Below are positions 1-64,000 of a stretch of 64,000 bases of DNA, in pieces. The translations under genes and the position numbers were made by a program. The stretch's first letter is position 1. The number at the start of each line of letters is the position of its first letter. Under the pieces are notes generated by a model that was not told where the DNA came from, made no database searches, and was given only the letters and a program-made list of their open reading frames with translations. The DNA is from Bacteroidales bacterium. GTDB lineage: Bacteria > Bacteroidota > Bacteroidia > Bacteroidales > UBA10428. Location of the stretch: the NCBI GenBank assembly GCA_016934395.1, contig JAFGSZ010000013.1, forward strand, positions 1 through 64,000. Reading direction: 5' to 3'.

Positions 1-14
1 AATACATGTGTCAG

Positions 15-47
15 GAATAAAAAAGGGCTAGATGTTTAATCTAACCC
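15..47 (-). terminator. Rho-independent terminator of the tRNA-Val unit
   Basis: On the minus strand a 9-bp stem (plus-strand arms 25-33 and 39-47, one G-U pair, 5-nt loop) is followed by six T residues (24 to 19). It lies 11 nt past the tRNA 3' end, so it most likely ends the tRNA transcript. Confidence 0.8.
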
Positions 48-57
48 TTCGTAGTTG

Positions 58-132
58 TGGGCACTACTGGGTTCGAACCAGTGACCCCCTGCTTGTAAGG
101 CAGGTGCTCTGAACCAGCTGAGCTAAGCGCCC
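58..132 (-). tRNA. tRNA-Val (anticodon UAC)
   Basis: The minus strand folds as a complete cloverleaf. The 7-bp acceptor stem is GGGCGCT with AGTGCCC (one G-U pair). The D arm is GCTC/GAGC, the anticodon arm is CCTGC-CTTACAA-GCAGG with anticodon TAC, and the T arm is ACTGG-TTCGAAC-CCAGT. The discriminator base is A at 58. UAC reads GUA and other valine codons. CCA is not encoded. Two decayed copies of the 5' half lie upstream in the same transcript. This copy is the only one with an intact T arm and acceptor stem. Confidence 0.95.
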
Positions 133-133
133 C

Positions 134-212
134 AATATTTTTAGAACCTTCTGACTCAGTGACCCTCCCGACTCTTGTCGGGATGCTCTGAACCAGCTGA
201 GCTAAGCGCCCC
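134..212 (-). pseudogene. Decayed tRNA-Val copy (proximal)
   Basis: Read on the minus strand, the first 29 nt (acceptor 5' strand, D arm and the base after it) are identical to the functional tRNA-Val and its leading G. The anticodon arm is replaced by a perfect 7-bp hairpin, TCCCGAC-AAGA-GTCGGGA, that cannot give a normal 7-nt anticodon loop. The T arm has decayed (only GGGTCACTG is recognisable), and no 3' acceptor strand is present. The unit repeats with a period of 79 nt. I infer a non-decoding duplicate produced by tandem duplication. Confidence 0.75.
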
Positions 213-310
213 AATATTTTTAGAACCTTCTGACTCAGTGACCCTCCCGACTCTTGTCAGGATGCTCTGAACCAGCTGAGCCTGTCTGCCGACAGGCAGG
301 CTAAGCGTCC
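213..310 (-). pseudogene. Decayed tRNA-Val copy (distal), interrupted by a palindrome
   Basis: This is a second copy of the 79-nt unit. It differs from the proximal copy by a few point changes, including one that turns a stem C-G pair into a G-U pair, and by a precise 20-nt insertion at 281-300 inside the D arm. The acceptor 5' strand has diverged, so it cannot be a working tRNA. It is the first element after the promoter of this unit. Confidence 0.72.
281..300. repeat. 20-nt GC-rich palindromic insertion
   Basis: An 8-bp stem (CCTGTCTG with CAGGCAGG, one G-U pair) carries a CCGA loop. Comparing this copy with the proximal one shows that exactly these 20 nt were added between GAG and CTAAGCG. 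Short GC-rich palindromes of this kind are scattered through many Bacteroidota genomes. That it moves as an element is an inference from this single clean insertion. Confidence 0.7.
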
Positions 311-348
311 TGATTTTTTAAGAACTAAGCTTCTTTCAGAAGCGGCTG

Positions 349-378
349 CAAATATAGCAGACTTTTTTCTTATACAAA
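349..378 (-). promoter_or_regulatory. Bacteroidota-type promoter for the tRNA-Val unit
   Basis: The minus strand carries TATATTTG (356-349), a full match to the Bacteroidota -7 consensus TAnnTTTG, with TTTG (378-375) 18 nt upstream as a -33 element. Transcription would start near 342, just ahead of a GCTTCT-TTC-AGAAGC hairpin (329-343), and run through both decayed copies to the tRNA. It begins about 8 nt after the folC stop codon. Confidence 0.65.
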
Positions 379-386
379 AGAAAATT

Positions 387-1691
387 TTATATTTTTTCCC
401 TACGAAAATCAGCAACCAGAAATGTACTTCCGCCAATAAATATCAAATCATCTTTTCCGGAATTATTTCTTGCAGCCTTATAGGCAGCATGTACATCTTT
501 ATAGCTATTTCCCTCCAGTCCGATTCCTGCAGCCAGCCTGGCCAGGGTAGCTGCTTCCATAGCACGCGGAACTGATGCCTCGGTAAAATAATATAATGCA
601 GATTCCGGGAAAAAAGTTAATATTTCTTTTACATTTTTATCACTTACAAAACCCAGCACCAGGTGGAGCTTTTTATAGGGAATGTTCAATAATTGTTTCA
701 ACACCAGTTTTAATCCGTCGGCATTATGCGCTACATCACAGATGGTTCTGGGATTAACTCCAACAATATCCCATCTGCCTTGCAATCCTGTATTTTTCTT
801 TACCTGTTTCAACCCTTTTCTAAGATTATCATCAGAAATAGTAAAATCTGACATTTTTAATTCATCAACAGCAGCAAGGCTTGTAATTATATTCTGCACC
901 TGGTATTTACCCAGCAAGTCGGTTTCAATAGGATATGCCAGTAAATTATCATCATATTTTGTTTGTAAAATCTGGTAAACATTATCTGATGAAAAAAGGG
1001 TATAATCAACCGAATATAACTGATCGGCAAAAACAAGAGGAGCCTGATTTTTCCTGGCAATTTGTATAAATACATCTTTGGTGTGATCTTGTGTTTCACC
1101 AATAACCACGGGAACCCGCTTTTTTATGATCCCGGCCTTCTCGGCAGCAATCTTTTCAAGGCTGTCTCCAAGAAATTCCATATGATCAAATCCGATATTA
1201 GTAATAACACTTAATTCCGGTAAAATTACATTTGTAGAATCGAGCCTTCCCCCCATGCCAACTTCAATTACTGCCACATCTACCTTTTTTCTGGCAAAAT
1301 ATTCAAAAGCCATAAATACAGACATTTCAAAAAATGAAGGCTGAATTTTTTCAAAGAACTGCTTGTTTGCTTCTGTAAAGTCAATTACAAAATCTTTATC
1401 CGCCAGTTCTCCATTCACTTTTATTCTTTCTCTGAAATCAAGAAGATGAGGTGATGTGTGTAAACCCACTTTATATCCCGATTGTTGTAAAACCGAAGCA
1501 AGCATATGTGAAACGGAACCTTTACCATTAGTACCGGCCACATGTATCGTTTTATATTTTTTATGAGGAAAATTTAAATGCCTGTCAAGTTTATGGCTGT
1601 TATCCAGATTGGCTTTATAGGCTGCTTTCCCAATTCTCTGGTACATGGGCAGCTGATTCATTAAATATTCAAGCACTAATTTGTATTTCAT
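387..1691 (-). CDS. folC: Bifunctional folylpolyglutamate synthase/dihydrofolate synthase
   Basis: This cytosolic Mur-ligase-family enzyme adds glutamate to dihydropteroate or folates using ATP. The P-loop GTNGKGS sits at about residues 53-59 and is followed by the family HTSPHL segment. A central GGRLDSTNV stretch and the C-terminal Mur-ligase domain (from about residue 300) are present. The length of 434 aa is normal. It starts at ATG 1691, and the stop at 387 abuts the tRNA promoter. A nitroreductase gene lies 14 nt upstream on the same strand, so the two may be co-transcribed. Confidence 0.95.
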   Translation of the reverse strand: MKYKLVLEYLMNQLPMYQRIGKAAYKANLDNSHKLDRHLNFPHKKYKTIHVAGTNGKGSVSHMLASVLQQSGYKVGLHTSPHLLDFRERIKVNGELADKDFVIDFTEANKQFFEKIQPSFFEMSVFMAFEYFARKKVDVAVIEVGMGGRLDSTNVILPELSVITNIGFDHMEFLGDSLEKIAAEKAGIIKKRVPVVIGETQDHTKDVFIQIARKNQAPLVFADQLYSVDYTLFSSDNVYQILQTKYDDNLLAYPIETDLLGKYQVQNIITSLAAVDELKMSDFTISDDNLRKGLKQVKKNTGLQGRWDIVGVNPRTICDVAHNADGLKLVLKQLLNIPYKKLHLVLGFVSDKNVKEILTFFPESALYYFTEASVPRAMEAATLARLAAGIGLEGNSYKDVHAAYKAARNNSGKDDLIFIGGSTFLVADFRREKI

Positions 1692-1705
1692 TTTTTACAT
1701 GTATT

Positions 1706-2236
1706 TCACCACTTTTCAAAATGAATACGTGAAGGATTGAAACGTTCCGGCAAGGTCTTCATTTCGTCGGGATAACCCAGTGCAATTAGTGAAAACGGCT
1801 GCACTGCTTTAGGCAACTGAAAGATCTTGTGTACATTATTAATCCTGTCTTCACGAGGATACACGCCGATCCATACCCCGCCTAAACCAGATGCATGAGC
1901 GGCCAGCAAAATGTTTTGTGTTGCCGCAGCACAATCCACCGGTCCGTATCCCGTGTCATGCTGTAAGGTTTCGTCCCAGCACACCAGGATTCCTACACTT
2001 GCATCTTTTAGCATCCATGCATTTTTATGGATTTCTGTAATTTTTTTCCTCGTGTCACGATCCCTGAATATCACAAAATGCCAGGGTTGTTTATTTACTG
2101 CTGAGGGGGCATACATGCCTGCCTGTATTAATTTTTCAATAAGAGCATCGTCAACCGGCTGGCCGGTATATTTTCTTATGCTCCTGCGATGTATAATTAT
2201 TTCGAGTAAATCCATCTGAATTTTTATTGAGTTCAT
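1706..2236 (-). CDS. Nitroreductase family protein (FMN-dependent)
   Basis: This is a small oxygen-insensitive nitroreductase fold of 176 aa. The N-terminal HRRSIRKYTGQPV motif (FMN phosphate binding), the APSAVNKQPWHFV segment and the C-terminal GYPDE loop are all typical. Such enzymes reduce nitro compounds or quinones with NAD(P)H, but the physiological substrate cannot be told from sequence. The first ATG is at 2236. A second in-frame ATG at 2215 would give a start (MDLLEIIIHRR) that fits the family better. It is divergent from the PhoH gene and probably co-transcribed with folC. Confidence 0.88.
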   Translation of the reverse strand: MNSIKIQMDLLEIIIHRRSIRKYTGQPVDDALIEKLIQAGMYAPSAVNKQPWHFVIFRDRDTRKKITEIHKNAWMLKDASVGILVCWDETLQHDTGYGPVDCAAATQNILLAAHASGLGGVWIGVYPREDRINNVHKIFQLPKAVQPFSLIALGYPDEMKTLPERFNPSRIHFEKW

Positions 2237-2305
2237 AAATTGACAAAGTAATAATAATAAATTTTATTAATTTTAGCCATTTCAAATGCATTAAGAATTT
2301 GATAG

Positions 2306-3634
2306 ATGGCCAAAAAGAAAAAGATGTTCGTTCTTGATACTAATGTACTGCTTCACGACTATACTTGTATCTATAATTTTCAGGATAATAATGTTGTCAT
2401 TCCGATTACGGTTCTAGAAGAGCTTGATAAATTTAAAAAGGGTAACGATCTGATTAATTTTCATGCCCGTGAATTTACTCGTGAACTGGATAAACTCTCC
2501 GGCGATTCATTATTTAATGGTGGAGTGTCTCTTGGAAATAAAAAAGGAAAATTAAGTATTGAAACCGGGAAACCGTTTAGCGAAGATGCCCGGCAATCAT
2601 TTCCGGAAAATACACCCGATCACAGAATCCTTGCAATTGCAGAATACCTGCATCTGAAAAATTCCGAGAGTAAAGTGGTATTTATTTCCAAGGATATCAA
2701 CCTGAGGATGAAGGCAAAATCCATTGGAATTTTATCGCAGGATTATGAGAGTGACAAAGTTCAGAATATTGAAGAAATATACAAAGTTATCAACACTATT
2801 GAAGGTATTGATGATTCTTTAATTTCAAGAATGTATGAAGAACCCGAAGGTATTCCTTTTGAGGAATTTAATCTGAAAATACCTCCCACGGCTAATCAAT
2901 ATTATATTTTCAAGGGCAATAACTCTAGTGCACTGGCATATTTTGACCCGTTGCATAAAATTATAAGCAGGGTAATTAAGCAGAAAGTATATGGTATTGA
3001 TCCGCGAAATGCAGAACAAACCTTTGCCCTGGATGCCCTCTTGCGTTCGGATATACAACTGGTATCTTTAACCGGGAAGGCAGGTACCGGAAAAACCCTG
3101 CTGGCGTTGGCCGCGGCCATTCAGCAACGTCAAAAATATACCCAGATATTTCTTGCGAGGCCAGTGGTTCCATTATCCAACCGCGATCTGGGGTTTTTAC
3201 CCGGAGACGTAAAGGAAAAAATAGGGCCCTACATGCAACCGTTATTTGATAATTTGTCTGTAATAAAAAATAAATTCAGTCCTACCAGTAAAGAATATGT
3301 AAAGATTGAAGAAATGCTGAATTCCGAAAAATTAATTATTACCCCGTTGGCCTACATCAGGGGAAGAAGCCTTTCTAAAGCATTTTTTATTGTAGATGAA
3401 GCACAAAACCTTACCCCCCATGAGGTAAAAACAATTATTACCCGTGCAGGAGAAGGCACAAAAATGATTTTTACCGGAGATATAGAACAAATTGACACCC
3501 CTTATCTCGACCGTACATCAAATGGATTGAGTTATCTTACAGATAAGATGAAAGGACAGGAAATTTTTGCTCATGTAAACCTGGTTAAGGGAGAGCGCAG
3601 CTTTTTGGCAGAGCTGGCAAGTAATTTATTGTAA
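2306..3634 (+). CDS. phoH2: PIN-PhoH fusion ATPase/ribonuclease
   Basis: The N-terminal PIN nuclease domain (about residues 5-150) carries the acidic LDTN motif with D11 and later acidic residues (VFISKDINLRMKA). The C-terminal PhoH ATPase has Walker A GKAGTGKT near residue 256 and a Walker B DEAQN near 365. Characterised PIN-PhoH proteins have RNA-unwinding and RNA-cleaving activity. The 442-aa length is usual. It starts at ATG 2306. A weak -7-like element (2268-2275, one mismatch) precedes it. It leads a same-strand run with a histidine phosphatase and polyphosphate kinase. Confidence 0.92.
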   Translation: MAKKKKMFVLDTNVLLHDYTCIYNFQDNNVVIPITVLEELDKFKKGNDLINFHAREFTRELDKLSGDSLFNGGVSLGNKKGKLSIETGKPFSEDARQSFPENTPDHRILAIAEYLHLKNSESKVVFISKDINLRMKAKSIGILSQDYESDKVQNIEEIYKVINTIEGIDDSLISRMYEEPEGIPFEEFNLKIPPTANQYYIFKGNNSSALAYFDPLHKIISRVIKQKVYGIDPRNAEQTFALDALLRSDIQLVSLTGKAGTGKTLLALAAAIQQRQKYTQIFLARPVVPLSNRDLGFLPGDVKEKIGPYMQPLFDNLSVIKNKFSPTSKEYVKIEEMLNSEKLIITPLAYIRGRSLSKAFFIVDEAQNLTPHEVKTIITRAGEGTKMIFTGDIEQIDTPYLDRTSNGLSYLTDKMKGQEIFAHVNLVKGERSFLAELASNLL

Positions 3635-3656
3635 ATCATTAATTTGAAATTAAAGA

Positions 3657-4157
3657 ATGAAAAACGTTAAAACACTTCATGTTTTACGCCATGCAAAATC
3701 GAGCTGGGATTATGACAGTATTTCAGACATTGATCGTCCGCTAAAACTCCGGGGAATTAAAAATGCCTATGAAATGGCACGCCGGATGAAAATCAGAAAT
3801 TCCCTGCCGGAAATAATTTTATCGAGTCCTGCAAACAGGGCATTTCATACCGCCAATATATTTTCGAGGGTATTTGAATTTTCGTATAAAAACCTGCGGA
3901 TTGAACCCAAATTGTATGAAAGCAGTGAAGAAAGGATACTTGCTCTGGTTAAAGGGTTGGAAAAAACAACCAATTCGGCGATGATTTTCGGGCATAATCC
4001 TGATTTCACAAATTTTGTAAATTTATTTATCGATCCGGCAATTATTAATATTCCTACCTGTGGATTGGTCACTTTGGAGTTTTCAACAGATTCATGGGAA
4101 AATATAAGCATGGAGAATTTAAAATCTCATCATGTTGATTTCCCGAAAAACGGTTAA
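3657..4157 (+). CDS. SixA-like histidine phosphatase
   Basis: This 166-aa cytosolic protein is of the phosphoglycerate-mutase-like (histidine phosphatase) superfamily. It has the catalytic LRHAKS motif (H12 is the phospho-acceptor), the RPL-x2-RG stretch, SSPANRA-x-HTA, and a late FGHNP motif with the second histidine. Short members such as SixA dephosphorylate phosphohistidine. The substrate here is unknown. It sits 22 nt after phoH2 and 31 nt before ppk1, so a link to phosphate or polyphosphate metabolism is plausible but inferred. Confidence 0.85.
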   Translation: MKNVKTLHVLRHAKSSWDYDSISDIDRPLKLRGIKNAYEMARRMKIRNSLPEIILSSPANRAFHTANIFSRVFEFSYKNLRIEPKLYESSEERILALVKGLEKTTNSAMIFGHNPDFTNFVNLFIDPAIINIPTCGLVTLEFSTDSWENISMENLKSHHVDFPKNG

Positions 4158-4188
4158 CTTGCTTAATACAGCAACCTTAAATAATTAA

Positions 4189-6255
4189 ATGACTAGAATC
4201 CAGAGAAAAATACTTAACCGCGAAATTAGCTGGTTATCTTTTAACGACAGGGTATTACAGGAGGCTCAGGATAAAAATGTTCCTTTAATAGAACGTTTGA
4301 GATTCCTGGGAATCTTTTCCAATAACCTCGATGAATTTTTCAAAGTCAGGGTAGCCACCATAAAAAGGATGATTGATATACAGGTAGGCTCAAACCGGGT
4401 GGAAGGCGAAAAGCCGAAAAAGATAATGAGCAAAATTCAGAAAAAGGTTATCAAACTTCAAAATAAATTTGAAACTACCTATCATAGAATTATCAGTGAG
4501 TTGGAAAGACACCAGATATTTCTTATTAACGAGGTAGAGGTAAATCCCGAACAGGCTATTTTTATCAGAAAATATTTTAAAGAAGAAGTGCTCCCGGTGC
4601 TATCCCCTATTATGCTTCATAACGTTGATAGCTTTCCGTATCTCAAAGATAAATCAATATACCTGGCTGTAAAATTAACCAGCAGCGATAATTCAGTGGG
4701 TACGGAATATGCTTTAATTGAAGTCCCCACCGATGTACTGCCCCGGTTTATTGTGCTCCCTCAAGACAGGGAAAGAAAATTTATTATGCTGCTCGAAGAT
4801 GTCATTCGTTTTTCACTTGACGAGGTTTTTTCTATTTTCCATTTCGACACATTTAATGCCTGGATTATTAAACTTACCCGTGATGCCGAGCTGGATATGG
4901 ATAATGATTTATCACAAAGTTTTCTCGAAAAAATAACCAAAGGCGTTGCCGGACGGCAAACCGGACAACCTGTAAGATTTGTGTTTGATAATTCAATAGC
5001 TATCGACCTGTTGGACTATATAATCAGTAAACTGGATTTGTATGAGGACAACAACCTGATACCCGGCGGCAGGTACCATAATTTTAAAGATTTTATGAAT
5101 TTTCCCAATCTGGGAAACAATACCCTGATTTACAAAAAAGACCAGCTCTTAGGACACAGCGCCATTAAATATCAGACCAGCATTCTTGAATCAATAGCGA
5201 AAAAAGATGTGATGCTTCATGTACCCTATCATGACTTTAATATTTTTATAAGTCTTATTCAGGAAGCATCCATAGATCCAAAAGTAAAGGAAATTTCAAT
5301 AACACTTTACCGGGTAGCAAAAAACTCAAAGGTGATCAATGCCTTAATGAATGCCTGCAGAAACGGAAAAAAAGTAACTGCAGTTATAGAATTGCAAGCC
5401 CGCTTTGATGAAGAGGCTAATATTTTCTGGTCGAAGAAACTCGAAGAAGTGGGCGCCAATATTTATTTTGGTATCTCCGGTTTAAAAGTTCACGCCAAAT
5501 TGGTAAACATCACCAGAATTGAAAATCGAAAGGAAGTAAATTATGGTTGTGTAAGCACCGGAAATTTTCATGAGGGAAATGCATCAGTTTATTCTGATCT
5601 TATTCTGTTAACAGCCGATAAAAGAATTACCAGCGAGATTAAAAAAGTATTCCAGTTTTTTGGACATCCCTATAAAAATTATAATTACAGGCATCTGGTA
5701 GCCTCACCTCTTTTTATGAGAAAAAAAATATATTCTGCAGTTGAAAATGAAATACGGAATGCCAAGGCCGGAAAAAAAGCATATATTATCTTAAAGATTA
5801 ATAGTCTTGTAGACAAGGAGGTAATTTATAAGCTCTATCATGCAAATAATGCCGGGGTAAAAATAAAACTGATTGTCCGGGGCATTTGTGCTCTTATCCC
5901 CGGAGTGGTAGGTTTAAGCGAAAACATTGAGGCAATAAGTATCGTTGATAAATATCTGGAACATTCGCGCATATTAATTTTTTGCAATGGCGGAGATGAG
6001 CAATATTTTATTTCATCTGCCGACTGGATGACCAGAAACCTGGACAGAAGAATTGAAGTGGCCTGCCCTATTTATGATAAGGAAATTCAGAAGGAGCTAA
6101 AAGATATGATCAACATTCAGCTGAAAGACAATGCAAAGGCCAGAATTATTAATATGGAACAGGACAATCAATATGTAGAAAGCGCTGAGGATAAAAAATT
6201 CAGGGCACAGCTGGAATTATATAATTATTATAAAAACAGAAACAAAACCAGCTGA
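4189..6255 (+). CDS. ppk1: Polyphosphate kinase 1
   Basis: This enzyme reversibly makes inorganic polyphosphate from ATP. The 688-aa protein has the N-terminal helical domain (NREISWLSFNDRVLQEA), a head domain and two phospholipase-D-like C-terminal domains. The phospho-accepting histidine lies in GLKVHAKLV at residue 435, followed by the STGNFHEGNA segment and the distal LEHSRIL motif. It is complete. A short GGAAG/CTTCC inverted repeat (6269-6283) follows it, without a T tract. Confidence 0.95.
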   Translation: MTRIQRKILNREISWLSFNDRVLQEAQDKNVPLIERLRFLGIFSNNLDEFFKVRVATIKRMIDIQVGSNRVEGEKPKKIMSKIQKKVIKLQNKFETTYHRIISELERHQIFLINEVEVNPEQAIFIRKYFKEEVLPVLSPIMLHNVDSFPYLKDKSIYLAVKLTSSDNSVGTEYALIEVPTDVLPRFIVLPQDRERKFIMLLEDVIRFSLDEVFSIFHFDTFNAWIIKLTRDAELDMDNDLSQSFLEKITKGVAGRQTGQPVRFVFDNSIAIDLLDYIISKLDLYEDNNLIPGGRYHNFKDFMNFPNLGNNTLIYKKDQLLGHSAIKYQTSILESIAKKDVMLHVPYHDFNIFISLIQEASIDPKVKEISITLYRVAKNSKVINALMNACRNGKKVTAVIELQARFDEEANIFWSKKLEEVGANIYFGISGLKVHAKLVNITRIENRKEVNYGCVSTGNFHEGNASVYSDLILLTADKRITSEIKKVFQFFGHPYKNYNYRHLVASPLFMRKKIYSAVENEIRNAKAGKKAYIILKINSLVDKEVIYKLYHANNAGVKIKLIVRGICALIPGVVGLSENIEAISIVDKYLEHSRILIFCNGGDEQYFISSADWMTRNLDRRIEVACPIYDKEIQKELKDMINIQLKDNAKARIINMEQDNQYVESAEDKKFRAQLELYNYYKNRNKTS

Positions 6256-6321
6256 TATCTGTTTCCGGAAGCTGATCTTCCATAAACGCTAAAAAACACC
6301 CCGTTTTGCGGATACATTTTT

Positions 6322-6329
6322 TATCTTTG
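6322..6329 (+). promoter_or_regulatory. Bacteroidota -7 element upstream of the inositol-phosphatase gene
   Basis: TATCTTTG matches TAnnTTTG exactly. Transcription would begin near 6336, which places the alternative TTG start at 6306 outside the message and supports ATG 6366 as the start. No well-spaced -33 TTTG is seen; the nearest is 13 nt away. Confidence 0.5.
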
Positions 6330-6365
6330 CCGCATCTAAAATTTTATATTTTCCAATTTTTTTAT

Positions 6366-7160
6366 ATGAATTATAAAAATATTTGTCAGCAGACCGTTGA
6401 ATTAGCTATAGAAACAGGTAAATATATTGAAGAAGCAGGAAAGGCCTTTTCAGTAAAAAATATTGAAATTAAAGGCAAGCACAATTTTGTTACCGAAGTG
6501 GATAAAACAGCGGAAAAGAAAATAATCAGCGGCCTGGAAAAAATCCTTCCCGATTCCGGATTTATTGCTGAAGAAGGAACAACAGAAAAAAAAGAACGCC
6601 ATTTCACCTGGATAGTGGACCCGCTCGACGGGACTACCAATTTTATTCATGGAGCGCCACCGGTTGCCATTAGTATAGCGCTTATGGAAAAAGATGAAAT
6701 TGTAATAGGTGTTGTATATGAGATTAGTTATAAGGAATGTTTTTACACATACAAAGGAGGTGCAGCATATTTAAACGGTAAAGAAATTTCCGTATCGGCC
6801 ACATCTTCCGTATCAGAATCTCTGATTGCCACAGGTTTTCCGTATTCCAATTTCGGGCGCTTACGATCTTTTATGAGTTCTCTGAAATATTTATTTAACA
6901 ATACACATGGCGTAAGAAGGCTTGGTTCTGCCGCAACAGATCTGGCATACGTTGCATGCGGGCGATACGATGGATTTTATGAATATAATTTAAATCCCTG
7001 GGATGTAGCTGCAGGAGCTTATCTTATTCAACAGGCCGGGGGAAAAGTATCAGATTTTAAGGGAAAAAATAATTATATTTTTGGTGAAGAAATTGTAGCT
7101 GCTAATTTCAAAACATTCGAAGAATTTCGTAAAATTATCGGTGATTTTATGAACACCTAA
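6366..7160 (+). CDS. Inositol monophosphatase family protein
   Basis: This is a 264-aa Mg-dependent sugar- or inositol-phosphate phosphatase. It carries the family metal site: E70 in AEEG, the DPLDGTTNF motif at residues 85-93, and the distal NPWDVAAG motif. Substrates in this family range from myo-inositol-1-phosphate to CysQ-type phosphoadenosine phosphate; this member resembles the SuhB/IMPase side. I chose ATG 6366, because the upstream in-frame TTG at 6306 precedes a promoter element. It is 11 nt upstream of the acyltransferase gene and probably in the same operon. Confidence 0.9.
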   Translation: MNYKNICQQTVELAIETGKYIEEAGKAFSVKNIEIKGKHNFVTEVDKTAEKKIISGLEKILPDSGFIAEEGTTEKKERHFTWIVDPLDGTTNFIHGAPPVAISIALMEKDEIVIGVVYEISYKECFYTYKGGAAYLNGKEISVSATSSVSESLIATGFPYSNFGRLRSFMSSLKYLFNNTHGVRRLGSAATDLAYVACGRYDGFYEYNLNPWDVAAGAYLIQQAGGKVSDFKGKNNYIFGEEIVAANFKTFEEFRKIIGDFMNT

Positions 7161-7171
7161 CGTGTAATTTC

Positions 7172-8053
7172 ATGGCAAAACTGTTATTTCGCATATACCT
7201 GTTTCCGCTCTGGTTAATTACACTTATACCGCTCAACGTTTTATATCTTTTATCCGATCTTTTTTATTTCCTTATTTACTTTGTGGTGCGATATCGCAAA
7301 AAAGTAGTTTTTAATAATTTATCGCGTTCATTTCCTTCAAAAACTTCAGAAGAAATAGCACAGCTGTCAAAAAAATTCTACAGGCACCTTTGCGACTATT
7401 TTATTGAATCGATCTACGCCCTGAATATAAGTGAGAAAGAAATAAACAAAAGGTTCAGATATACCAATATTGAACTTATTGACCAACTGTATTCAAAAGG
7501 TAAAAGTATTGTGATGGTCACCGCCCACTATAACAATTTCGAATGGTATAGTGGCATTCCATTACATACACAATATAAAGCCCTGGCAGTATATCACCCA
7601 TTATCCAATTCATTTTTCGATAAGCTGTTTATTAAAATCCGTCAGAAATTTGGTGTTCAGGTTGTTCCCATGAAAAAAACCCTGCGAACAATAATGGATT
7701 ACAACAATAAAAATATCCCGGTAATTTCATTGTTCATTGCCGACCAAAGACCAGACGGATCGAGCCTGAATTACTGGACAACTTTTCTCAACCAGGACAC
7801 TCCTGTAATTACCGGTCCTGAAAGAATAGCTGTTAAACTAAACCAAGCCGTAGTATATTTTGAAATTGTTAAAAAAAGCAGGGGACACTATGAAATTATT
7901 TTTCATTTAATTACAGAAAATCCTGCAGAAACAAAACCGGGAGAAATTACTGAAAAATATATTCATAAAATTGAAGACATTATAATCAGCAAACCCGAAT
8001 ATTGGCTTTGGTCTCATAAGCGTTGGAAATACAAAAAACAAAACCTTACATGA
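7172..8053 (+). CDS. LpxL/HtrB-like lipid A acyltransferase
   Basis: This is an inner-membrane late acyltransferase of the lysophospholipid acyltransferase family. It has an N-terminal membrane segment (about residues 5-38) and the catalytic H-x4-E motif in AHYNNFEW (H119, E124). A downstream ADQRPDGSS stretch is also typical. It would add a secondary acyl chain to lipid A or a related lipid. The 293-aa length is normal. Its stop overlaps the glycosyltransferase start as ATGA, so translation is probably coupled. Confidence 0.88.
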   Translation: MAKLLFRIYLFPLWLITLIPLNVLYLLSDLFYFLIYFVVRYRKKVVFNNLSRSFPSKTSEEIAQLSKKFYRHLCDYFIESIYALNISEKEINKRFRYTNIELIDQLYSKGKSIVMVTAHYNNFEWYSGIPLHTQYKALAVYHPLSNSFFDKLFIKIRQKFGVQVVPMKKTLRTIMDYNNKNIPVISLFIADQRPDGSSLNYWTTFLNQDTPVITGPERIAVKLNQAVVYFEIVKKSRGHYEIIFHLITENPAETKPGEITEKYIHKIEDIIISKPEYWLWSHKRWKYKKQNLT

Positions 8054-9084
8054 TAAAAGCAGCAGTAGTTATATTAAACTGGAACGGAAGGCATTTTCTG
8101 GAGAAATTTCTGGCAACTGTAGTTGCTGCAAGCCCGGCTAATATAACAAAGGTATATATTGCCGATAACTGCAGCACTGACCAATCGGTGGATTATATAA
8201 AAAATAATTTTCCCGATGTTAACATTATTGAGCTGGACCGGAATTATGGCTTTGCCCTGGGATACAAACTGGCCCTGAGACAAATTGACGCTGAGTATTT
8301 TATACTCTTAAACTCTGATGTTGAAGTAACCGACAACTGGATTCCACCCATAATAAACTTTATGGACAACCATGTTGAATGCGGGGCCTGTATGCCCAAA
8401 ATCAGATCTTATAACAATAAAGATTATTTTGAATATGCCGGCGCTGCAGGCGGATTTATTGATATTTATGGATACCCGTTTTGCAGGGGCAGGATTCTGA
8501 ATCAAATAGAACAGGATACAGGACAATATGATACGGTTCAGGAAGTTTTTTGGGCTACAGGCGCCTGCATGTTTTTAAGGGCTGAAGCCTATTATAAAGC
8601 GGGTGAACTTGATGGCGATTTTTTTACGCATATGGAAGAAATTGATTTATGCTGGCGATTAAAGAATTGTAATTATAGCATTTATTGTTTGCCTGAAGTT
8701 AGCGTTTATCATATTGGAGGTGGTACATTGCCCAACAACAATCCTAAAAAATTATATTACAATTACAGAAACAGCCTGTTTCTTCTTTTTAAAAACCTGC
8801 CCTCGAAAAAACTCTTTTCAATATTGTTTATCCGATTATTTTTAGATGGTTTATCGGCACTTGTCTATTTCGGAAAATTACAGTTTGGTTTTTTTCTGGC
8901 TGTTTTGAGAGCTCATTGCTCATTTTATTTGCAGATCACAAAACTTTATTTGAAAAGAAAAAAGAACAGGCACATGCACAAGGAATTTTTATCCGGTATT
9001 TTTCCCGAAAGTATAGTTTATAATTTCTTAATAAAAAATAAAAAGAAATTCAATGCTCTAAGACCATTTTTGAAGTCTAAGTAA
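8050..9084 (+). CDS. Family 2 glycosyltransferase
   Basis: This GT-A fold protein is of the rhamnosyl/galactofuranosyl-transferase-like group. It has an N-terminal VVILNWNGRHFLEK, nucleotide-sugar binding around NSDVEVT, an acceptor-site stretch FTHMEEIDLCWRLK, and a hydrophobic, basic C terminus that probably contacts the membrane. The start is ATG 8050, which overlaps the acyltransferase stop. The upstream extension to 8023 lies inside that gene and is rejected. Its pairing with an LpxL-like gene suggests a role in lipopolysaccharide or glycolipid assembly. The donor sugar is unknown. Confidence 0.88.
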   Translation: MIKAAVVILNWNGRHFLEKFLATVVAASPANITKVYIADNCSTDQSVDYIKNNFPDVNIIELDRNYGFALGYKLALRQIDAEYFILLNSDVEVTDNWIPPIINFMDNHVECGACMPKIRSYNNKDYFEYAGAAGGFIDIYGYPFCRGRILNQIEQDTGQYDTVQEVFWATGACMFLRAEAYYKAGELDGDFFTHMEEIDLCWRLKNCNYSIYCLPEVSVYHIGGGTLPNNNPKKLYYNYRNSLFLLFKNLPSKKLFSILFIRLFLDGLSALVYFGKLQFGFFLAVLRAHCSFYLQITKLYLKRKKNRHMHKEFLSGIFPESIVYNFLIKNKKKFNALRPFLKSK

Positions 9085-9113
9085 GCTCACCTGTTATCTT
9101 GCCAGACCAGCAT

Positions 9114-9659
9114 CTACATCCAGGTTATCTCGTATTCGCACATACCATGTTGCTGTTCACGTGTTTTTATCTGACGTACCTGGGGAAGCACAACATCGGC
9201 TTTTCTTATAAAATATTCAATAATACCCTGTTGAATAGTAGCATTAATATAACCCGGAGTTTTTAGTATAAGACAATGCATCTCCGGTTCGTCTAATTCA
9301 TATTTCCCGTTTTCCGGATCATGCACTACACGATTCATAACTTTTATCAGTTCGCTGATACTATCCCTGATTTTAATTTTTCCAGGCAGAAGATTTTCAG
9401 CATTCAGCTTATTAAATTCAGCTTGTCCAATTACGTTCCCAATCTTTTTGAGGTTAGCAGGACCCAGGTTTTTTTCAATCCAATCCGAGAGAATATTAAA
9501 ATGCTCCAATGGCACTTCTGATTCAGGATCTGCAACATTATACTGCGATGCTATTTGTTTCAGTTCAAAAACAAATGTTTCACTATTGTCTTTATACTGG
9601 TCCAGAATATGTTGAATCAATAATGCATTGCATGTAACATGTTGTATTGTAGTTTCCAT
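9114..9659 (-). CDS. Conserved hypothetical protein, soluble, CEYEITW C terminus
   Basis: I do not recognise this family with certainty. The 181-aa protein has no signal peptide or membrane segment. It is mostly helical and acidic, and it ends in MCEYEITWM. That ending resembles the last strand of V4R/H-NOX-like and DUF2378 proteins, which end with a C-x-Y/F-x-I/V-x-W pattern. A small-molecule-sensing role is possible but only inferred. It is convergent with the glycosyltransferase (29 nt apart) and stands alone on its strand. Confidence 0.6.
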   Translation of the reverse strand: METTIQHVTCNALLIQHILDQYKDNSETFVFELKQIASQYNVADPESEVPLEHFNILSDWIEKNLGPANLKKIGNVIGQAEFNKLNAENLLPGKIKIRDSISELIKVMNRVVHDPENGKYELDEPEMHCLILKTPGYINATIQQGIIEYFIRKADVVLPQVRQIKTREQQHGMCEYEITWM

Positions 9660-9880
9660 GGTAATATTTTAATTTATAATATCAGGTTATACGGACTTCA
9701 GCTGCAAGGATTTCAATACGGTTTATGATATCCGTCATTTAATTAAGTAAGATGTATCATAACTAAAAATCTTCCCGATTAAACCTTTCCGGAAAAAGAA
9801 AGTCAAAGATGCAGCAAACAAACTCAGCTTATTTTATTTAACTCTTACGCCGACCATTACATTTATCCATATACATTCCT

Positions 9881-9916
9881 GGGTGGTTCTAATAAATTGA
9901 ACCGCCCTTTTATTTT
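9881..9916 (+). terminator. Strong plus-strand terminator with no adjacent plus-strand gene
   Basis: A 9-bp stem (9881-9889 with 9899-9907, one G-U pair, 9-nt loop) is followed by TTTTATTTT. Orientation is plus only, since the minus strand lacks a T tract. Both flanking genes (start at 9659, end at 9951) are on the minus strand. It would therefore end either an unannotated plus-strand RNA or read-through from the glycosyltransferase operon. The rest of the 9660-9950 gap shows no convincing ORF. Confidence 0.7.
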
Positions 9917-9950
9917 CTTTAATAACAGCATTAAAATCAGATTATCAGAA

Positions 9951-10556
9951 TTACCTGAGCACAATAATTTCTTCAGGTTTTTTTCTTTTTATATTCGGGG
10001 GAACATAGTCATCTGCCGGATACCCTGCTGCAATGGTCATATAAGGCCTCTCATTTTGGGGCCTTTCCAAAATTTCCGACAAAAAGGCCATCGGTGCGGG
10101 AGTGTATGTAAAAGAGGAAATTCCTGAAAGATGCAATGCGGCTAATAAAAAACCGGTTGCTATTCCTACCGATTCCGAAGGATAATAATGTTTTACTTTT
10201 TTGCTTTTTCCCGAAAAACCATATCGCTGTAAAAAAACACAAATAAGATAAGGCGCACCGGTTAAAAAGGATTTTTCTATACCTGTATGCAGGGGAACAA
10301 GTTTTTCCCGCCAATCATCTGAAACTTTTTTAGTATAAAACCTGCCTTCCACCTTTTCTGCAGCAGTTCTTATGCGCTCCTTAACCTGGCTGTCCTCCAC
10401 AAGTACAAAGGTCCAGGGTTGCATATTTGCCCCGCTTGGCGCTGTACCGGCTATCCGAATACAGTTTTCAATAATCGTTCTGTTCACAGGACTTGTGGAA
10501 AATTTTCTTGTGCTTCTCCTGGTTTTCATGTACTCAAGCAGTTCTTCAGAATTCAT
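9951..10556 (-). CDS. Iodotyrosine deiodinase-like nitroreductase-fold flavoprotein
   Basis: This 201-aa FMN enzyme has the nitroreductase core: TRRSTRKFS for FMN phosphate, and APSGANMQPWTFV. It also carries the lid triad that defines iodotyrosine deiodinases, E70, Y74 and K95. The +4 and +21 spacings equal those of mammalian IYD (Glu157, Tyr161, Lys182). The active-site lid sequence (DDW...PL-x-T) matches too. The family reductively dehalogenates halotyrosines, and bacterial members are known. The true substrate here is unproven. The gene begins 2 nt after the dinB stop, so the two are probably co-transcribed. Confidence 0.82.
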   Translation of the reverse strand: MNSEELLEYMKTRRSTRKFSTSPVNRTIIENCIRIAGTAPSGANMQPWTFVLVEDSQVKERIRTAAEKVEGRFYTKKVSDDWREKLVPLHTGIEKSFLTGAPYLICVFLQRYGFSGKSKKVKHYYPSESVGIATGFLLAALHLSGISSFTYTPAPMAFLSEILERPQNERPYMTIAAGYPADDYVPPNIKRKKPEEIIVLR

Positions 10557-10557
10557 A

Positions 10558-11628
10558 TTAAAAATCTATTTTAAGTTGTTGTTCAAAAGAATATTCGTCC
10601 GAATTGGAAACCGACAAGCCCAGTAACCGGATGTTTTTCTTGTCACGGGAAACAGGCAATACCAGTTCCTGGGCTGTTTCTAAAATTAGGGAAAGGGTAT
10701 CAAAATTCTGATTTATCGACCGGCTTCGGGTAATTTGTTTAAAATCTGAAAATTTTACCTTAAGAGTAAGTGTTCTTCCGCGGAATCCGCTTTTATTTAT
10801 TCGCCGGTGAAGAATTTCTGCAATACTCAGCAGTTCCTTAATTATTTCAGGAATAGCCTGCAAATCGTGTTCAAAGGTGCACTCTGCTCCCACCGATTTC
10901 CGTATCCGATCGGGATTTACCTCCCGATGATCAACTGCCCGGGCTATATCATAATAATATTGTCCCACCTTACCAAATTTTAACACGAGGTCGTTCAGGC
11001 TCCACTGCTTTAAATCATTTCCGTTATGTATATTCATACTGTGCATTTTTTGGGCAGTAACCTTACCCACTCCAAAAAATTTTTCAATTGGAAGGGTGTC
11101 CACAAAGCTTTCAGCTTCCTGAGGTTTTATAACAAACAGCCCATCGGGCTTTTTAAAGTCAGAGGCTATCTTTGCCAGAAATTTATTTATAGATACCCCT
11201 GCCGATGCTGTAAGTCCGGTTTTCTCCCTGATATTTACTTTTATCTCTTTTGCAATTTGCGTGGCTGATGAATAATTTTTCTTATTCACGGTAACGTCCA
11301 GAAAGGCTTCATCAAGTGAAAGGGGTTCCACCAGATCAGTATATAGTTTAAATATCCCCATAATTTCTTTCGATACCGAACGGTACACATCAAACCTCGG
11401 GGCAACAAAAATAATCTCAGGGCATTTTTTACGTGCAATTACCGAGGGCATTGCGGAATACACGCCAAACTTCCGCGCCTCATAACTTGCAGCAGCAACC
11501 ACTCCGCGTTCGCGACTTCCGCCTACAGCAATCGGTTTATTCCTGTATTCAGGATTATCACGTTGTTCAATAGAGGCATAAAACGCATCCATATCCACAT
11601 GAATTATTTTCCTGAATTTCTGTTCCAT
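10558..11628 (-). CDS. dinB: DNA polymerase IV (Y family)
   Basis: This error-prone translesion polymerase has 356 aa. The catalytic palm motif HVDMDAFYASIEQ lies at the N terminus and the second acidic motif EPLSLDEAFLD follows. Helix-hairpin-helix and little-finger regions are present. The usual C-terminal beta-clamp peptide is expected near QLKIDF; EQQLKIDF at the very end fits a Qxx(L)xLF-like clamp motif only loosely. ATG start at 11628. It is divergent from mnmD, and the downstream gene follows directly. Confidence 0.94.
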   Translation of the reverse strand: MEQKFRKIIHVDMDAFYASIEQRDNPEYRNKPIAVGGSRERGVVAAASYEARKFGVYSAMPSVIARKKCPEIIFVAPRFDVYRSVSKEIMGIFKLYTDLVEPLSLDEAFLDVTVNKKNYSSATQIAKEIKVNIREKTGLTASAGVSINKFLAKIASDFKKPDGLFVIKPQEAESFVDTLPIEKFFGVGKVTAQKMHSMNIHNGNDLKQWSLNDLVLKFGKVGQYYYDIARAVDHREVNPDRIRKSVGAECTFEHDLQAIPEIIKELLSIAEILHRRINKSGFRGRTLTLKVKFSDFKQITRSRSINQNFDTLSLILETAQELVLPVSRDKKNIRLLGLSVSNSDEYSFEQQLKIDF

Positions 11629-11689
11629 GTTTTACAACCTGTAAATTTATAGCAGCTAAATTAAAGAAATAAATTTTTGATTATTTCCA

Positions 11690-11697
11690 TACATTTG
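11690..11697 (+). promoter_or_regulatory. Bacteroidota -7 element upstream of mnmD
   Basis: TACATTTG is an exact TAnnTTTG match, ending 12 nt before ATG 11710, so the leader would be very short. No -33 element at the usual distance is apparent. Confidence 0.4.
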
Positions 11698-11709
11698 AAT
11701 TATAATCCC

Positions 11710-12378
11710 ATGAAAAGGCAAATTAAAATAACAAAAGACGGATCCGCCACCTTATATGTTCCCGAACTGAATGAACATTACCATTCTGTAAACGGCGCCA
11801 TACAGGAATCTAAACATGTATTTATACAGGCAGGATTATATCATCTGAAAAAAAATACACTCAGCATTTTTGAAGTAGGCCTGGGTACAGGACTTAACGT
11901 ATTGCTTACGTATCTTGAATTAAAAAATAAACCTCTTGAAATAGATTATTTTTCTATTGAGCTTTTTCCCATTTCCGATGAAGAACAACATTTATTAAAT
12001 TATGCTGAAACGCTGAATCTTTCAAAGGAGGACGCTCAGATTTTTAGTTTTATCCATTCTTCGGATTGGAATACAAAAATTCAACTTTCAAAAGGATTCA
12101 TACTTACTAAAATTTCTGCCGATTTATTATCCTATCCAATCCCTTTTACATTTGACCTTGTTTATTTTGATGCTTTTGCTCCCGAGGTACAACCTGAACT
12201 TTGGACAAACGCTGTTTTTCAAAAAATATATACAGGTATGAACCCAGCAGGAATTCTCACCACCTATTGTGCAAAAGGAGTCGTTCGCCGAACCTTACAG
12301 GAAACCGGTTTTATTGTTGAAAGGCTACCCGGATCTCCCGGCAAACGCGAGATGCTGAGGGCTGTAAAACCAGCATAA
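11710..12378 (+). CDS. mnmD: tRNA 5-methylaminomethyl-2-thiouridine methyltransferase MnmD
   Basis: This is the SAM-dependent methyltransferase half of MnmC as a free-standing protein (222 aa). It makes the last methylation of the wobble base mnm5s2U in tRNAs. It has the SAM-binding EVGLGTGLN, the catalytic YFDAFAPE stretch, LTTYCAKG-x-VRR and a C-terminal GSPGKREML, as in the family. The start is ATG 11710. An in-frame TTG at 11677 lies upstream of the -7 element and is rejected. The FAD-oxidase half of MnmC is absent, as usual outside gammaproteobacteria. Confidence 0.9.
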   Translation: MKRQIKITKDGSATLYVPELNEHYHSVNGAIQESKHVFIQAGLYHLKKNTLSIFEVGLGTGLNVLLTYLELKNKPLEIDYFSIELFPISDEEQHLLNYAETLNLSKEDAQIFSFIHSSDWNTKIQLSKGFILTKISADLLSYPIPFTFDLVYFDAFAPEVQPELWTNAVFQKIYTGMNPAGILTTYCAKGVVRRTLQETGFIVERLPGSPGKREMLRAVKPA

Positions 12379-12510
12379 TAATTTTTTCTTTTTCCCAAAA
12401 AGCTGTTGAACAAGCATCTTGTTTCGATGTTAATAAAGTTTATAAAAAGAAGCGCATTCAACGAAAGTTATTCGAACCATAATTTGTATTTTTACTAAAT
12501 CCAAAAAAAC

Positions 12511-12978
12511 ATGACACACTTAAAAGAAGGAGATAAAGCACCCGTTTTTTCCGGTAAAAACCAGGAAGGAGACTTAATTTCCCTGGAAAATTTTAAAGGT
12601 AAAAAAGTAGTATTGTATTTTTATCCTAAAGACGATACGCCTGGTTGTACGGCGGAAGCCTGTAATCTTCGCGATAATTATGATGGCTTGATTAAAAAGG
12701 GATTTGAAGTGATCGGTGTTAGCCCGGATACCGGGGCTTCACATGAAAAATTCAAAAGCAAGTACAACCTGCCATTCACACTAATCTCCGATACCGAAAA
12801 AAAGATACTTTCGGATTATGGAGCCTGGGGAGAAAAAAGCATGTATGGTAAAAAGTATATGGGCGTGTTACGTACCACTTTTGTAATAAATGAAAAAGGG
12901 ATAATAGAAAAAATATTTACCAAGGTAGATACAAAAAATCATACCGCGCAAATCCTGGAAGGTTTAGGACTTGAATAA
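12511..12978 (+). CDS. bcp: Thioredoxin-dependent thiol peroxidase (Bcp/PrxQ)
   Basis: This 155-aa cytosolic peroxiredoxin reduces peroxides. The peroxidatic cysteine lies in TPGCTAEAC. The second cysteine five residues on gives the atypical 2-Cys (PrxQ) type, resolved by thioredoxin. A conserved Arg sits in VLRTTFVI. The length is normal. The gene ends 13 nt before the recA start, so a shared transcript with recA is likely. Confidence 0.93.
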
Positions 12979-12991
12979 ACAAATCTATATA

Positions 12992-13996
12992 ATGGCAAAA
13001 GAAACAAATATTAAAGAAGAAAAGCTTAAAGCGTTACAGTTAACACTTGACAAAATTGAAAAAGGCTATGGCAAAGGGGCCATCATGAAACTTGGCGATA
13101 ATGCCATAGTTGACGTTCCTACAATTTCATCGGGTTCCATAGCCCTGAACAAAGCCCTTGGCATTGGCGGGTATCCCCGCGGAAGGGTTATTGAAGTCTA
13201 TGGCCCTGAATCATCCGGGAAAACAACCCTTACCATTCATGCTATTGCCGAGGCCCAAAAAGCCGGCGGTATTGCTGCATTCATAGATGCCGAGCATGCC
13301 TTTGACAGGTTTTATGCCCAGAAACTCGGGGTAGATGTGGAAAACCTCCTGATCTCACAGCCCGATGACGGGGAACAGGCCCTTGAAATAACCGACCACC
13401 TGATCCGTTCCGGCGCTATTGATATTATTGTAATCGACTCGGTGGCTGCATTAACCCCGCGTGCCGAGATTGAGGGAGAAATGGGAGATTCCAAAATGGG
13501 ACTCCAGGCAAGACTCATGTCGCAGGCATTACGGAAACTCACAGCCAATATTAACAGAACCAACACCACGTGCATTTTTATTAACCAGTTACGGGAAAAA
13601 ATCGGGGTGATGTTCGGGAATCCTGAAACTACTACAGGCGGAAATGCCCTGAAATTTTATGCCTCGGTACGGGTGGATATCCGCAGGATTACCCAGATAA
13701 AAGAAGGTGAAGAAGCTACCGGAAACCGCGTGCGGGTAAAAATTGTAAAAAACAAGCTGGCCCCACCATTTCGTAAAGCCGAATTCGATATTATGTTTGG
13801 CGAAGGAATTTCTAAACTGGGAGAAATTATAGACCTGGGCGTGGACTTTGAAATTATTAAAAAAAGTGGTTCATGGTTTAGTTATGGCGATACCAAGCTC
13901 GGACAGGGCAGAGATGCGGTGAAAAAACTGCTGGCAGATAATCCTGAGCTGGCGGATGAGCTGGAAAAGAAAATTGTGGAAGCTATGAAGGATTAA
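12992..13996 (+). CDS. recA: Recombinase RecA
   Basis: This DNA-dependent ATPase drives homologous recombination and LexA-type cleavage. The 334-aa protein has Walker A GPESSGKT at residues 71-78, the IVIDSVAAL Walker B stretch, the DNA-binding loops and the [17 protein letters not shown] segment. The start is ATG 12992 (MAKETN). The in-frame TTG at 12971 lies inside bcp and is rejected. A terminator follows 29 nt after the stop. Confidence 0.97.
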
Positions 13997-14024
13997 CAGG
14001 ATAATTATTTAAATATTTAAAACA

Positions 14025-14056
14025 GGGTATCTCAAGAATTTGGGGTGCCTTTTTTT
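14025..14056 (+). terminator. Rho-independent terminator after recA
   Basis: An 8-bp stem (14026-14033 with 14042-14049, several G-U pairs, 8-nt loop) is followed by seven T residues. It ends the bcp-recA transcript. Confidence 0.75.
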
Positions 14057-14209
14057 ATAAAGATGTAGTGCAGACTTAGAGTTTATTTACAAGCCTTATT
14101 CCGGGAGACTTTCGGTATTTGTGGTTTTCTTATTGTTTACAATTTACAGTAAGCTACAATTTTTATATTTTACAATCCCGGATTCTTTTGTGCTGCTTAA
14201 CGATTTATT

Positions 14210-14446
14210 TTAAAATCTGTATCCAAAATTTAGCATAAACCCATACAGATCCACTTTTGAATTAAGGTTTGTATATGCTGTAAGCCCCATTAAGAACTTT
14301 TTACCTGGTAAATAATTAAACCTTACCCTAATCGGCGATCCAATTTTAAAATATTTATCTTCTTTTGGATAATCACGATTCATAGAATCAGATTCACCTT
14401 CATTCCTAAAATTGAATCCTAATCCGGAACATAAACTTGAATTAAA
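14210..14446 (-). pseudogene. C-terminal remnant of an outer-membrane beta-barrel protein
   Basis: Directly after the symporter stop codon, and in the same frame, about 78 codons stay open to a TAA at 14210. The translation alternates polar and hydrophobic residues. It includes GLGFNFRNEG, IGSPIRVRFNYLPGKKFLMG, and the end NFGYRF, a typical barrel terminus with a C-terminal Phe. There is no signal peptide, and the only in-frame ATG is internal. I read it as the 3' end of a deleted barrel gene, left behind by a deletion or rearrangement next to the symporter. The rest of the 13997-14446 gap shows only the recA terminator. Confidence 0.6.
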
Positions 14447-16159
14447 TTAACTGCCTCTTTCCGTGGGAAACTCAGATTTAAAATCGATCCAGTACTGATT
14501 AATCGTTGATTTAACCTCACGGTGAAGCACCAGCAGTCCCAATAAATTCGGCAAGGCCATAAGAGCAATGGCAATTCCGGAGAATGTCCAGATAATAGTG
14601 GTATCGGTAAATGAAGCCACAAAAAATCCAGCCACATAAATGATGCGGTATACCATAACATATTTTGTACCCCACAGGTACGTAACCGCACGGTCGCCAT
14701 AGTACGACCAGGAAATGGCCGTTGAAAAAGCAAACAACAGCAGTCCGATAGAAACGATGTATTGTCCCCACGATCCGAACAACCCCATGGTAAATGCCTG
14801 GGTTGTAAGCGGAGCGCTGCTTAACAGTGATTTTCCTATAAAAGTATATGTACCCGACGGATCCGTAGGTTTTCCGTTAACAATGGGAAGTAATCCCGAA
14901 TATAACTTATCCTTATCGTGATAAATTTTCACGTCTTCCGCAACCGAACGATCCTGCAAAATGGTTACTTCACCTTTTATTTCACCCTGTTCTATATTCA
15001 AATCACCTGTAAACAAAGCAAGAGCCTGTTTCCCTTTAATATGATCAAATAATTTCGCACGGTCTTCCGTGTTTTGATCCATGTATACCCCCTCCACAAT
15101 TTCCATATCGGTAAGCTGGAAGGTATTCTCGTATTTTTCTTTCCATGCCCCGGATGCCAGAAGGGTAATTCCGGTAAGAAAACAAATAATTATAGTATCA
15201 ACAAAAGGTTCCAGAATAGCCACCATACCCTCGGAAACCGGTTCATGAGCCCTTGCTGCTGCATGGGCAATTGGCGCCGAACCCTGGCCCGCTTCGTTTG
15301 AAAATAATCCGCGGTTTACGCCCCTGTTAAATGCAAAACGAACGCTGGCGCCGATAAATCCACCCAATGCTGCCGACCCGGTAAAAACATCACTAAAAAC
15401 AGAAGAGATTGCCGGAAGAATATTTTCATAATTATAAAACAGAACACCCAGCGCCCCGATAAAATATATCAGCGCCATGGCTGGCACCAGTTTTGAGGTT
15501 ACCTTGGCTATACGTTTAATTCCGCCAATGATAACAAAAGCCAGCAAAACAGCTAATATTCCACCGGTTACCATGTGCTTGATACCAAAAGTGGCAAAAA
15601 TAGAATTGGATATACTGTTAATTTGAGGCAGGTTACCGGTTCCGAAAGAAGAAAGTATAGTACACACAGCAAAAACTCCGCCCAGGATTATCCCCACCTT
15701 TATTTTCTTTCCGTTTTTGCGGGTAAAATTCAGTCTGTTTTTCATGTAATACATCGGTCCGCCTGCGATTGTACCATCGTCGGCTGTTTCACGGTATTTA
15801 TGCGATAAGGTGACCTCAACAAATTTTGTGGTCATTCCGAAAAAAGCCGTTACCAGCATCCAGAATAATGCTGCCGGGCCACCAAGATGTATAGCCAGTG
15901 CAACACCGGCAATATTCCCCGTACCCACTGTTCCGGAAAGGGCTGTGGTTAAAGCCTGAAAATGGCTTGTATCCCCCACATCGCCTTTTTTGTCAAATTT
16001 TCCGCTAACGATTTTTAAAGCATGCCTGAAATAACGAACCTGTGGAAATCCAAGGTATATGGTGAAAAACAAGCCCGTCCCTAAAAGTATAAAAACAAAC
16101 CATTGCGAGCCTCCGATATATCCGTCCAGCCTGCTTAAAAGATCGTTAAGTTGATGCAT
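14447..16159 (-). CDS. Alanine/sodium symporter (AGCS family) with a large insert
   Basis: This inner-membrane transporter cotransports Na+ (or H+) with alanine or glycine. The family signatures are clear: [48 protein letters not shown] and [15 protein letters not shown], with about ten membrane segments. At 570 aa it is about 100 aa longer than most members. The extra part (about residues 338-450) is a soluble, charged, beta-rich insert between two membrane segments, before LTTQAF. ATG start at 16159. Loss of sequence just after its stop is suggested by the barrel remnant. Confidence 0.92.
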
Positions 16160-16260
16160 GTATATGATTTAAAAATTTCAGAAAAGCAAATATAACATAT
16201 CTATTCTACTATGCCAGTATCACCGCAAATTTTAGGAAATGCAGAAACAGCAGGCACGAT

Positions 16261-16297
16261 AAAAAAAATGCTGTTGCTTTTTTTAGGGCAACAGCAT
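16261..16297 (-). terminator. Terminator of the 16319-16855 gene
   Basis: A perfect 10-bp stem (ATGCTGTTGC at 16268-16277, GCAACAGCAT at 16288-16297, 10-nt loop) runs, on the minus strand, into eight T residues. It lies 22 nt past the stop of the outer-membrane protein gene. Confidence 0.85.
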
Positions 16298-16318
16298 AGA
16301 AAAAGATTGTATTATTTT

Positions 16319-16855
16319 CTAGAAATAGAAGTTCAGTCCACCGCCCAGCACATGATATCCTACATTGGTAATTTTAATCTGCGATTCCAGGATAAATGAT
16401 ACCTTGTTTTTAATTCCAACCTCAAGACCCACAGGGATCCATACAGGAATTAATATCTCATTTGCAAAAATAATATCCATATCCGCTCCGGTGTATAAAC
16501 TAACGTTTCCGGCTAAAGGCAGGGTAAATAATGCTGTTCCGTCAATAGCCAGATCATTAAATGCATGGGCGCCTGCAGAAATTGAAAAGTTTTTACCCAC
16601 TTCAAATTCAAGATCACCTCCCACATAGGTACTGCCGCCAAAAATTCCAAGTTTTACACCAAGATCCACATTACTGGTTAATCCGGCTCCGCCATGGAGA
16701 AAAAGGCCGAGGTCATTACCTCCGTTAATATAGATCACCGGTTCAAAGCCTGCACTAAAATTACCTTTGCCCAATGTAGAAGACGTGTTGAATACCTGGG
16801 AATAGGCACCAATTGTTAAAAAGCACAAAATCAATAGTACGGTTGGTTTCTTCAT
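16319..16855 (-). CDS. Small outer-membrane beta-barrel protein
   Basis: The 178-aa protein has a Sec signal peptide (MKK, hydrophobic core, cleavage after about residue 19 at AYSQ). It continues with glycine-rich amphipathic strands and ends in LNFYF, the aromatic terminus expected for BAM-assembled barrels. It is probably an 8-strand barrel. I do not recognise a named family, and no ligand can be assigned. It stands alone, with its own terminator. Confidence 0.75.
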   Translation of the reverse strand: MKKPTVLLILCFLTIGAYSQVFNTSSTLGKGNFSAGFEPVIYINGGNDLGLFLHGGAGLTSNVDLGVKLGIFGGSTYVGGDLEFEVGKNFSISAGAHAFNDLAIDGTALFTLPLAGNVSLYTGADMDIIFANEILIPVWIPVGLEVGIKNKVSFILESQIKITNVGYHVLGGGLNFYF

Positions 16856-16959
16856 GTTGTTTATAGTTTTGTTTACGCTTAATACGAAATTAACTTTTAT
16901 GGTGTTTCAACATCACACATCAACTTACACCTGAACCTGATTCTGATACTAAACGGTTT

Positions 16960-17730
16960 TTACACCTGGTTATTATGTGCCTTCCATGTTACCCGTGATT
17001 GAAAATGCAGTTTATTTTCTTCAACTGACCTTCCTTCAATAAGAAATTTCAGGGGATTTTCATCATTTTTCCTTAACAGATTTATTTGACTGTTTGGAGG
17101 TATTTCTTTAATATAGTTTAACTGCATAGACTGTACCTGGTGTTTTTTATGAAATTCATACGGGAATGTATTCAGAATCCATTCTACATAACGGTTACTG
17201 TTTGCATGGTGGTTCAGGTCCAGATCGAAATACAATACTGATTGTGGAAAGATTTCACCCTTTTCAATCAGAGGGAGTTTTTGAGAGAACCCCTCCAGTG
17301 CATGATGGTCCTTATTTTTTTCGATAATATTTCCGGGTATCTCAAACATTTTAGGTCTGCGGCTTTTTATATCGATTAATAACCAGTTTGTTGTGGCCCC
17401 TCCAAAACGATTACCTTCTTTATCGAACATTAAAAAATCGCGCAGGTAAAACAGACGGTCAAAACCCCTGGGCCAGGTTTTAATTGTAAACGACTCCGGC
17501 CATTTTGGTAAATAATCCACTTCAAACCGTATTGAGGATAACATCCAAACCAGCCCGTTGTTATGCAGAAACTCCAATCCAAAATTAAGATGGTTTGCAT
17601 GTTTCCAGGCGGATTCCTGAAGATAATTTGTGAGGCTGCTTAATTTAAGCTGCATTTTAAAATCCACATCGTACGAGCCAATATTATATTGATCACTCCA
17701 GGAAGGCTTATAATTTTCCGGTATTCCCAT
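16960..17730 (-). CDS. Acyl-ACP thioesterase (FatA/FatB-like)
   Basis: This cytosolic double hot-dog thioesterase of 256 aa releases fatty acids from acyl carrier protein. It has N-terminal substrate-domain motifs (LTNYLQESAWKHA, FLHNNGLVWML). The catalytic segment in the second hot-dog, DLDLNHHANSNRYVEW, contains the Asp-Asn-His set. Length and layout match bacterial homologues of plant FatA. ATG start at 17730. It is not tightly linked to other genes. About 218 nt separate it from the efflux operon, including that operon's terminator. Confidence 0.9.
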   Translation of the reverse strand: MGIPENYKPSWSDQYNIGSYDVDFKMQLKLSSLTNYLQESAWKHANHLNFGLEFLHNNGLVWMLSSIRFEVDYLPKWPESFTIKTWPRGFDRLFYLRDFLMFDKEGNRFGGATTNWLLIDIKSRRPKMFEIPGNIIEKNKDHHALEGFSQKLPLIEKGEIFPQSVLYFDLDLNHHANSNRYVEWILNTFPYEFHKKHQVQSMQLNYIKEIPPNSQINLLRKNDENPLKFLIEGRSVEENKLHFQSRVTWKAHNNQV

Positions 17731-17852
17731 TGTTAAATATATTTTGAGAAATTAAAATTTTAAAACCAGGTAATACAGTAATTTTCAAATGTGCGAAAAA
17801 ATATTTATACGGATAAGAACAAACCAATCTGATACAAAAATTTATTCCGGTT

Positions 17853-17883
17853 AAAATACAAAAGACCCCGCAAAGCGGGATCT
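17853..17883 (-). terminator. Terminator of the MacAB-like operon
   Basis: A stem of 9 positions with one mismatch (17863-17871 with 17875-17883, AAA loop) is followed on the minus strand by TTTGTATTTT. It is about 65 nt downstream of the adaptor gene stop. Confidence 0.7.
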
Positions 17884-17909
17884 TCTGCAAAAGAAACTAC
17901 ATTAACACT

Positions 17910-17951
17910 GCTAACCTATTAACCTAAAATATAAACCTAAAAATTAACCTA
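17910..17951. repeat. Four direct copies of AACCTA after the adaptor gene
   Basis: AACCTA occurs at 17913, 17921, 17934 and 17946, with start-to-start spacings of 8, 13 and 12 nt. The last copy includes the adaptor gene stop codon. The meaning is unknown, and it may be simple AT-rich sequence drift. Confidence 0.35.
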
Positions 17952-19079
17952 TGATTGAGAAGTCGATTTATTATCTTCTTTTTTATCTATCTTTTTTTCT
18001 CCGGCTTTTAATTTATCTTCACCTGTAAGCCCTGAAATAACTTCAATATTAATTCCGTCTGACAAACCAATTTCAATATATCTTTTTTCAAATACCTGTG
18101 GATTGGTTTCCACTTCAACATATGCAGAATCATTTTCTTTTTCGAATTTCAGCAGACTTTCCGGAATAACCATTACACTATCTTTTCGTTCAAGAACAAT
18201 GTCGGCATTAGCGCTATACCCTGCGCGTATAAAAAAGTCATTTTTTAACTTCACATCTGCTTTAATTTCAAACTGAATAGCACCATTTTCTTCAACTCCT
18301 TTTGGAGCGATGTATTCAAGATTTGCATCGAATGTCTCATTTTCTATGGCTCCAATGGAAAGTATCAGGGCCATCCCCGTTTTAATTTTTCCTACTTCAG
18401 TCTCATCAACTTTACCTTCGAAAATCATTTCACCCATATCGGCCACCGTTGCTATGGTTGTGCCTGCATTAAATGTATTTGCCTCGATAACTGAATTTCC
18501 TTTTTCAACCGGTACATCAAGTACCATTCCCTGAATAGTAGAACGGATAAGTGTGTTGGTTATTTCACCGGAACGTTTGGTTACTCCTTCTTTAATAAGC
18601 TGGAGGTTGTTTTCTGCCGCATCAAGTTCTTCAACTGCTGTGCGGTACTGAAGCCTGTAACTCTGAAAATCTGCCTGTGAAATCACACCTTCTTCAAATA
18701 CCTTTTTTTGGCGATCGTATTCAATTTTAACCTCCTCGAAATTTATTTGTGCCCTTTTTAATCGGGATTCGGCGCTGTTTAACCGTTCCATATCCGGAAT
18801 AATTTTCACCTTAGCGATAAGGTCTCCTGATTTTACCTGGTCACCCGGTTCTATATAAAGCTCTTCAATAATACCGGAAACACGGGGTTTTATTTCAATT
18901 TCCCTTCGGGGAACAACCGACCCGGTGGCAATTGTTTTTTTAACTACACTGGATATAAAAGGTGTTTTTATTTCATAAATAACCGGAGGTTTTTTTGACT
19001 TTTTATAAAGGTAAAAACCGGTTGAGCCGAATAATCCAAAAACAATAATGAGTAATACTATTCTAAAAACTTTTTTCAT
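17949..19079 (-). CDS. Periplasmic adaptor subunit (MacA/HlyD-like) of an efflux system
   Basis: This 376-aa membrane-fusion protein is anchored by one N-terminal transmembrane segment (about residues 5-25). It continues with a barrel-sandwich (lipoyl-like) hybrid domain, a coiled-coil hairpin (about residues 105-165, rich in Glu, Lys and Arg) and a beta-barrel domain. The acidic and lysine-rich C-terminal tail is low complexity. It would connect the inner-membrane ABC pump to an outer-membrane channel such as TolC. It is last of four genes in one operon. No TolC-like gene is in the window. Confidence 0.88.
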   Translation of the reverse strand: MKKVFRIVLLIIVFGLFGSTGFYLYKKSKKPPVIYEIKTPFISSVVKKTIATGSVVPRREIEIKPRVSGIIEELYIEPGDQVKSGDLIAKVKIIPDMERLNSAESRLKRAQINFEEVKIEYDRQKKVFEEGVISQADFQSYRLQYRTAVEELDAAENNLQLIKEGVTKRSGEITNTLIRSTIQGMVLDVPVEKGNSVIEANTFNAGTTIATVADMGEMIFEGKVDETEVGKIKTGMALILSIGAIENETFDANLEYIAPKGVEENGAIQFEIKADVKLKNDFFIRAGYSANADIVLERKDSVMVIPESLLKFEKENDSAYVEVETNPQVFEKRYIEIGLSDGINIEVISGLTGEDKLKAGEKKIDKKEDNKSTSQS

Positions 19080-19097
19080 TCTATAAAAATTTAAATT

Positions 19098-20369
19098 TTA
19101 ATTTTCTTGTCTGATAGCTTCAATGGGTTTAATACTTACTGCACGTTTTGCGGGAATAAAACCGGCAATTAGTCCTGAAAAGATCAGAACGATAAGCGCT
19201 GTTACGGCAACCCTCAGGTCAACTTCCGGATTTCTGAACATTTCCATTTCAGCATTTAGTTTATTCAATCCGAATTCAAGTAATCCAATAATGGATATAC
19301 CTATTGAGAGTCCGATAAATCCTGCCATTGCGGTAAGAAAAACCGATTCCTGAATGATTTGAGAAATAATTTTAAACGGAGTGGCGCCTAAGGCTCGCTG
19401 AATACCAATTTCTTTTGTCCTTTCGCGAATAATTATCAGCATAATATTACTTACGCCAATGGTGCCGGCCAATAAGGTACCTATGCCCACAAACCACATG
19501 ATAACACTTATACCAGTAAATAATCCCTTCATCTGGTTAAATTCCTTTTCCACGTTAAAGTGCCCGAATGCCTGATCGTCTTTAGGATGGATGCTTTTCC
19601 GTTCAGCGAGAAATTTAAGACAACTTTCTTCTACCTCAGAAGAAGGAATTCCCTCATCTGCAGTAACGGAAAAATAATGCACGATATCTCCAAAATTATA
19701 CGCTTTCTGAAGGCTGGAAAAGGGCAGATAAATAGTTTCTTCTTTATCGCCACCAAAACTCATGGCCTGGCTGCCCGGTTTAAATACGCCAATAACCTGC
19801 CAGTAAATGCCTTTGATTTTTATATATTGCCCAATCGGATCTTCATCTTCTTTAAACAGGATATCCCGCACACGTGTGCCAATAACAGCCACTTTGCGCC
19901 TTTCCTGAATATCGATGGTATTAATAAATCTGCCGGCTAATATTTTTTGCGGGTCGATATAATTAAATTCCGGGTAATCCCCGAAAATTGAAAATGCCCC
20001 GGCTTTATCTCCCCGTACCACATTATTGGCGTCATTGCCCCATGCCTCCAGGCGAGGAGCAAGAAGATCAATTTCAGGAACTGCTCTTTTCAGTGCAATC
20101 ATATCATCGTTAGTAAAATAAAACCGTCTGCCCCTGGGAAATCCTTTATACGGCATGGTGGTTGAACGGGTCCAGATAAAAGCACTGTTTGAAGCAAAAT
20201 TTCCAAAATCTTCGAATACTGCATTTTCGAGACCATTTCCGGCGCCCAGCATAATCATTAACATAAAGATGCCCCAGAATACGCCAAATGCCGTAAGAAA
20301 AGTTCTTAACTTATTTTTCCGTAAGGTATGGAAAATTTCCTGCCATTTATCTATGTCTAATAGTCTCAT
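19098..20369 (-). CDS. MacB-like ABC transporter permease (second copy)
   Basis: This 423-aa FtsX-type permease has an N-terminal transmembrane helix (about residues 20-45), a large periplasmic MacB-PCD domain, and three C-terminal helices with IMLIIIRERTKEIGIQRALGA between them. Its start overlaps the preceding permease stop by one base (TAATG), so translation is coupled. It is clearly a paralogue of that permease. The two probably form a heterodimer, and both lack the fused ATPase of true MacB, which is encoded separately here. Confidence 0.88.
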   Translation of the reverse strand: MRLLDIDKWQEIFHTLRKNKLRTFLTAFGVFWGIFMLMIMLGAGNGLENAVFEDFGNFASNSAFIWTRSTTMPYKGFPRGRRFYFTNDDMIALKRAVPEIDLLAPRLEAWGNDANNVVRGDKAGAFSIFGDYPEFNYIDPQKILAGRFINTIDIQERRKVAVIGTRVRDILFKEDEDPIGQYIKIKGIYWQVIGVFKPGSQAMSFGGDKEETIYLPFSSLQKAYNFGDIVHYFSVTADEGIPSSEVEESCLKFLAERKSIHPKDDQAFGHFNVEKEFNQMKGLFTGISVIMWFVGIGTLLAGTIGVSNIMLIIIRERTKEIGIQRALGATPFKIISQIIQESVFLTAMAGFIGLSIGISIIGLLEFGLNKLNAEMEMFRNPEVDLRVAVTALIVLIFSGLIAGFIPAKRAVSIKPIEAIRQEN

Positions 20370-21604
20370 TATTCGTCTCTTAATGCAACAACAGGTCGTA
20401 TTTTAGCCGCTTTTCTTGAAGGCACATAACCGGCAAGAACTCCACATACTATTAATATAATAGTAGCGGCAACAGCAACCTGTATATTGATTTCGGGTTT
20501 ATAAATAAAAGGTATATTCTCAAATACCGGTGTTAAAAGTTCAAGCAGACCGATTCCAAGCACTAATCCTGTATAACCTGAAACGGCAATGATCAGTACG
20601 GATTCAAGTATAATTAATCCGACAATAGAATTAGGGGTAGCACCAATTGCTTTTCGAATACCGATTTCTTTAGTCCGTTCGTTAACTACGATCATCATAA
20701 TATTGCTAACCCCCACAACTCCGGCAATTAATGTACCTGCTCCGATAATCCAGATAAAAATTTTAATACCCATAAAAAGGCCCTGAAATTTTTTATATTC
20801 TTCAGAAGCATTCCAATGTCCAATTGCCCTGTCGTCTTCAGGATCGAATTTGTGCCTCTTGGCAATAGAACCAATAATATTTTTTTCAATACCCTTGCTT
20901 TCTTCAACTGTGGCATCGCCGGTTGTGGCAACAAAACTATGTATTCTGTTCATTCCTTTAAAAACCATCTGAGCAGCAGTAATCGGGACATATATTGTTC
21001 GCAGGCCCCTGTTTCTTATATCAAGATCGGTGTAAATACCCACAACTTTAAATGGAACTCCCTGAATTTTTATATACTTGCCCATTGGGTCTTCGTCCTT
21101 AAAAAGGGTTTCCCGCACCAGACCGCTTATCATTGCCACTTTCCGGGTTTGTTTAATGTCGATATTATTAATAAACCGGCCTTCCAGCATTTCGATTTTT
21201 TCTATTTTCTGAAAATCAGGATGGGCGCTTCTGATATCAAAGGCTCCAAATTCATTTTTATAGCTTACCTGATTATTTCCCCAGATATTGTAGCGTGCAG
21301 AAATATATTCAATGCCGTCAATATTATCGTGTGTATCCTGGTAGTCTGAATTTTGCAGACGGATATCCCTTCCCGGTTTCATACCTTTATAGGGTTTGCT
21401 TGTCTGACCGCCCCAGATATAGATTGCATTGGTGGCCGAATCACTGAATTCCCGTTCAATCCCGTTTTGAAGTCCTGTACCGGAACCGAGCAAAATGACC
21501 AGCATAAAAATTCCCCAGGCCACACTAAAGGCCGTTAAGAAAGTCCGCAGCTTATTTTTGCTGATCGTATTTAATATTTCCTGCCATTTATCAGCATCAA
21601 GCAT
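20369..21604 (-). CDS. MacB-like ABC transporter permease (first copy)
   Basis: This 411-aa permease has the same layout as its downstream neighbour: an N-terminal helix (LRTFLTAFSVAWGIFMLVIL), a periplasmic MacB-PCD domain, and three C-terminal helices around IMMIVVNERTKEIGIRKAIGA. ATG start at 21604 overlaps the ATPase gene by 8 nt. MacB-type mechanotransmission pumps expel peptides, lipoproteins or drugs from the periplasm; the cargo is unknown here. Confidence 0.88.
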   Translation of the reverse strand: MLDADKWQEILNTISKNKLRTFLTAFSVAWGIFMLVILLGSGTGLQNGIEREFSDSATNAIYIWGGQTSKPYKGMKPGRDIRLQNSDYQDTHDNIDGIEYISARYNIWGNNQVSYKNEFGAFDIRSAHPDFQKIEKIEMLEGRFINNIDIKQTRKVAMISGLVRETLFKDEDPMGKYIKIQGVPFKVVGIYTDLDIRNRGLRTIYVPITAAQMVFKGMNRIHSFVATTGDATVEESKGIEKNIIGSIAKRHKFDPEDDRAIGHWNASEEYKKFQGLFMGIKIFIWIIGAGTLIAGVVGVSNIMMIVVNERTKEIGIRKAIGATPNSIVGLIILESVLIIAVSGYTGLVLGIGLLELLTPVFENIPFIYKPEINIQVAVAATIILIVCGVLAGYVPSRKAAKIRPVVALRDE

Positions 21605-22292
21605 ATTTTTTCAGTTTTGAGGGTTTAATTTCTTTATCAATTATACCATCATTAAGATGTATGATTCGATCGGTGCGCCCTGCGATATCCGTTTCGTGGG
21701 TGACAATTACCACGGTCATACCACTTGCATTTACTTCTCTAAGAAGTTCCATAACCTCAAAGGAAGTTTGTGAATCCAGCGCTCCTGTAGGTTCATCGGC
21801 AAGAATAAGTTTAGGATTGGTAACCATTGCCCGGGCTATGGCCACACGTTGCTTTTGTCCTCCCGACAACTCGTTGGGATTATGAGTGGCCCATTCCAGC
21901 AAACCCATACGTTCCAGATATTCAAGAGCAATCTTGTTTCTTTTTTTTCTCGGAACTTTTTGATAATACAGAGGTAATGCTACATTCTCCATAGCATTTT
22001 TGAATGAGATCAGATTAAATGACTGAAAAATGAATCCTATCGTCTGGTTTCTGAAATAAGCTGCTTGTTTCTCACTCAGGTTCCGGATTAATGTGCCATT
22101 AAGTGAATACTCACCTTTATCATAAGCATCAAGAATACCGATAATATTAAGTAAGGTGGATTTTCCTGAACCGGATGATCCCATAATTGAAACCAATTCT
22201 CCCTGTTCTACAAACAAATCAATTCCTTTTAAAACATGCAGGCTGTTATTTCCTGTAACGTAAGATTTGTGTAATTGCTGAATTTGAATCAT
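21597..22292 (-). CDS. ABC transporter ATPase (MacB/LolD type)
   Basis: This 231-aa nucleotide-binding subunit has Walker A GSSGSGKST, the Q-loop FQSFNL, the signature LSGGQKQRVAIARA, Walker B LILADEPTGALDS and the H-loop VTHE. It is first in a four-gene operon (ATPase, permease, permease, adaptor), with overlaps at both inner junctions. ATG start at 22292. The 211 nt upstream (22293-22503) show no clear promoter or structure. Confidence 0.92.
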   Translation of the reverse strand: MIQIQQLHKSYVTGNNSLHVLKGIDLFVEQGELVSIMGSSGSGKSTLLNIIGILDAYDKGEYSLNGTLIRNLSEKQAAYFRNQTIGFIFQSFNLISFKNAMENVALPLYYQKVPRKKRNKIALEYLERMGLLEWATHNPNELSGGQKQRVAIARAMVTNPKLILADEPTGALDSQTSFEVMELLREVNASGMTVVIVTHETDIAGRTDRIIHLNDGIIDKEIKPSKLKKYA

Positions 22293-22503
22293 AAATTTAA
22301 TAGGCTTTATTTGAAATCAACAATTATCAAAATCCATACCGTTACATGCTAAACACTGAAAAACAAAATATTAATTTCAATTTCCAGGAAAATTACTTTA
22401 GAAATAATATTGATTTATGTAACGATATGATACAACAATTGTCCGATTTTGAACACTGTTTACTGGTATATTATCTTAACGCAGAATCAGAATAGGTATT
22501 GTA

Positions 22504-23526
22504 TTACTCAAGGTTTAAACTTTTAAAAACCTGAGGATAGTCGGCATATATTTTTATTACCTTGTAACCGCTGTTATTGAATAATCCTGAGCTAAAAAGC
22601 AGCCGGTTGTGAATATAGGCTTCACATAAATCGTTGTTTGAATTATGGTATAACAGAAATTCCGCAGTATCAATAATCGGGGCAGCGCTTAAGTCGGGAA
22701 TTTGGACCATGGTAAATTCATGTTTTTTACATCCCCCGCCATACTCCACATCAACAGACAGGCAACCATGAAGATTCATCAGCTGTTCAATTTCAAACAG
22801 ATCATTATCTTTTTGCAGATACTCTGAAGCATAATCTGCCCCAAGAATTGTTTTACACCCTGTTTCACTAATGGAATCAATACGGATATTTATTCCGGTC
22901 ATACAGGTACTATAATAATCCTGTAACTCGGTAAAATAAAAGCTTACATGCTGCCCGTTGTAAAATGTAAATTCCGGGACTACCTGGACGGGATTCAGTA
23001 TTTCACCATTCCAGGTTTCAATTAAGTACCCGCAACCATCCAGGCCTGTATAATCTTTTACAATACCTGTGTATTTTTTATAATTACATTTTTTTATAAT
23101 TACTGATGCCTTATAGTCATCGGGTACATATGTAATATTTGAATACGGATACGGTTCGAGCTTAACCAGAGTAATACTGTATCCCATAAAATAATCGGTA
23201 GTGGCAAATCCGGGATTTGTATTTAATGTTAATATCCCTGAATTTTCGCCAAGCCGCATATGAACCTGAATACCGGCATTCCCTCCCCAGATGCATGAAA
23301 CATCCAGTGGACAGCGGGAGTCTTCAACCAGTGAATCGAAAGTGAGTGTTACATTACAATCTGTAAAAGTGACCGGATTATTGTAGTCCAAAACTATAGT
23401 ATCATTTAAGAATTCCGTACAGGTCTTTAAATTGTTATCATCCTGAAAATATTCACAGGAAGTACAAATAAGTATATATATGAGTGGCAGAAAAAATCGT
23501 GTTTTCATGATTGAATTTTTTTTCAT
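22504..23526 (-). CDS. Cys-rich secreted lipoprotein, unknown function
   Basis: This 340-aa protein has a lipoprotein signal (lipobox Cys at residue 24 from ATG 23526, or 18 from the internal ATG 23508). Its first domain contains DSRCPLDVSCIWGGNA, a D-S-R-C-P-x3-C-x-W-x-G pattern that I associate with Bacteroidota surface lipoproteins. A second part has YTGIVKDYTGLDGCGYLIE, and a third has HGCLSVDVEYGGGCKKHEF. The paired cysteines suggest disulfides. It starts 3 nt after the serpin stop, so the two form one operon and may act together outside the cell. Confidence 0.75.
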   Translation of the reverse strand: MKKNSIMKTRFFLPLIYILICTSCEYFQDDNNLKTCTEFLNDTIVLDYNNPVTFTDCNVTLTFDSLVEDSRCPLDVSCIWGGNAGIQVHMRLGENSGILTLNTNPGFATTDYFMGYSITLVKLEPYPYSNITYVPDDYKASVIIKKCNYKKYTGIVKDYTGLDGCGYLIETWNGEILNPVQVVPEFTFYNGQHVSFYFTELQDYYSTCMTGINIRIDSISETGCKTILGADYASEYLQKDNDLFEIEQLMNLHGCLSVDVEYGGGCKKHEFTMVQIPDLSAAPIIDTAEFLLYHNSNNDLCEAYIHNRLLFSSGLFNNSGYKVIKIYADYPQVFKSLNLE

Positions 23527-23529
23527 TAT

Positions 23530-24762
23530 TTATAGTACAGGATCCATCACACGACCGATAAATAGTATCGCGCTGGAATTTTTCTCTTTGATCACAAATA
23601 AAAAAGGCCGGTTCACAATAAAATACGCAGGTGTTTCTCCGGAAATGCTGGTTAACGAAATTTCTACAGAAGTTACAGCTGCAGCTTCTGTGCCCTCTTC
23701 ATTAACTTCTACAAAGGATTTATGGAGAACAGTAGAAATAAAAAGCGGTTCTACAGGATTAATTTTCGAAAAATCTGCTCCCCCGGAAAACGCTATACCC
23801 ATTCCTAAATCTGAAAGATCTTCGTTCAGTTTTTTCTTATATTCAAATTTAAATTTGGGAAGTTGTACAATAACATTTTTATTGCTTAAACTTTCCGTCC
23901 AGTTTTCCCAGTTTTCAACAGTCAATTCATTAATAACATCCTGAACTGTTTTATCAGCATTGGGTAATAAAACCAACATGCTGTAATCCCCTTGTCCATA
24001 CGGGAGTTCCGCAGCGCTAAAAAGATTATTACTCAGGTAATAAAAATCTTCCTGTTGTTTCATGGAAGGCACCTGTTTAATATTGCTGTTTAAACATGTG
24101 AAATATTCATCTGTGGTATTCTCAATATTAAATTCATACTTCCATGTTCCTTTAAAATAAATTGCATTAATCAGGTACATAACAGCTTCAGGGGGAATAT
24201 TGTCGATAATTTCTTCTATTTTATCATGGGTTTTATCAGCAACCCAGTTATTAATTATATTTTTGGCATCCGAGGCGCCAAAATTCAACGATGCCACTTC
24301 GGCAGCATAATATTCCGAATTTACATCGAGAAAATTCTGTTCAACAGAAAATTCTTCTCGGTACCAGATAGAATTAGCAATTTCGAGAATTACTTTTGGA
24401 TCTACTGACAGTAAACCTTCCATCAGGCTTTTATACAAAGTATTTATCTGAGCAATTGAATAATCTTCTTTTTTGAGGGTTGTCCGCATTGCTTCTTCAG
24501 TAGTGCCATTAGCTCCGTTATAAGTCATCGCAAGCGCCATAGATATACTAACCGGTGAAATGAAAACATTTACATCTTCAGGTTCATTGCTAATAACTTC
24601 TTTAAAAAGATCTAATCCGAATTCATTATCGGATGCTATGATTCCCTGCGTACTTTTTAGTTTATCCCTGCTCTCGTTAACCGGATATACTTCAGTTTTT
24701 TCACAGGCAAAGCTTGCAGATAATAATAAAATGCTGAATATTGTTAATTTAAGTGTTTTCAT
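23530..24762 (-). CDS. Serpin-family protease inhibitor, surface lipoprotein
   Basis: The 410-aa protein has a lipoprotein signal (lipobox SASFAC, Cys20) followed by a full serpin fold. FISPVSISMALAMTYNGANG and the C-terminal NRPFLFVI motifs are clear. The reactive-loop hinge EEGTEAAAVTS has the small residues needed for loop insertion, so it should be inhibitory. Aligning the hinge (P17-P8) to alpha-1-antitrypsin puts P1-P1' at T371-S372. A small P1 suggests elastase-like targets (inference). It is divergent from an ECF sigma gene and heads a two-gene operon. Confidence 0.92.
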   Translation of the reverse strand: MKTLKLTIFSILLLSASFACEKTEVYPVNESRDKLKSTQGIIASDNEFGLDLFKEVISNEPEDVNVFISPVSISMALAMTYNGANGTTEEAMRTTLKKEDYSIAQINTLYKSLMEGLLSVDPKVILEIANSIWYREEFSVEQNFLDVNSEYYAAEVASLNFGASDAKNIINNWVADKTHDKIEEIIDNIPPEAVMYLINAIYFKGTWKYEFNIENTTDEYFTCLNSNIKQVPSMKQQEDFYYLSNNLFSAAELPYGQGDYSMLVLLPNADKTVQDVINELTVENWENWTESLSNKNVIVQLPKFKFEYKKKLNEDLSDLGMGIAFSGGADFSKINPVEPLFISTVLHKSFVEVNEEGTEAAAVTSVEISLTSISGETPAYFIVNRPFLFVIKEKNSSAILFIGRVMDPVL

Positions 24763-24796
24763 AATTTAGTTATTTAATTTTAACAACTAAACCTTA

Positions 24797-24825
24797 GATG
24801 TACCTGGCAAAAATTTGGTTGCGTT
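24797..24825 (-). promoter_or_regulatory. Putative ECF-sigma promoter for the serpin operon
   Basis: The minus strand reads AACGCAACC (24825-24817), 16 nt, then CATC (24800-24797). ECF promoters commonly carry an AAC core in the -35 element. The start point would be near 24790, giving a leader of about 28 nt before ATG 24762. The same pattern with the same spacing faces the sigma gene on the other strand. Confidence 0.55.
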
Positions 24826-24852
24826 GTTTGTATTTTATTCTTCATATATAGT

Positions 24853-24881
24853 AACGCAACCCTTTAAGCAGCTATTGCATC
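24853..24881 (+). promoter_or_regulatory. Putative ECF-sigma promoter for the sigma operon
   Basis: The plus strand reads AACGCAACC (24853-24861), 16 nt, then CATC (24878-24881). The two 9-nt -35-like boxes form a perfect inverted repeat separated by 27 nt. Transcription would begin near 24890, about 85 nt before the sigma start codon. Two TAATTTTG boxes (24905-24912, 24946-24953) could add a housekeeping start. Confidence 0.55.
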
Positions 24882-24945
24882 CCTAACAGGGTTGACACTG
24901 AATTTAATTTTGGGAAACAATAATTTAAAGCATTTGAATAAAACA

Positions 24946-24953
24946 TAATTTTG
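24946..24953 (+). promoter_or_regulatory. Bacteroidota -7 element upstream of the ECF sigma gene
   Basis: TAATTTTG matches TAnnTTTG exactly and lies about 22 nt before the TTG start. A second identical box is at 24905-24912. No correctly spaced -33 TTTG was found for either, so these could be chance matches in AT-rich DNA. Confidence 0.35.
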
Positions 24954-24974
24954 AAATAGCATTTTCATAGCACA

Positions 24975-25532
24975 TTGGTTGATAAGTTACCATATATAAT
25001 TAAAGGGTGTCAGCAGAATGATCCGGGCGCTCAACGCGAACTATACGAATATTTTAAAGCAAAAATGTTCGGGGTATGTTTGCGGTATTCAAATAATTAT
25101 GATGACGCCCAGGATGTGATGCAGGATGGCTTTTTAAAGGTGTTTCAAAAAATAGGACAATTTGAATTTAAAGGTGCATTTGAAGGATGGGTAAGAAGAA
25201 TTATGATTAACACTGCGCTTGAGAAATACAGGAACAAGTACCAGGTTATTAATCTAAGCGACAACCTGAAAAATGAGACGGATTCATTAAAGGTTGAAGA
25301 TATTACCAGTAGTTTATCCGCACAGGAATTACTTGGTTTTGTTCAGGAACTGTCGCCTAAATACAGGATGGTTTTTAACCTGTATGCTATTGAGGGTTAT
25401 CAGCATAAGGATATTGCAAAAATGCTGAACATTTCAGAAGGCACCTCAAAATCGAATTTATCAAGAGCTCGTGCAATTTTGCAGGAGAAAGTAAAACGAT
25501 ATTTTAACCTTTCTGTAAAGGTAGGAGAATAA
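24975..25532 (+). CDS. ECF-type RNA polymerase sigma factor
   Basis: The 185-aa sigma-70 family protein has region 2 (about residues 12-80, with the DAQDVMQDGFLKVFQKI core-binding and -10 segment) and region 4 (about 115-170, with YRMVFNLYAIEGYQHKDIAKML and the helix-turn-helix GTSKSNLSRAR). The start is TTG 24975. An in-frame stop at 24957 and the lack of an upstream ATG leave no other good choice, since the next ATG would remove part of region 2. The partner gene with an N-terminal membrane anchor starts 4 nt downstream. Confidence 0.93.
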   Translation: MVDKLPYIIKGCQQNDPGAQRELYEYFKAKMFGVCLRYSNNYDDAQDVMQDGFLKVFQKIGQFEFKGAFEGWVRRIMINTALEKYRNKYQVINLSDNLKNETDSLKVEDITSSLSAQELLGFVQELSPKYRMVFNLYAIEGYQHKDIAKMLNISEGTSKSNLSRARAILQEKVKRYFNLSVKVGE

Positions 25533-25536
25533 TAAG

Positions 25537-26958
25537 ATGCTTAGGAATAACGAAAATATCGACGAAGTATTCAGGGATAAACTCTGGAATATCCAGGAAG
25601 ATCCTTCGGATGCCGTATGGAAAAATATTTCCGGAAAGCTGGGACATAATAAGAAAAACAGAGTGTTGTTTATTTTCAGCAGAATTGCCGCCGGCATAGC
25701 TTTACTGGCAACCCTGGGACTGAGTTATTATTTTATAAGCAGACCAAATCAGGCAGATTTACAAAATCAACTTTCTGTAAAAAATACAGATACTGAAAAA
25801 ATAACAAAGGCTCCGGAAAATAAAGTAAAATCAATAATTCAACCCGTAAATAAAAAACAAGGACCAGAAATACAGTTATCAGGCAATGAAGTTGCACCTA
25901 TAAAGAATAAACATATAATACAATCCGCTGCAGATAAAAATAAACTACCAGTAAATACAGAAAACAAAAAGCAGCTTGCAGAAAATACTGAACTTATCAC
26001 CCTAACAAATTCTGAAATTCCGTGTACAACCATACCTGTTTCAAACAATAATAATGCAGAAGGAATTCTGGATGAAAAACAGCCAATATTAACAGTATTC
26101 CCGACCCTTGCTGAAGAAAATATTGAATTACCGGAAATGTATTCAGCCCCCGCAGATTATTTTGCAAGCGTGTATACAGACCCAAAACCATCCCGGTCCA
26201 ATGAATGGATTATCGGCAGCCAGTTAGCTTCCATGTCAGTTTTTAATATCTCATCCGATAGAGAGATGACAAGTAATTTGTCTGCATCAGCAACAAATGT
26301 GAGCCAGGAAATTATGATGGCTTATTCAGGAGGAATTAACATTAATGTTTCGAATTCCGATCGTTTATCATTTCAATCAGGACTCTATTATACCCGGTAT
26401 GGAGAAACTGTAAACAACCTAAGCCTGGGTGAGTTTAACCGGCAAACCTTCTCGCTGGATGTTTTATCTAATGCCTATTCTTCAAATTTTATTGCGAACA
26501 ATTCAGATCTTTATAATCAGCTCATCAGTACAAATTCGGCATATTTTTCAGGTCCGGATAATGCTGTTATCACCGAAACAAATGGTGAATCAATAACCGG
26601 AAATATAACGCAATTTTTTGAGTATCTCGAAGTACCGTTTATTATTAAATACAAAATGATCGATCAGAAACTTGATGTACTGGTGCAGGGAGGTTTTAGC
26701 GCCGGGATCCTGGTGGGCAATAACGCCACGCTGCAGGTTGATGAAAAAAATTATCCATTGGTAACTGATAATACGCTTGACAATATCAGTTATATGAGTG
26801 TTCTTGGTTTTGGGTTTGAATATCCTTTAGGCGCTCATTTTCACATGAACCTTGAACCGGTTTTCAGATACAGTTTAAGTGAGGCAACAAGCCGCTCACT
26901 GATTAGCAATTATCCTTACCGTTTTGGTATATTCACAGGATTAAGCTATAAATTTTAA
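25537..26958 (+). CDS. Membrane-anchored putative anti-sigma/outer-membrane barrel protein
   Basis: The 473-aa protein is built in three parts. A cytoplasmic N terminus of about 45 residues (DEVFRDKLWNIQEDPSDAVWKNI) is followed by a transmembrane helix (about 48-65). Next comes a long polar linker, and then a C-terminal domain (from about 225) like PorT-type outer-membrane barrels, ending in GLSYKF. Its place directly after an ECF sigma gene, with 4 nt spacing, suggests that the cytoplasmic part holds the sigma factor. That a single chain would span both membranes is an inference. Confidence 0.75.
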   Translation: MLRNNENIDEVFRDKLWNIQEDPSDAVWKNISGKLGHNKKNRVLFIFSRIAAGIALLATLGLSYYFISRPNQADLQNQLSVKNTDTEKITKAPENKVKSIIQPVNKKQGPEIQLSGNEVAPIKNKHIIQSAADKNKLPVNTENKKQLAENTELITLTNSEIPCTTIPVSNNNNAEGILDEKQPILTVFPTLAEENIELPEMYSAPADYFASVYTDPKPSRSNEWIIGSQLASMSVFNISSDREMTSNLSASATNVSQEIMMAYSGGININVSNSDRLSFQSGLYYTRYGETVNNLSLGEFNRQTFSLDVLSNAYSSNFIANNSDLYNQLISTNSAYFSGPDNAVITETNGESITGNITQFFEYLEVPFIIKYKMIDQKLDVLVQGGFSAGILVGNNATLQVDEKNYPLVTDNTLDNISYMSVLGFGFEYPLGAHFHMNLEPVFRYSLSEATSRSLISNYPYRFGIFTGLSYKF

Positions 26959-26999
26959 TTTCCCGATTTTTATTTCTTTCCAATGTTATTCAGTTAATC

Positions 27000-27025
27000 A
27001 ACTTCATGCAATTGAAGTTTTATTT
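27000..27025 (+). terminator. Weak terminator after the sigma operon
   Basis: A 7-bp stem, AACTTCA with TGAAGTT (6-nt loop), is followed by TTATTT. The stem is AT-rich and the T run is broken, so efficiency is doubtful. Confidence 0.4.
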
Positions 27026-27028
27026 AAC

Positions 27029-27036
27029 TAATTTTG
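27029..27036 (+). promoter_or_regulatory. Bacteroidota -7 element upstream of the transglycosylase gene
   Basis: TAATTTTG is an exact TAnnTTTG match, 29 nt before the GTG start. A TTG lies 14 nt upstream of it, closer than the usual spacing. Confidence 0.4.
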
Positions 27037-27065
27037 TGAAATTTCAATTTTAAAACTGAATTATT

Positions 27066-28046
27066 GTGAAAAGAGAAAAGCACGGGATATTTAAAGGAAC
27101 CGGGAATAAAAAATTTATATCCTGGATACAGGTTATACTTTTAGGATTTGTTTTGTTAATCACAGTATTTTTTATTCAGAGTTTTACATCAAAAAATGAA
27201 CAGGAAGGTACTAATCAACCGGAAGATCCATATATAATTAATTCTCCTGAAATTCCGGATATTCTCGATTTTGCGGGTGAAACCGTTCCTCTTCAGTATT
27301 TTGATGTACGAGAAGATCTCGATCGTGAATTATTAATTAATACCTACTGGCATTCGCAGACGATCTTATTTATTAAAAAAGCAAACCGTTATTTTCCTGA
27401 AATAGAAAAAATTTTAAAGGAAAACGGTGTCCCTGATGATTTTAAATACATACCCCTTGTAGAGAGCGGATTTTCTCAGGCAGTTAGTCCTGCCGGAGCA
27501 GCAGGGTTCTGGCATTTTGTTAAAGGAACCGCAGAAGATTATGGCCTGGAAGTAAACGATGAAGTAGATGAACGCTATCATCTTGAAAAAGCAACCAAAG
27601 CAGCTTGTGATTTTTTTAAAGAATCTTACGAAAGTTATGGAAGCTGGACATTGGCTGCAGCATCATTTAATGTAGGCCGTCGCGGAATCGACCGACAGAT
27701 TGAGCGCCAAAAAGAAACGGATTATTACAACCTGCTATTTAATGAAGAAACAGCCAGATACGTTTACAGGATTCTGGCATTAAAAATTATTCTGACGGAT
27801 CCGCAAAAATATGGTTTTACCATCGGTCAGGCTGAAGGTTATTCTCCCATTCCAACATATTCGGTTGAAATTGATACTGCTGTTGCTGATTGGGCTGATT
27901 TTGCAAAATCGTATAATACAAATTACAAGATGCTGAAATACAACAATCTCTGGCTTAGAGATAATTTTCTCTCTAATAAAAAAGGAAAGAAGTATATGAT
28001 AAAAATTCCGAAAGAGGGAATTCGCAAAATGGAAATAAAAAAGTAA
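27066..28046 (+). CDS. Membrane-anchored lytic transglycosylase (SLT domain)
   Basis: This 326-aa peptidoglycan-cleaving enzyme has an N-terminal membrane anchor (about residues 17-40). The SLT domain has the catalytic Glu in PLVESGFSQ, then SPAGAAGFWHF and AAASFNVGRRGID. Its MltD-like layout lacks clear LysM repeats. The start is GTG 27066; no upstream ATG keeps the frame. It could act in cell-wall turnover. Its position after the sigma/barrel pair may be incidental, because it has its own -7 element. Confidence 0.88.
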   Translation: MKREKHGIFKGTGNKKFISWIQVILLGFVLLITVFFIQSFTSKNEQEGTNQPEDPYIINSPEIPDILDFAGETVPLQYFDVREDLDRELLINTYWHSQTILFIKKANRYFPEIEKILKENGVPDDFKYIPLVESGFSQAVSPAGAAGFWHFVKGTAEDYGLEVNDEVDERYHLEKATKAACDFFKESYESYGSWTLAAASFNVGRRGIDRQIERQKETDYYNLLFNEETARYVYRILALKIILTDPQKYGFTIGQAEGYSPIPTYSVEIDTAVADWADFAKSYNTNYKMLKYNNLWLRDNFLSNKKGKKYMIKIPKEGIRKMEIKK

Positions 28047-28082
28047 AATAATCCATTCAATTATTTTTAAAGAAACTGAACG

Positions 28083-30938
28083 TTGATAAATAAAGAAGCA
28101 CTCACTGTGCAGGAAGAAGAAAATATAAATGTTCTGGGAGCAAGGGTTCACAATCTCAGAAATATAGATGTCACCATCCCCCGAAACAGGCTTACTGTAA
28201 TTACCGGTCTTAGCGGTAGCGGAAAATCCTCGTTGGCTTTCGATACCATATATTCGGAGGGTCAGCGGAGATATATTGAAACATTATCTGCCTATGCACG
28301 CCAGTTTCTTGGAAACCTGGAACGCCCCGATGTAGATAAAATAACGGGGTTAAGTCCCGTAATCTCTATTGAACAAAAAACCACGAATAAAAATCCACGG
28401 TCAACCGTTGGAACCATCACTGAAATTTATGACTTTCTCAGATTACTTTTTGCCCGGGCAGGAATAGCCTATTCATACAATACAGGCGAACCCATGGTAA
28501 AATATACCGATGAACAAATCATTCATCTCATACTGGAAAAATTTGCAGATAAAAAGGTATATATCCTTGCCCCGGTGGTAAAAAATCGTAAAGGCCATTA
28601 TAAGGAGCTTTTCGAACAAATTCGCCGGAAGGGTTTTTTGCATGTTCAAATCGACGGGCAAATTACAGAACTTAAACACGGACTTAAAGTTGACCGGTAT
28701 AAAAATCACAATATCGAAATTGTAATTGATAAAATTCAGATATCGCCAGAAGATATCAAACGCTTAAAAGAATCTGTTGCTACAGCAATGCACCATGGCA
28801 AAGGTATTTTAATGGTTCATGAAAAAGATCAGAACCATTCGCGGTATTTTAGTCGCCAGCTTATGTGTCCCACCACCGGAATTTCATATAACGAACCAGC
28901 GCCACATTCATTTTCTTTTAATTCTCCTCAGGGGGCCTGCCACCATTGTAACGGGCTGGGAACAATTAATGAAATTGATGTCGACAAAATAATTCCCAAT
29001 CCTGAAGTCAGCATACGCAGGGGCGGTATCGAACCCCTGGGAAGCTATAAAAATTCGCTGATATTCTGGCAGCTGGAATCAGTAGCTAAAAAATACAATT
29101 TCACCCTAAACACCGCCATAAAAAACATTCCTGAAGATGGTTTGCATGTTATCTTATACGGCTCTGAAGAATCATTCAAACTCGAGAATACACCCCTTGG
29201 ATTGGGATCACAATATTTTCTGAGTTTCGAAGGAATTGTAAACTACATTGCCAACCAGCAAAATGGCTATACGAATACAGATAAAAAAGAAAATAAATGG
29301 GCCCAGCAGTTTATTAAAAAAACCATTTGCCCGGAATGTAAGGGGCAACGGCTAAATACTGAAGCGCTTCATTTCAGGATACACGATAAAAATATTGCCG
29401 AAATGGCCCAGATGGATATTGGTGAATTAGCAGCCTGGCTGGAAAATATTGAGGAAAATCTTAGTGAGCGACAAATTAAAATTGCCTCGGAAATTTTAAA
29501 AGAATTACGCACCCGGTTAAAATTTCTGTTGAACGTGGGGCTAAACTATCTTTCTTTAAATCGCAGTGCCCGGAGCTTATCCGGAGGCGAAAGCCAGAGA
29601 ATCAGACTGGCAACGCAGATCGGGTCACAGCTTGTAAATGTGCTGTATATTCTTGATGAGCCAAGTATTGGACTTCATCAGCGGGATAACCAGAGATTAA
29701 TCGAGGCATTAAAACAACTTCGCGATACCGGGAATTCTATTATTGTCGTGGAACATGATAAGGAAATGATCCAGTCTGCCGATTACATAGTTGATATGGG
29801 CCCCATGGCCGGACGTCATGGTGGTGAAGTGGTGGCGGCCGGTAATATCGAAACCATAAAAAAAAGCAAAAGCCTTACCGCAAGTTACCTGAACATGGAA
29901 AAAACTATTCCCGTACCTGAGCAACGACGCCCGGGATCAGGAAAATCTATCGTGATGAAAGGTGCCAATGGAAATAACCTGAAAAATCTGACGGTAAATT
30001 TTCCGCTGGGAAAATTTATTTGTATTACCGGCGTTTCAGGAAGCGGAAAATCCACGCTGATTAATGAAACGCTGTACCCGATTTTAAGCAATTATTTTTA
30101 CAGGTCTAATAAAGAACCCCTGGCATACTCCGATATTTCGGGCATTTCAAATATCGATAAAGTTATTGAAGTTGACCAGGCTCCCCTGGGACGCACGCCC
30201 CGGTCAAACCCTGCTACATATACCGGTGTTTTTACAGATATCAGAAAATTATTTGAACAGACCCAGGAAGCAAAAATAAGAGGGTATGCTGCTGGCAGAT
30301 TTTCATTTAATGTAAAAGGGGGAAGGTGCGAAACCTGTCAGGGTGCAGGAGTGCAGACCATAGAGATGAATTTTCTTCCGGATGTATATGTGGAATGTAA
30401 AGACTGTAACGGAAAACGTTATAACCGGGAAACACTGGAAGTTCGGTATAAAGGAAAATCCATAAGTGATGTATTAAATATGACCATTAACCAGGCAGTG
30501 GGTTTTTTCGAAAATATTCCGCATATACTGAAAAAGGTTATTACATTAAAACAGGTTGGATTGGGGTATATCACCCTCGGACAACCCTCCACCACCCTGT
30601 CGGGAGGAGAATCACAGCGGGTTAAACTGGCAGCAGAACTGGCCAAACGTGATACCGGCCAAACCCTGTATATTCTGGATGAACCTACAACCGGCCTCCA
30701 TTTCGAAGATGTAAGGGTACTGCTGGATGTATTAAACACCTTGGTTGACCGTGGAAATACAGTAATCGTTATCGAACATAATATGGATGTGATAAAAACT
30801 GCCGACTATATTATTGATATGGGTAAAGAAGGAGGATTAAAAGGCGGGGAAGTGATTTGTACCGGTACTCCTGAAGAATTAATCCAAAATCAGGAAAGTT
30901 ATACAGCAAGGTTCCTGGTTTCCGAGATTAAGAAATAA
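28083..30938 (+). CDS. uvrA: Excinuclease ABC subunit A
   Basis: This is the damage-recognition ATPase of nucleotide excision repair. The 951-aa protein has two ABC cassettes: Walker A GLSGSGKSS near the N terminus and GVSGSGKST in the second half, and signatures LSGGESQRIRLA and LSGGESQRVKLA. Zinc-binding cysteine clusters lie around CPTTG/CHHCNGLG, CPECKG, and CETCQGAG/CKDCNG. No ATG is available at the N terminus. Starts are TTG 28083 or GTG 28107, and I list the longer form. Confidence 0.96.
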   Translation: MINKEALTVQEEENINVLGARVHNLRNIDVTIPRNRLTVITGLSGSGKSSLAFDTIYSEGQRRYIETLSAYARQFLGNLERPDVDKITGLSPVISIEQKTTNKNPRSTVGTITEIYDFLRLLFARAGIAYSYNTGEPMVKYTDEQIIHLILEKFADKKVYILAPVVKNRKGHYKELFEQIRRKGFLHVQIDGQITELKHGLKVDRYKNHNIEIVIDKIQISPEDIKRLKESVATAMHHGKGILMVHEKDQNHSRYFSRQLMCPTTGISYNEPAPHSFSFNSPQGACHHCNGLGTINEIDVDKIIPNPEVSIRRGGIEPLGSYKNSLIFWQLESVAKKYNFTLNTAIKNIPEDGLHVILYGSEESFKLENTPLGLGSQYFLSFEGIVNYIANQQNGYTNTDKKENKWAQQFIKKTICPECKGQRLNTEALHFRIHDKNIAEMAQMDIGELAAWLENIEENLSERQIKIASEILKELRTRLKFLLNVGLNYLSLNRSARSLSGGESQRIRLATQIGSQLVNVLYILDEPSIGLHQRDNQRLIEALKQLRDTGNSIIVVEHDKEMIQSADYIVDMGPMAGRHGGEVVAAGNIETIKKSKSLTASYLNMEKTIPVPEQRRPGSGKSIVMKGANGNNLKNLTVNFPLGKFICITGVSGSGKSTLINETLYPILSNYFYRSNKEPLAYSDISGISNIDKVIEVDQAPLGRTPRSNPATYTGVFTDIRKLFEQTQEAKIRGYAAGRFSFNVKGGRCETCQGAGVQTIEMNFLPDVYVECKDCNGKRYNRETLEVRYKGKSISDVLNMTINQAVGFFENIPHILKKVITLKQVGLGYITLGQPSTTLSGGESQRVKLAAELAKRDTGQTLYILDEPTTGLHFEDVRVLLDVLNTLVDRGNTVIVIEHNMDVIKTADYIIDMGKEGGLKGGEVICTGTPEELIQNQESYTARFLVSEIKK

Positions 30939-31048
30939 GGTATTGCTGTTAATAAATCCGATCGGGAATCTTTTTTCATTATTATTATTCACTCTATCTT
31001 ACGGCAACTAATAAAAAATATTTGAGTATAAAGATTTAAAAATAAAAG

Positions 31049-31759
31049 ATGTCAAGTAGCGAAGATAAGATTAAACGTGCATTCAAGAAAAAAAACTGGA
31101 ATGAGATAAAAACTTCCGACAGCTGGAAGATTTTTAAAATTATGTCGGAATTTGTGGAGGGATTTGAAAAACTTGCCCGGATCGGACCTTGTGTTTCAAT
31201 TTTTGGCTCAGCGCGCACAGAACCGGGAACTCCGTATTATAAACTTGCAGAAGAAATTGCCTTTCAACTCACACAATGCGGGTACGGGGTAATAACCGGA
31301 GGAGGGCCGGGTATTATGGAGGCCGGAAACCTCGGTGCAAAAAGGGGTAAAGGCAGATCTGTAGGTATAAATATTGACCTCCCGTTTGAACAGGAACCCA
31401 ATTTTTTTATTGATTCGGATAAGCTGATTACGTTCGATCATTTTTTTGTAAGAAAAGTAATGTTCATGAAATATGCACAGGGATTTATTGTGCTGCCCGG
31501 TGGTTTCGGAACTTTTGATGAATTATTTGAAGCCCTTACCCTGATTCAGACTGAAAAAATTGGCAAGTTTCCGATTATACTGGTTGGAAAAAAATACTGG
31601 CAGGGCCTCATTGACTGGGTAAAACAGGTAATGCTGGAGGAGGAAAAAAATATCAGTACAGAAGATATGGATTTATTTAGTGTGGTTGACACGGCAGAAG
31701 AAGCTATAGGACTGATCAATAATTTTTATTCGAAATATCTGTTAAGCCCGAACTTTTAA
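31049..31759 (+). CDS. LOG-family protein (TIGR00730; cytokinin-riboside phosphoribohydrolase-like)
   Basis: This 236-aa Rossmann-fold protein has the family signature PGGFGTFDE and the GGGPGIMEAGNLGA nucleotide-phosphate loop. LOG proteins hydrolyse nucleoside 5'-monophosphates to base and ribose 5-phosphate; the bacterial target is often AMP. It carries an N-terminal extension of about 40 charged residues before the core, as in the longer subfamily. ATG start. It is likely monocistronic, about 110 nt after uvrA. Confidence 0.9.
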   Translation: MSSSEDKIKRAFKKKNWNEIKTSDSWKIFKIMSEFVEGFEKLARIGPCVSIFGSARTEPGTPYYKLAEEIAFQLTQCGYGVITGGGPGIMEAGNLGAKRGKGRSVGINIDLPFEQEPNFFIDSDKLITFDHFFVRKVMFMKYAQGFIVLPGGFGTFDELFEALTLIQTEKIGKFPIILVGKKYWQGLIDWVKQVMLEEEKNISTEDMDLFSVVDTAEEAIGLINNFYSKYLLSPNF

Positions 31760-31895
31760 AAAGTGGGGAATTTATTTCCTGCTTGCATATTGGAATCAAA
31801 ACAGTAAATTATAAGTTATCAACAATTAGCAGGAATTATTTTTTGCGAATATATGCTGAAATGCTTATTTTTAGCTGATTCTTAATCTGTTCAAA

Positions 31896-33317
31896 ATGTT
31901 TAGAATTCTTATCTTGTTAATGAATTTATTGGCCGTGCTGGTATTAAAGCAGATTTTTCCAGCCAACGTTACATTGCGCATGGAGGCCCCGGCTGAGGTA
32001 GTTGCCGGCAGTGAGTTTGAAGTACGGATATTTATTAACAAAGGAGACCTCGAAAGTTTTTCCCGTTTTCAGCAGGTTATTCCTTCCGGTCTCACCGCCT
32101 CGCAAGTTGAATCATCCAATGCCGATTTCTCATTCGAAGATAAACGTGTACGATTAATCTGGCTGCGGCTTCCCCGCCAGGAAGAATTTGAACTGGTATA
32201 CCGGATTAAAGTCGACGAACGCCTGAAAGGAACTTTCGAGTTAAAAGGAAAATTCTCATATATTCAGGATAATGAGCGTAAATCTATAAGTGTTCCTGAA
32301 AAATCGGTTTATATCCAGCCTTCTCCGACAATTGATCCGGCATTGATTGTAGATATTTCCGAGTTTGAAGAAAAAGTAATCCAGCCGATTCCTCATTTTG
32401 CAGCCGGATCGGAAAATATTGCCTGCATCAGGCAAAAACCCTATTTGGGAACCAGCGGTAATGAATACATCGTGAACCTTTTGATAAACAAAGAAAACCG
32501 GGAAAAATTTGCAAAAATTGAAGAAGAGGTACCTCCCGGTTTCACTGCTTCGGACATCGAAAGAAAGGATGCTATTTTTACTTTCAAAAACGGTACAGCA
32601 AAATATTTATGGATGAATCTGCCGCAGGAATCTTTCTTTATGGTTACCTACAGACTAATTCCTACTGATCCTTCAAAAGGCATAGTCCCTAAACTTACCG
32701 GGAAATTTTCTTTTCTTGATGGTGAAAAAACGGTGGTTATTGATGTACTTGAAACTGATCAAGACGTGAAAAATCTTACACGGGATCAACTTCTGGCTAT
32801 GATTCCGGAACTAAAGAACAAACCGGCCCCAGTTGCAATTATTCCGGATGAAACCAAAGAGGTTACACCGGTTGAAGTTAAGGTTGAAGAACCGGTTGTT
32901 GAAGAAAAACCAGGTATTGAAGAAAAACCTCTGGCCGAGAAAAAACCCCAGGTTATTAAATCTGAAAATAATAAGACCCGGGATTATAAAGAGCTGAAAA
33001 ATAATCTCCCCTACCTGTTAGAGCCCGAAAGCGGGATATATTATCGTGTTCAATTGGCAGCAGGACATAAACCCGTAGATATTAAACATTACTTCAAAAA
33101 ATTTAATCTTGATAGAGAGGTAAGAAAAGAATATCATGAAGGCTGGCATAAATACTCTGTAGGATCTTTTAATGTATATAAAGAAGCAAGAGATTACAGA
33201 ATACACATCTGGAATTCTACAGATATTACTGATGCTTTTGTTTCAGCCTATAACGACGGAAAAAGGATTACAGTGCAGGAGGCTTTAATGATTGCCAATC
33301 AACAATGGTACAAATAA
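31896..33317 (+). CDS. Envelope protein with a duplicated beta-domain and SPOR-like C terminus
   Basis: The 473-aa protein has an N-terminal signal or anchor (residues 3-22). It then has two clearly homologous segments, about 41-123 and 191-274, that share INK, VPxGxTAS, FxF, W-x-x-LP and GKFS. An acidic Pro/Glu/Val/Lys linker follows (about 310-355). The C-terminal region (about 380-473: YYRVQLAAG, W-x-KYSVGSF-x-VYKEA) resembles a SPOR or similar peptidoglycan-binding fold. It probably sits in the periplasm. The next gene is 18 nt away, so the pair is likely co-expressed. I do not recognise a named family. Confidence 0.75.
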   Translation: MFRILILLMNLLAVLVLKQIFPANVTLRMEAPAEVVAGSEFEVRIFINKGDLESFSRFQQVIPSGLTASQVESSNADFSFEDKRVRLIWLRLPRQEEFELVYRIKVDERLKGTFELKGKFSYIQDNERKSISVPEKSVYIQPSPTIDPALIVDISEFEEKVIQPIPHFAAGSENIACIRQKPYLGTSGNEYIVNLLINKENREKFAKIEEEVPPGFTASDIERKDAIFTFKNGTAKYLWMNLPQESFFMVTYRLIPTDPSKGIVPKLTGKFSFLDGEKTVVIDVLETDQDVKNLTRDQLLAMIPELKNKPAPVAIIPDETKEVTPVEVKVEEPVVEEKPGIEEKPLAEKKPQVIKSENNKTRDYKELKNNLPYLLEPESGIYYRVQLAAGHKPVDIKHYFKKFNLDREVRKEYHEGWHKYSVGSFNVYKEARDYRIHIWNSTDITDAFVSAYNDGKRITVQEALMIANQQWYK

Positions 33318-33335
33318 TTTAGCAGATTCGCGATA

Positions 33336-34697
33336 ATGAACCGATTAACCCTCATAATATTCATTTTTTTCAGCATTAGCGGTTTTCAGAATCTGCTTGC
33401 CCAGGGTGATCTGGATGATTTATTAAACCAGGAAGTAGAAGTTATAAATCCTGTGTATAAGCCGGTGATTGGAATTGGAGGCGGATTATTTAGTTATTTC
33501 GGAGAAGTTAAAAACAATACCAACTCTTTTATGTTGGGATCACCCGGATTTAATGTCAATGTATCCACATTTATAGATAATAAACATTACTTCAGGGGTA
33601 ACTTTTTCCTGATCACCGGGACGGTTACAGGAAATGAACGCTCATATTCCGATTTAAACAGGAACTTTAATTTTCAATCAAGCATTTATGCTTTTGGGAT
33701 TAACCTGAATTATGATTTTGACCACTTTTATAAAAAAGACAGAACGTTACATCCATTCATCTCAATAGGTGTGGAAACCATGACCTTTAATTCTAAAATC
33801 GACAGCCTTGATGGTGCAGGAAATAAATATTATTACTGGTCAGACGGAACCATACGCGATTTGGTTGAATCTCCTTCTAACTATGAAAGCAGCAGGTTTC
33901 TCGACAGGGATTTTAATTATGAAACCAATTTACGTGATTATGACTGGGGATTAGGCCAGTATCCGCAATATTCCTTTGCCATCCCTGTAGAAGTTGGTCT
34001 CGATTTCTGGATTACCTATCGTTTTATGGTGCGTGTGGCCACTTCATATCATTATACTTTTACCGACCTTATCGATCATGTGAGTTCGAAAAACACCAGC
34101 GGGATTATTGGGAATAAGTTCAACGATAGTTTCACATATACTTATGTTTCATTTCATCTCGATCTGTTTTCAGACTCAAAAACCCTTACGGTGGAACGTT
34201 TTTTTGCTGAGTACGATGATTATGATTATTCCATCTTTTACGATGACGAAGATGCTGACGGGATTTTCGACGGCTGGGATGATTGCCCCGGCACACCCTA
34301 TGGAGCAGAAGTAGATACCTTGGGTTGTCCGCTTGACAGTGATCTTGATGGCGTACCCAATTATATGGATGACGAACCCGGCACTACTTATGGCGCTTTT
34401 GTTGATGACCGTGGCGTACAAATGTCAGAAGATGATTTAATTGCCCTGCTGGACCAGTCTATGGCTGTTAACCGCAGCGATGTGGAACTGTTTATCCGTA
34501 CTCCCGGAAGTTATGCCGGTGGCAGAAGACAAACATCCGCAGAAATTCCGGCAAAATTTAAATCCGTGGATAAAGACAATGACAATTATATTTCATTTGA
34601 AGAAATGCTCAAGGCCATCGATAATTTCTTTGATTTTAACTCCACACTTTCCTCAGACGATATTTACGATCTTACCGATTTTTTCTTTTCGCAATAA
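33336..34697 (+). CDS. Outer-membrane barrel protein with TSP3-like calcium repeats and EF-hand
   Basis: The 453-aa protein has a signal peptide (about residues 1-22, LLAQG) and an N-terminal barrel-like domain up to about 300. Acidic thrombospondin type-3-like repeats follow (DDEDADGIFDGWDDCPGTP, DSDLDGVPNYMDDEP). The C-terminal EF-hand-like segment DKDNDNYISFEEML lies in the last 55 residues. The calcium-binding stretches replace the OmpA peptidoglycan domain usually found after such repeats. The preceding periplasmic gene may be its partner. Confidence 0.8.
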   Translation: MNRLTLIIFIFFSISGFQNLLAQGDLDDLLNQEVEVINPVYKPVIGIGGGLFSYFGEVKNNTNSFMLGSPGFNVNVSTFIDNKHYFRGNFFLITGTVTGNERSYSDLNRNFNFQSSIYAFGINLNYDFDHFYKKDRTLHPFISIGVETMTFNSKIDSLDGAGNKYYYWSDGTIRDLVESPSNYESSRFLDRDFNYETNLRDYDWGLGQYPQYSFAIPVEVGLDFWITYRFMVRVATSYHYTFTDLIDHVSSKNTSGIIGNKFNDSFTYTYVSFHLDLFSDSKTLTVERFFAEYDDYDYSIFYDDEDADGIFDGWDDCPGTPYGAEVDTLGCPLDSDLDGVPNYMDDEPGTTYGAFVDDRGVQMSEDDLIALLDQSMAVNRSDVELFIRTPGSYAGGRRQTSAEIPAKFKSVDKDNDNYISFEEMLKAIDNFFDFNSTLSSDDIYDLTDFFFSQ

Positions 34698-34704
34698 CGC
34701 AGCA

Positions 34705-35154
34705 TTAGACTTTGTCTAACCTTTCGTGCATTCTTTTAATATCTTTTTTCTTAATATCTTCCCGCTTATCATATTCCTTCTTCCCTCTTGCCAGCGCAAT
34801 ATTTACCTTTGCCAGTCCTCTTTCCGAGATAAACAATCCCGAGGCCACAATAGTATATCCCCGCTCCTTTACCTTTTTATCCAGTTTTCTTAATTCATTT
34901 TTATTAAGTAACAGTTTTCGATCGCGCTTAGGCTCATGATTCGTATATCCACCGTGTGAATATTCAGCTATATACAAATTTTTAACCCACAATTCTCCGT
35001 TTTTAAAAACACAATAGGTATCCGTAAGTCCGGCTTTTCCTGTGCGTATTGATTTTATTTCCGTTCCGGTTAATATAATACCGGCAGTATATTTATCAAT
35101 AAACTCATAATCGTGAGATGCTTTCTTATTCTTTATGTTGATCTTGTTCGCCAT
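34705..35154 (-). CDS. smpB: SsrA-binding protein
   Basis: This 149-aa tmRNA-binding protein is essential for trans-translation. It has [29 protein letters not shown] at the N terminus in the usual place, the central [13 protein letters not shown], and the basic C-terminal tail [19 protein letters not shown] start at 35154. It is convergent with the barrel protein, with a 7-nt gap and no recognisable terminator. No tmRNA gene lies in the window. Confidence 0.96.
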
Positions 35155-35311
35155 TTATTCTTCAAATTCAGCAATGCAAAATAACATAAATTTTGTTTAA
35201 ACTAACAGCTTAAAAGAATCAATAATGAATCCGGGATGATATTCATTAAATTTTTACTAATTTTCTTACTTTCTTAGCGATTGAATAACACGGTAAGTAA
35301 TAATTAATATT

Positions 35312-36247
35312 TTGACATCCGAAAATAACGTTTATAATCTGATTACCGTTCTTGGCCCCACAGCCGGGGGAAAAACAGCTTTTGCCGCACACCTGGCAAA
35401 CCAAATTAATGGAGAAATTATCAGCGCAGATTCCAGACAGGTTTACCGCAGGATGAATCTGGGCACAGGGAAAGATTATGCCGATTATATTGTTAACGAT
35501 AATAAGATACCCGTACACTTAGTTGATATTCACGAACCGGGTTATAAATATAATGTGTACGAATTTCAGAAGGATTTTATTACGGCATATAATACCATAA
35601 TATCGCTGAGTAAAACGCCGGTCCTGTGCGGGGGATCGGGATTATATATTAATGCTGCAATAAAAGGATACACGCTTATTCATGTTCCTCCCAACGAATC
35701 ACTGAGAAAAGAACTGGAGCAAAAAACCCTTAAAGAACTGGCTGATATACTGGCATCCTTTAAAAAATTACATAACACAACCGACATTGATACAAAAAAA
35801 AGGACCATCCGGGCCATAGAAATTGAGCAATATTACAAAGACCATGCAAGACCAAAGATGGTGTACCCGGAAATAAAAAATTGTATTATCGGTATTCAGT
35901 ATGATCGCGACACCCGGAGAAAAAGAATCACAGAACGTCTTCATCAACGACTGGAACAAGGGATGGTAGAAGAAGTGCAAAATCTTATTGGTGAGGGCGT
36001 GAAACCGGAAGTTCTGATTTATTATGGCTTGGAATATAAATACATTACGGAATATCTTGCCGGAAACTTGGACTATAAGGATATGGTAAACAAATTAACA
36101 ATTGCCATCCACCAGTTTGCCAAACGCCAGATGACCTGGTTCAGGAAAATGGAAAAAGAAGGAACTGTAATACACTGGCTCGATGGACTTATGCCCATGG
36201 AGCAAAAAACAGAAACAGTTTTGCAGCTTTTAAAAAACAATATCTAA
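35312..36247 (+). CDS. miaA: tRNA dimethylallyltransferase
   Basis: This enzyme transfers an isopentenyl group from dimethylallyl diphosphate to A37 of tRNAs reading U-starting codons. The 311-aa protein has P-loop GPTAGGKT near residue 15, the SADSRQVYR substrate motif, and the zinc-finger-like and DMA-binding region downstream. The start is TTG 35312 (no ATG before the P-loop). Length is normal. Confidence 0.94.
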   Translation: MTSENNVYNLITVLGPTAGGKTAFAAHLANQINGEIISADSRQVYRRMNLGTGKDYADYIVNDNKIPVHLVDIHEPGYKYNVYEFQKDFITAYNTIISLSKTPVLCGGSGLYINAAIKGYTLIHVPPNESLRKELEQKTLKELADILASFKKLHNTTDIDTKKRTIRAIEIEQYYKDHARPKMVYPEIKNCIIGIQYDRDTRRKRITERLHQRLEQGMVEEVQNLIGEGVKPEVLIYYGLEYKYITEYLAGNLDYKDMVNKLTIAIHQFAKRQMTWFRKMEKEGTVIHWLDGLMPMEQKTETVLQLLKNNI

Positions 36248-36275
36248 TTCATTAAAACCAATTAAAAGACACCTT

Positions 36276-36581
36276 ATGAAATTAAAACAAATTATTCTGG
36301 TAAGCAGTATGTTGCTTATTGTTTTCCTCCTGGTTTCATGTGTTCCCGGAGACGGAAAAACCACCATAGAAAATCCTGCAGGTTTTTTTTGGGGCATATG
36401 GCACGGCTGGATTGCTCCGGTATCATTAATATGGGGATTATTTAATCATTCCATTCGTGTATATGAAACAATAAATACAGGATGGTGGTACGATTTTGGA
36501 TTTTACCTGGCTATAGTGGGTGGATTTGGAAGCTTATCACTGGTGAGAAGAAAGAAAACTCAAAAAAAGAGCAGCATTTAA
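36276..36581 (+). CDS. Small membrane lipoprotein, unknown function
   Basis: The 101-aa protein has a lipoprotein signal (lipobox LLVSC, Cys22). A tryptophan-rich hydrophobic stretch (WGIWHGWIAPVSLIWGLF) and a C-terminal helix before a basic tail (RRKKTQKK) follow. It probably spans the inner membrane once or twice. I do not recognise a function. It follows miaA by 28 nt and could be co-transcribed. Confidence 0.65.
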   Translation: MKLKQIILVSSMLLIVFLLVSCVPGDGKTTIENPAGFFWGIWHGWIAPVSLIWGLFNHSIRVYETINTGWWYDFGFYLAIVGGFGSLSLVRRKKTQKKSSI

Positions 36582-36606
36582 GTACGTGATTTAAAAATAT
36601 CAGGTT

Positions 36607-36646
36607 AAATTTATTTACAATTTTTATGATTACAATAAATAAATTT
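36607..36646. repeat. AT-rich perfect inverted repeat before the hexosaminidase gene
   Basis: AAATTTATTT (36607-36616) is matched by its exact complement AAATAAATTT (36637-36646), with 20 nt between. It lies 8 nt before the ATG. It could be an operator, a leader hairpin or chance in AT-rich DNA. Confidence 0.4.
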
Positions 36647-36653
36647 TAATACT

Positions 36654-38336
36654 ATGTCTACTGAACAAAATATTCTGAAACAGCTAAAAACCAATATTCA
36701 GCAATCCAGATTTTCAGTAAACCAATCAATTAACAAAAACCGGTTTTATAATCTAAATGGAAATTTCTTTAAAGCAGGCATTCCTGTTATTATGCTATTG
36801 ATATTATTCATTATAATAAATTCGTGCAAATCCGAAATTTCCGAATCTTCTGTTAGTCTGAAAGAAAATTACAGGAATCTTATTCCAAAACCAGTATCAG
36901 TTATTGTTTCCGATGGAATATATACCTTAAAAAATAAGGTTACCATTTATGTTGAACCGGAAAATGAAGAAATGATGAAGCTCGGCATATACCTGGCCGA
37001 GTTATTAAATACCCCTACAGGATTTAACATTAAGGTTCAGTCGAAATCCGGAAAATTTCGCAGGGGAAATATTTATCTTACGCTGCATAAAAAAGATACT
37101 TTACCAGGAAAAGAAGGATATTTTTTAGAGGTGGAAAAAAATTATATCCACCTTGTGGCAAAACAACCGGAAGGAATATTCAGAGGGATACAAACATTAA
37201 GACAACTCTTTAATCCGGCCATAGAACAATCAACCATACAACAGGTACCCTGGGAAATTGCCACCGGGAAAATAACAGATTATCCCCGGTTTGAATGGCG
37301 CAGCGCTATGCTTGATGTATCGCGGCATTTTTTTAGTGTTAATGATGTTAAACGCTTTATCGATCTGTTAACGGCATATAAAATTAACCGGTTTCACATC
37401 CATCTGGCAGACGACCAGGGATGGAGAATTCAGATAAACTCATGGCCTAACCTTACCCTGCATGGTGGAAGCACGGAAGTTGGTGGCGGAAAAGGCGGAT
37501 ATTATACACAGGAAGAATATTCAGAGATTGTAAATTATGCCCGGGAACATTATATTACAGTGGTTCCCGAGATAGACATGCCCGGGCATACTAATGCTGC
37601 ACTTGCTTCGTATCCGGAACTAAATTGCAATAATACAGCCCCGGAATTATATACAGGCATGCGCGTTGGTTTTAGTTCACTATGCATACATAAAGAGATC
37701 ACTTACAAATTTCTGGATGATGTTATTGGGGAAATTGCCAATCTTACTCCCGGTCCATACTTTCATATTGGCGGTGATGAAGCCCATTCAACAGATAAGG
37801 AAGATTACATATATTTTATAAACAGGGTGCAGGAGATTGTCCGTTCACATAATAAACTAATGGTTGGCTGGGACGAAATTTCGCAGGCACAATTAGATTC
37901 CAATACAATACTGCAGCACTGGAACAGCTCACATGAAAAACTTGTAATTAACCGGGGATTGCAGGTTATTATGTCTCCCGGCCATAAAATGTACCTGGAT
38001 ATGAAATACGATTCAACAACAAAACTTGGGCTAACCTGGGCCGGATACATAAATGTTAAGGATGCATATACCTGGGACCCTGCCACCCTGATTGATGGTT
38101 TGGGTGAAAAAAATATCCTGGGAACAGAATCTCCGCTATGGTCTGAAACTTTAAATACAATTAAAGATATAGAATACATGACCTTCCCGCGCCTGCCCGG
38201 TTATGCAGAAATCGGATGGTCTCCTCCCGGCTGGCGAAACTGGGATGAATATAAAATTCGTCTGAGTTCGCATGGTCCGCGCTTTAAAGCTATGGAAATC
38301 AATTTTCATCAATCCGAAATGGTAGACTGGCAATAG
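36654..38336 (+). CDS. Beta-N-acetylhexosaminidase (GH20)
   Basis: This retaining glycosidase removes terminal GlcNAc or GalNAc by substrate-assisted catalysis. The catalytic pair is D375-E376 in HIGGDEAH. WRSAMLDVSRHFF, HIHLADDQGWRIQ and EIDMPGHTNAAL are family landmarks. An N-terminal GH20b domain precedes the barrel. A hydrophobic stretch ending in INSC (Cys58) looks like a lipoprotein signal, but it follows an unusually long 46-residue N region. An internal ATG at 36792 would leave too short a signal. It is convergent with a NagX-like gene. Confidence 0.92.
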   Translation: MSTEQNILKQLKTNIQQSRFSVNQSINKNRFYNLNGNFFKAGIPVIMLLILFIIINSCKSEISESSVSLKENYRNLIPKPVSVIVSDGIYTLKNKVTIYVEPENEEMMKLGIYLAELLNTPTGFNIKVQSKSGKFRRGNIYLTLHKKDTLPGKEGYFLEVEKNYIHLVAKQPEGIFRGIQTLRQLFNPAIEQSTIQQVPWEIATGKITDYPRFEWRSAMLDVSRHFFSVNDVKRFIDLLTAYKINRFHIHLADDQGWRIQINSWPNLTLHGGSTEVGGGKGGYYTQEEYSEIVNYAREHYITVVPEIDMPGHTNAALASYPELNCNNTAPELYTGMRVGFSSLCIHKEITYKFLDDVIGEIANLTPGPYFHIGGDEAHSTDKEDYIYFINRVQEIVRSHNKLMVGWDEISQAQLDSNTILQHWNSSHEKLVINRGLQVIMSPGHKMYLDMKYDSTTKLGLTWAGYINVKDAYTWDPATLIDGLGEKNILGTESPLWSETLNTIKDIEYMTFPRLPGYAEIGWSPPGWRNWDEYKIRLSSHGPRFKAMEINFHQSEMVDWQ

Positions 38337-38342
38337 TATTGT

Positions 38343-39452
38343 TTACACTTTCAGAAATATTCTTTTTTTGTAAAGGAAATACAGAAACAGCCATTCAACG
38401 GTTATAACACCCAGAATAATGATTACGGGTTCAAAAGTCCCGGAGAGGCGGGCTAAACCGCCTAAAAAGAATTGCGAAATTTCCCAAAACGGAACAAAAC
38501 AAGTGGCCATATATATGGTTATGGAGTTCAGTCCGATAACACGGAAAAACAAGGTCCACCCCTGAAATTTCCATACATCGATAACCAGGTAAAAAACGCC
38601 GAGCAATACCATACTGATGCCTCCTGCCAACAGGTTGAAAGTTGTTGTCCAGGCGCTTTTAATTACAGGATACCAGGTATTTAATACCGAACCGAGGATA
38701 ATCAAAACTATTCCACCAATGACAAGGATTAACACTTTTGAGTATTGCCGGTATTGTTTACTTAGTAATATTAAACCGCAAAGTGCACCTAACAAAGTAA
38801 TACCTGTAGCCGAAACTATGCATAATAATCCTTCAGGGTCAAAGGTGCCGCCATACAAGCTTCCGGGTAAAAATATCCGGTCGATATACCCGTTAATAAT
38901 TCCTTCGGGAGTAAATACTCCGGGACCAAATCCCGGAACCGGAACAATTAGCTGAATAAGGGCGTATATTCCAAGAATTCCGGCAAACCAGAAAATTCTG
39001 CTCAACATAGATTTTGTATTCAGCATGATTAATGATGCCAGCAAATAAGCTATTCCAATCTGTCCGAGAACACTGGCATATCGGAAAGTAGAAACATCAA
39101 GTTGAAGAAAACCGTTGTATATAAATCCAAAAATTATAAGGATAACCGCCCTTTTAAAAATCTTCGGATATAATGAAGTTTTTGAAACACCCTTTTCTAA
39201 CTTTTGAAGTAAAGCATAGGGAATAGTGACTCCTGCAATAAACATAAATAGCGGAAAAACAAGGTCGTATGCATGAAAACCTTTCCATTCCACATGCTCC
39301 ATCTGAGTGCCCCACCATGTTAATACCGGTTGATCTGATAATTTTCCAAGGGTCCTGAATAATATATCACCACCGATAATCCAGAACATATCGAATCCAC
39401 GGAGTGTGTCCAGTGACAGAAGACGATGTTGGGTAATTTTTGATTCAGTCAT
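38343..39452 (-). CDS. HGSNAT/NagX-like transmembrane acetyltransferase
   Basis: This 369-aa inner-membrane protein has about ten helices. It belongs to the COG4299/DUF5009 family, related to heparan-alpha-glucosaminide N-acetyltransferase. RLLSLDTLRGFDMFWIIGGD and HAYDLVFPLFMFIAGVTIP are the family landmarks. Bacterial relatives (NagX) act in GlcNAc use. Its convergent placement, 6 nt from the GH20 gene, and the same sugar specificity suggest a shared amino-sugar pathway (inference). ATG start at 39452. Confidence 0.88.
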   Translation of the reverse strand: MTESKITQHRLLSLDTLRGFDMFWIIGGDILFRTLGKLSDQPVLTWWGTQMEHVEWKGFHAYDLVFPLFMFIAGVTIPYALLQKLEKGVSKTSLYPKIFKRAVILIIFGFIYNGFLQLDVSTFRYASVLGQIGIAYLLASLIMLNTKSMLSRIFWFAGILGIYALIQLIVPVPGFGPGVFTPEGIINGYIDRIFLPGSLYGGTFDPEGLLCIVSATGITLLGALCGLILLSKQYRQYSKVLILVIGGIVLIILGSVLNTWYPVIKSAWTTTFNLLAGGISMVLLGVFYLVIDVWKFQGWTLFFRVIGLNSITIYMATCFVPFWEISQFFLGGLARLSGTFEPVIIILGVITVEWLFLYFLYKKRIFLKV

Positions 39453-39698
39453 AGAAGAGGTTTATAAATATTACAGCAAGGTAAAAAATAATTTGTAGAA
39501 TGAGAATACACTTTTAATTCTGAACATTTCTCCTTTTCAATATATTTAAAATATATCACATTCCTGAAAATATAAAACAAACCTTTTGAATTTTAATGAC
39601 TCAGGCATTTTTAATTCAAAATGACAATTGTGTTTTTTTAGATAATCACTTTTTTGTACATTAGACACCTTCAAATTTTTAAACTAAAAGATTTAATT

Positions 39699-40988
39699 AT
39701 GAGCAATCGTACTTCATTTCCAAAAGTTTTCTGGGTAGCCAACATTATAGAAGTTTTAGAAAGGTTTGCCTATTATGGAATATATATGGGATTCGGAATT
39801 TATGCTGTTAAAAAGCTTGGATTCAGTAAGGACGAAATTGGGAATATACAAAGTTTCTTTCTCGCCGTATCCTATCTTATCCCATTATTTTCTGGCACTA
39901 TAGCAGATAAGTTCGGTTTTAAAAAGGTACTTATCGTATCGTATCTTGCCTATATTCCCTCCATATTATTCCTGTTGATTTCCGATACTTTTGGCGAAGT
40001 TACCATGACGATGCTCACTATTGCTTTTGCTGCAGGGATATTTAAACCTTTAATTTCGGCCACGGTACGTGCAGTAACCGACTCAACCAATAAAACATTA
40101 GGATTTGGAATTTTTTATGCCATGGTGAACTTTGGAGCGAGTTTCGGACCGCTGGTTGCGGGAAAACTAAGGGCCATAAGCTGGAATTATGCATTTATTA
40201 TGGCAGCCGTTGGTATTGGTATTATGTTTTTAATTACTGTATTCTTTTATAAAGAACCCAAAAGAGAACCTACCAATGCCTCAGTCGGGAAAAAAATCCT
40301 TGAAATATTCGAGGTTTTATCTGATGTAAAATTTTCCATTTTTTTAATTTTATTGGGTCTCTTTTTCTGGTTGCCTTTCTGGGCATTTTTTAACCTCGGC
40401 GCCATTTATGTTGAAACCCACCTTGATTCGGTACAATTGTTTCAAAATGTAAGTCATGTGATTGGTACTTTCATGGCTAAGCTTATCGGCCGTCAGGAGA
40501 ACGGCATATGGATGATTAACGGCGAAGCTATTGCACATACAGGTTGGATTATTATAATATTCCAGGTAATTATTTCCCGGATATTTGAAAAGAGGGCAGC
40601 CATCCCCTCATTTACCCTGGGAATGTTTATTGCTGCTTTAGGTTTTGCAGTATTGGGCTTTTCATACACCACGGCACCTGCTCTCGTATTTGTCGGAATA
40701 TTTTTGTTTGCTGTTGGTGAAATGATTTCCTCACCCAGAATACAGGAATATATTACCTGGATTGCCCCAAAAGAAAAAGCGGGGTTATATATGGGCACCA
40801 ACTTTTTAGCTACATTTCTTGGAGGTTTTTTAAGTGGGTTTACCTATACTAAACTACTGGGCGTATTTGAAAATGCCGGTACACCTCACTATGTATGGTA
40901 TGTATTGGCCGGACATCTGTTTCTGGGTATTGTTGTAATTTTTATTTATATAAAAGTAGCCGGATCCTTTATTGAGCGAACGGAATAA
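39699..40988 (+). CDS. MFS/POT-like peptide or solute transporter
   Basis: This 429-aa 12-helix inner-membrane transporter has the ERFAYYGIYMG motif near the N terminus, which is characteristic of the proton-dependent oligopeptide (POT/PTR) family. It also has GTIADKFGFKK, the MFS loop between helices 2 and 3, and FGIFYAMVNFGASFGPLVAG. The start is ATG 39699; the extension to 39654 begins with a non-ATG codon within an AT-rich leader and is rejected. The substrate is unknown, with di- or tripeptides the default for the family. It is divergent from the NagX-like gene. Confidence 0.82.
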   Translation: MSNRTSFPKVFWVANIIEVLERFAYYGIYMGFGIYAVKKLGFSKDEIGNIQSFFLAVSYLIPLFSGTIADKFGFKKVLIVSYLAYIPSILFLLISDTFGEVTMTMLTIAFAAGIFKPLISATVRAVTDSTNKTLGFGIFYAMVNFGASFGPLVAGKLRAISWNYAFIMAAVGIGIMFLITVFFYKEPKREPTNASVGKKILEIFEVLSDVKFSIFLILLGLFFWLPFWAFFNLGAIYVETHLDSVQLFQNVSHVIGTFMAKLIGRQENGIWMINGEAIAHTGWIIIIFQVIISRIFEKRAAIPSFTLGMFIAALGFAVLGFSYTTAPALVFVGIFLFAVGEMISSPRIQEYITWIAPKEKAGLYMGTNFLATFLGGFLSGFTYTKLLGVFENAGTPHYVWYVLAGHLFLGIVVIFIYIKVAGSFIERTE

Positions 40989-41060
40989 AATCCGATAAAT
41001 CTTTCTGAAGATTGGGGAGATAATAAATCTTTTGGTATCATCAATGTTGGCACATAACAA

Positions 41061-41096
41061 CCGCCTAACGCCCTTTTTAAAGGGGGCTAGGGGGTT
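41061..41096. repeat. Palindromic C/G-run repeat acting as a possible bidirectional terminator
   Basis: Read on the minus strand, this is a run of CCCCCTAGCCCCC, then TTTAAAAAGGGCGTTAGGCGG. It contains an inverted repeat (41071-41076 with 41079-41084 at its core). Sequences of this style, CCCCCTA...CCCCCTTTAAAGGG, recur in Bacteroidota intergenic regions. It lies between the convergent transporter and response-regulator genes. Confidence 0.5.
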
Positions 41097-41099
41097 ATT

Positions 41100-41816
41100 T
41101 CAGTTGGTTTCAACCTTTTTAGTGTCGTTTATTTCCAGCTTAAAACCTGTATTATGAATATTAATGATATTTACAGAGGGATCTTCCTTAAGAAATTTTC
41201 TGAGTTTGGTAATGTATACATCCATACTTCTGCCCATAAAATAATCGTCGTCTCCCCAGATTAGTTTTAAGGCAACTTCGCGTCGCAGAACCCTGTTTTT
41301 ATTCATACAGAGTAATTTTAACACAGCAGCCTCACGCTTGGTCAGATGCTTTTCATGTGTTGGAGATTTGAGTAAATGATTGTTTGCATCAAAATTAAAA
41401 ATACCAAAAGCAAAGTGTGAGGTTTGCGAAATTAACGGATTATTTTTTGTACGCCGTAAAATTGCATTAATGCGCAAACTAAGTTCTTCCGTACTGAAAG
41501 GTTTCGTCAGATAATCGTCTGCACCCGAGCGAAAACCTTTGATTTTATCTTCCTTCATTGATTTAGCTGTAATAAAAATTATGGGTACCTCACAGTCGAT
41601 CCTTCTTATTTCTTCGGCTACTGTAAACCCATCCATCAGGGGAAGCATAATGTCCAGAAGAATAATATCGTATTTACCGTTTATAAAAGCATTTAAGCCT
41701 TCTTTTCCATTTTCTTTAAGAATCACCGAGTAAGAAGAAATTTCAAGAAAATCTTTCAGCACGTAACCAAGGTTTTTATCATCCTCAACCAATAATATGT
41801 GTCCTTTATTACTCAT
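41100..41816 (-). CDS. OmpR/PhoB-family response regulator
   Basis: The 238-aa protein has an N-terminal receiver domain with the acidic pair D12-D13, the phospho-acceptor D55 in LLDIMLPLMDG, and the conserved Thr and Lys in FITAKSM and TKPFS. A C-terminal winged-helix DNA-binding domain (about 135-230, EAAVLKLLCMNKNRVLRRE) follows. It comes 16 nt after its partner kinase on the same strand. Targets cannot be told. Confidence 0.93.
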   Translation of the reverse strand: MSNKGHILLVEDDKNLGYVLKDFLEISSYSVILKENGKEGLNAFINGKYDIILLDIMLPLMDGFTVAEEIRRIDCEVPIIFITAKSMKEDKIKGFRSGADDYLTKPFSTEELSLRINAILRRTKNNPLISQTSHFAFGIFNFDANNHLLKSPTHEKHLTKREAAVLKLLCMNKNRVLRREVALKLIWGDDDYFMGRSMDVYITKLRKFLKEDPSVNIINIHNTGFKLEINDTKKVETN

Positions 41817-41832
41817 TATCTATACAAATAGG

Positions 41833-43113
41833 CTACCCTTGTATTGGTAAATAAACATTAAACCTGCTGCCTTTGTTTAATTCACTTTTTGCATTTACAT
41901 AACCACCATGGGCCTCTACAATAGATTTAACATAATATAATCCGAGACCGAATCCTTTAACATTATGAATATCTCCTGTAGGTACACGATAAAAACGGTC
42001 AAAGATGTATTTTAGAGAAGCATGACTTATGCCAATGCCATTATCCTCAAAAGAAATAAGTATTCCATCTCCTGAATTTACTGATGAAATTAATATTTCG
42101 GGTTTTTCACCGGAATATTTCGATGCATTTTCGATTATATTATCCACTACATTTCTTATATGAACAGGATCAATATTTGCCGTATAATGTTCTGCTTTTA
42201 AATTGTATTTTACAGAGACTTCTTTTTCACAATGTTCCAGGCATAAATTGTATACCGTATTTCGAATCAGTTCATGCAGATCAGTGGGTTCCTTGTTTAA
42301 CCGAAGTTTGCCCCTTTCCTGCACAGCCATATGGAGTACTCTCTCCACCTGCGATTTCATTCTCTGGTTTTCTTCATAAATTATCCCGGCATATTTTTTT
42401 ATTCTTTCCGAAGGACCGCTATTTTCTTCTCCAAGCAACACTTCAGTAGCCAGCGATATAGTAGAAATCGGAGTTTTAAATTCGTGCGTCATATTATTAA
42501 TAAAATCATTCTTAATTTCAGAAAGTTTTTTCTGCCTGTTTAACACACTTATTGTATATGCGTAACTTAATATAATGATGATGAGAAAAATTCCTGAGAG
42601 GATGAGCCACAGTGAAAGCTCAAGAAAAAGAAAAGCTCGTTGATTCGGAAAATATAACGCCAGATGAAAATATTCTTCTTTCCATAAACAAGAAAGACAA
42701 GCTTTGTGTGGATTTGGCCTTGATCCGGAATAATTAAAATTTTTTGAAGCGTGGATAACAGAATCTCCCTTTGTTTTTATAATGGCATAATAATACTGAT
42801 TATCTAAACGATGGTAACTCACATACTTTTTAAATAACTCTGCCAGAAAAACGGTATCAACTGCGTTAAAAATGGTTTGATGTATGTTCTGTGATTGTCC
42901 GGAATTTTCAGTGGCAACAATACAACCAACTTTATCCTTTAATTCGTCGACAATATCAGAAAGCGTTTGATCGGCCCTGTGGTCAAACTGTTTTCGGGCA
43001 GTACTAAAAGCTTTGCTAATAATAAATGTCTGTGTAATAATCAATCCCAGCAATGAAATTGAAGTAAGCCAGATAATAAGACGGATTTTATTATTTTTCG
43101 CAAATAATTTCAC
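41833..43113 (-). CDS. Sensor histidine kinase with a Cys-containing periplasmic domain
   Basis: The 426-aa inner-membrane kinase has helices at about 11-31 and 162-187 that enclose a periplasmic sensor domain of about 130 residues. Three cysteines sit in that domain: C64, and C139-x-x-C142 in KACLSC, a motif fit for disulfide or metal sensing. The HisKA box has phospho-His H210 (NMTHEFKTPIST). The ATPase has N, G1 and G2 boxes (NIIENASKYS, DNGIGI, GFGLGLYYV). ATG start at 43113. Its regulator partner follows. Confidence 0.92.
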   Translation of the reverse strand: MKLFAKNNKIRLIIWLTSISLLGLIITQTFIISKAFSTARKQFDHRADQTLSDIVDELKDKVGCIVATENSGQSQNIHQTIFNAVDTVFLAELFKKYVSYHRLDNQYYYAIIKTKGDSVIHASKNFNYSGSRPNPHKACLSCLWKEEYFHLALYFPNQRAFLFLELSLWLILSGIFLIIIILSYAYTISVLNRQKKLSEIKNDFINNMTHEFKTPISTISLATEVLLGEENSGPSERIKKYAGIIYEENQRMKSQVERVLHMAVQERGKLRLNKEPTDLHELIRNTVYNLCLEHCEKEVSVKYNLKAEHYTANIDPVHIRNVVDNIIENASKYSGEKPEILISSVNSGDGILISFEDNGIGISHASLKYIFDRFYRVPTGDIHNVKGFGLGLYYVKSIVEAHGGYVNAKSELNKGSRFNVYLPIQG

Positions 43114-43183
43114 ATCGCGAAATTACAACTAAAAGAATTTACAGAGGATCTTTTAACAAATAATTAACAGTAAACTATATTGG

Positions 43184-43744
43184 CTAATTATTATAAAGGT
43201 TCATGGTGCGTTCCAGACCTATTGTTCCAAATGATTGAATGATATTTATACAGGTATTGATTTTTTCTTCAAGAAGTTTTCTTTCATCAACTGCCCATTG
43301 GCTAAGCACATAATCCACCTGTTGACCCGGCATAAAATCATTACCAATTCCAAACCGCAAACGGGCATAGTTTTGTTGTCCTAAAATTAAATTGATGTTT
43401 TCAAGGCCGTTATGTCCGCCGGAACCGCCTCTGGGCCTGATGCGCAATGTACCAAAAGGTAATGCCAGATCATCTACCAGCACAAGTACATTTTCTATCG
43501 GTATCTTTTCCTGCTGCATCCAATAGTTTACTGCCCTGCCACTAAGATTAACATATGTTGAGGGTTTCAGCAGGACAAAGGTGCGGCTCTTATATTTGTA
43601 TTCGGCCACAAAACCATATCTTTTGTCCTTAAAACTAATATTGGATGCCACAGCCATGGCATCCAATATATTAAATCCTATGTTGTGCCGGGTATTCTGG
43701 TATTCGTCACCGATATTACCCAGACCTACAATCAGATATTTCAA
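43184..43744 (-). CDS. pth: Peptidyl-tRNA hydrolase
   Basis: This enzyme frees tRNA from stalled peptidyl-tRNA. The 186-aa protein has the catalytic H20 in NTRHNIG, N10 in GLGN, and the conserved VLVDDLALPFG and GGSGGHNGL segments. The start is TTG at 43744, which gives the family-typical MKYLIVGLGNIG; no ATG is in frame upstream. It lies 11 nt after rplY, a common pairing in bacteria. Confidence 0.95.
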   Translation of the reverse strand: MKYLIVGLGNIGDEYQNTRHNIGFNILDAMAVASNISFKDKRYGFVAEYKYKSRTFVLLKPSTYVNLSGRAVNYWMQQEKIPIENVLVLVDDLALPFGTLRIRPRGGSGGHNGLENINLILGQQNYARLRFGIGNDFMPGQQVDYVLSQWAVDERKLLEEKINTCINIIQSFGTIGLERTMNLYNN

Positions 43745-43755
43745 AATAAGTCCGT

Positions 43756-44394
43756 TTATTCTTCCTTAGCTTCTTCAGTGGTTTCTTCAGCACCTGCTTC
43801 AGCAGCAACTTCTTCTGCACCTTCTTCTTCAGCGCCCATACCTTTAGCGGCTAAACGAGAAGATACAACACCTACCACCATGGAACGTGAAGGATCAAGA
43901 ATTTCAAGATTCTTAAACTTTACATCGCCCACTTTAACCATATCCCCGATATTCACATCAGAAATATCAATATTCAGGGTATCCGGTAAATCTGCAACAA
44001 GACCTTTGACTTTTAATGTTCTGCGACGCTGACGTAATTTACCACCGTTTTTCAACCCTATGGAGCTTCCAGTTAATTCGATCGGAATTTTTACAGTAGC
44101 AGGTTTATCATCAAAAATCTGTATAAAATCGATGTGAATAATTTTATCAGTTACAGGATGAAACTGGATTTCTTTTAATATGGCCACATATTTATCGCCA
44201 TCAAGATTCAGATCAACCAGGAAAACTTTGGGAGTATACACTAAATCTTTAAACAAATTTTCGTGCGCGTAAAAATGTACATTATTTTCACCACCATACA
44301 TTACGCACGGAACCATGTTTTCTTTTCTTAACTTTTTTGTTTCTTTTTTGCCCAGTTCCTTACGAAGAGTGCCCTTAATTTCTAAAGATTTCAT
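43756..44394 (-). CDS. rplY: Ribosomal protein L25 (general stress protein Ctc type)
   Basis: This large-subunit protein binds 5S rRNA. The 212-aa long form has the N-terminal L25 domain (MKSLEIKGTLRKELGKK), the C-terminal TL5 domain, and an acidic Glu/Ala tail of about 25 residues. ATG start at 44394. It is preceded by a leader of about 105 nt with a -7 element and two interleaved inverted repeats. It is followed closely by pth. Confidence 0.95.
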   Translation of the reverse strand: MKSLEIKGTLRKELGKKETKKLRKENMVPCVMYGGENNVHFYAHENLFKDLVYTPKVFLVDLNLDGDKYVAILKEIQFHPVTDKIIHIDFIQIFDDKPATVKIPIELTGSSIGLKNGGKLRQRRRTLKVKGLVADLPDTLNIDISDVNIGDMVKVGDVKFKNLEILDPSRSMVVGVVSSRLAAKGMGAEEEGAEEVAAEAGAEETTEEAKEE

Positions 44395-44433
44395 TATTTA
44401 TAGTTTAAACAATTAATTAATAATGTGCTACTT

Positions 44434-44476
44434 GGAATATTTTAATTCGTGTAGTATAATATTCCCCATCACACGA
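44434..44476 (-). promoter_or_regulatory. Interleaved inverted repeats in the rplY leader (possible pseudoknot)
   Basis: In RNA orientation the order is UCGUGU (44476-44471), 5 nt, GGAAUAUU (44465-44458), 5 nt, ACACGA (44452-44447), 5 nt, AAUAUUCC (44441-44434). The first pairs perfectly with the third (6 bp) and the second with the fourth (8 bp). This crossing order fits an H-type pseudoknot or two exclusive hairpins. It lies 40-82 nt before the start codon and could mediate autoregulation by L25. Confidence 0.5.
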
Positions 44477-44505
44477 TTGTATTAAACCTTTTTTTAAAAG
44501 GAGTG

Positions 44506-44513
44506 CAAATATA
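44506..44513 (-). promoter_or_regulatory. Bacteroidota -7 element for rplY
   Basis: TATATTTG on the minus strand is an exact TAnnTTTG match. It lies just before the end of prs, so rplY-pth would be transcribed independently, with a leader of about 105 nt. Confidence 0.5.
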
Positions 44514-44517
44514 GTAA

Positions 44518-45456
44518 TTATGCAATAAAATTCGAACTTATTGATTTATATTTATATACTTTATTAATGACGTCAGCAAATAAGTCAGCCACAGAAAGGA
44601 TTTTAATCTTTTCACTTTTTGTACCTAACGGGATGGTATCGGTCACCATAACTTCAGTTATCGATGATTTATTGATTCTGTCATATGAAGGACCGGATAA
44701 AATCGGATGAGAAGCTACCACCCGGATACTTCTGGCTCCCTGTTCTTTCATTAAATCTGCTGCCAGACAGATAGTACCCGCTGTATCAATCATATCGTCA
44801 ACTATTACCACATCTTTGTTTTCAACTTCACCAATCACCCTGATTTCTTCAATAACATTGGCTTTTTTCCTGACCTTATAACAAATAACCATTTGAGAAT
44901 TCAGGAAGCGGGCATATGCATTGGCACGTTTTGAACCACCCATATCCGGCGCTGCTATAACGAGGTCCGGTAAATCAAGGCTTTTAATGTAAGGAACAAA
45001 TAATGTAGATGCATACAAATGATCGACAGGAACATTAAAAAATCCCTGAATTTGATCGGCATGCAGATCCATAGTCATTACTCTGTCAACACCAGCAGCA
45101 GTAAGAAGATCAGCTACCAGTTTAGCCCCGATTGAGCATCTTGGCTTATCTTTACGGTCCTGACGGGCATATCCCAAATAAGGCATTACAGCTACAACTT
45201 TATAAGCAGAGGCCCTTTTAGCTGCATCGATTAAAAGCAGCAATTCCATAAGATTATCGGCTGGAGGAAATGTAGACTGAACAATAAAAACAATACATCC
45301 ACGCACCGATTCAAGATAATATGGCTGTATTTCTCCGTCGCTAAATTCGAGAACCGATGTTTTTCCCAACTCTGTCCCAAAACTTTTGGTAATTTTTTCC
45401 GCAAGGTAATTCGAGGCTCTTCCGGAAAAAAATTTTATTGGAGCTTTAATCTTCAT
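44518..45456 (-). CDS. prs: Ribose-phosphate pyrophosphokinase
   Basis: This enzyme makes PRPP from ribose 5-phosphate and ATP for nucleotide, histidine and NAD synthesis. The 312-aa protein has the class I motif VMTMDLHADQIQGFF and the PRPP-binding VVIVDDMIDTAGT. ATG start at 45456. A -7 element lies 56 nt upstream. Confidence 0.96.
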   Translation of the reverse strand: MKIKAPIKFFSGRASNYLAEKITKSFGTELGKTSVLEFSDGEIQPYYLESVRGCIVFIVQSTFPPADNLMELLLLIDAAKRASAYKVVAVMPYLGYARQDRKDKPRCSIGAKLVADLLTAAGVDRVMTMDLHADQIQGFFNVPVDHLYASTLFVPYIKSLDLPDLVIAAPDMGGSKRANAYARFLNSQMVICYKVRKKANVIEEIRVIGEVENKDVVIVDDMIDTAGTICLAADLMKEQGARSIRVVASHPILSGPSYDRINKSSITEVMVTDTIPLGTKSEKIKILSVADLFADVINKVYKYKSISSNFIA

Positions 45457-45511
45457 TGTTTTCTATAAATTACTCTTTATTAAGATTGGAAGAATATATT
45501 ATATGGCGCTG

Positions 45512-45519
45512 CAAATGTA
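45512..45519 (-). promoter_or_regulatory. Bacteroidota -7 element for prs
   Basis: TACATTTG on the minus strand matches TAnnTTTG exactly. A TTG lies 13 nt upstream, closer than the usual -33 spacing. The start point would be near 45505. Confidence 0.45.
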
Positions 45520-45558
45520 AAAAATATCTTGTCAATAATAAATTTAAGCAGACAATTT

Positions 45559-46167
45559 TCAAGTTTTTTCCAAAGCATTCTTATTTGTTTGTTCGATAAA
45601 ATTCAGAATTTCTTCAGCTCCTCTTTTACTTATGGCTGAACTGATAAACATTAATGGAAATTCTTCCCAGTAAAGAGCTAATTCCTTTTTTAACAAGCTT
45701 ATATTTCCCTGAAGTACCCTTTCTGATATTTTATCGGTTTTTGTTAACACGACCACAAAAGGTATCTGATTCATACCAAGCCAATGAATAATTTCAAGAT
45801 CGATTTTTTGAGGTGCGTGTCTTGAATCAACCAGTAAAAAAAGATTAAAAAGATTTTCTCGCTTTAAGAGATATTCCTTAATTATTAAGCTGAATACCTC
45901 GCGTTCTTTTTTTGAAACCCGGGCATAACCATAACCGGGTAAATCGACAAGAAACCAGTTTTCATTAATAAGAAAATGATTAATCAACCTGGTTTTTCCG
46001 GGAGTACCAGAAGTTTTCGCAAGCTTATTATGATTGGTCAGGTAATTGATTAGTGAAGACTTGCCCACGTTTGAACGTCCTAAAAAGGCATATTCGGGTA
46101 ATCCTGTTTTCGGACAATGTTGAACATCCTGGCTGCTTTTTATAAAGCTTGCGCTTTGAATTACCAT
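45559..46167 (-). CDS. engB: Ribosome biogenesis GTPase EngB/YsxC
   Basis: This 202-aa essential GTPase of large-subunit assembly has G1 GRSNVGKSS, G2 around TSGTPGKT, G3 VDLPGYG, G4 LTKTDK and G5 ISSAIS. Length is usual. It lies 16 nt after manA on the same strand. Confidence 0.95.
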   Translation of the reverse strand: MVIQSASFIKSSQDVQHCPKTGLPEYAFLGRSNVGKSSLINYLTNHNKLAKTSGTPGKTRLINHFLINENWFLVDLPGYGYARVSKKEREVFSLIIKEYLLKRENLFNLFLLVDSRHAPQKIDLEIIHWLGMNQIPFVVVLTKTDKISERVLQGNISLLKKELALYWEEFPLMFISSAISKRGAEEILNFIEQTNKNALEKT

Positions 46168-46183
46168 AATCTTTTACTTTTTA

Positions 46184-47167
46184 TTAATCCGGAATATATA
46201 CCTCAAGAATTTTTGATTTTTTCTGAGGCACTAATGAAAGAATGGCTATATCTGCAGGGATTAACACAGTTTCACCCTTAGTCAATTTTTCCACACTACC
46301 ATTATATCGAATTTCAAATTCTCCTTCAAGACACATATATATAACAAAAGAATCAATCAGGTTATAGTCCTTTTTTATGGCTTGATCAAACTCCAGGATA
46401 TTGGTCGAAAAATACTGACATTTTACAATATTTGAAGTAGTATTAAGAACACTAGAGTATTTCGTTTTATATTCATCATATACATTAAAGTCAATAGCAT
46501 CCAAAGCCAAATCGGTATGCAACTCACGCAGGTTGCCGTTTGCATCGCGCCGGTCATAATCGTAAATTCTGTAAGTTAAATCAGAAGTTTGCTGAATCTC
46601 GGCCAGCAATATACCTTTTCCGATAGCATGAACGCGTCCTGCCGGAAGAAAAAATACATCGCCGGATGCTGTTTTTTCAACATTTAAAATATCTATAAGC
46701 GTTTTCTCATTTACATGTTTAATGTACGTTTCCTTATCCAGTTTTTTATTAAAACCTACAGGAATCTGAGATCCCTTTTCAGCTTCTATAATGTACCACA
46801 TTTCTGTTTTGCCATTTGACTGATGCCTTTCTTTTGCAAGAGTATCATTTGGATGCACCTGAATCGACAGATCGTCAGCAGCTTCAATAAACTTTATTAA
46901 TAAGGGAAATTCTATCCCAAATTTATTGTATACTTTTTCACCTACGAGGTCGCTCATATAAATTTCAATAAGCTCTAGTAAATTATTCCCGGCTAAGAAT
47001 CCGTTTTTTACTACAGAAATATCACCGTTATAGCCTGATATTTCCCAAGACTCACCAACCTTATCAGAAGATAACGATTTATTTAGAACCATTGATAACC
47101 TGTTTCCACCCCATATTTTGTCTTTTAAAATGGAATCAAATTTTAAAGGATATAATTTATTATTCAT
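46184..47167 (-). CDS. manA: Mannose-6-phosphate isomerase, class I
   Basis: This zinc enzyme interconverts mannose 6-phosphate and fructose 6-phosphate. The cupin core has the QVHPND metal-binding motif and the EMWYIIE glutamate, followed by LPAGRVHAIGKG. The 327-aa size fits the short bacterial type. The start is ATG 47167, as the upstream TTG gives only one extra Met. It sits between engB and a Dabb-family gene, all on one strand. Confidence 0.92.
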   Translation of the reverse strand: MNNKLYPLKFDSILKDKIWGGNRLSMVLNKSLSSDKVGESWEISGYNGDISVVKNGFLAGNNLLELIEIYMSDLVGEKVYNKFGIEFPLLIKFIEAADDLSIQVHPNDTLAKERHQSNGKTEMWYIIEAEKGSQIPVGFNKKLDKETYIKHVNEKTLIDILNVEKTASGDVFFLPAGRVHAIGKGILLAEIQQTSDLTYRIYDYDRRDANGNLRELHTDLALDAIDFNVYDEYKTKYSSVLNTTSNIVKCQYFSTNILEFDQAIKKDYNLIDSFVIYMCLEGEFEIRYNGSVEKLTKGETVLIPADIAILSLVPQKKSKILEVYIPD

Positions 47168-47180
47168 CAATTACATTATT

Positions 47181-47480
47181 TTAACATTCATAATCCACAG
47201 CAACTACATTTTTTTTCACAGAATTTAAATAGTCAATAACTTTTACATGCTCAGGGTGAAACCTGTACGTTTCAAGATCGAGCAGATTATTAAATTCTGT
47301 AATCAGAACCAAATCATACGATGAAGTTTTAATTGTGATATTAATCCCGGTTTCAAGGTGTTTAATTTCAGGAATTTTATGAATCAGACTATTAAGCATT
47401 TTTTTTATATGGACAAGTTTATCCATTTTTTCATTCACATCAAAATCCTGTATCTTAATCATTACCACATGTTTTATCAT
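47181..47480 (-). CDS. Dabb (stress-responsive A/B barrel) family protein
   Basis: This 99-aa ferredoxin-like barrel has the family pattern IKHVVMIKI, IPEIKHLETGINI, SSYDLVLITEFNNLLDLETY and HPEHVKVIDYL. Members dimerise, and few have known functions. It is 13 nt before manA and probably in the same transcript. It is divergent from the exonuclease gene. Confidence 0.85.
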   Translation of the reverse strand: MIKHVVMIKIQDFDVNEKMDKLVHIKKMLNSLIHKIPEIKHLETGINITIKTSSYDLVLITEFNNLLDLETYRFHPEHVKVIDYLNSVKKNVVAVDYEC

Positions 47481-47584
47481 ATCAATAAATTTTGTATATT
47501 GAAAACGCAGAATTGCAAATTTAATGAATCTTACGTTTATACAATTTTATACTTCAATATTCACCGTTAACTGAAAGATTAATC

Positions 47585-48307
47585 ATGTTAGACTTTATTA
47601 AAATTCCGGATATTCTTTTCCTTGATATCGAAACAGTACCGCAACATCCGGCTTTCAAAAACCAGTCGGAAATAATGCAGGAACTCTGGGAAAAAAAATC
47701 TTCTTTTTTCAGAAAAGAGGATGAATCCGCCTCAGATGTATATCAACGTGCAGGAATTTATGCAGAATTTGGCAAAATTATTTGTGTATCGGTTGGCATA
47801 ATTACCGAAAAAGAAAATAATAGAAAAATCAGGTTAAAATCATTTTGGGGAGACGATGAAAAAAAACTTCTTGAAGAATTTAAAACCCTGCTTGAAAATT
47901 ACAACAGTAAAAAAAATATAAACCTTTGCGCCCACAACGGTAAAGAATTTGATTTTCCTTACCTGGCCAGAAGAATGCTGATAAATGGCATTACATTACC
48001 CGGATTGCTTGATATTGCCGGTAAAAAACCCTGGGAAATTAATTTGCTTGATACTATGGAATTATGGAAATTCGGGGATTATAAACATTATACTTCCCTG
48101 AAATTATTGACCTCTGTTTTTGGAATTCCCAGTCCTAAGGATGAGATTGACGGAAGTATGGTATCTGAGATCTACTGGGGGAAAAAAGATTTAAATGCTA
48201 TAGTTACATACTGTCAGAAAGATGTTGTGGCGATTGCCCAGCTTTTGTTACGATATAAAGGGTTGGATCTGATTGCACCGGAAAATATTGAAATTGCAGA
48301 TCAATAA
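47585..48307 (+). CDS. DnaQ-like 3'-5' exonuclease
   Basis: The 240-aa RNase H-fold nuclease has Exo I FLDIETVP, Exo II CAHNGKEFDFPYLARR and Exo III YCQKDVVA, with the DEDDy-type acidic residues. It resembles the PolB-type exonuclease-only family that is sometimes mislabelled as a polysaccharide biosynthesis protein. The substrate is unknown. ATG start. It is convergent with the hydrolase, 3 nt apart. Confidence 0.85.
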   Translation: MLDFIKIPDILFLDIETVPQHPAFKNQSEIMQELWEKKSSFFRKEDESASDVYQRAGIYAEFGKIICVSVGIITEKENNRKIRLKSFWGDDEKKLLEEFKTLLENYNSKKNINLCAHNGKEFDFPYLARRMLINGITLPGLLDIAGKKPWEINLLDTMELWKFGDYKHYTSLKLLTSVFGIPSPKDEIDGSMVSEIYWGKKDLNAIVTYCQKDVVAIAQLLLRYKGLDLIAPENIEIADQ

Positions 48308-48310
48308 TTG

Positions 48311-49117
48311 TTATCCCAGAAACTCCGATACTATTTTAATAAATTCTTCCGGTTTTTCGGCGTGCAGCCAGTGACCTGTTCCTGAAATTATCTTAATTGC
48401 TGAATTTGGAAATATTTCATGAATTTTCTCATAGTCAGATTCAACCACATAGTTCGATAGTTCGCCTTTCACGAAAAGTACAGGCATGGAAGGAGCGCTT
48501 CCCGATAAAATTGCCAGATCATTATCGCATACATCAAAAATAAAATCGAAGTTTTTTTCAATGGCTTTTATATTCAGGCTCCAGAAAAATCCACCATTGT
48601 CGTTTCTTTTTAGATTTTTTAATAAAAACTGACGTACTTTAGGGTGAACTATATCCTTAGCCAACGCCTGATCGATTTCTTCCCTTGAATTGTATTTTGA
48701 TAAATCAACAGCTGACAGGGCTGCAATAATTTTTTTATGCCCGTTTACCTGGTTTAACTCAGCAGGTAACAATTTATAAGATTTCGGGGCTATGTCGACA
48801 ATTATTAATTTTTCAACTTTTTCAGGAAAAGAGGCTGCAAAATACATTGCTGTTTTACCACCCATCGAATGTCCTATTATTATTGCCCTACGAATGTTAT
48901 GGTCCCGGTAAAACTCAAAAAGATCATCCCTCATCAATTCAAAATCAAACATTTCGCTATGGGGAGATTGTCCGTGGTTTCTCTGATCTACAAGGTAAAC
49001 ATGATATTTCTCTGATAATTTTCTCCCGTAGGTAAACCAGTTATCTGAAGATCCATATAATCCATGAAGAATAATTAACGGAAATCCTGCACCAAATTCC
49101 CTGTAAAATAATTTCAT
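48311..49117 (-). CDS. Alpha/beta hydrolase (YbfF-like esterase)
   Basis: This 268-aa cytosolic alpha/beta-hydrolase has the oxyanion segment HGLYGSSDNW, the nucleophile Ser in GHSMGGKT, and the terminal catalytic His in GTGHWLHAEKP. Closest in style are the short-chain acyl esterases of the YbfF group. Natural substrate unknown. It lies 31 nt downstream of pdxJ on the same strand. Confidence 0.9.
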   Translation of the reverse strand: MKLFYREFGAGFPLIILHGLYGSSDNWFTYGRKLSEKYHVYLVDQRNHGQSPHSEMFDFELMRDDLFEFYRDHNIRRAIIIGHSMGGKTAMYFAASFPEKVEKLIIVDIAPKSYKLLPAELNQVNGHKKIIAALSAVDLSKYNSREEIDQALAKDIVHPKVRQFLLKNLKRNDNGGFFWSLNIKAIEKNFDFIFDVCDNDLAILSGSAPSMPVLFVKGELSNYVVESDYEKIHEIFPNSAIKIISGTGHWLHAEKPEEFIKIVSEFLG

Positions 49118-49148
49118 CTGAAAATGTAAAAATTAAAAATTTTGTAAA

Positions 49149-49862
49149 TCAATTTAATAGATTCAGGTACATTTGAATGGTTTTTTCCAATCCAAAGTAT
49201 AAAGCATCAGCAATTAAAGCATGGCCAATAGAAACTTCAAGTAACCCGGGAATGGTGTCTTTAAAAAATTTTAAATTTTCGAGATTCAAATCGTGACCGG
49301 CATTTATTCCGAGTCCGGCCTCATTGGCCCGCACTGCTGCCCTTAAAAACGGATCAATAGCTTTAGTTTTATTCAGTGGAAAATTTTTTGCGTAGGGTTC
49401 GGTATACAGTTCAATCCGGTCTGCACCTGATTTTGCTGCTGCCACAATTTTATCAAGGTCAGTATCTATAAATATCGATGTGCGAATCCCCGCTTTTTTC
49501 AATTCAAAGATTACATCTTTTAAAAACGATGCATTTCCGATAGTATCCCATCCCTGGTTTGAGGTCAGGGCATCGGGCGGATCAGGAACCAGTGTTACCT
49601 GATCGGGTTGAACCTCTTTTACAAGATCAAGAAATTTACGGGACGGATATCCTTCAATATTCAATTCTGTGCGGATAATGGGTTTGATCTCCCGCACATC
49701 CTGATAACGAATATGACGTTCATCGGGCCTGGGATGAACCGTTATGCCCTGGGCTCCGAATTGCTGGCAATCAATGGCCGATTTTAGAACATTTGGAATA
49801 TTGCCACCCCTTGAATTCCTTAATGTTGCAATTTTGTTTATATTTACACTTAATCTTGTCAT
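49149..49862 (-). CDS. pdxJ: Pyridoxine 5'-phosphate synthase
   Basis: This TIM-barrel enzyme makes pyridoxine 5'-phosphate from 3-amino-1-phosphohydroxyacetone and deoxyxylulose 5-phosphate. The 237-aa protein begins [16 protein letters not shown], and has [17 protein letters not shown], and [13 protein letters not shown] with the catalytic His. ATG start at 49862. A TAATTTTG -7 element lies upstream at 49908-49901 (minus). Confidence 0.95.
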
Positions 49863-49900
49863 TAGATAAAGTATTAGTGGATTATTTACAGAAGGTAAGA

Positions 49901-49908
49901 CAAAATTA
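49901..49908 (-). promoter_or_regulatory. Bacteroidota -7 element for pdxJ
   Basis: TAATTTTG on the minus strand is an exact TAnnTTTG match, 39 nt before ATG 49862. No spaced -33 TTTG is apparent. Confidence 0.4.
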
Positions 49909-49936
49909 ACAAGTATTTTCAGAAAACAGGGAAATT

Positions 49937-50602
49937 ATGCTTGCAAAAGAATTAATTTCAGATGTGATCCCGCCATTAAAAACTTCGGATAGCGGTCAGA
50001 AAGCTTTGTATTGGATGGATATATTCAGAATATCGCATTTACCTATTGTAAATAATCAGGATTTTTTAGGTCTTATTTCCGACAAAGATATTTATGATAA
50101 TAACATGGCTGAAGAGCCCATCGGAAATCACAGTCTTTCATTGTTCAGCCCCCATGTGTTTTATGATCAGCATATATATGAAGTCATTGAACTAGTTTCA
50201 CGACTAAATTTAACAGTTGTCCCGGTGCTTGATCGAAATAACCATTACATGGGTTCGATCACCATGATCGATTTATTACATTATTTTGCAGACCTATCTG
50301 CATTAAAACAACCCGGTGGCTTAATTGTACTTGAATTAAATAACAACGATTATTCACTTTCGCAGATCGCACAGATTATTGAAAGTAATGATGCTAAAAT
50401 ACTGAGTCTCTATGTAAATACACATACAAATTCCATGAAAATGGAAGTTACCATAAAAGTAAACCGCAAAGAACTTACATCAATTATTCAAACTTTCGAT
50501 CGCTATAATTATATCATCAAGGCATCTTTTATGGATGAAGACGATCTGGACAACTGGTATGAAAGCAGGTATGAATCATTTATGAAATATCTCAGCATTT
50601 AA
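49937..50602 (+). CDS. CBS-pair and ACT-like domain protein (AcuB-like)
   Basis: The 221-aa soluble protein has two CBS motifs in the first about 125 residues (HLPIVNNQDFLGLISDKDI and VVPVLDRNNHYMGSITMIDLL). An ACT-like domain follows at about 140-205 (GGLIVLELNNNDYSLSQIAQIIESN). CBS pairs bind adenine nucleotides, so it is probably a regulatory sensor. It starts 74 nt from the divergent pdxJ and ends 26 nt before nadK. Confidence 0.85.
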   Translation: MLAKELISDVIPPLKTSDSGQKALYWMDIFRISHLPIVNNQDFLGLISDKDIYDNNMAEEPIGNHSLSLFSPHVFYDQHIYEVIELVSRLNLTVVPVLDRNNHYMGSITMIDLLHYFADLSALKQPGGLIVLELNNNDYSLSQIAQIIESNDAKILSLYVNTHTNSMKMEVTIKVNRKELTSIIQTFDRYNYIIKASFMDEDDLDNWYESRYESFMKYLSI

Positions 50603-50628
50603 AATACTCCCCACTCACTGCTAAGAGC

Positions 50629-51507
50629 ATGAAGATTTTAATCTACGGAAAAACATTTAATCTCGATTTTAAAACCCACATCGAAGAGCTTTTTGATATT
50701 TTAAAAGCCCATAACGTTGAATATTATATTTACAAACCTTTTTTACAGTTCATGTTGGAACATGCGGAATGTACTCCTTTGCATGCCGGTGAATTTAATA
50801 CTTTTGAGGATACTCCGCATGATGCGGATCTTATGATCAGCATTGGCGGTGATGGTACATTCCTGGCAGCAGTGCCTTTTGTTAGGGATTTTGATATACC
50901 CATAATCGGATTAAATTCAGGCAGGTTAGGGTTTCTTGCCAATATTGCAAAAGATGAGATTACCGAAGCATTACAGGCCATATTCGATAAAAATTTTGAA
51001 ATTGAATACAGAACACTCATCAAACTGGAGAATGATTTTCACCTTTTTGATGAATTAAATTTTGCGTTAAACGAAGTAACCCTTCTCAAAAAAGACTCAT
51101 CTATGATTACTGTAGATGCCTATCTGGATAATGAGTATCTGAATACTTACTGGACAGACGGGCTGATTGTTTCAACACCAACAGGTTCCACCGCATATTC
51201 GCTCAGTGTAGGAGGACCGATTATTACACCGGATTCAGAAAATTTTATAATTGCCCCTATTGCCTCCCACAATTTAACTGTGCGCCCGCTGGTTATACCC
51301 GATACAAAAAAAATTACACTTAAAGTGCGAAGCAGAAGCAATAATTACCTGATAACTGCAGATAACAGAACCACACTGGTAAAGGATTCTTTTGTTGTTC
51401 ACTTGTGCAAAGCAGAATTTAGGTTAAAAATGTTAAAACTTAGTAAAAGCAACTTCTATTCAACCATTCGAAATAAATTAATGTGGGGAGTGGACAAAAG
51501 AAATTGA
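50629..51507 (+). CDS. nadK: NAD kinase
   Basis: This enzyme phosphorylates NAD to NADP. The 292-aa protein has the GGDGTFL motif with the catalytic Asp, the SGRLGFLAN segment, the NE-x-TLLKKDSSM and TDGLIVSTPTGSTAYSLSVGGP nucleotide-binding region. ATG start. Together with pdxJ and the CBS gene it forms a cofactor-oriented neighbourhood. Confidence 0.95.
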   Translation: MKILIYGKTFNLDFKTHIEELFDILKAHNVEYYIYKPFLQFMLEHAECTPLHAGEFNTFEDTPHDADLMISIGGDGTFLAAVPFVRDFDIPIIGLNSGRLGFLANIAKDEITEALQAIFDKNFEIEYRTLIKLENDFHLFDELNFALNEVTLLKKDSSMITVDAYLDNEYLNTYWTDGLIVSTPTGSTAYSLSVGGPIITPDSENFIIAPIASHNLTVRPLVIPDTKKITLKVRSRSNNYLITADNRTTLVKDSFVVHLCKAEFRLKMLKLSKSNFYSTIRNKLMWGVDKRN

Positions 51508-51562
51508 TCATAAAATATTACTAAAAACAATTTATTCTTTAAATTCGTATATAACCTTACAT

Positions 51563-51593
51563 TTTGCTTTTAATTATTAAAACCCCATCTTTG
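51563..51593 (+). promoter_or_regulatory. Bacteroidota-type promoter for the outer-membrane block
   Basis: TTTG (51563-51566) and CATCTTTG (51586-51593, one mismatch to TAnnTTTG) are separated by 19 nt, the expected -33/-7 spacing. Start point near 51600, about 43 nt before ATG 51643. Confidence 0.5.
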
Positions 51594-51642
51594 CTTTTAT
51601 AATATTATTATAATAGAATTAAGCAGCCTTGTGTGAAAAATA

Positions 51643-52428
51643 ATGTTTAAAAAGGGAATTATAATATTGTTTGTTTTTTTGTTTTCTCTGCCTGTTTCAG
51701 CACAGAAATGGAAACTTAGACGAATGGAAGGAATAATTTCTGTTGGAAGTGCACAGGTATTCGGAGATATTGGAGGAGCAGCTGATGCAAATAGTTTATT
51801 TGGGCTCAAAGATTTACAATTTGATGAAACCCGACCGGCTTTTGGATTGGGAGTGCGATACAAAATTGACCAGCGATATTCTGTTAAATTAAATTTAAAT
51901 TTGGGATTTGGATCAGCATCAGATTTTGGATCAGTTAATTCTGAACGTAATTTTTCATACAAAACTACCCTTTTTGAGACCGCCCTGCTGGGTGAATTCT
52001 ACTTTTTACAGGATAACCGCAAAAGACAAACACCCGCAATGTTTAACCGCCGGGGTATGATAAACAATTATAGTGTTTTAAGCTCTTACGTTTTTACAGG
52101 TTTGACCCCTTTGTTATTCTGGCCCAAATTTGAAGGCACAACACGCGGAGAACATATGGATAAAATTACCGGGTATAGTAAAATAAGTGTAGGTATTCCA
52201 TTAGGTCTGGGAGTAAAATATACCATTGACGATAGTTGGATTTTTGGAATTGAATTGGGTGGAAGATATGTTTTCTCCGATTTTATAGACGGCTACACAA
52301 ATTTATTGTTTTCAAAATCAAACGATATTTATTATTTACTTCTATTCTCATTTAATTATCGTATTGAAACTTCTCCCAAAGGTTTACCAAGATTTCTTGA
52401 TAAAAGGTATCGCAGAGCTTTGAGGTAA
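51643..52428 (+). CDS. Outer-membrane beta-barrel protein
   Basis: The 261-aa protein has a signal peptide (about residues 1-20, cleavage after VSA). It then has alternating amphipathic strands with glycine/aromatic turns (GEIFG-like, GLGVRYKI, SVKLNLNLGFGSA). It is of the same general type as the DUF6089 protein encoded next. A gap of 117 nt follows, with a 7-bp inverted repeat (52443-52449, 52475-52481). Role unknown; probably a surface barrel. Confidence 0.75.
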   Translation: MFKKGIIILFVFLFSLPVSAQKWKLRRMEGIISVGSAQVFGDIGGAADANSLFGLKDLQFDETRPAFGLGVRYKIDQRYSVKLNLNLGFGSASDFGSVNSERNFSYKTTLFETALLGEFYFLQDNRKRQTPAMFNRRGMINNYSVLSSYVFTGLTPLLFWPKFEGTTRGEHMDKITGYSKISVGIPLGLGVKYTIDDSWIFGIELGGRYVFSDFIDGYTNLLFSKSNDIYYLLLFSFNYRIETSPKGLPRFLDKRYRRALR

Positions 52429-52545
52429 AACAGAAAATTCTGATTCACATTTTTTATATATTTTTAGCATTTTTTGTGAATTAATGCGCTAAAAGAATGT
52501 TATTTTGCGTTAATTAGACAATTTTATGCAGATTAACAAAACCTG

Positions 52546-53202
52546 ATGAAAAGAAACTTTATTCTTATTTTATTTTTTTTCGCGATTGCTAATATTTTGG
52601 TTGCCCAGCAAAAATCTGATGTAGGTTTGATTATCGGGACTTCTTCGTATCTGGGTGATATAAATCCAAAAAAAATGTTCTACTCTCCTGGCCTTTCAGC
52701 CGGAGCTTTTTACAGGTATACAATAAATAAACGTTATGGCTTGCGGGCAAATGCCTATTATATTAATCTGTCCGGAAGTGATCTGGATTTTCCGGAATGG
52801 ATGCATCCCGACAGACCTTTAACAAATTTCAACACCACTCTGATCGATCTATCCGGGCATTTTGAATTTAATTTTTTACCCTATTTACCCTATGTGAAAA
52901 AATGGGATTTTACTACTTATGTAACCGGTGGATTTGGATATTCATACATCCTATCCTCAACCTCCGGAGCGCCAAATCATTTTACCCTGCCCTTTGGGAT
53001 CGGATTAAAATCAACACTTACAGATAGAATTAGCTGGGGAGCTGAATGGATCATCAGAAAAGGGTTTACTGACCTCGTTGATGGCGTTGATAGCCCGATT
53101 CAAAATTATATTTTTCATAATAATGACTGGTATTCGACTTTATGTGTAAATATTACTTTTAAGTTTTTTAAATTTGCAGCAAAATGTCCGGTGTATAATT
53201 AA
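52546..53202 (+). CDS. DUF6089-family outer-membrane barrel protein
   Basis: The 218-aa protein has a signal peptide (about 1-20, ILVAQQ). The strongly conserved block IGTSSYLGDINP follows, with further barrel strands and W/Y-rich loops. This family sits just before uppS and bamA in many Bacteroidota, and the same order is seen here (8 nt to uppS). Its function is not established. Confidence 0.82.
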   Translation: MKRNFILILFFFAIANILVAQQKSDVGLIIGTSSYLGDINPKKMFYSPGLSAGAFYRYTINKRYGLRANAYYINLSGSDLDFPEWMHPDRPLTNFNTTLIDLSGHFEFNFLPYLPYVKKWDFTTYVTGGFGYSYILSSTSGAPNHFTLPFGIGLKSTLTDRISWGAEWIIRKGFTDLVDGVDSPIQNYIFHNNDWYSTLCVNITFKFFKFAAKCPVYN

Positions 53203-53210
53203 AATTTTTT

Positions 53211-53972
53211 ATGATTCAAAAGGAGAATATCGACAAAACCCGTTTACCAAAACATATTGCTATTATTATGGATGGTAATGGCAGATGGGCTAAGAAAAGA
53301 GGTAACCAGAGGGTTTTTGGTCATAAGAACGGAGTTAAAGCTGTTCGTGATACCGTAGAAGGTGCTGCTGAACTTGGTTTAAAATATCTTACCCTTTACG
53401 CTTTTTCTACCGAAAACTGGAAACGGCCCAGAACTGAAATTGATGCTTTAATGTCATTATTAGTAGCCACAATCCATAAAGAAACAAAAACCCTTATGGA
53501 TAATGATGTTCGGTTGCTTGCTATTGGAGATTTAGAAACTTTGCCAAAAAATGTAGCCACCCAACTCAGCAAAACTATTGAATTAACCAGTCAGAATAAG
53601 GGTTTATCCTTAGTTCTGGCGTTAAGTTATAGTTCGAGATGGGAAATTATTCAAGCTGTGAAAGCCATAGCCTTAAAAATTGAGCAGGGAGAAATTCAGG
53701 CCAAAAATATCGATAAGTGTATATTTGAGCAGTATTTAAATACGCAAAATTTTCCCGACCCTGAATTATTGATCCGAACCAGCGGAGAATATCGTCTTAG
53801 TAATTTTCTTTTGTGGCAGATTGCCTATACCGAATTATATTTTACAAATACACTTTGGCCCGATTTTAGAAGAGAACATTTATTCGAAGCCATACTTGAT
53901 TATCAATGCCGGGAGCGCAGATTCGGGCAAACCAGTGAACAAATGAGTGAAAGTATCAATGTAAATAGTTAA
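53211..53972 (+). CDS. uppS: Isoprenyl transferase (undecaprenyl diphosphate synthase)
   Basis: This cis-prenyltransferase makes the C55 carrier for cell-wall and glycan assembly. The 253-aa protein has the catalytic Asp in HIAIIMDGNGRWA, the LYAFSTENWKRP motif, and DPELLIRTSGEYRLSNFLLW near the end. ATG start. It is followed by bamA after 8 nt. Confidence 0.95.
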   Translation: MIQKENIDKTRLPKHIAIIMDGNGRWAKKRGNQRVFGHKNGVKAVRDTVEGAAELGLKYLTLYAFSTENWKRPRTEIDALMSLLVATIHKETKTLMDNDVRLLAIGDLETLPKNVATQLSKTIELTSQNKGLSLVLALSYSSRWEIIQAVKAIALKIEQGEIQAKNIDKCIFEQYLNTQNFPDPELLIRTSGEYRLSNFLLWQIAYTELYFTNTLWPDFRREHLFEAILDYQCRERRFGQTSEQMSESINVNS

Positions 53973-53979
53973 CCTCAGA

Positions 53980-56484
53980 ATGTATAAATTTCAATTCGTT
54001 TTCCTTTTTTTCCTAATTAATTTTAGTGGATATAGCCAGCAAACAGATGTTAGTAATCTATCGGTTATTGATTATTCCCGGCCCAAAGATTATGAAATTG
54101 CAGAAATAGAAGTTACAGGCATAAAATATCTTCAGCCAAGAGTATTGCGAAATATTTCCGGTTTAAACGTGGGACAGAAAATAACAGTTCCCGGAGATGA
54201 AATTTCAAGTGCAATTAATAAATACTGGGAATATGGTTTGTTTTCGGATGTTAAAATAATTGCCACAAAAATCGAAGAAGGTAAAATTTACCTCGAAATA
54301 GCGCTTACCGAACAACCCCGGATTTCACAGGTGTTTTATGAGGGGATCAATAAATCTGATGCTGATAATCTGAAAGAAAAGGTTAAACTTAAACAAGGAA
54401 GCCAGATAACTGATAATATTTTAAGTACCACAATACATATTATCAAGACACATTTTATAGAAAAAGGTTTTTTAAATACTGAGGTAAATATTGTTCAAAA
54501 GGATGATACAGCTTCAGTAAACAGGGTAAATCTTTTTGTACATATTGATAAAAATAAACGGGTAAAAATTGAAGAAATTGATTTTGAAGGAAATGAAGAT
54601 TTTTCTGATAAAAGACTTCGAAGGGTCTTAAAAAAGACTAAGCAGCGGGATATTAATATTTTTAAAGGTTCTAAATATAAGGAAAAGGATTATAAGGAGG
54701 ACCTTGATAAACTAATTGCTTTTTATAATGAAAACGGATACAGAGATGCCAAAATTCTGGATGAGAATCTTTATACAATCAATAATAAGCGAATAGGTTT
54801 GAAAATTTCTCTTGAAGAAGGAAAACCTTATTATATCCGAAGCATATCATGGATTGGAAACACCAAATACCCGGCATCCGCATTAAATTCTCAGCTTGGA
54901 CTCAAGAAGGGGGATGTATATAATCAGACCCTTATCGAAGAAAGGCTTCAGACAGACGAAGATGCCATTAGTTCGTTTTATATGGATCAGGGATATCTGT
55001 TCTTCTCAATTGTACCTGTTGAAGCCAAAGTAGAAGGTGATTCCATAGATCTTGAAATGCAAATTTATGAAGGAAAACAAGCCACAATAAATGATGTTAT
55101 TATTAAAGGAAATACAAAAACCAATGAGCATGTAGTACGCCGTGAATTGCGGACCCGTCCGGGTGAATTATTCAGCAGATCGGATATTATCCGCTCGGTT
55201 CGTGAACTTTCCGCTCTCGGACATTTTAATCCTGAAGCTATTTTTCCCAATCCTATTCCAAACCAGGCAGATGGAACGGTTGATCTGGAATATCAGCTTG
55301 AAGAACGACCTAACGATCAGCTTGAAGTCTCCGGAGGCTGGGGAGGTGTTGGTTTTGTGGGAACTATTGGAATCCGTTTCTCAAATTTTTCTGCCCGAAA
55401 TATTTTCGAAAAAAAAGCCTGGAGACCGGTTCCAAGTGGTGACGGACAAACATTGCAGGTTCGTGCGCAATCAAATGCCCAGTATTACCAGGCCTACAGT
55501 ATCTCTTTTATTGAACCCTGGTTTGGCGGGAAAAAACCCAATTCATTTTCGGTATCGTTGTATCATACTGTACGAGGTTATCCCAACACTTCTTATTATT
55601 CAGCCTATAGAAACTCTCATTTTAAAACCTATGGATTATCGGTTGGTCTTGGCAGACGACTTACATGGCCCGACGATTTTTTTACCCTGTCTCATGAATT
55701 GAGCTTTCAGAGATATAACTTAAGTGAATATGGTGCTGAATTTGTTTTTAGTACAGGTGTTTCAAACCTGATCAGTCTCAGAAACACATTAACCCGAAGT
55801 TCTCAGGACCAGATGATCTATCCAAGGCGTGGATCGAATATTACATTTGGGCTGCAACTTACTCCTCCATATTCTTTATTTAATAATAAGGATTATTCCA
55901 CCATGACTCCCCAGGAGAAATATAAATTTATTGAATTTCATAAATGGACCTTTAACGCCACACATTATACAAGTTTGGCAGGAAATTTGGTAATGGCTAC
56001 AAGAGCAGAATTTGGTTACCTGGGGCACTATAACAAAAAAATCGGCCCCTCTCCCTTTGAAAAATACAGGGTTGGCGGCAGTGGAATGGTGGGTTACAGT
56101 TTATACGGAACAGATATTGTTGCATTAAGGGGATATGATGACGGTACATTGACACCACAGTATTATAACGCGGAAACCGGTAGTTATGTAGAGAACGGGA
56201 ATATTTATACCCGGTATTTTATGGAACTTCGATATCCCATAACACTTAATCCCTCGGCCACAATTTACGGTCTTGGTTTTATTGAAGGAGGTAACGCATG
56301 GTCTTATTTTAATGAGTTTAATCCGTTTGAAATTAAACGGTCTGCCGGAGTCGGCATCCGGGCATTTTTACCCATGTTTGGTTTGCTGGGTATCGACTGG
56401 GCATATGGTTTTGATAAACAACCCGGAGAAGCCTCACCGCATCATGGTAGTCAATTCCACTTTATAATGGGACAACAGTTTTAA
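53980..56484 (+). CDS. bamA: Outer-membrane protein assembly factor BamA
   Basis: This is the central insertase of the BAM complex. The 834-aa protein has a signal peptide (about 1-19), five POTRA domains up to about residue 430 (the first begins EIAEIEVTGIKYLQPR), and a 16-strand Omp85 barrel. The barrel has the conserved GWGGVGFVG and the late VGIRAFLPMFG/GIDWAYGFD, and the protein ends GQQF. It is preceded by uppS and followed by two Skp-like chaperones, a standard envelope-biogenesis cluster. Confidence 0.95.
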   Translation: MYKFQFVFLFFLINFSGYSQQTDVSNLSVIDYSRPKDYEIAEIEVTGIKYLQPRVLRNISGLNVGQKITVPGDEISSAINKYWEYGLFSDVKIIATKIEEGKIYLEIALTEQPRISQVFYEGINKSDADNLKEKVKLKQGSQITDNILSTTIHIIKTHFIEKGFLNTEVNIVQKDDTASVNRVNLFVHIDKNKRVKIEEIDFEGNEDFSDKRLRRVLKKTKQRDINIFKGSKYKEKDYKEDLDKLIAFYNENGYRDAKILDENLYTINNKRIGLKISLEEGKPYYIRSISWIGNTKYPASALNSQLGLKKGDVYNQTLIEERLQTDEDAISSFYMDQGYLFFSIVPVEAKVEGDSIDLEMQIYEGKQATINDVIIKGNTKTNEHVVRRELRTRPGELFSRSDIIRSVRELSALGHFNPEAIFPNPIPNQADGTVDLEYQLEERPNDQLEVSGGWGGVGFVGTIGIRFSNFSARNIFEKKAWRPVPSGDGQTLQVRAQSNAQYYQAYSISFIEPWFGGKKPNSFSVSLYHTVRGYPNTSYYSAYRNSHFKTYGLSVGLGRRLTWPDDFFTLSHELSFQRYNLSEYGAEFVFSTGVSNLISLRNTLTRSSQDQMIYPRRGSNITFGLQLTPPYSLFNNKDYSTMTPQEKYKFIEFHKWTFNATHYTSLAGNLVMATRAEFGYLGHYNKKIGPSPFEKYRVGGSGMVGYSLYGTDIVALRGYDDGTLTPQYYNAETGSYVENGNIYTRYFMELRYPITLNPSATIYGLGFIEGGNAWSYFNEFNPFEIKRSAGVGIRAFLPMFGLLGIDWAYGFDKQPGEASPHHGSQFHFIMGQQF

Positions 56485-56503
56485 CTATTAAAATTTAAAA
56501 ATC

Positions 56504-57019
56504 ATGAAAAGAATAACAGTATTTCTAATTATGTTCATATTTTCGGCAGCATCGATATTTGCCCAAAAATATGCCTTTGTTGATACAGAATATATATTAA
56601 GCAATATTCCTTCTTATAAAGCCGCCCAGGACCAGCTGGATCAACTCTCGGAGTCGTGGCAAAAGGAAATAGAAAATAAATATGCCGAGATTGATAAATT
56701 ATACAAAAATTATCAGGCCGAGCGGGTATTGTTAACAGATGAGATGCGTGTAAAAAGAGAAGAACAAATAATAAAAGCCGAGCAGGAAATTAAGAAACAA
56801 CAAAACGATTATTTCGGTCAGGAAGGGGCCTTATTTAAAAAACGTGAAGAATTAGTAAAACCCATACAGGATGAAATTTATAATACCATAAAAGAGCTGG
56901 CAACAGAAAACGGATATGCAGTAATATTTGACAGCTCATCCGGACCTACAATGTTATACACTAATCCGAGGTATGATATTAGCGATGAAGTATTGCAAAA
57001 ATTAGGTTATAAGAATTAA
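56504..57019 (+). CDS. OmpH/Skp-family periplasmic chaperone (first copy)
   Basis: The 171-aa protein has a signal peptide (cleavage near IFAQK), a beta-strand body KYAFVDTEYIL, and long coiled-coil arms (about 45-120) rich in Glu, Lys and Gln, then the closing AVIFDSS. Skp-type trimers hold unfolded outer-membrane proteins before BamA. It lies 19 nt after bamA. Confidence 0.92.
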   Translation: MKRITVFLIMFIFSAASIFAQKYAFVDTEYILSNIPSYKAAQDQLDQLSESWQKEIENKYAEIDKLYKNYQAERVLLTDEMRVKREEQIIKAEQEIKKQQNDYFGQEGALFKKREELVKPIQDEIYNTIKELATENGYAVIFDSSSGPTMLYTNPRYDISDEVLQKLGYKN

Positions 57020-57059
57020 TTTTTTACATTTGTACGAATTTTCAAGAAAAAAAAACAAA

Positions 57060-57578
57060 ATGAAAAACAGCATTAAAATTTTATTAACTCTGGTTGTTCT
57101 ATTCCTGGGTTTTACAGTACAAGCACAAAGTCAGATAAAACTGGGTCATATTAACAGCCAGGAACTTATGGCTGCGATGCCCGAAAGTGACAGCGCTCAG
57201 AAGACGCTGGAGGCTACTGCTCAACAAATTGAGCAAACCATGGAACAATTGCAGGTTGAATTTAATCAGAAATACGAAACCTATGCCAACAATTTAAATA
57301 CTTACACAGATTTAGTTCGTGCTACTAAAGAATCAGAATTGCAGGATCTTCAGGATAGAATTCAGCAATTTCAGCAGACAGCGCAACAGGAAATCCAGAA
57401 ACAGCGAAATAAGCTCTTCCAGCCCATTCGTGATAAAGCAACTAAATTCATTAACCAGGTAGCCGAAGAAAATGGATTTACCTATATTTTTGATGTTGGT
57501 TCCGGAGCAATTGTATATGCCGCAGAAGGAACAGTTGATATCCTGCCAATGGTAAAAACAAAAATGGGAATTAAATAA
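57060..57578 (+). CDS. OmpH/Skp-family periplasmic chaperone (second copy)
   Basis: The 172-aa paralogue of the previous gene has a signal peptide (cleavage near VQAQS), IKLGHINSQELM, coiled-coil arms (about 45-125) and the closing GFTYIFDVG. The start is ATG 57060; the upstream in-frame TTG at 57030 would add ten basic residues ahead of the signal peptide and is rejected. It ends the cluster, with a strong terminator 10 nt later. Confidence 0.92.
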   Translation: MKNSIKILLTLVVLFLGFTVQAQSQIKLGHINSQELMAAMPESDSAQKTLEATAQQIEQTMEQLQVEFNQKYETYANNLNTYTDLVRATKESELQDLQDRIQQFQQTAQQEIQKQRNKLFQPIRDKATKFINQVAEENGFTYIFDVGSGAIVYAAEGTVDILPMVKTKMGIK

Positions 57579-57587
57579 TATAGACTG

Positions 57588-57618
57588 CACCAGCTCATTG
57601 AGCTGGTGTTTTTATTTT
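57588..57618 (+). terminator. Terminator of the bamA-ompH cluster
   Basis: A perfect 9-bp stem (CACCAGCTC with GAGCTGGTG, 3-nt loop) is followed by TTTTT and further T-rich sequence. It lies just before murI ATG 57631, so murI needs its own promoter or read-through. Confidence 0.88.
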
Positions 57619-57630
57619 ATATTTTATTTT

Positions 57631-58443
57631 ATGAACCTGTCCCCCAACAATCCAATTGGAATATTCGATTCCGGTGTGGGTGGTCTTACAGTCGCAAGTG
57701 CAATCCATCATTTACTTCCCGGTGAACAGATTATTTATTACGGAGACACTGCTCATCTGCCATATGGCGATAAATCGAAAGAAACAATAATCTATTATTC
57801 CGAGAAAATCACAGAATTTCTTCTTGAGAAAGACTGTAAAATAATTGTTATAGCATGCAATACGGCTTCGTCTAATGCTTATGAAAATATTGTTAAGCTT
57901 GTTGGTAGCCGCGCTCTTGTAATTAATGTTATTGATCCTGTTGTTGATTATATCCAACATCATTTATCCTCGCAAAATATTGGAGTAATTGGAACCAAAG
58001 GAACCATTAACAGCAAATCATACCAAAATAAAATTAATAATCTGAATAAAAACATTACGGTGTCTTCCTTAGCTACACCCCTTCTTGTTCCAATGATAGA
58101 GGAAGGATTTATTTTCGATGATATCAGTAATGCTATTATCAGAAATTATTTATCGCGCCCCGAACTTCAAAATATTCAATCGCTGGTTTTAGGCTGTACT
58201 CATTATCCAATAATACAAAATCAGATAAAAAAGTATTATAACTTTAAGGTAAATGTTTTGGATTCAGCAAAAATTGTTGCCGGTTTTCTGAGGAATGAAC
58301 TTAATGCACATCAACTTGCATCAACACACATACAAGGAGTTAATCATTTCCTGGTATCCGATTATACTGATTATTTTAATGCAATCAGTAATATGTTTTT
58401 TGAGGGCGAGATAAACCTTGAAAAAGATAATATCTGGAATTAA
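57631..58443 (+). CDS. murI: Glutamate racemase
   Basis: This enzyme makes D-glutamate for peptidoglycan. The 270-aa protein has GIFDSGVGGLTVA, ACNTASS with the first catalytic Cys, and LGCTHYP with the second. The start is ATG 57631. The longer TTG-started form (57598) begins inside the terminator stem and is rejected. Its stop overlaps the convergent gamma carbonic anhydrase-like gene by 4 nt. Confidence 0.95.
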   Translation: MNLSPNNPIGIFDSGVGGLTVASAIHHLLPGEQIIYYGDTAHLPYGDKSKETIIYYSEKITEFLLEKDCKIIVIACNTASSNAYENIVKLVGSRALVINVIDPVVDYIQHHLSSQNIGVIGTKGTINSKSYQNKINNLNKNITVSSLATPLLVPMIEEGFIFDDISNAIIRNYLSRPELQNIQSLVLGCTHYPIIQNQIKKYYNFKVNVLDSAKIVAGFLRNELNAHQLASTHIQGVNHFLVSDYTDYFNAISNMFFEGEINLEKDNIWN

Positions 58444-58964
58444 TTAATTTCTTCGTTATACCAGCCGGCATACATTTTATAATTCCTTGCTATTTTATCG
58501 ATCATTTCCCCGGCTTGCGCAGGATCGACATCTTTGATACGTTTGGCCGGATTCCCGGCATAAATGCTTCCGGGTTCAACTTTTGTATTGGATAATAAAA
58601 CTGCTCCTGCAGCAATTATTGAGTTTTCACCAATTTCAACAAAATCGAGAATTATAGCGCCTATCCCAATTAAAACATTGTTGGAAATCTGGGCACCGTG
58701 TATTACTGCATTATGGGCAACCGATACATTATCGCCAATACTGATAATCGATTTCTGATACAAGGTATGCAATACCGCACCATCCTGAATATTTACATGA
58801 TTTCCGATCCTGATTGAATTTACATCTCCCCGAATTACTGTATTAAACCAGAAACTGCAATACTCTCCAACCTGAACATCTCCAATTATAGTTGCATTTT
58901 CCGCAAGGTAACAGCCTTCTCCAAAGGTTGGAGTAAATCCCCGTACTGATTTTATCAATGCCAT
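58440..58964 (-). CDS. Gamma-carbonic-anhydrase-like hexapeptide protein
   Basis: The 174-aa left-handed beta-helix protein has the three metal-binding histidines of the family at H66, H84 and H89 (LHT, AHNAVIH). It belongs to the YrdA/PaaY group; many members bind zinc, and carbonic anhydrase activity is shown only for some. ATG start at 58964. Convergent with murI. Confidence 0.88.
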   Translation of the reverse strand: MALIKSVRGFTPTFGEGCYLAENATIIGDVQVGEYCSFWFNTVIRGDVNSIRIGNHVNIQDGAVLHTLYQKSIISIGDNVSVAHNAVIHGAQISNNVLIGIGAIILDFVEIGENSIIAAGAVLLSNTKVEPGSIYAGNPAKRIKDVDPAQAGEMIDKIARNYKMYAGWYNEEIN

Positions 58965-59297
58965 TTTATTGTATTTAAAACTTCAGGTAAAATTAAAATT
59001 ATTTATGTTAACTATCCTATGAACTTTAAATTCTGATTCAAGTAGACAATTTTTGAATTTATTTTTATATGAATTTAATCCTTAATATATGTATATTTGT
59101 ATATATCTGCTTAAATTCTCAACATTCAAATAATTGATTTTTATCACTAAAATGAATTTTTCAAAATATAAATATGAATTATTATATAAGAATTCTTTAA
59201 CATTGCCTAAATAATTTTTTCACATTATTAATATCTTGAATAATTGATAGTTAATTTATTAACAAATCCTGATTGAAATTAATTTCTGCAACAAATC
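58965..59297. other. 333-nt AT-rich intergenic region before korA
   Basis: There is no ORF or clear terminator here. It lies between divergent genes. A TATATTTG box (59092-59099, plus) is an exact -7 match about 200 nt before korA, with no clear -33 element. The rest is very AT-rich and may hold regulatory sites that I cannot identify. Confidence 0.5.
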
Positions 59298-61157
59298 ATG
59301 AGAAAAAAAATCAAGGTCATTGAAGTCGATGAGGTGGTAGTAAAATTTGCAGGCGACTCAGGTGACGGCATGCAACTCACTGGTAGTCAATTCTCGGATA
59401 CATCAGCTTTTATAGGAAATGATTTATCAACCTTTCCGGATTATCCATCCGAAATACGTGCACCGCAGGGTACAATAGCAGGTGTTTCCGGTTTTCAGGT
59501 ACATATCGGGCATACAGAGGTACAAACCCCGGGAGACCTGGCGGATGTTTTGGTTGCCATGAATCCGGCAGCTCTAAAAGCAAATTTAAAATGGCTGAAA
59601 AAGGGAGCTACAATTATTATTGATATCGATAATTTCGACAATAAACATTACAAAAAAGCCGGATATATTGAAGATCCGCTGGGAGATGGTAGTATGGAAG
59701 GTTATAGTGTTGTGAAGGCGCCGATAACCCAGCTTACACGATCAACAGTAAGTGATTTTGGCCTCGATAGCAGGATGGCCGAAAAAACAAAAAATCAATT
59801 TGTAGCCGGGTTGTTGTATTGGTTATTTAATCGTGATTTAAAAATTGGAGAGAACTTTCTTAAAGATAAATTCAAAAGTAAGCCAGATTTAGTAAAAGCA
59901 AATATTGCCGTTTTGCACGCGGGATATCATTATGCTGAAACTATAGAAGCTATGGCAACAACCTTCTTAGTGAATCCGGCCAAAAAAGGTAAAGGACTGT
60001 TCCGGAACATCACCGGAAATGTAGCCACTGCATGGGGGTTGCTGGCTGCATCCGAGCGCTCGGGCCGTCCCTTGTATTTGGGCTCCTATCCTATCACTCC
60101 TGCCACAGAAATACTTCAGGAGCTGGCAAAAATGAAACATTTGGGCGCTGTTACCTTTCAGGCAGAAGACGAAATAGCAGGTATATGTTCTGCTATTGGA
60201 GCATCATTTACAGGCAGCCTGGCAGTAACCACCACCTCAGGTCCGGGATTGGCTCTTAAGAGTGAGGCTATCGGTCTTGCGGTAATAACAGAACTTCCGA
60301 TAGTAATTGTTAATGTGCAGCGAGGTGGCCCTTCTACAGGTTTACCAACAAAAACAGAACAAGCTGATCTTCTGCAGGCAATTTATGGCCGAAACGGTGA
60401 AAGCCCTTGTATTATTCTTGCTGCCTCTACTCCTGCTAATTGTTTCAAGTTTGCTTATGAAGCTTCCAGATTGGCTATTGAACATATGACACCGGTAATT
60501 TTACTTACAGACGGATATCTTGCTAACGGTTCAGAACTTTGGAAAATTCCGGATACTAAAGATTTGCCTCCTATTGAACCTCCTTTGGTTGAAGATGATG
60601 ATCCCACCTATTTACCCTATAAACGTGACCCTGAAAAGCTATCAAGGTACTGGGCATTACCTGGTCAGAAGGGGTTGAGACATCGTATAGGTGGATTGGA
60701 AAAAGCCGATGTAACCGGTGAAGTATCCCACGATCCGTTTAACCATGAAATTATGGTTATGACCCGCGAAGATAAAGTTAAACGAGTGGCCCGCAGAATT
60801 CCCCAACAGGCAATAATTGGTAAAGAAACCGGTGATCTGCTTGTTGTTGGCTGGGGTGGTACTTATGGCGCATTACTCTCTGCCGTTAAAGAACTTCAGG
60901 CTGATGGCAGAAGTATCAGCCTCACACAATTTAATTATATATATCCGTTACCAGAAAATGTAGAAACGATATTCAGCAATTTTAAGAAAATTATTATCTG
61001 TGAACTGAACCGTGGTCAATTTGCTACATATTTAAGATCCGAATTGCCACAATTTCCATACCTGCAATATAATAAAGTGCAGGGATTGCCATTTATGATT
61101 TCAGAACTTAAAAGAAAATTCACACAAATTTTGGAGGGTAAAAAAGATGAATATTGA
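59298..61157 (+). CDS. korA: 2-oxoacid:ferredoxin oxidoreductase, fused gamma-alpha subunit
   Basis: This is the large subunit of a KorAB-type 2-oxoglutarate (or related 2-oxoacid):ferredoxin oxidoreductase. The 619-aa protein has an N-terminal gamma domain (about 1-200, FAGDSGDGMQLTGSQF). The alpha domain with the pyrimidine-binding half of the thiamine site follows (LGSYPITPATEILQEL, QAEDEIAGICSAIGAS). The enzyme links CoA-dependent decarboxylation to ferredoxin reduction, suited to anaerobic or reductive metabolism. It overlaps korB by 11 nt. Confidence 0.94.
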   Translation: MRKKIKVIEVDEVVVKFAGDSGDGMQLTGSQFSDTSAFIGNDLSTFPDYPSEIRAPQGTIAGVSGFQVHIGHTEVQTPGDLADVLVAMNPAALKANLKWLKKGATIIIDIDNFDNKHYKKAGYIEDPLGDGSMEGYSVVKAPITQLTRSTVSDFGLDSRMAEKTKNQFVAGLLYWLFNRDLKIGENFLKDKFKSKPDLVKANIAVLHAGYHYAETIEAMATTFLVNPAKKGKGLFRNITGNVATAWGLLAASERSGRPLYLGSYPITPATEILQELAKMKHLGAVTFQAEDEIAGICSAIGASFTGSLAVTTTSGPGLALKSEAIGLAVITELPIVIVNVQRGGPSTGLPTKTEQADLLQAIYGRNGESPCIILAASTPANCFKFAYEASRLAIEHMTPVILLTDGYLANGSELWKIPDTKDLPPIEPPLVEDDDPTYLPYKRDPEKLSRYWALPGQKGLRHRIGGLEKADVTGEVSHDPFNHEIMVMTREDKVKRVARRIPQQAIIGKETGDLLVVGWGGTYGALLSAVKELQADGRSISLTQFNYIYPLPENVETIFSNFKKIIICELNRGQFATYLRSELPQFPYLQYNKVQGLPFMISELKRKFTQILEGKKDEY

Positions 61158-62172
61158 GACTGAAGAACTCGAACTTTCTTATAAGGATTATAAACTTGAT
61201 CAGCCGGTAAAATGGTGTCCCGGTTGCGGTGGACATGCAGTGCTGTCTGCGGTACAAAAAGCACTTCCGGAAACAGGAATTGAAAAAGAAAAAGTGGTAT
61301 TTGTATCAGGCATCGGATGCTCTTCTCGTTTTCCTTATTATATTAACACCTATGGATTTCACAGTCTTCATGGAAGAGGGGCTGCCATTGCCTCAGGGAT
61401 AAAAGTGGCCAATCCAAATCTGAGCGTGTGGCTGGTAACCGGAGACGGGGATTCTATGGCCATTGGGGGAAATCATTTTATTCATATCCTGAGAAGAAAT
61501 ATTAACGTAAATATTTTACTATTTAACAATAAAATTTACGGATTAACCAAAGGACAATATTCCCCCACAACTCCTTTGGGCAGCATAACAAAAACATCAC
61601 CTGACGGCACTATTGAAAGCCCGTTTCTTCCCGGCGAACTTGCTATGGGAGCACAAGGCACATTTTATGCCCGTGTAGTGGACACTGATCCGAAAATGAT
61701 AAAAGATGTTCTTGTTGAGGCTGCAAATCATAAAGGAACTTCGCTTGTTGAGATACTTCAGAATTGCATAATTTTTAACAACCAGGTACATTCGGAAATA
61801 ACAGGTAAAGAGGTAAGAGAAGACAACCAGATTTACCTGGAACATGGAAAGCCCATGATTTTTGGCAAAAACAGGGATAAAGGCATTATTCAGGTAGGAC
61901 AAAAATTTCTTGTGGCAAAAATAGGAGAAAACGGTGTGCGAAAAGAAGATATACTCATTCATGATGCACATAATCCGGACGACACGCGCCATTACATGCT
62001 TTCGCGCATGTCTCTTCCCGATTACCCCGTAGCTATGGGTGTAATACGGGCTTGTAAAAGCAATGTATATGAAGATATGCTGCACAAGCAAATTTCATTA
62101 TCCAAAACAAGAGAAAAAGTTAAAAACGTAAATGAGCTTTTAAAAAGTGGAAATGTTTTTAATATTCAATAA
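61147..62172 (+). CDS. korB: 2-oxoacid:ferredoxin oxidoreductase, beta subunit
   Basis: This 341-aa thiamine-diphosphate- and Fe-S-binding subunit has WCPGCGGH (C24, C27) and C58 in GIGCSSRF for the 4Fe-4S cluster. The TPP motif GDGDSMAIGGNH and downstream NNKIYGLTKGQYSPTT follow. The fourth cluster Cys is probably in EILQNCIIF. The start is ATG 61147, inside the end of korA, which fits coupled translation. A terminator follows. Confidence 0.95.
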   Translation: MNIETEELELSYKDYKLDQPVKWCPGCGGHAVLSAVQKALPETGIEKEKVVFVSGIGCSSRFPYYINTYGFHSLHGRGAAIASGIKVANPNLSVWLVTGDGDSMAIGGNHFIHILRRNINVNILLFNNKIYGLTKGQYSPTTPLGSITKTSPDGTIESPFLPGELAMGAQGTFYARVVDTDPKMIKDVLVEAANHKGTSLVEILQNCIIFNNQVHSEITGKEVREDNQIYLEHGKPMIFGKNRDKGIIQVGQKFLVAKIGENGVRKEDILIHDAHNPDDTRHYMLSRMSLPDYPVAMGVIRACKSNVYEDMLHKQISLSKTREKVKNVNELLKSGNVFNIQ

Positions 62173-62178
62173 TTTTTT

Positions 62179-62206
62179 CAAAGGAGGTCAACGGCCTCCT
62201 TTTTTA
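62179..62206 (+). terminator. Terminator after korAB
   Basis: A stem of 7-8 bp (AAGGAGG at 62181-62187 with CCTCCTT at 62195-62201, 7-nt loop) runs into a T tract. It separates korAB from the next gene. Confidence 0.75.
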
Positions 62207-62253
62207 TTTCTTATCTTTAGAATCAGACCTTCAATTCTAAAGAATTAATTCCG

Positions 62254-64000
62254 ATGGCTGCTCAAATTGAAAATATTACAGACGATACCTATTATTTTTC
62301 CGACACTTCTTTTAATCTGCTTATGCAAAAAAGAATCCGGAAAGTTCTGGTAATATGCAGCAGTTACGATTTTTTTATGCTTGAAGAAGACGGACGAATT
62401 GATGAACAGATATTCAACGAATATGTATCCCTGAATTTAAGATACCCTCCTGTTTTTATCCATGCCGACAGCGCAAAAAAAGCTTTTACCATCCTTGAAG
62501 AGCAGAGTATTGACCTTATAATTGAAATGTTGAGTATTGGTGATGCGGATACCTTTGAACTTTCGAGAAGGATAAAAGCAAAGTATAATCAGATTCCGAT
62601 TGTAGCCCTTACTCATTTTTCACGCGAGGTTTCTCTGCGTCTTGAAAAAGAAGATACCAGTGCCATTGATCATGTATTTTGCTGGCTGGGAAATGCCGAT
62701 CTTTTACTGGCTATAATCAAACTTATTGAAGACCGCATGAATGCCCAGTTTGATATCGAACAGGTAGGTGTTAACGCCATTTTACTGATCGAAGACTCGG
62801 TACGTTATATTTCTTCGTATTTACCAAATTTGTACAAAATAATTCTGGAGCAGACCAGGGATTTTATGAAGGAAGCCCTAAATGAACACCAGAAAATGCT
62901 TAGGCGAAGAGGCCGGCCCAAAATTTTGCTGGCAAGAAATTATAATGAAGCCGTTTCCAACTATAAAAAATACAGGGCAAATATTCTGGGAATTATTTCG
63001 GATGTAAGCTATAAAATAACAGCAAATCGAAGGGATACTAAAGCAAAATCTGGCCTTAAGTTCTGCAAAATGGTGAAGAATGATGATGAAAATATTCCAT
63101 TTCTTCTTCAATCTTCAGATATTGCTAACGAGGTTTACGCTAAAGAACTGGGAGCCGGCTTTATAAACAAATATTCAAAGAACCTGTCAAATGAATTAAA
63201 GGATTATATCCTTGAAAATTTTGGATTTGGGGAATTTGTTTTCCGTGACCCGGATACCCACGAAAAAAAATTTGTAGCTTCAAATTTAAGGGAACTTCAG
63301 CAGATGATCCTTACTGTTCCTGATAAAATCCTTGCGTATCATTCCCGGCGGGATGATGTTTCAAAATGGCTTAACGCCAGGGCACTGTTCCCTATAGCAC
63401 AAATTTTTAAACCCGCCAAACTTGAAGATTTTAAAAGTCTGAACGACCTGAGAAATTATATATATTCAGGAATTTCAAGATTCCGTTCCAGCAAAGCGCG
63501 GGGAATTATCGCAAAATTCGATAAATCTATTTTTGATGAGTATCTGCTCTTTTCGCGCGTCGGAGAAGGATCATTGGGTGGTAAAGCCAGGGGACTGGCA
63601 TTTATTAATTCGATTTTAAAAAAGGAAAATGTTATCAATAAATATAAAAATGTAATTATTACTGTTCCTCCAACGGTTGTGCTAAGCACAGAGGTATTCG
63701 AAGAATTTATGGAAAGCAACAATTTATACCAGATTGCCCTTTCAACAATAGATGACAAAGAAATTCTGAATGCCTTTATTAGCGCTAAGTTACCCGAATA
63801 TATTTATCATGATTTATTGGCAATAGTATCCCTGGCTAAAAATCCTATTGCCATCCGTTCATCAAGTAAGTTGGAGGATTCCTATTTTCAGCCTTTTGCC
63901 GGCATTTATAACACATATATGGTACCGATGTCGCAAAACAAACAACAATCCATACAAATGTTGGAAACGGCAATTAAAAGTGTATATGCTTCGGTATATT
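62254..64000 (+). CDS. Tandem receiver-like and PEP/pyruvate-binding (PPDK/PpsA N-terminal) protein, partial
   Basis: An uninterrupted frame from ATG 62254 runs off the window edge; 582 residues are visible. Residues about 28-150 are receiver-like, but the phospho-Asp position is Met92 in DLIIEMLSIGD, so it is probably a pseudo-receiver. Residues about 172-260 look like a second receiver, with E180-D181 and a candidate phospho-Asp D250 (IISDVSY). From about 435 the ATP-grasp fold of PEP synthase/PPDK begins: GEGSLGGKARGLAF, then IAIRSSSKLEDSYFQPFAG. It probably couples signalling to PEP/pyruvate metabolism next to korAB. The C-terminal phosphohistidine domain cannot be seen. Confidence 0.82.
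   Translation, partial: MAAQIENITDDTYYFSDTSFNLLMQKRIRKVLVICSSYDFFMLEEDGRIDEQIFNEYVSLNLRYPPVFIHADSAKKAFTILEEQSIDLIIEMLSIGDADTFELSRRIKAKYNQIPIVALTHFSREVSLRLEKEDTSAIDHVFCWLGNADLLLAIIKLIEDRMNAQFDIEQVGVNAILLIEDSVRYISSYLPNLYKIILEQTRDFMKEALNEHQKMLRRRGRPKILLARNYNEAVSNYKKYRANILGIISDVSYKITANRRDTKAKSGLKFCKMVKNDDENIPFLLQSSDIANEVYAKELGAGFINKYSKNLSNELKDYILENFGFGEFVFRDPDTHEKKFVASNLRELQQMILTVPDKILAYHSRRDDVSKWLNARALFPIAQIFKPAKLEDFKSLNDLRNYIYSGISRFRSSKARGIIAKFDKSIFDEYLLFSRVGEGSLGGKARGLAFINSILKKENVINKYKNVIITVPPTVVLSTEVFEEFMESNNLYQIALSTIDDKEILNAFISAKLPEYIYHDLLAIVSLAKNPIAIRSSSKLEDSYFQPFAGIYNTYMVPMSQNKQQSIQMLETAIKSVYASVY

What the first reader, a model, noticed from the sequence alone, without database searches (positions are those of the whole stretch)
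24797..24881. Matched divergent ECF-type promoters between a serpin and an ECF sigma gene
The same pattern, AACGCAACC-N16-CATC, occurs once on each strand with identical spacing, and each copy points at one of two divergent genes: the serpin operon (minus) and the ECF sigma operon (plus). The 9-nt boxes form a perfect inverted repeat. An AAC core in the -35 is common in ECF promoters (established knowledge). A search by eye found no second AACGCAACC in the window. I infer that the sigma factor drives itself and a secreted protease inhibitor, which would be an envelope response to foreign proteases.
Basis: partly seen in the sequence, partly recalled or inferred. Interest (0 to 1): 0.7.

Follow-up and report, generated by a model that had tools for sequence, protein, structure and literature searches.

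The report
Sigma-factor promoters driving surface-protein regulon
Two matching switch sequences between a protease-inhibitor gene and a stress-response regulator gene are real and conserved in many related bacteria, where the same switch precedes dozens of genes for secreted and surface proteins, so the regulator probably controls itself, the inhibitor and a larger envelope-protein programme.

Summary
AACGCAACC-N16-CATC occurs once per strand at the stated places, and these are the only two copies in the 4.5 Mb genome.

Comparative evidence makes both copies convincing ECF promoters. The element precedes the sigma gene in 25 of 30 orthologous loci. It precedes 20 of 22 testable serpins in the family, 14 of which are not next to the sigma gene. 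Across 23 genomes the N16 element is about 5.5 times commoner than wrong-spacing controls, mostly intergenic, and usually followed by a lipoprotein or secreted-protein gene. Two genomes without the sigma ortholog have no intergenic copy.

The co-transcribed partner is a probable anti-sigma factor: cytosolic domain, one inner-membrane helix, disordered tether, C-terminal outer-membrane barrel. That is the Dma/Reo architecture known with ECF21 sigma factors of Bacteroides.

Self- and serpin-regulation is well supported by inference. A response specific to foreign proteases is not: the regulon is wide and the signal unknown. I file this as a new member of a known kind, with a newly read promoter consensus and a recurrent serpin partner.

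The parts
24797..24825 (-). ECF-type promoter facing the serpin: -35 AACGCAACC (24817-24825), 16-nt spacer, -10 CATC (24797-24800); 34 nt from the serpin ATG
   Evidence: Exact match; the same element precedes 20 of 22 testable serpins of the family
24853..24881 (+). ECF-type promoter facing the sigma gene: -35 AACGCAACC (24853-24861), 16-nt spacer, -10 CATC (24878-24881); 93 nt from the TTG start
   Evidence: Exact match; conserved in 25 of 30 orthologous loci, ACGCAAC and ATC invariant in those 25
24946..24953 (+). TAATTTTG, match to the Bacteroidota primary-sigma -7 consensus TAnnTTTG; probable second, basal promoter of the sigma gene
   Evidence: Present in 18 of 20 family orthologs in this position, shuffles 0.5 on average; consensus from PMC7366714
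24975..25532 (+). ECF sigma factor gene, conserved TTG start
   Evidence: Pfam Sigma70_r2 and Sigma70_r4_2; orthologs in most family genomes
25537..26958 (+). [quoted passage not shown]
   Evidence: Pfam OMP_b-brl_2; alignment A3; AlphaFold model; Foldseek matches to OmpA, OmpW, OmpX
23530..24762 (-). Serpin lipoprotein with an inhibitory-type hinge (EEGTEAAAVTSVEI)
   Evidence: Pfam Serpin E 1.4e-117; hinge and lipobox read from the sequence
22504..23526 (-). Second lipoprotein gene, 3 nt behind the serpin and probably in its operon
   Evidence: ORF and lipobox; no Pfam or NCBIfam family
21597..22292 (-). ABC transporter ATPase; neighbour, not shown to be in the regulon. In eight relatives without an adjacent serpin it lies within 1.5 kb of the sigma gene on the same side
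   Evidence: tblastn

Best explanation
The two elements are promoters of one ECF sigma factor, the product of 24975-25532. [quoted passage not shown] Envelope or outer-membrane disturbance releases the sigma factor. It then recognises (A)ACGCAACC(W)TT...CATC(T) with a 16-nt (sometimes 15-nt) spacer, amplifies its own operon, and switches on the divergent serpin-lipoprotein unit together with scattered genes for lipoproteins and secreted proteins. A housekeeping TAnnTTTG promoter closer to the sigma gene keeps a basal supply. Shown by sequence: the elements, their conservation and spacing, their association with this sigma gene, the nature of the downstream genes, and the predicted anti-sigma architecture. 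Inferred: transcription from these sites by this sigma factor, sigma/anti-sigma binding, the signal, and protease inhibition as an output.
For: Element conserved upstream of the sigma gene in 25 of 30 loci and in 42 of 80 named Bacteroidota relatives with at most one mismatch. 20 of 22 testable family serpins carry it, 14 of them away from the sigma gene. 129 N16 hits against about 23.5 per wrong spacing; 93 of 113 outside long ORFs against 5 of 40 controls, and 71 of 113 followed by a lipoprotein or secreted ORF against 1 of 40 (Fisher p 3e-15 and 1.5e-12). G002 and G018, without a close sigma ortholog, have a single hit each, inside a long ORF. Divergent serpin-sigma pairs recur in at least eight other genera of the order. 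Anti-sigma architecture equals that published for Dma and Reo.
Against: No transcript start, binding or expression data. The sigma factor-to-motif link is by co-occurrence; the genome has 22 matches to this sigma protein at E 1e-3, and a paralog could read some sites. Two family serpins do not show the element (one has a sister copy that does, one is near a contig end), and at order level most serpins lack a strict match (6 of 29). G013 has sites but no ortholog was found (69% complete genome).
Confidence: 0.85

Rival explanations
1. The boxes form an operator: a dimeric transcription factor binds the GGTTGCGTT/AACGCAACC inverted repeat and controls both genes, and the boxes are not promoter elements.
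For: The two 9-mers are a perfect inverted repeat; divergent pairs with two elements also occur at G009:C11 and G006:C39.
Against: Most sites are single and oriented towards one gene; the CATC part at a spacing of 15-16 is conserved as strongly as the box; the distance between the two boxes varies widely between relatives; CATC usually lies 15-45 nt before the ATG.
Confidence: 0.05
2. The element is an ECF promoter, but it is read mainly by another ECF paralog; the adjacent sigma gene is just one more target.
For: 22 matches to the sigma protein in this genome at E 1e-3; some order genomes have the element in front of serpins with only a distant relative of this sigma factor.
Against: The element tracks this ortholog: almost invariant upstream of it across the phylum and missing between genes where the ortholog is missing. 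Self-regulation is the usual pattern for ECF operons (established knowledge).
Confidence: 0.08
3. Chance: two similar 9-mers in an AT-rich gap.
For: One-mismatch copies of the 9-mer are no more common in the window than in shuffles.
Against: All comparative evidence.
Confidence: 0.01
4. Physiological rival within the main reading: the system is a dedicated defence against foreign proteases, and not a general outer-membrane stress response.
For: Serpins are the most recurrent divergent partner, with an inhibitory-type hinge; VIT-domain proteins are among the targets.
Against: Most targets are varied lipoproteins and secreted proteins with no link to proteases; many genomes have the system without a serpin beside it; related systems answer to oxygen and antibacterial toxins.
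Confidence: 0.15

Closest known systems
[quoted passage not shown] PMC13088901)
   Same: Sigma gene followed by an anti-sigma gene with sigma-binding domain, one inner-membrane helix, long disordered tether and C-terminal barrel; lipoprotein genes among the outputs
   Different: Published outputs include NigD1 and vesiculation; PF12667 (NigD) is not found in this genome. No serpin is mentioned in the passages read. Promoter sequence not given there
EcfO/Reo of Bacteroides fragilis and Phocaeicola vulgatus (PMC9308784, PMC13114119)
   Same: Same sigma/anti-sigma architecture, strong induction of the sigma gene itself on stress, surface lipoproteins as outputs
   Different: Known outputs are NigD proteins and genes affecting O-antigen length. 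The EcfO recognition sequence is published for B. fragilis but the paper is not held, so it could not be compared. NigD genes in several order genomes mostly lack the element found here
Serpin control by two-component system in Bifidobacterium breve (from memory)
   Same: A bacterial serpin under control of an envelope-signal system
   Different: Gram-positive, two-component system, not an ECF sigma factor; recalled, not tested
Miropin, serpin of Tannerella forsythia (from memory)
   Same: Bacteroidales serpin lipoprotein with an inhibitory reactive loop
   Different: No link to an ECF promoter known to me; not tested here

Membership tests
ECF sigma factors (group IV) | Regions 2 and 4 of sigma-70 only, short protein | tested here: met
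   185 aa, PF04542 and PF08281 only, TIGR02937 above cut-off
Das/Dma and EcfO/Reo systems (ECF21 with dual membrane-spanning anti-sigma) | Anti-sigma gene directly beside the sigma gene with N-terminal cytosolic part, one inner-membrane helix, disordered tether, C-terminal barrel | tested here: met
   Gene order, alignment with near-invariant terminal Phe, model: helices 5-34, helix 40-68, low confidence 78-215, strands 223-472; PDB matches to outer-membrane barrels
Das/Dma and EcfO/Reo systems (ECF21 with dual membrane-spanning anti-sigma) | Sigma factor falls in group ECF21 | not testable with these tools
   The ECF classification models are not among the libraries; the paper is not held
Das/Dma and EcfO/Reo systems (ECF21 with dual membrane-spanning anti-sigma) | Self-activation of the operon | tested here: inconclusive
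   Conserved promoter-like element upstream of the sigma gene predicts it; no expression data
Das/Dma and EcfO/Reo systems (ECF21 with dual membrane-spanning anti-sigma) | Regulon contains surface lipoproteins | tested here: met
   71 of 113 sites followed by lipoprotein or secreted ORFs, 1 of 40 in controls; prediction from sequence only
Das/Dma and EcfO/Reo systems (ECF21 with dual membrane-spanning anti-sigma) | NigD proteins in the regulon (reported for known members; not treated here as strictly defining) | tested here: not met
   PF12667 not found in this genome; element before one of 19 NigD-type genes exactly, L304
Inhibitory serpins | Full serpin domain with hinge of small residues in the reactive loop | tested here: met
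   PF00079 positions 2-370 of 370; EEGTEAAAVT hinge
Inhibitory serpins | Covalent inhibition of a protease | not testable with these tools
   Needs an assay

The most novel reading that the evidence does not exclude
A trans-envelope alarm in which the outer-membrane barrel and long periplasmic tether of the anti-sigma factor sense attack on the cell surface, proteolysis included, and the output is a coat of surface lipoproteins with protease inhibitors (serpins, perhaps VIT- and Kazal-like proteins): a bacterial counterpart of an acute-phase response.
Probability: 0.12. Interest if true: 0.8.

Novelty: new member of a known kind. Interest (0 to 1): 0.52.

Why it matters
What Dma/Reo-type sigma systems do is an open question in Bacteroidota; only a few gut species have been studied and many of their outputs are lipoproteins of unknown function. 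A sharp promoter consensus that can be read across the phylum turns regulon discovery into a sequence search. The recurrent divergent serpin gives one output with a testable biochemical activity.

Tried and rejected
Chance: rejected by conservation and spacing controls. Operator palindrome: disfavoured because other sites are mostly single and oriented. NigD as a shared target: PF12667 is absent here, and the element lies before only one of 19 NigD-type genes exactly (L304), with two one-mismatch matches, one of which (L308) falls inside the reading frame. My first signal-peptide classifier was too strict and was replaced. Order-wide exact-motif counts are noisy, because some genomes give as many hits in the reversed control, so only the family-level count is used. 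The EcfO paper, the Dma1 paper and the ECF classification paper are not held. The upstream check of the L229 and L232 serpins was confounded by a too-early ATG; read by eye, L232 has CGCAACC-N16-CGTC. A literature search for serpins with sigma factors in Bacteroidetes found nothing.

Full report
OBSERVATION. The window holds AACGCAACC-N16-CATC once on each strand, at 24797-24825 (minus) and 24853-24881 (plus). No third exact 9-mer exists in the window, and the 29-nt pattern occurs only twice in the 4.53 Mb genome, at these places. The minus copy faces a serpin lipoprotein (23530-24762) with a second lipoprotein gene 3 nt behind it. The plus copy faces an ECF sigma gene (24975-25532), followed 4 nt later by a gene for a 473-aa protein with an outer-membrane barrel domain.

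CONSERVATION AT THE SIGMA GENE. Orthologs of the sigma factor were found in 60 relatives and the best 30 loci read, the window's own included. In 25 of the 30 loci the element lies about 100-125 nt upstream of the start of the match. Spacing is 16 in 22 and 15 in 3. The 11 core positions are perfect in 23 and have one mismatch in 2, and ACGCAAC and ATC are invariant in these 25. The consensus extends to (A)ACGCAACC(W)TT...CATC(T). The five loci not counted are L025, L028, L029 (a near match 223 nt upstream), L030 and L032; all belong to the more distant set. Among 80 named relatives from the whole phylum, 28 have an exact and 14 a one-mismatch element within 400 nt upstream, including Mucilaginibacter, Desertivirga, Arcticibacter and one Hymenobacter.

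A SECOND PROMOTER. In 18 of 20 family loci a TAnnTTTG sequence lies between the ECF element and the start codon, where shuffles give 0.5 on average. This is the -7 consensus of the Bacteroidota primary sigma factor (PMC7366714). In the window it is at 24946-24953. The likely arrangement is a basal housekeeping promoter plus an autoregulatory ECF promoter. The start codon is TTG in nearly all orthologs.

SERPINS. The 23 genomes of the family contain 25 serpin matches. Of 22 with readable upstream DNA, 20 have the element with at most one mismatch, nearly all about 165-200 nt before the serpin domain, and 14 of these 20 are not next to the sigma gene. So the element belongs to serpins as such, not to this intergenic region alone. 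The exceptions are one serpin in G021, whose other copy has the element, and one in G003 near a contig end. In G004 the adjacent serpin is a 5'-truncated remnant without the element. In eight relatives with no serpin next to the sigma gene, the ABC transporter ATPase that follows the serpin unit in the window lies within 1.5 kb of it instead. Across 119 genomes of the order the divergent serpin-sigma pair recurs in G028, G029, G035, G085, G093, G110, G118 and G137. At order level a strict element (at most one mismatch) precedes 6 of 29 serpins read. Counting weaker elements at the expected distance, serpins carry it more often where a close sigma ortholog is present (9 of 13 against 3 of 16, Fisher p 0.0095). 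The weaker elements and the ortholog threshold were chosen after seeing the data, so this is supporting evidence only.

REGULON. CGCAACC-N16-CATC has 129 hits in the 23 family genomes, against 10 for the reversed pattern and 141 over six wrong spacings, about 23.5 each. Of 113 distinct N16 hits fetched and read, 93 are outside long ORFs and 71 are followed by an ORF with a lipoprotein or secretion signal. Of 40 wrong-spacing hits, 5 are outside long ORFs and 1 is followed by such an ORF (Fisher p 3e-15 and 1.5e-12). The signal classification is a simple rule of my own, not a trained predictor. CATC often ends 15-45 nt before the ATG, as a promoter with a short leader would. Divergent pairs with two elements also occur elsewhere, for instance at G009:C11 and G006:C39. 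The targets are varied: VIT/VWA proteins, PKD, CBM9, DUF3160, LVIVD, secretion-tail proteins and many without a family, besides the serpins. In the window's own genome a slightly looser pattern gives 13 sites; besides the serpin and sigma genes, five precede lipoprotein or secreted genes, one of which looks like an FKBP-type lipoprotein by eye. Genomes G002 (97% complete) and G018 (87%) have no close sigma ortholog (best E about 4e-32 and 7e-32) and each has a single hit, inside a long ORF. This is a natural-loss test with the expected result. G013 is an apparent exception, with sites but no ortholog found; it is only 69% complete.

PARTNER. The protein after the sigma factor has a conserved N-terminal motif (NID.LFR..L...E..PP..VW), a hydrophobic helix, a variable tether and a barrel ending in a near-invariant Phe. 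AlphaFold gives helices 5-34, a long helix 40-68, a low-confidence stretch 78-215, and strands 223-472 with high confidence over most of the barrel. The best PDB matches are outer-membrane barrels such as OmpA, OmpW and OmpX. This is the architecture described for Dma1 and Dma2 (PMC13088901) and for the Reo-type anti-sigma factor (PMC9308784, PMC13114119), which pair with ECF21 or EcfO sigma factors. In P. vulgatus, loss of the anti-sigma gene switches on lipoproteins such as NigD; triggers reported are oxygen and antibacterial toxins, and outer-membrane stress is the proposed signal.

WHAT IT WORKS LIKE, AND MEMBERSHIP. It works like a Das/Dma or EcfO/Reo system: architecture, gene order, predicted self-regulation and lipoprotein targets fit. 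Formal ECF21 assignment could not be tested, NigD is absent from this genome, and NigD genes in other order members mostly lack the element. I therefore call it a new member of that kind with its own target set.

WHAT IS SHOWN AND WHAT IS INFERRED. Shown: the elements, their conservation and spacing, target classes, co-occurrence and loss, and predicted architecture. Inferred: transcription from the elements by this sigma factor, inhibition by the anti-sigma factor, the signal, and protease inhibition. The foreign-protease purpose is one possibility among several.

Noticed in passing
24975-24977: The sigma gene starts with TTG in nearly all orthologs across the order, an unusual start codon to be conserved; it may keep basal translation low.
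   Followed up: partly
L294, L295, L298, L301 (upstream of NigD genes): Four NigD genes of other order genomes share a different upstream pattern, roughly ATGCAnnATT followed by CC, which may be the promoter of a related but distinct ECF sigma factor.
   Followed up: no
L114:342-557: A 72-aa lipoprotein behind an exact element has a cysteine pattern (CPGVTGCDGKTYCNE) that resembles Kazal-type protease inhibitors by eye; not confirmed by a family search.
   Followed up: partly
L089, L096, L149: Targets in three genomes are large secreted proteins with a shared N-terminal stretch (SPYFFV); VIT (inter-alpha-trypsin inhibitor heavy-chain type) domains occur in three of the scanned targets and L089 matches the marine sortase-target model below its cut-off.
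   Followed up: partly
L005 (G004:C61): The serpin next to the sigma gene is a remnant lacking the N-terminal half and the promoter element.
   Followed up: yes
L249, L258, L268 and other flavobacterial loci: Flavobacterial relatives keep the barrel-type anti-sigma gene but lack the GCAACC element upstream of the sigma gene, so promoter recognition may have shifted there.
   Followed up: no
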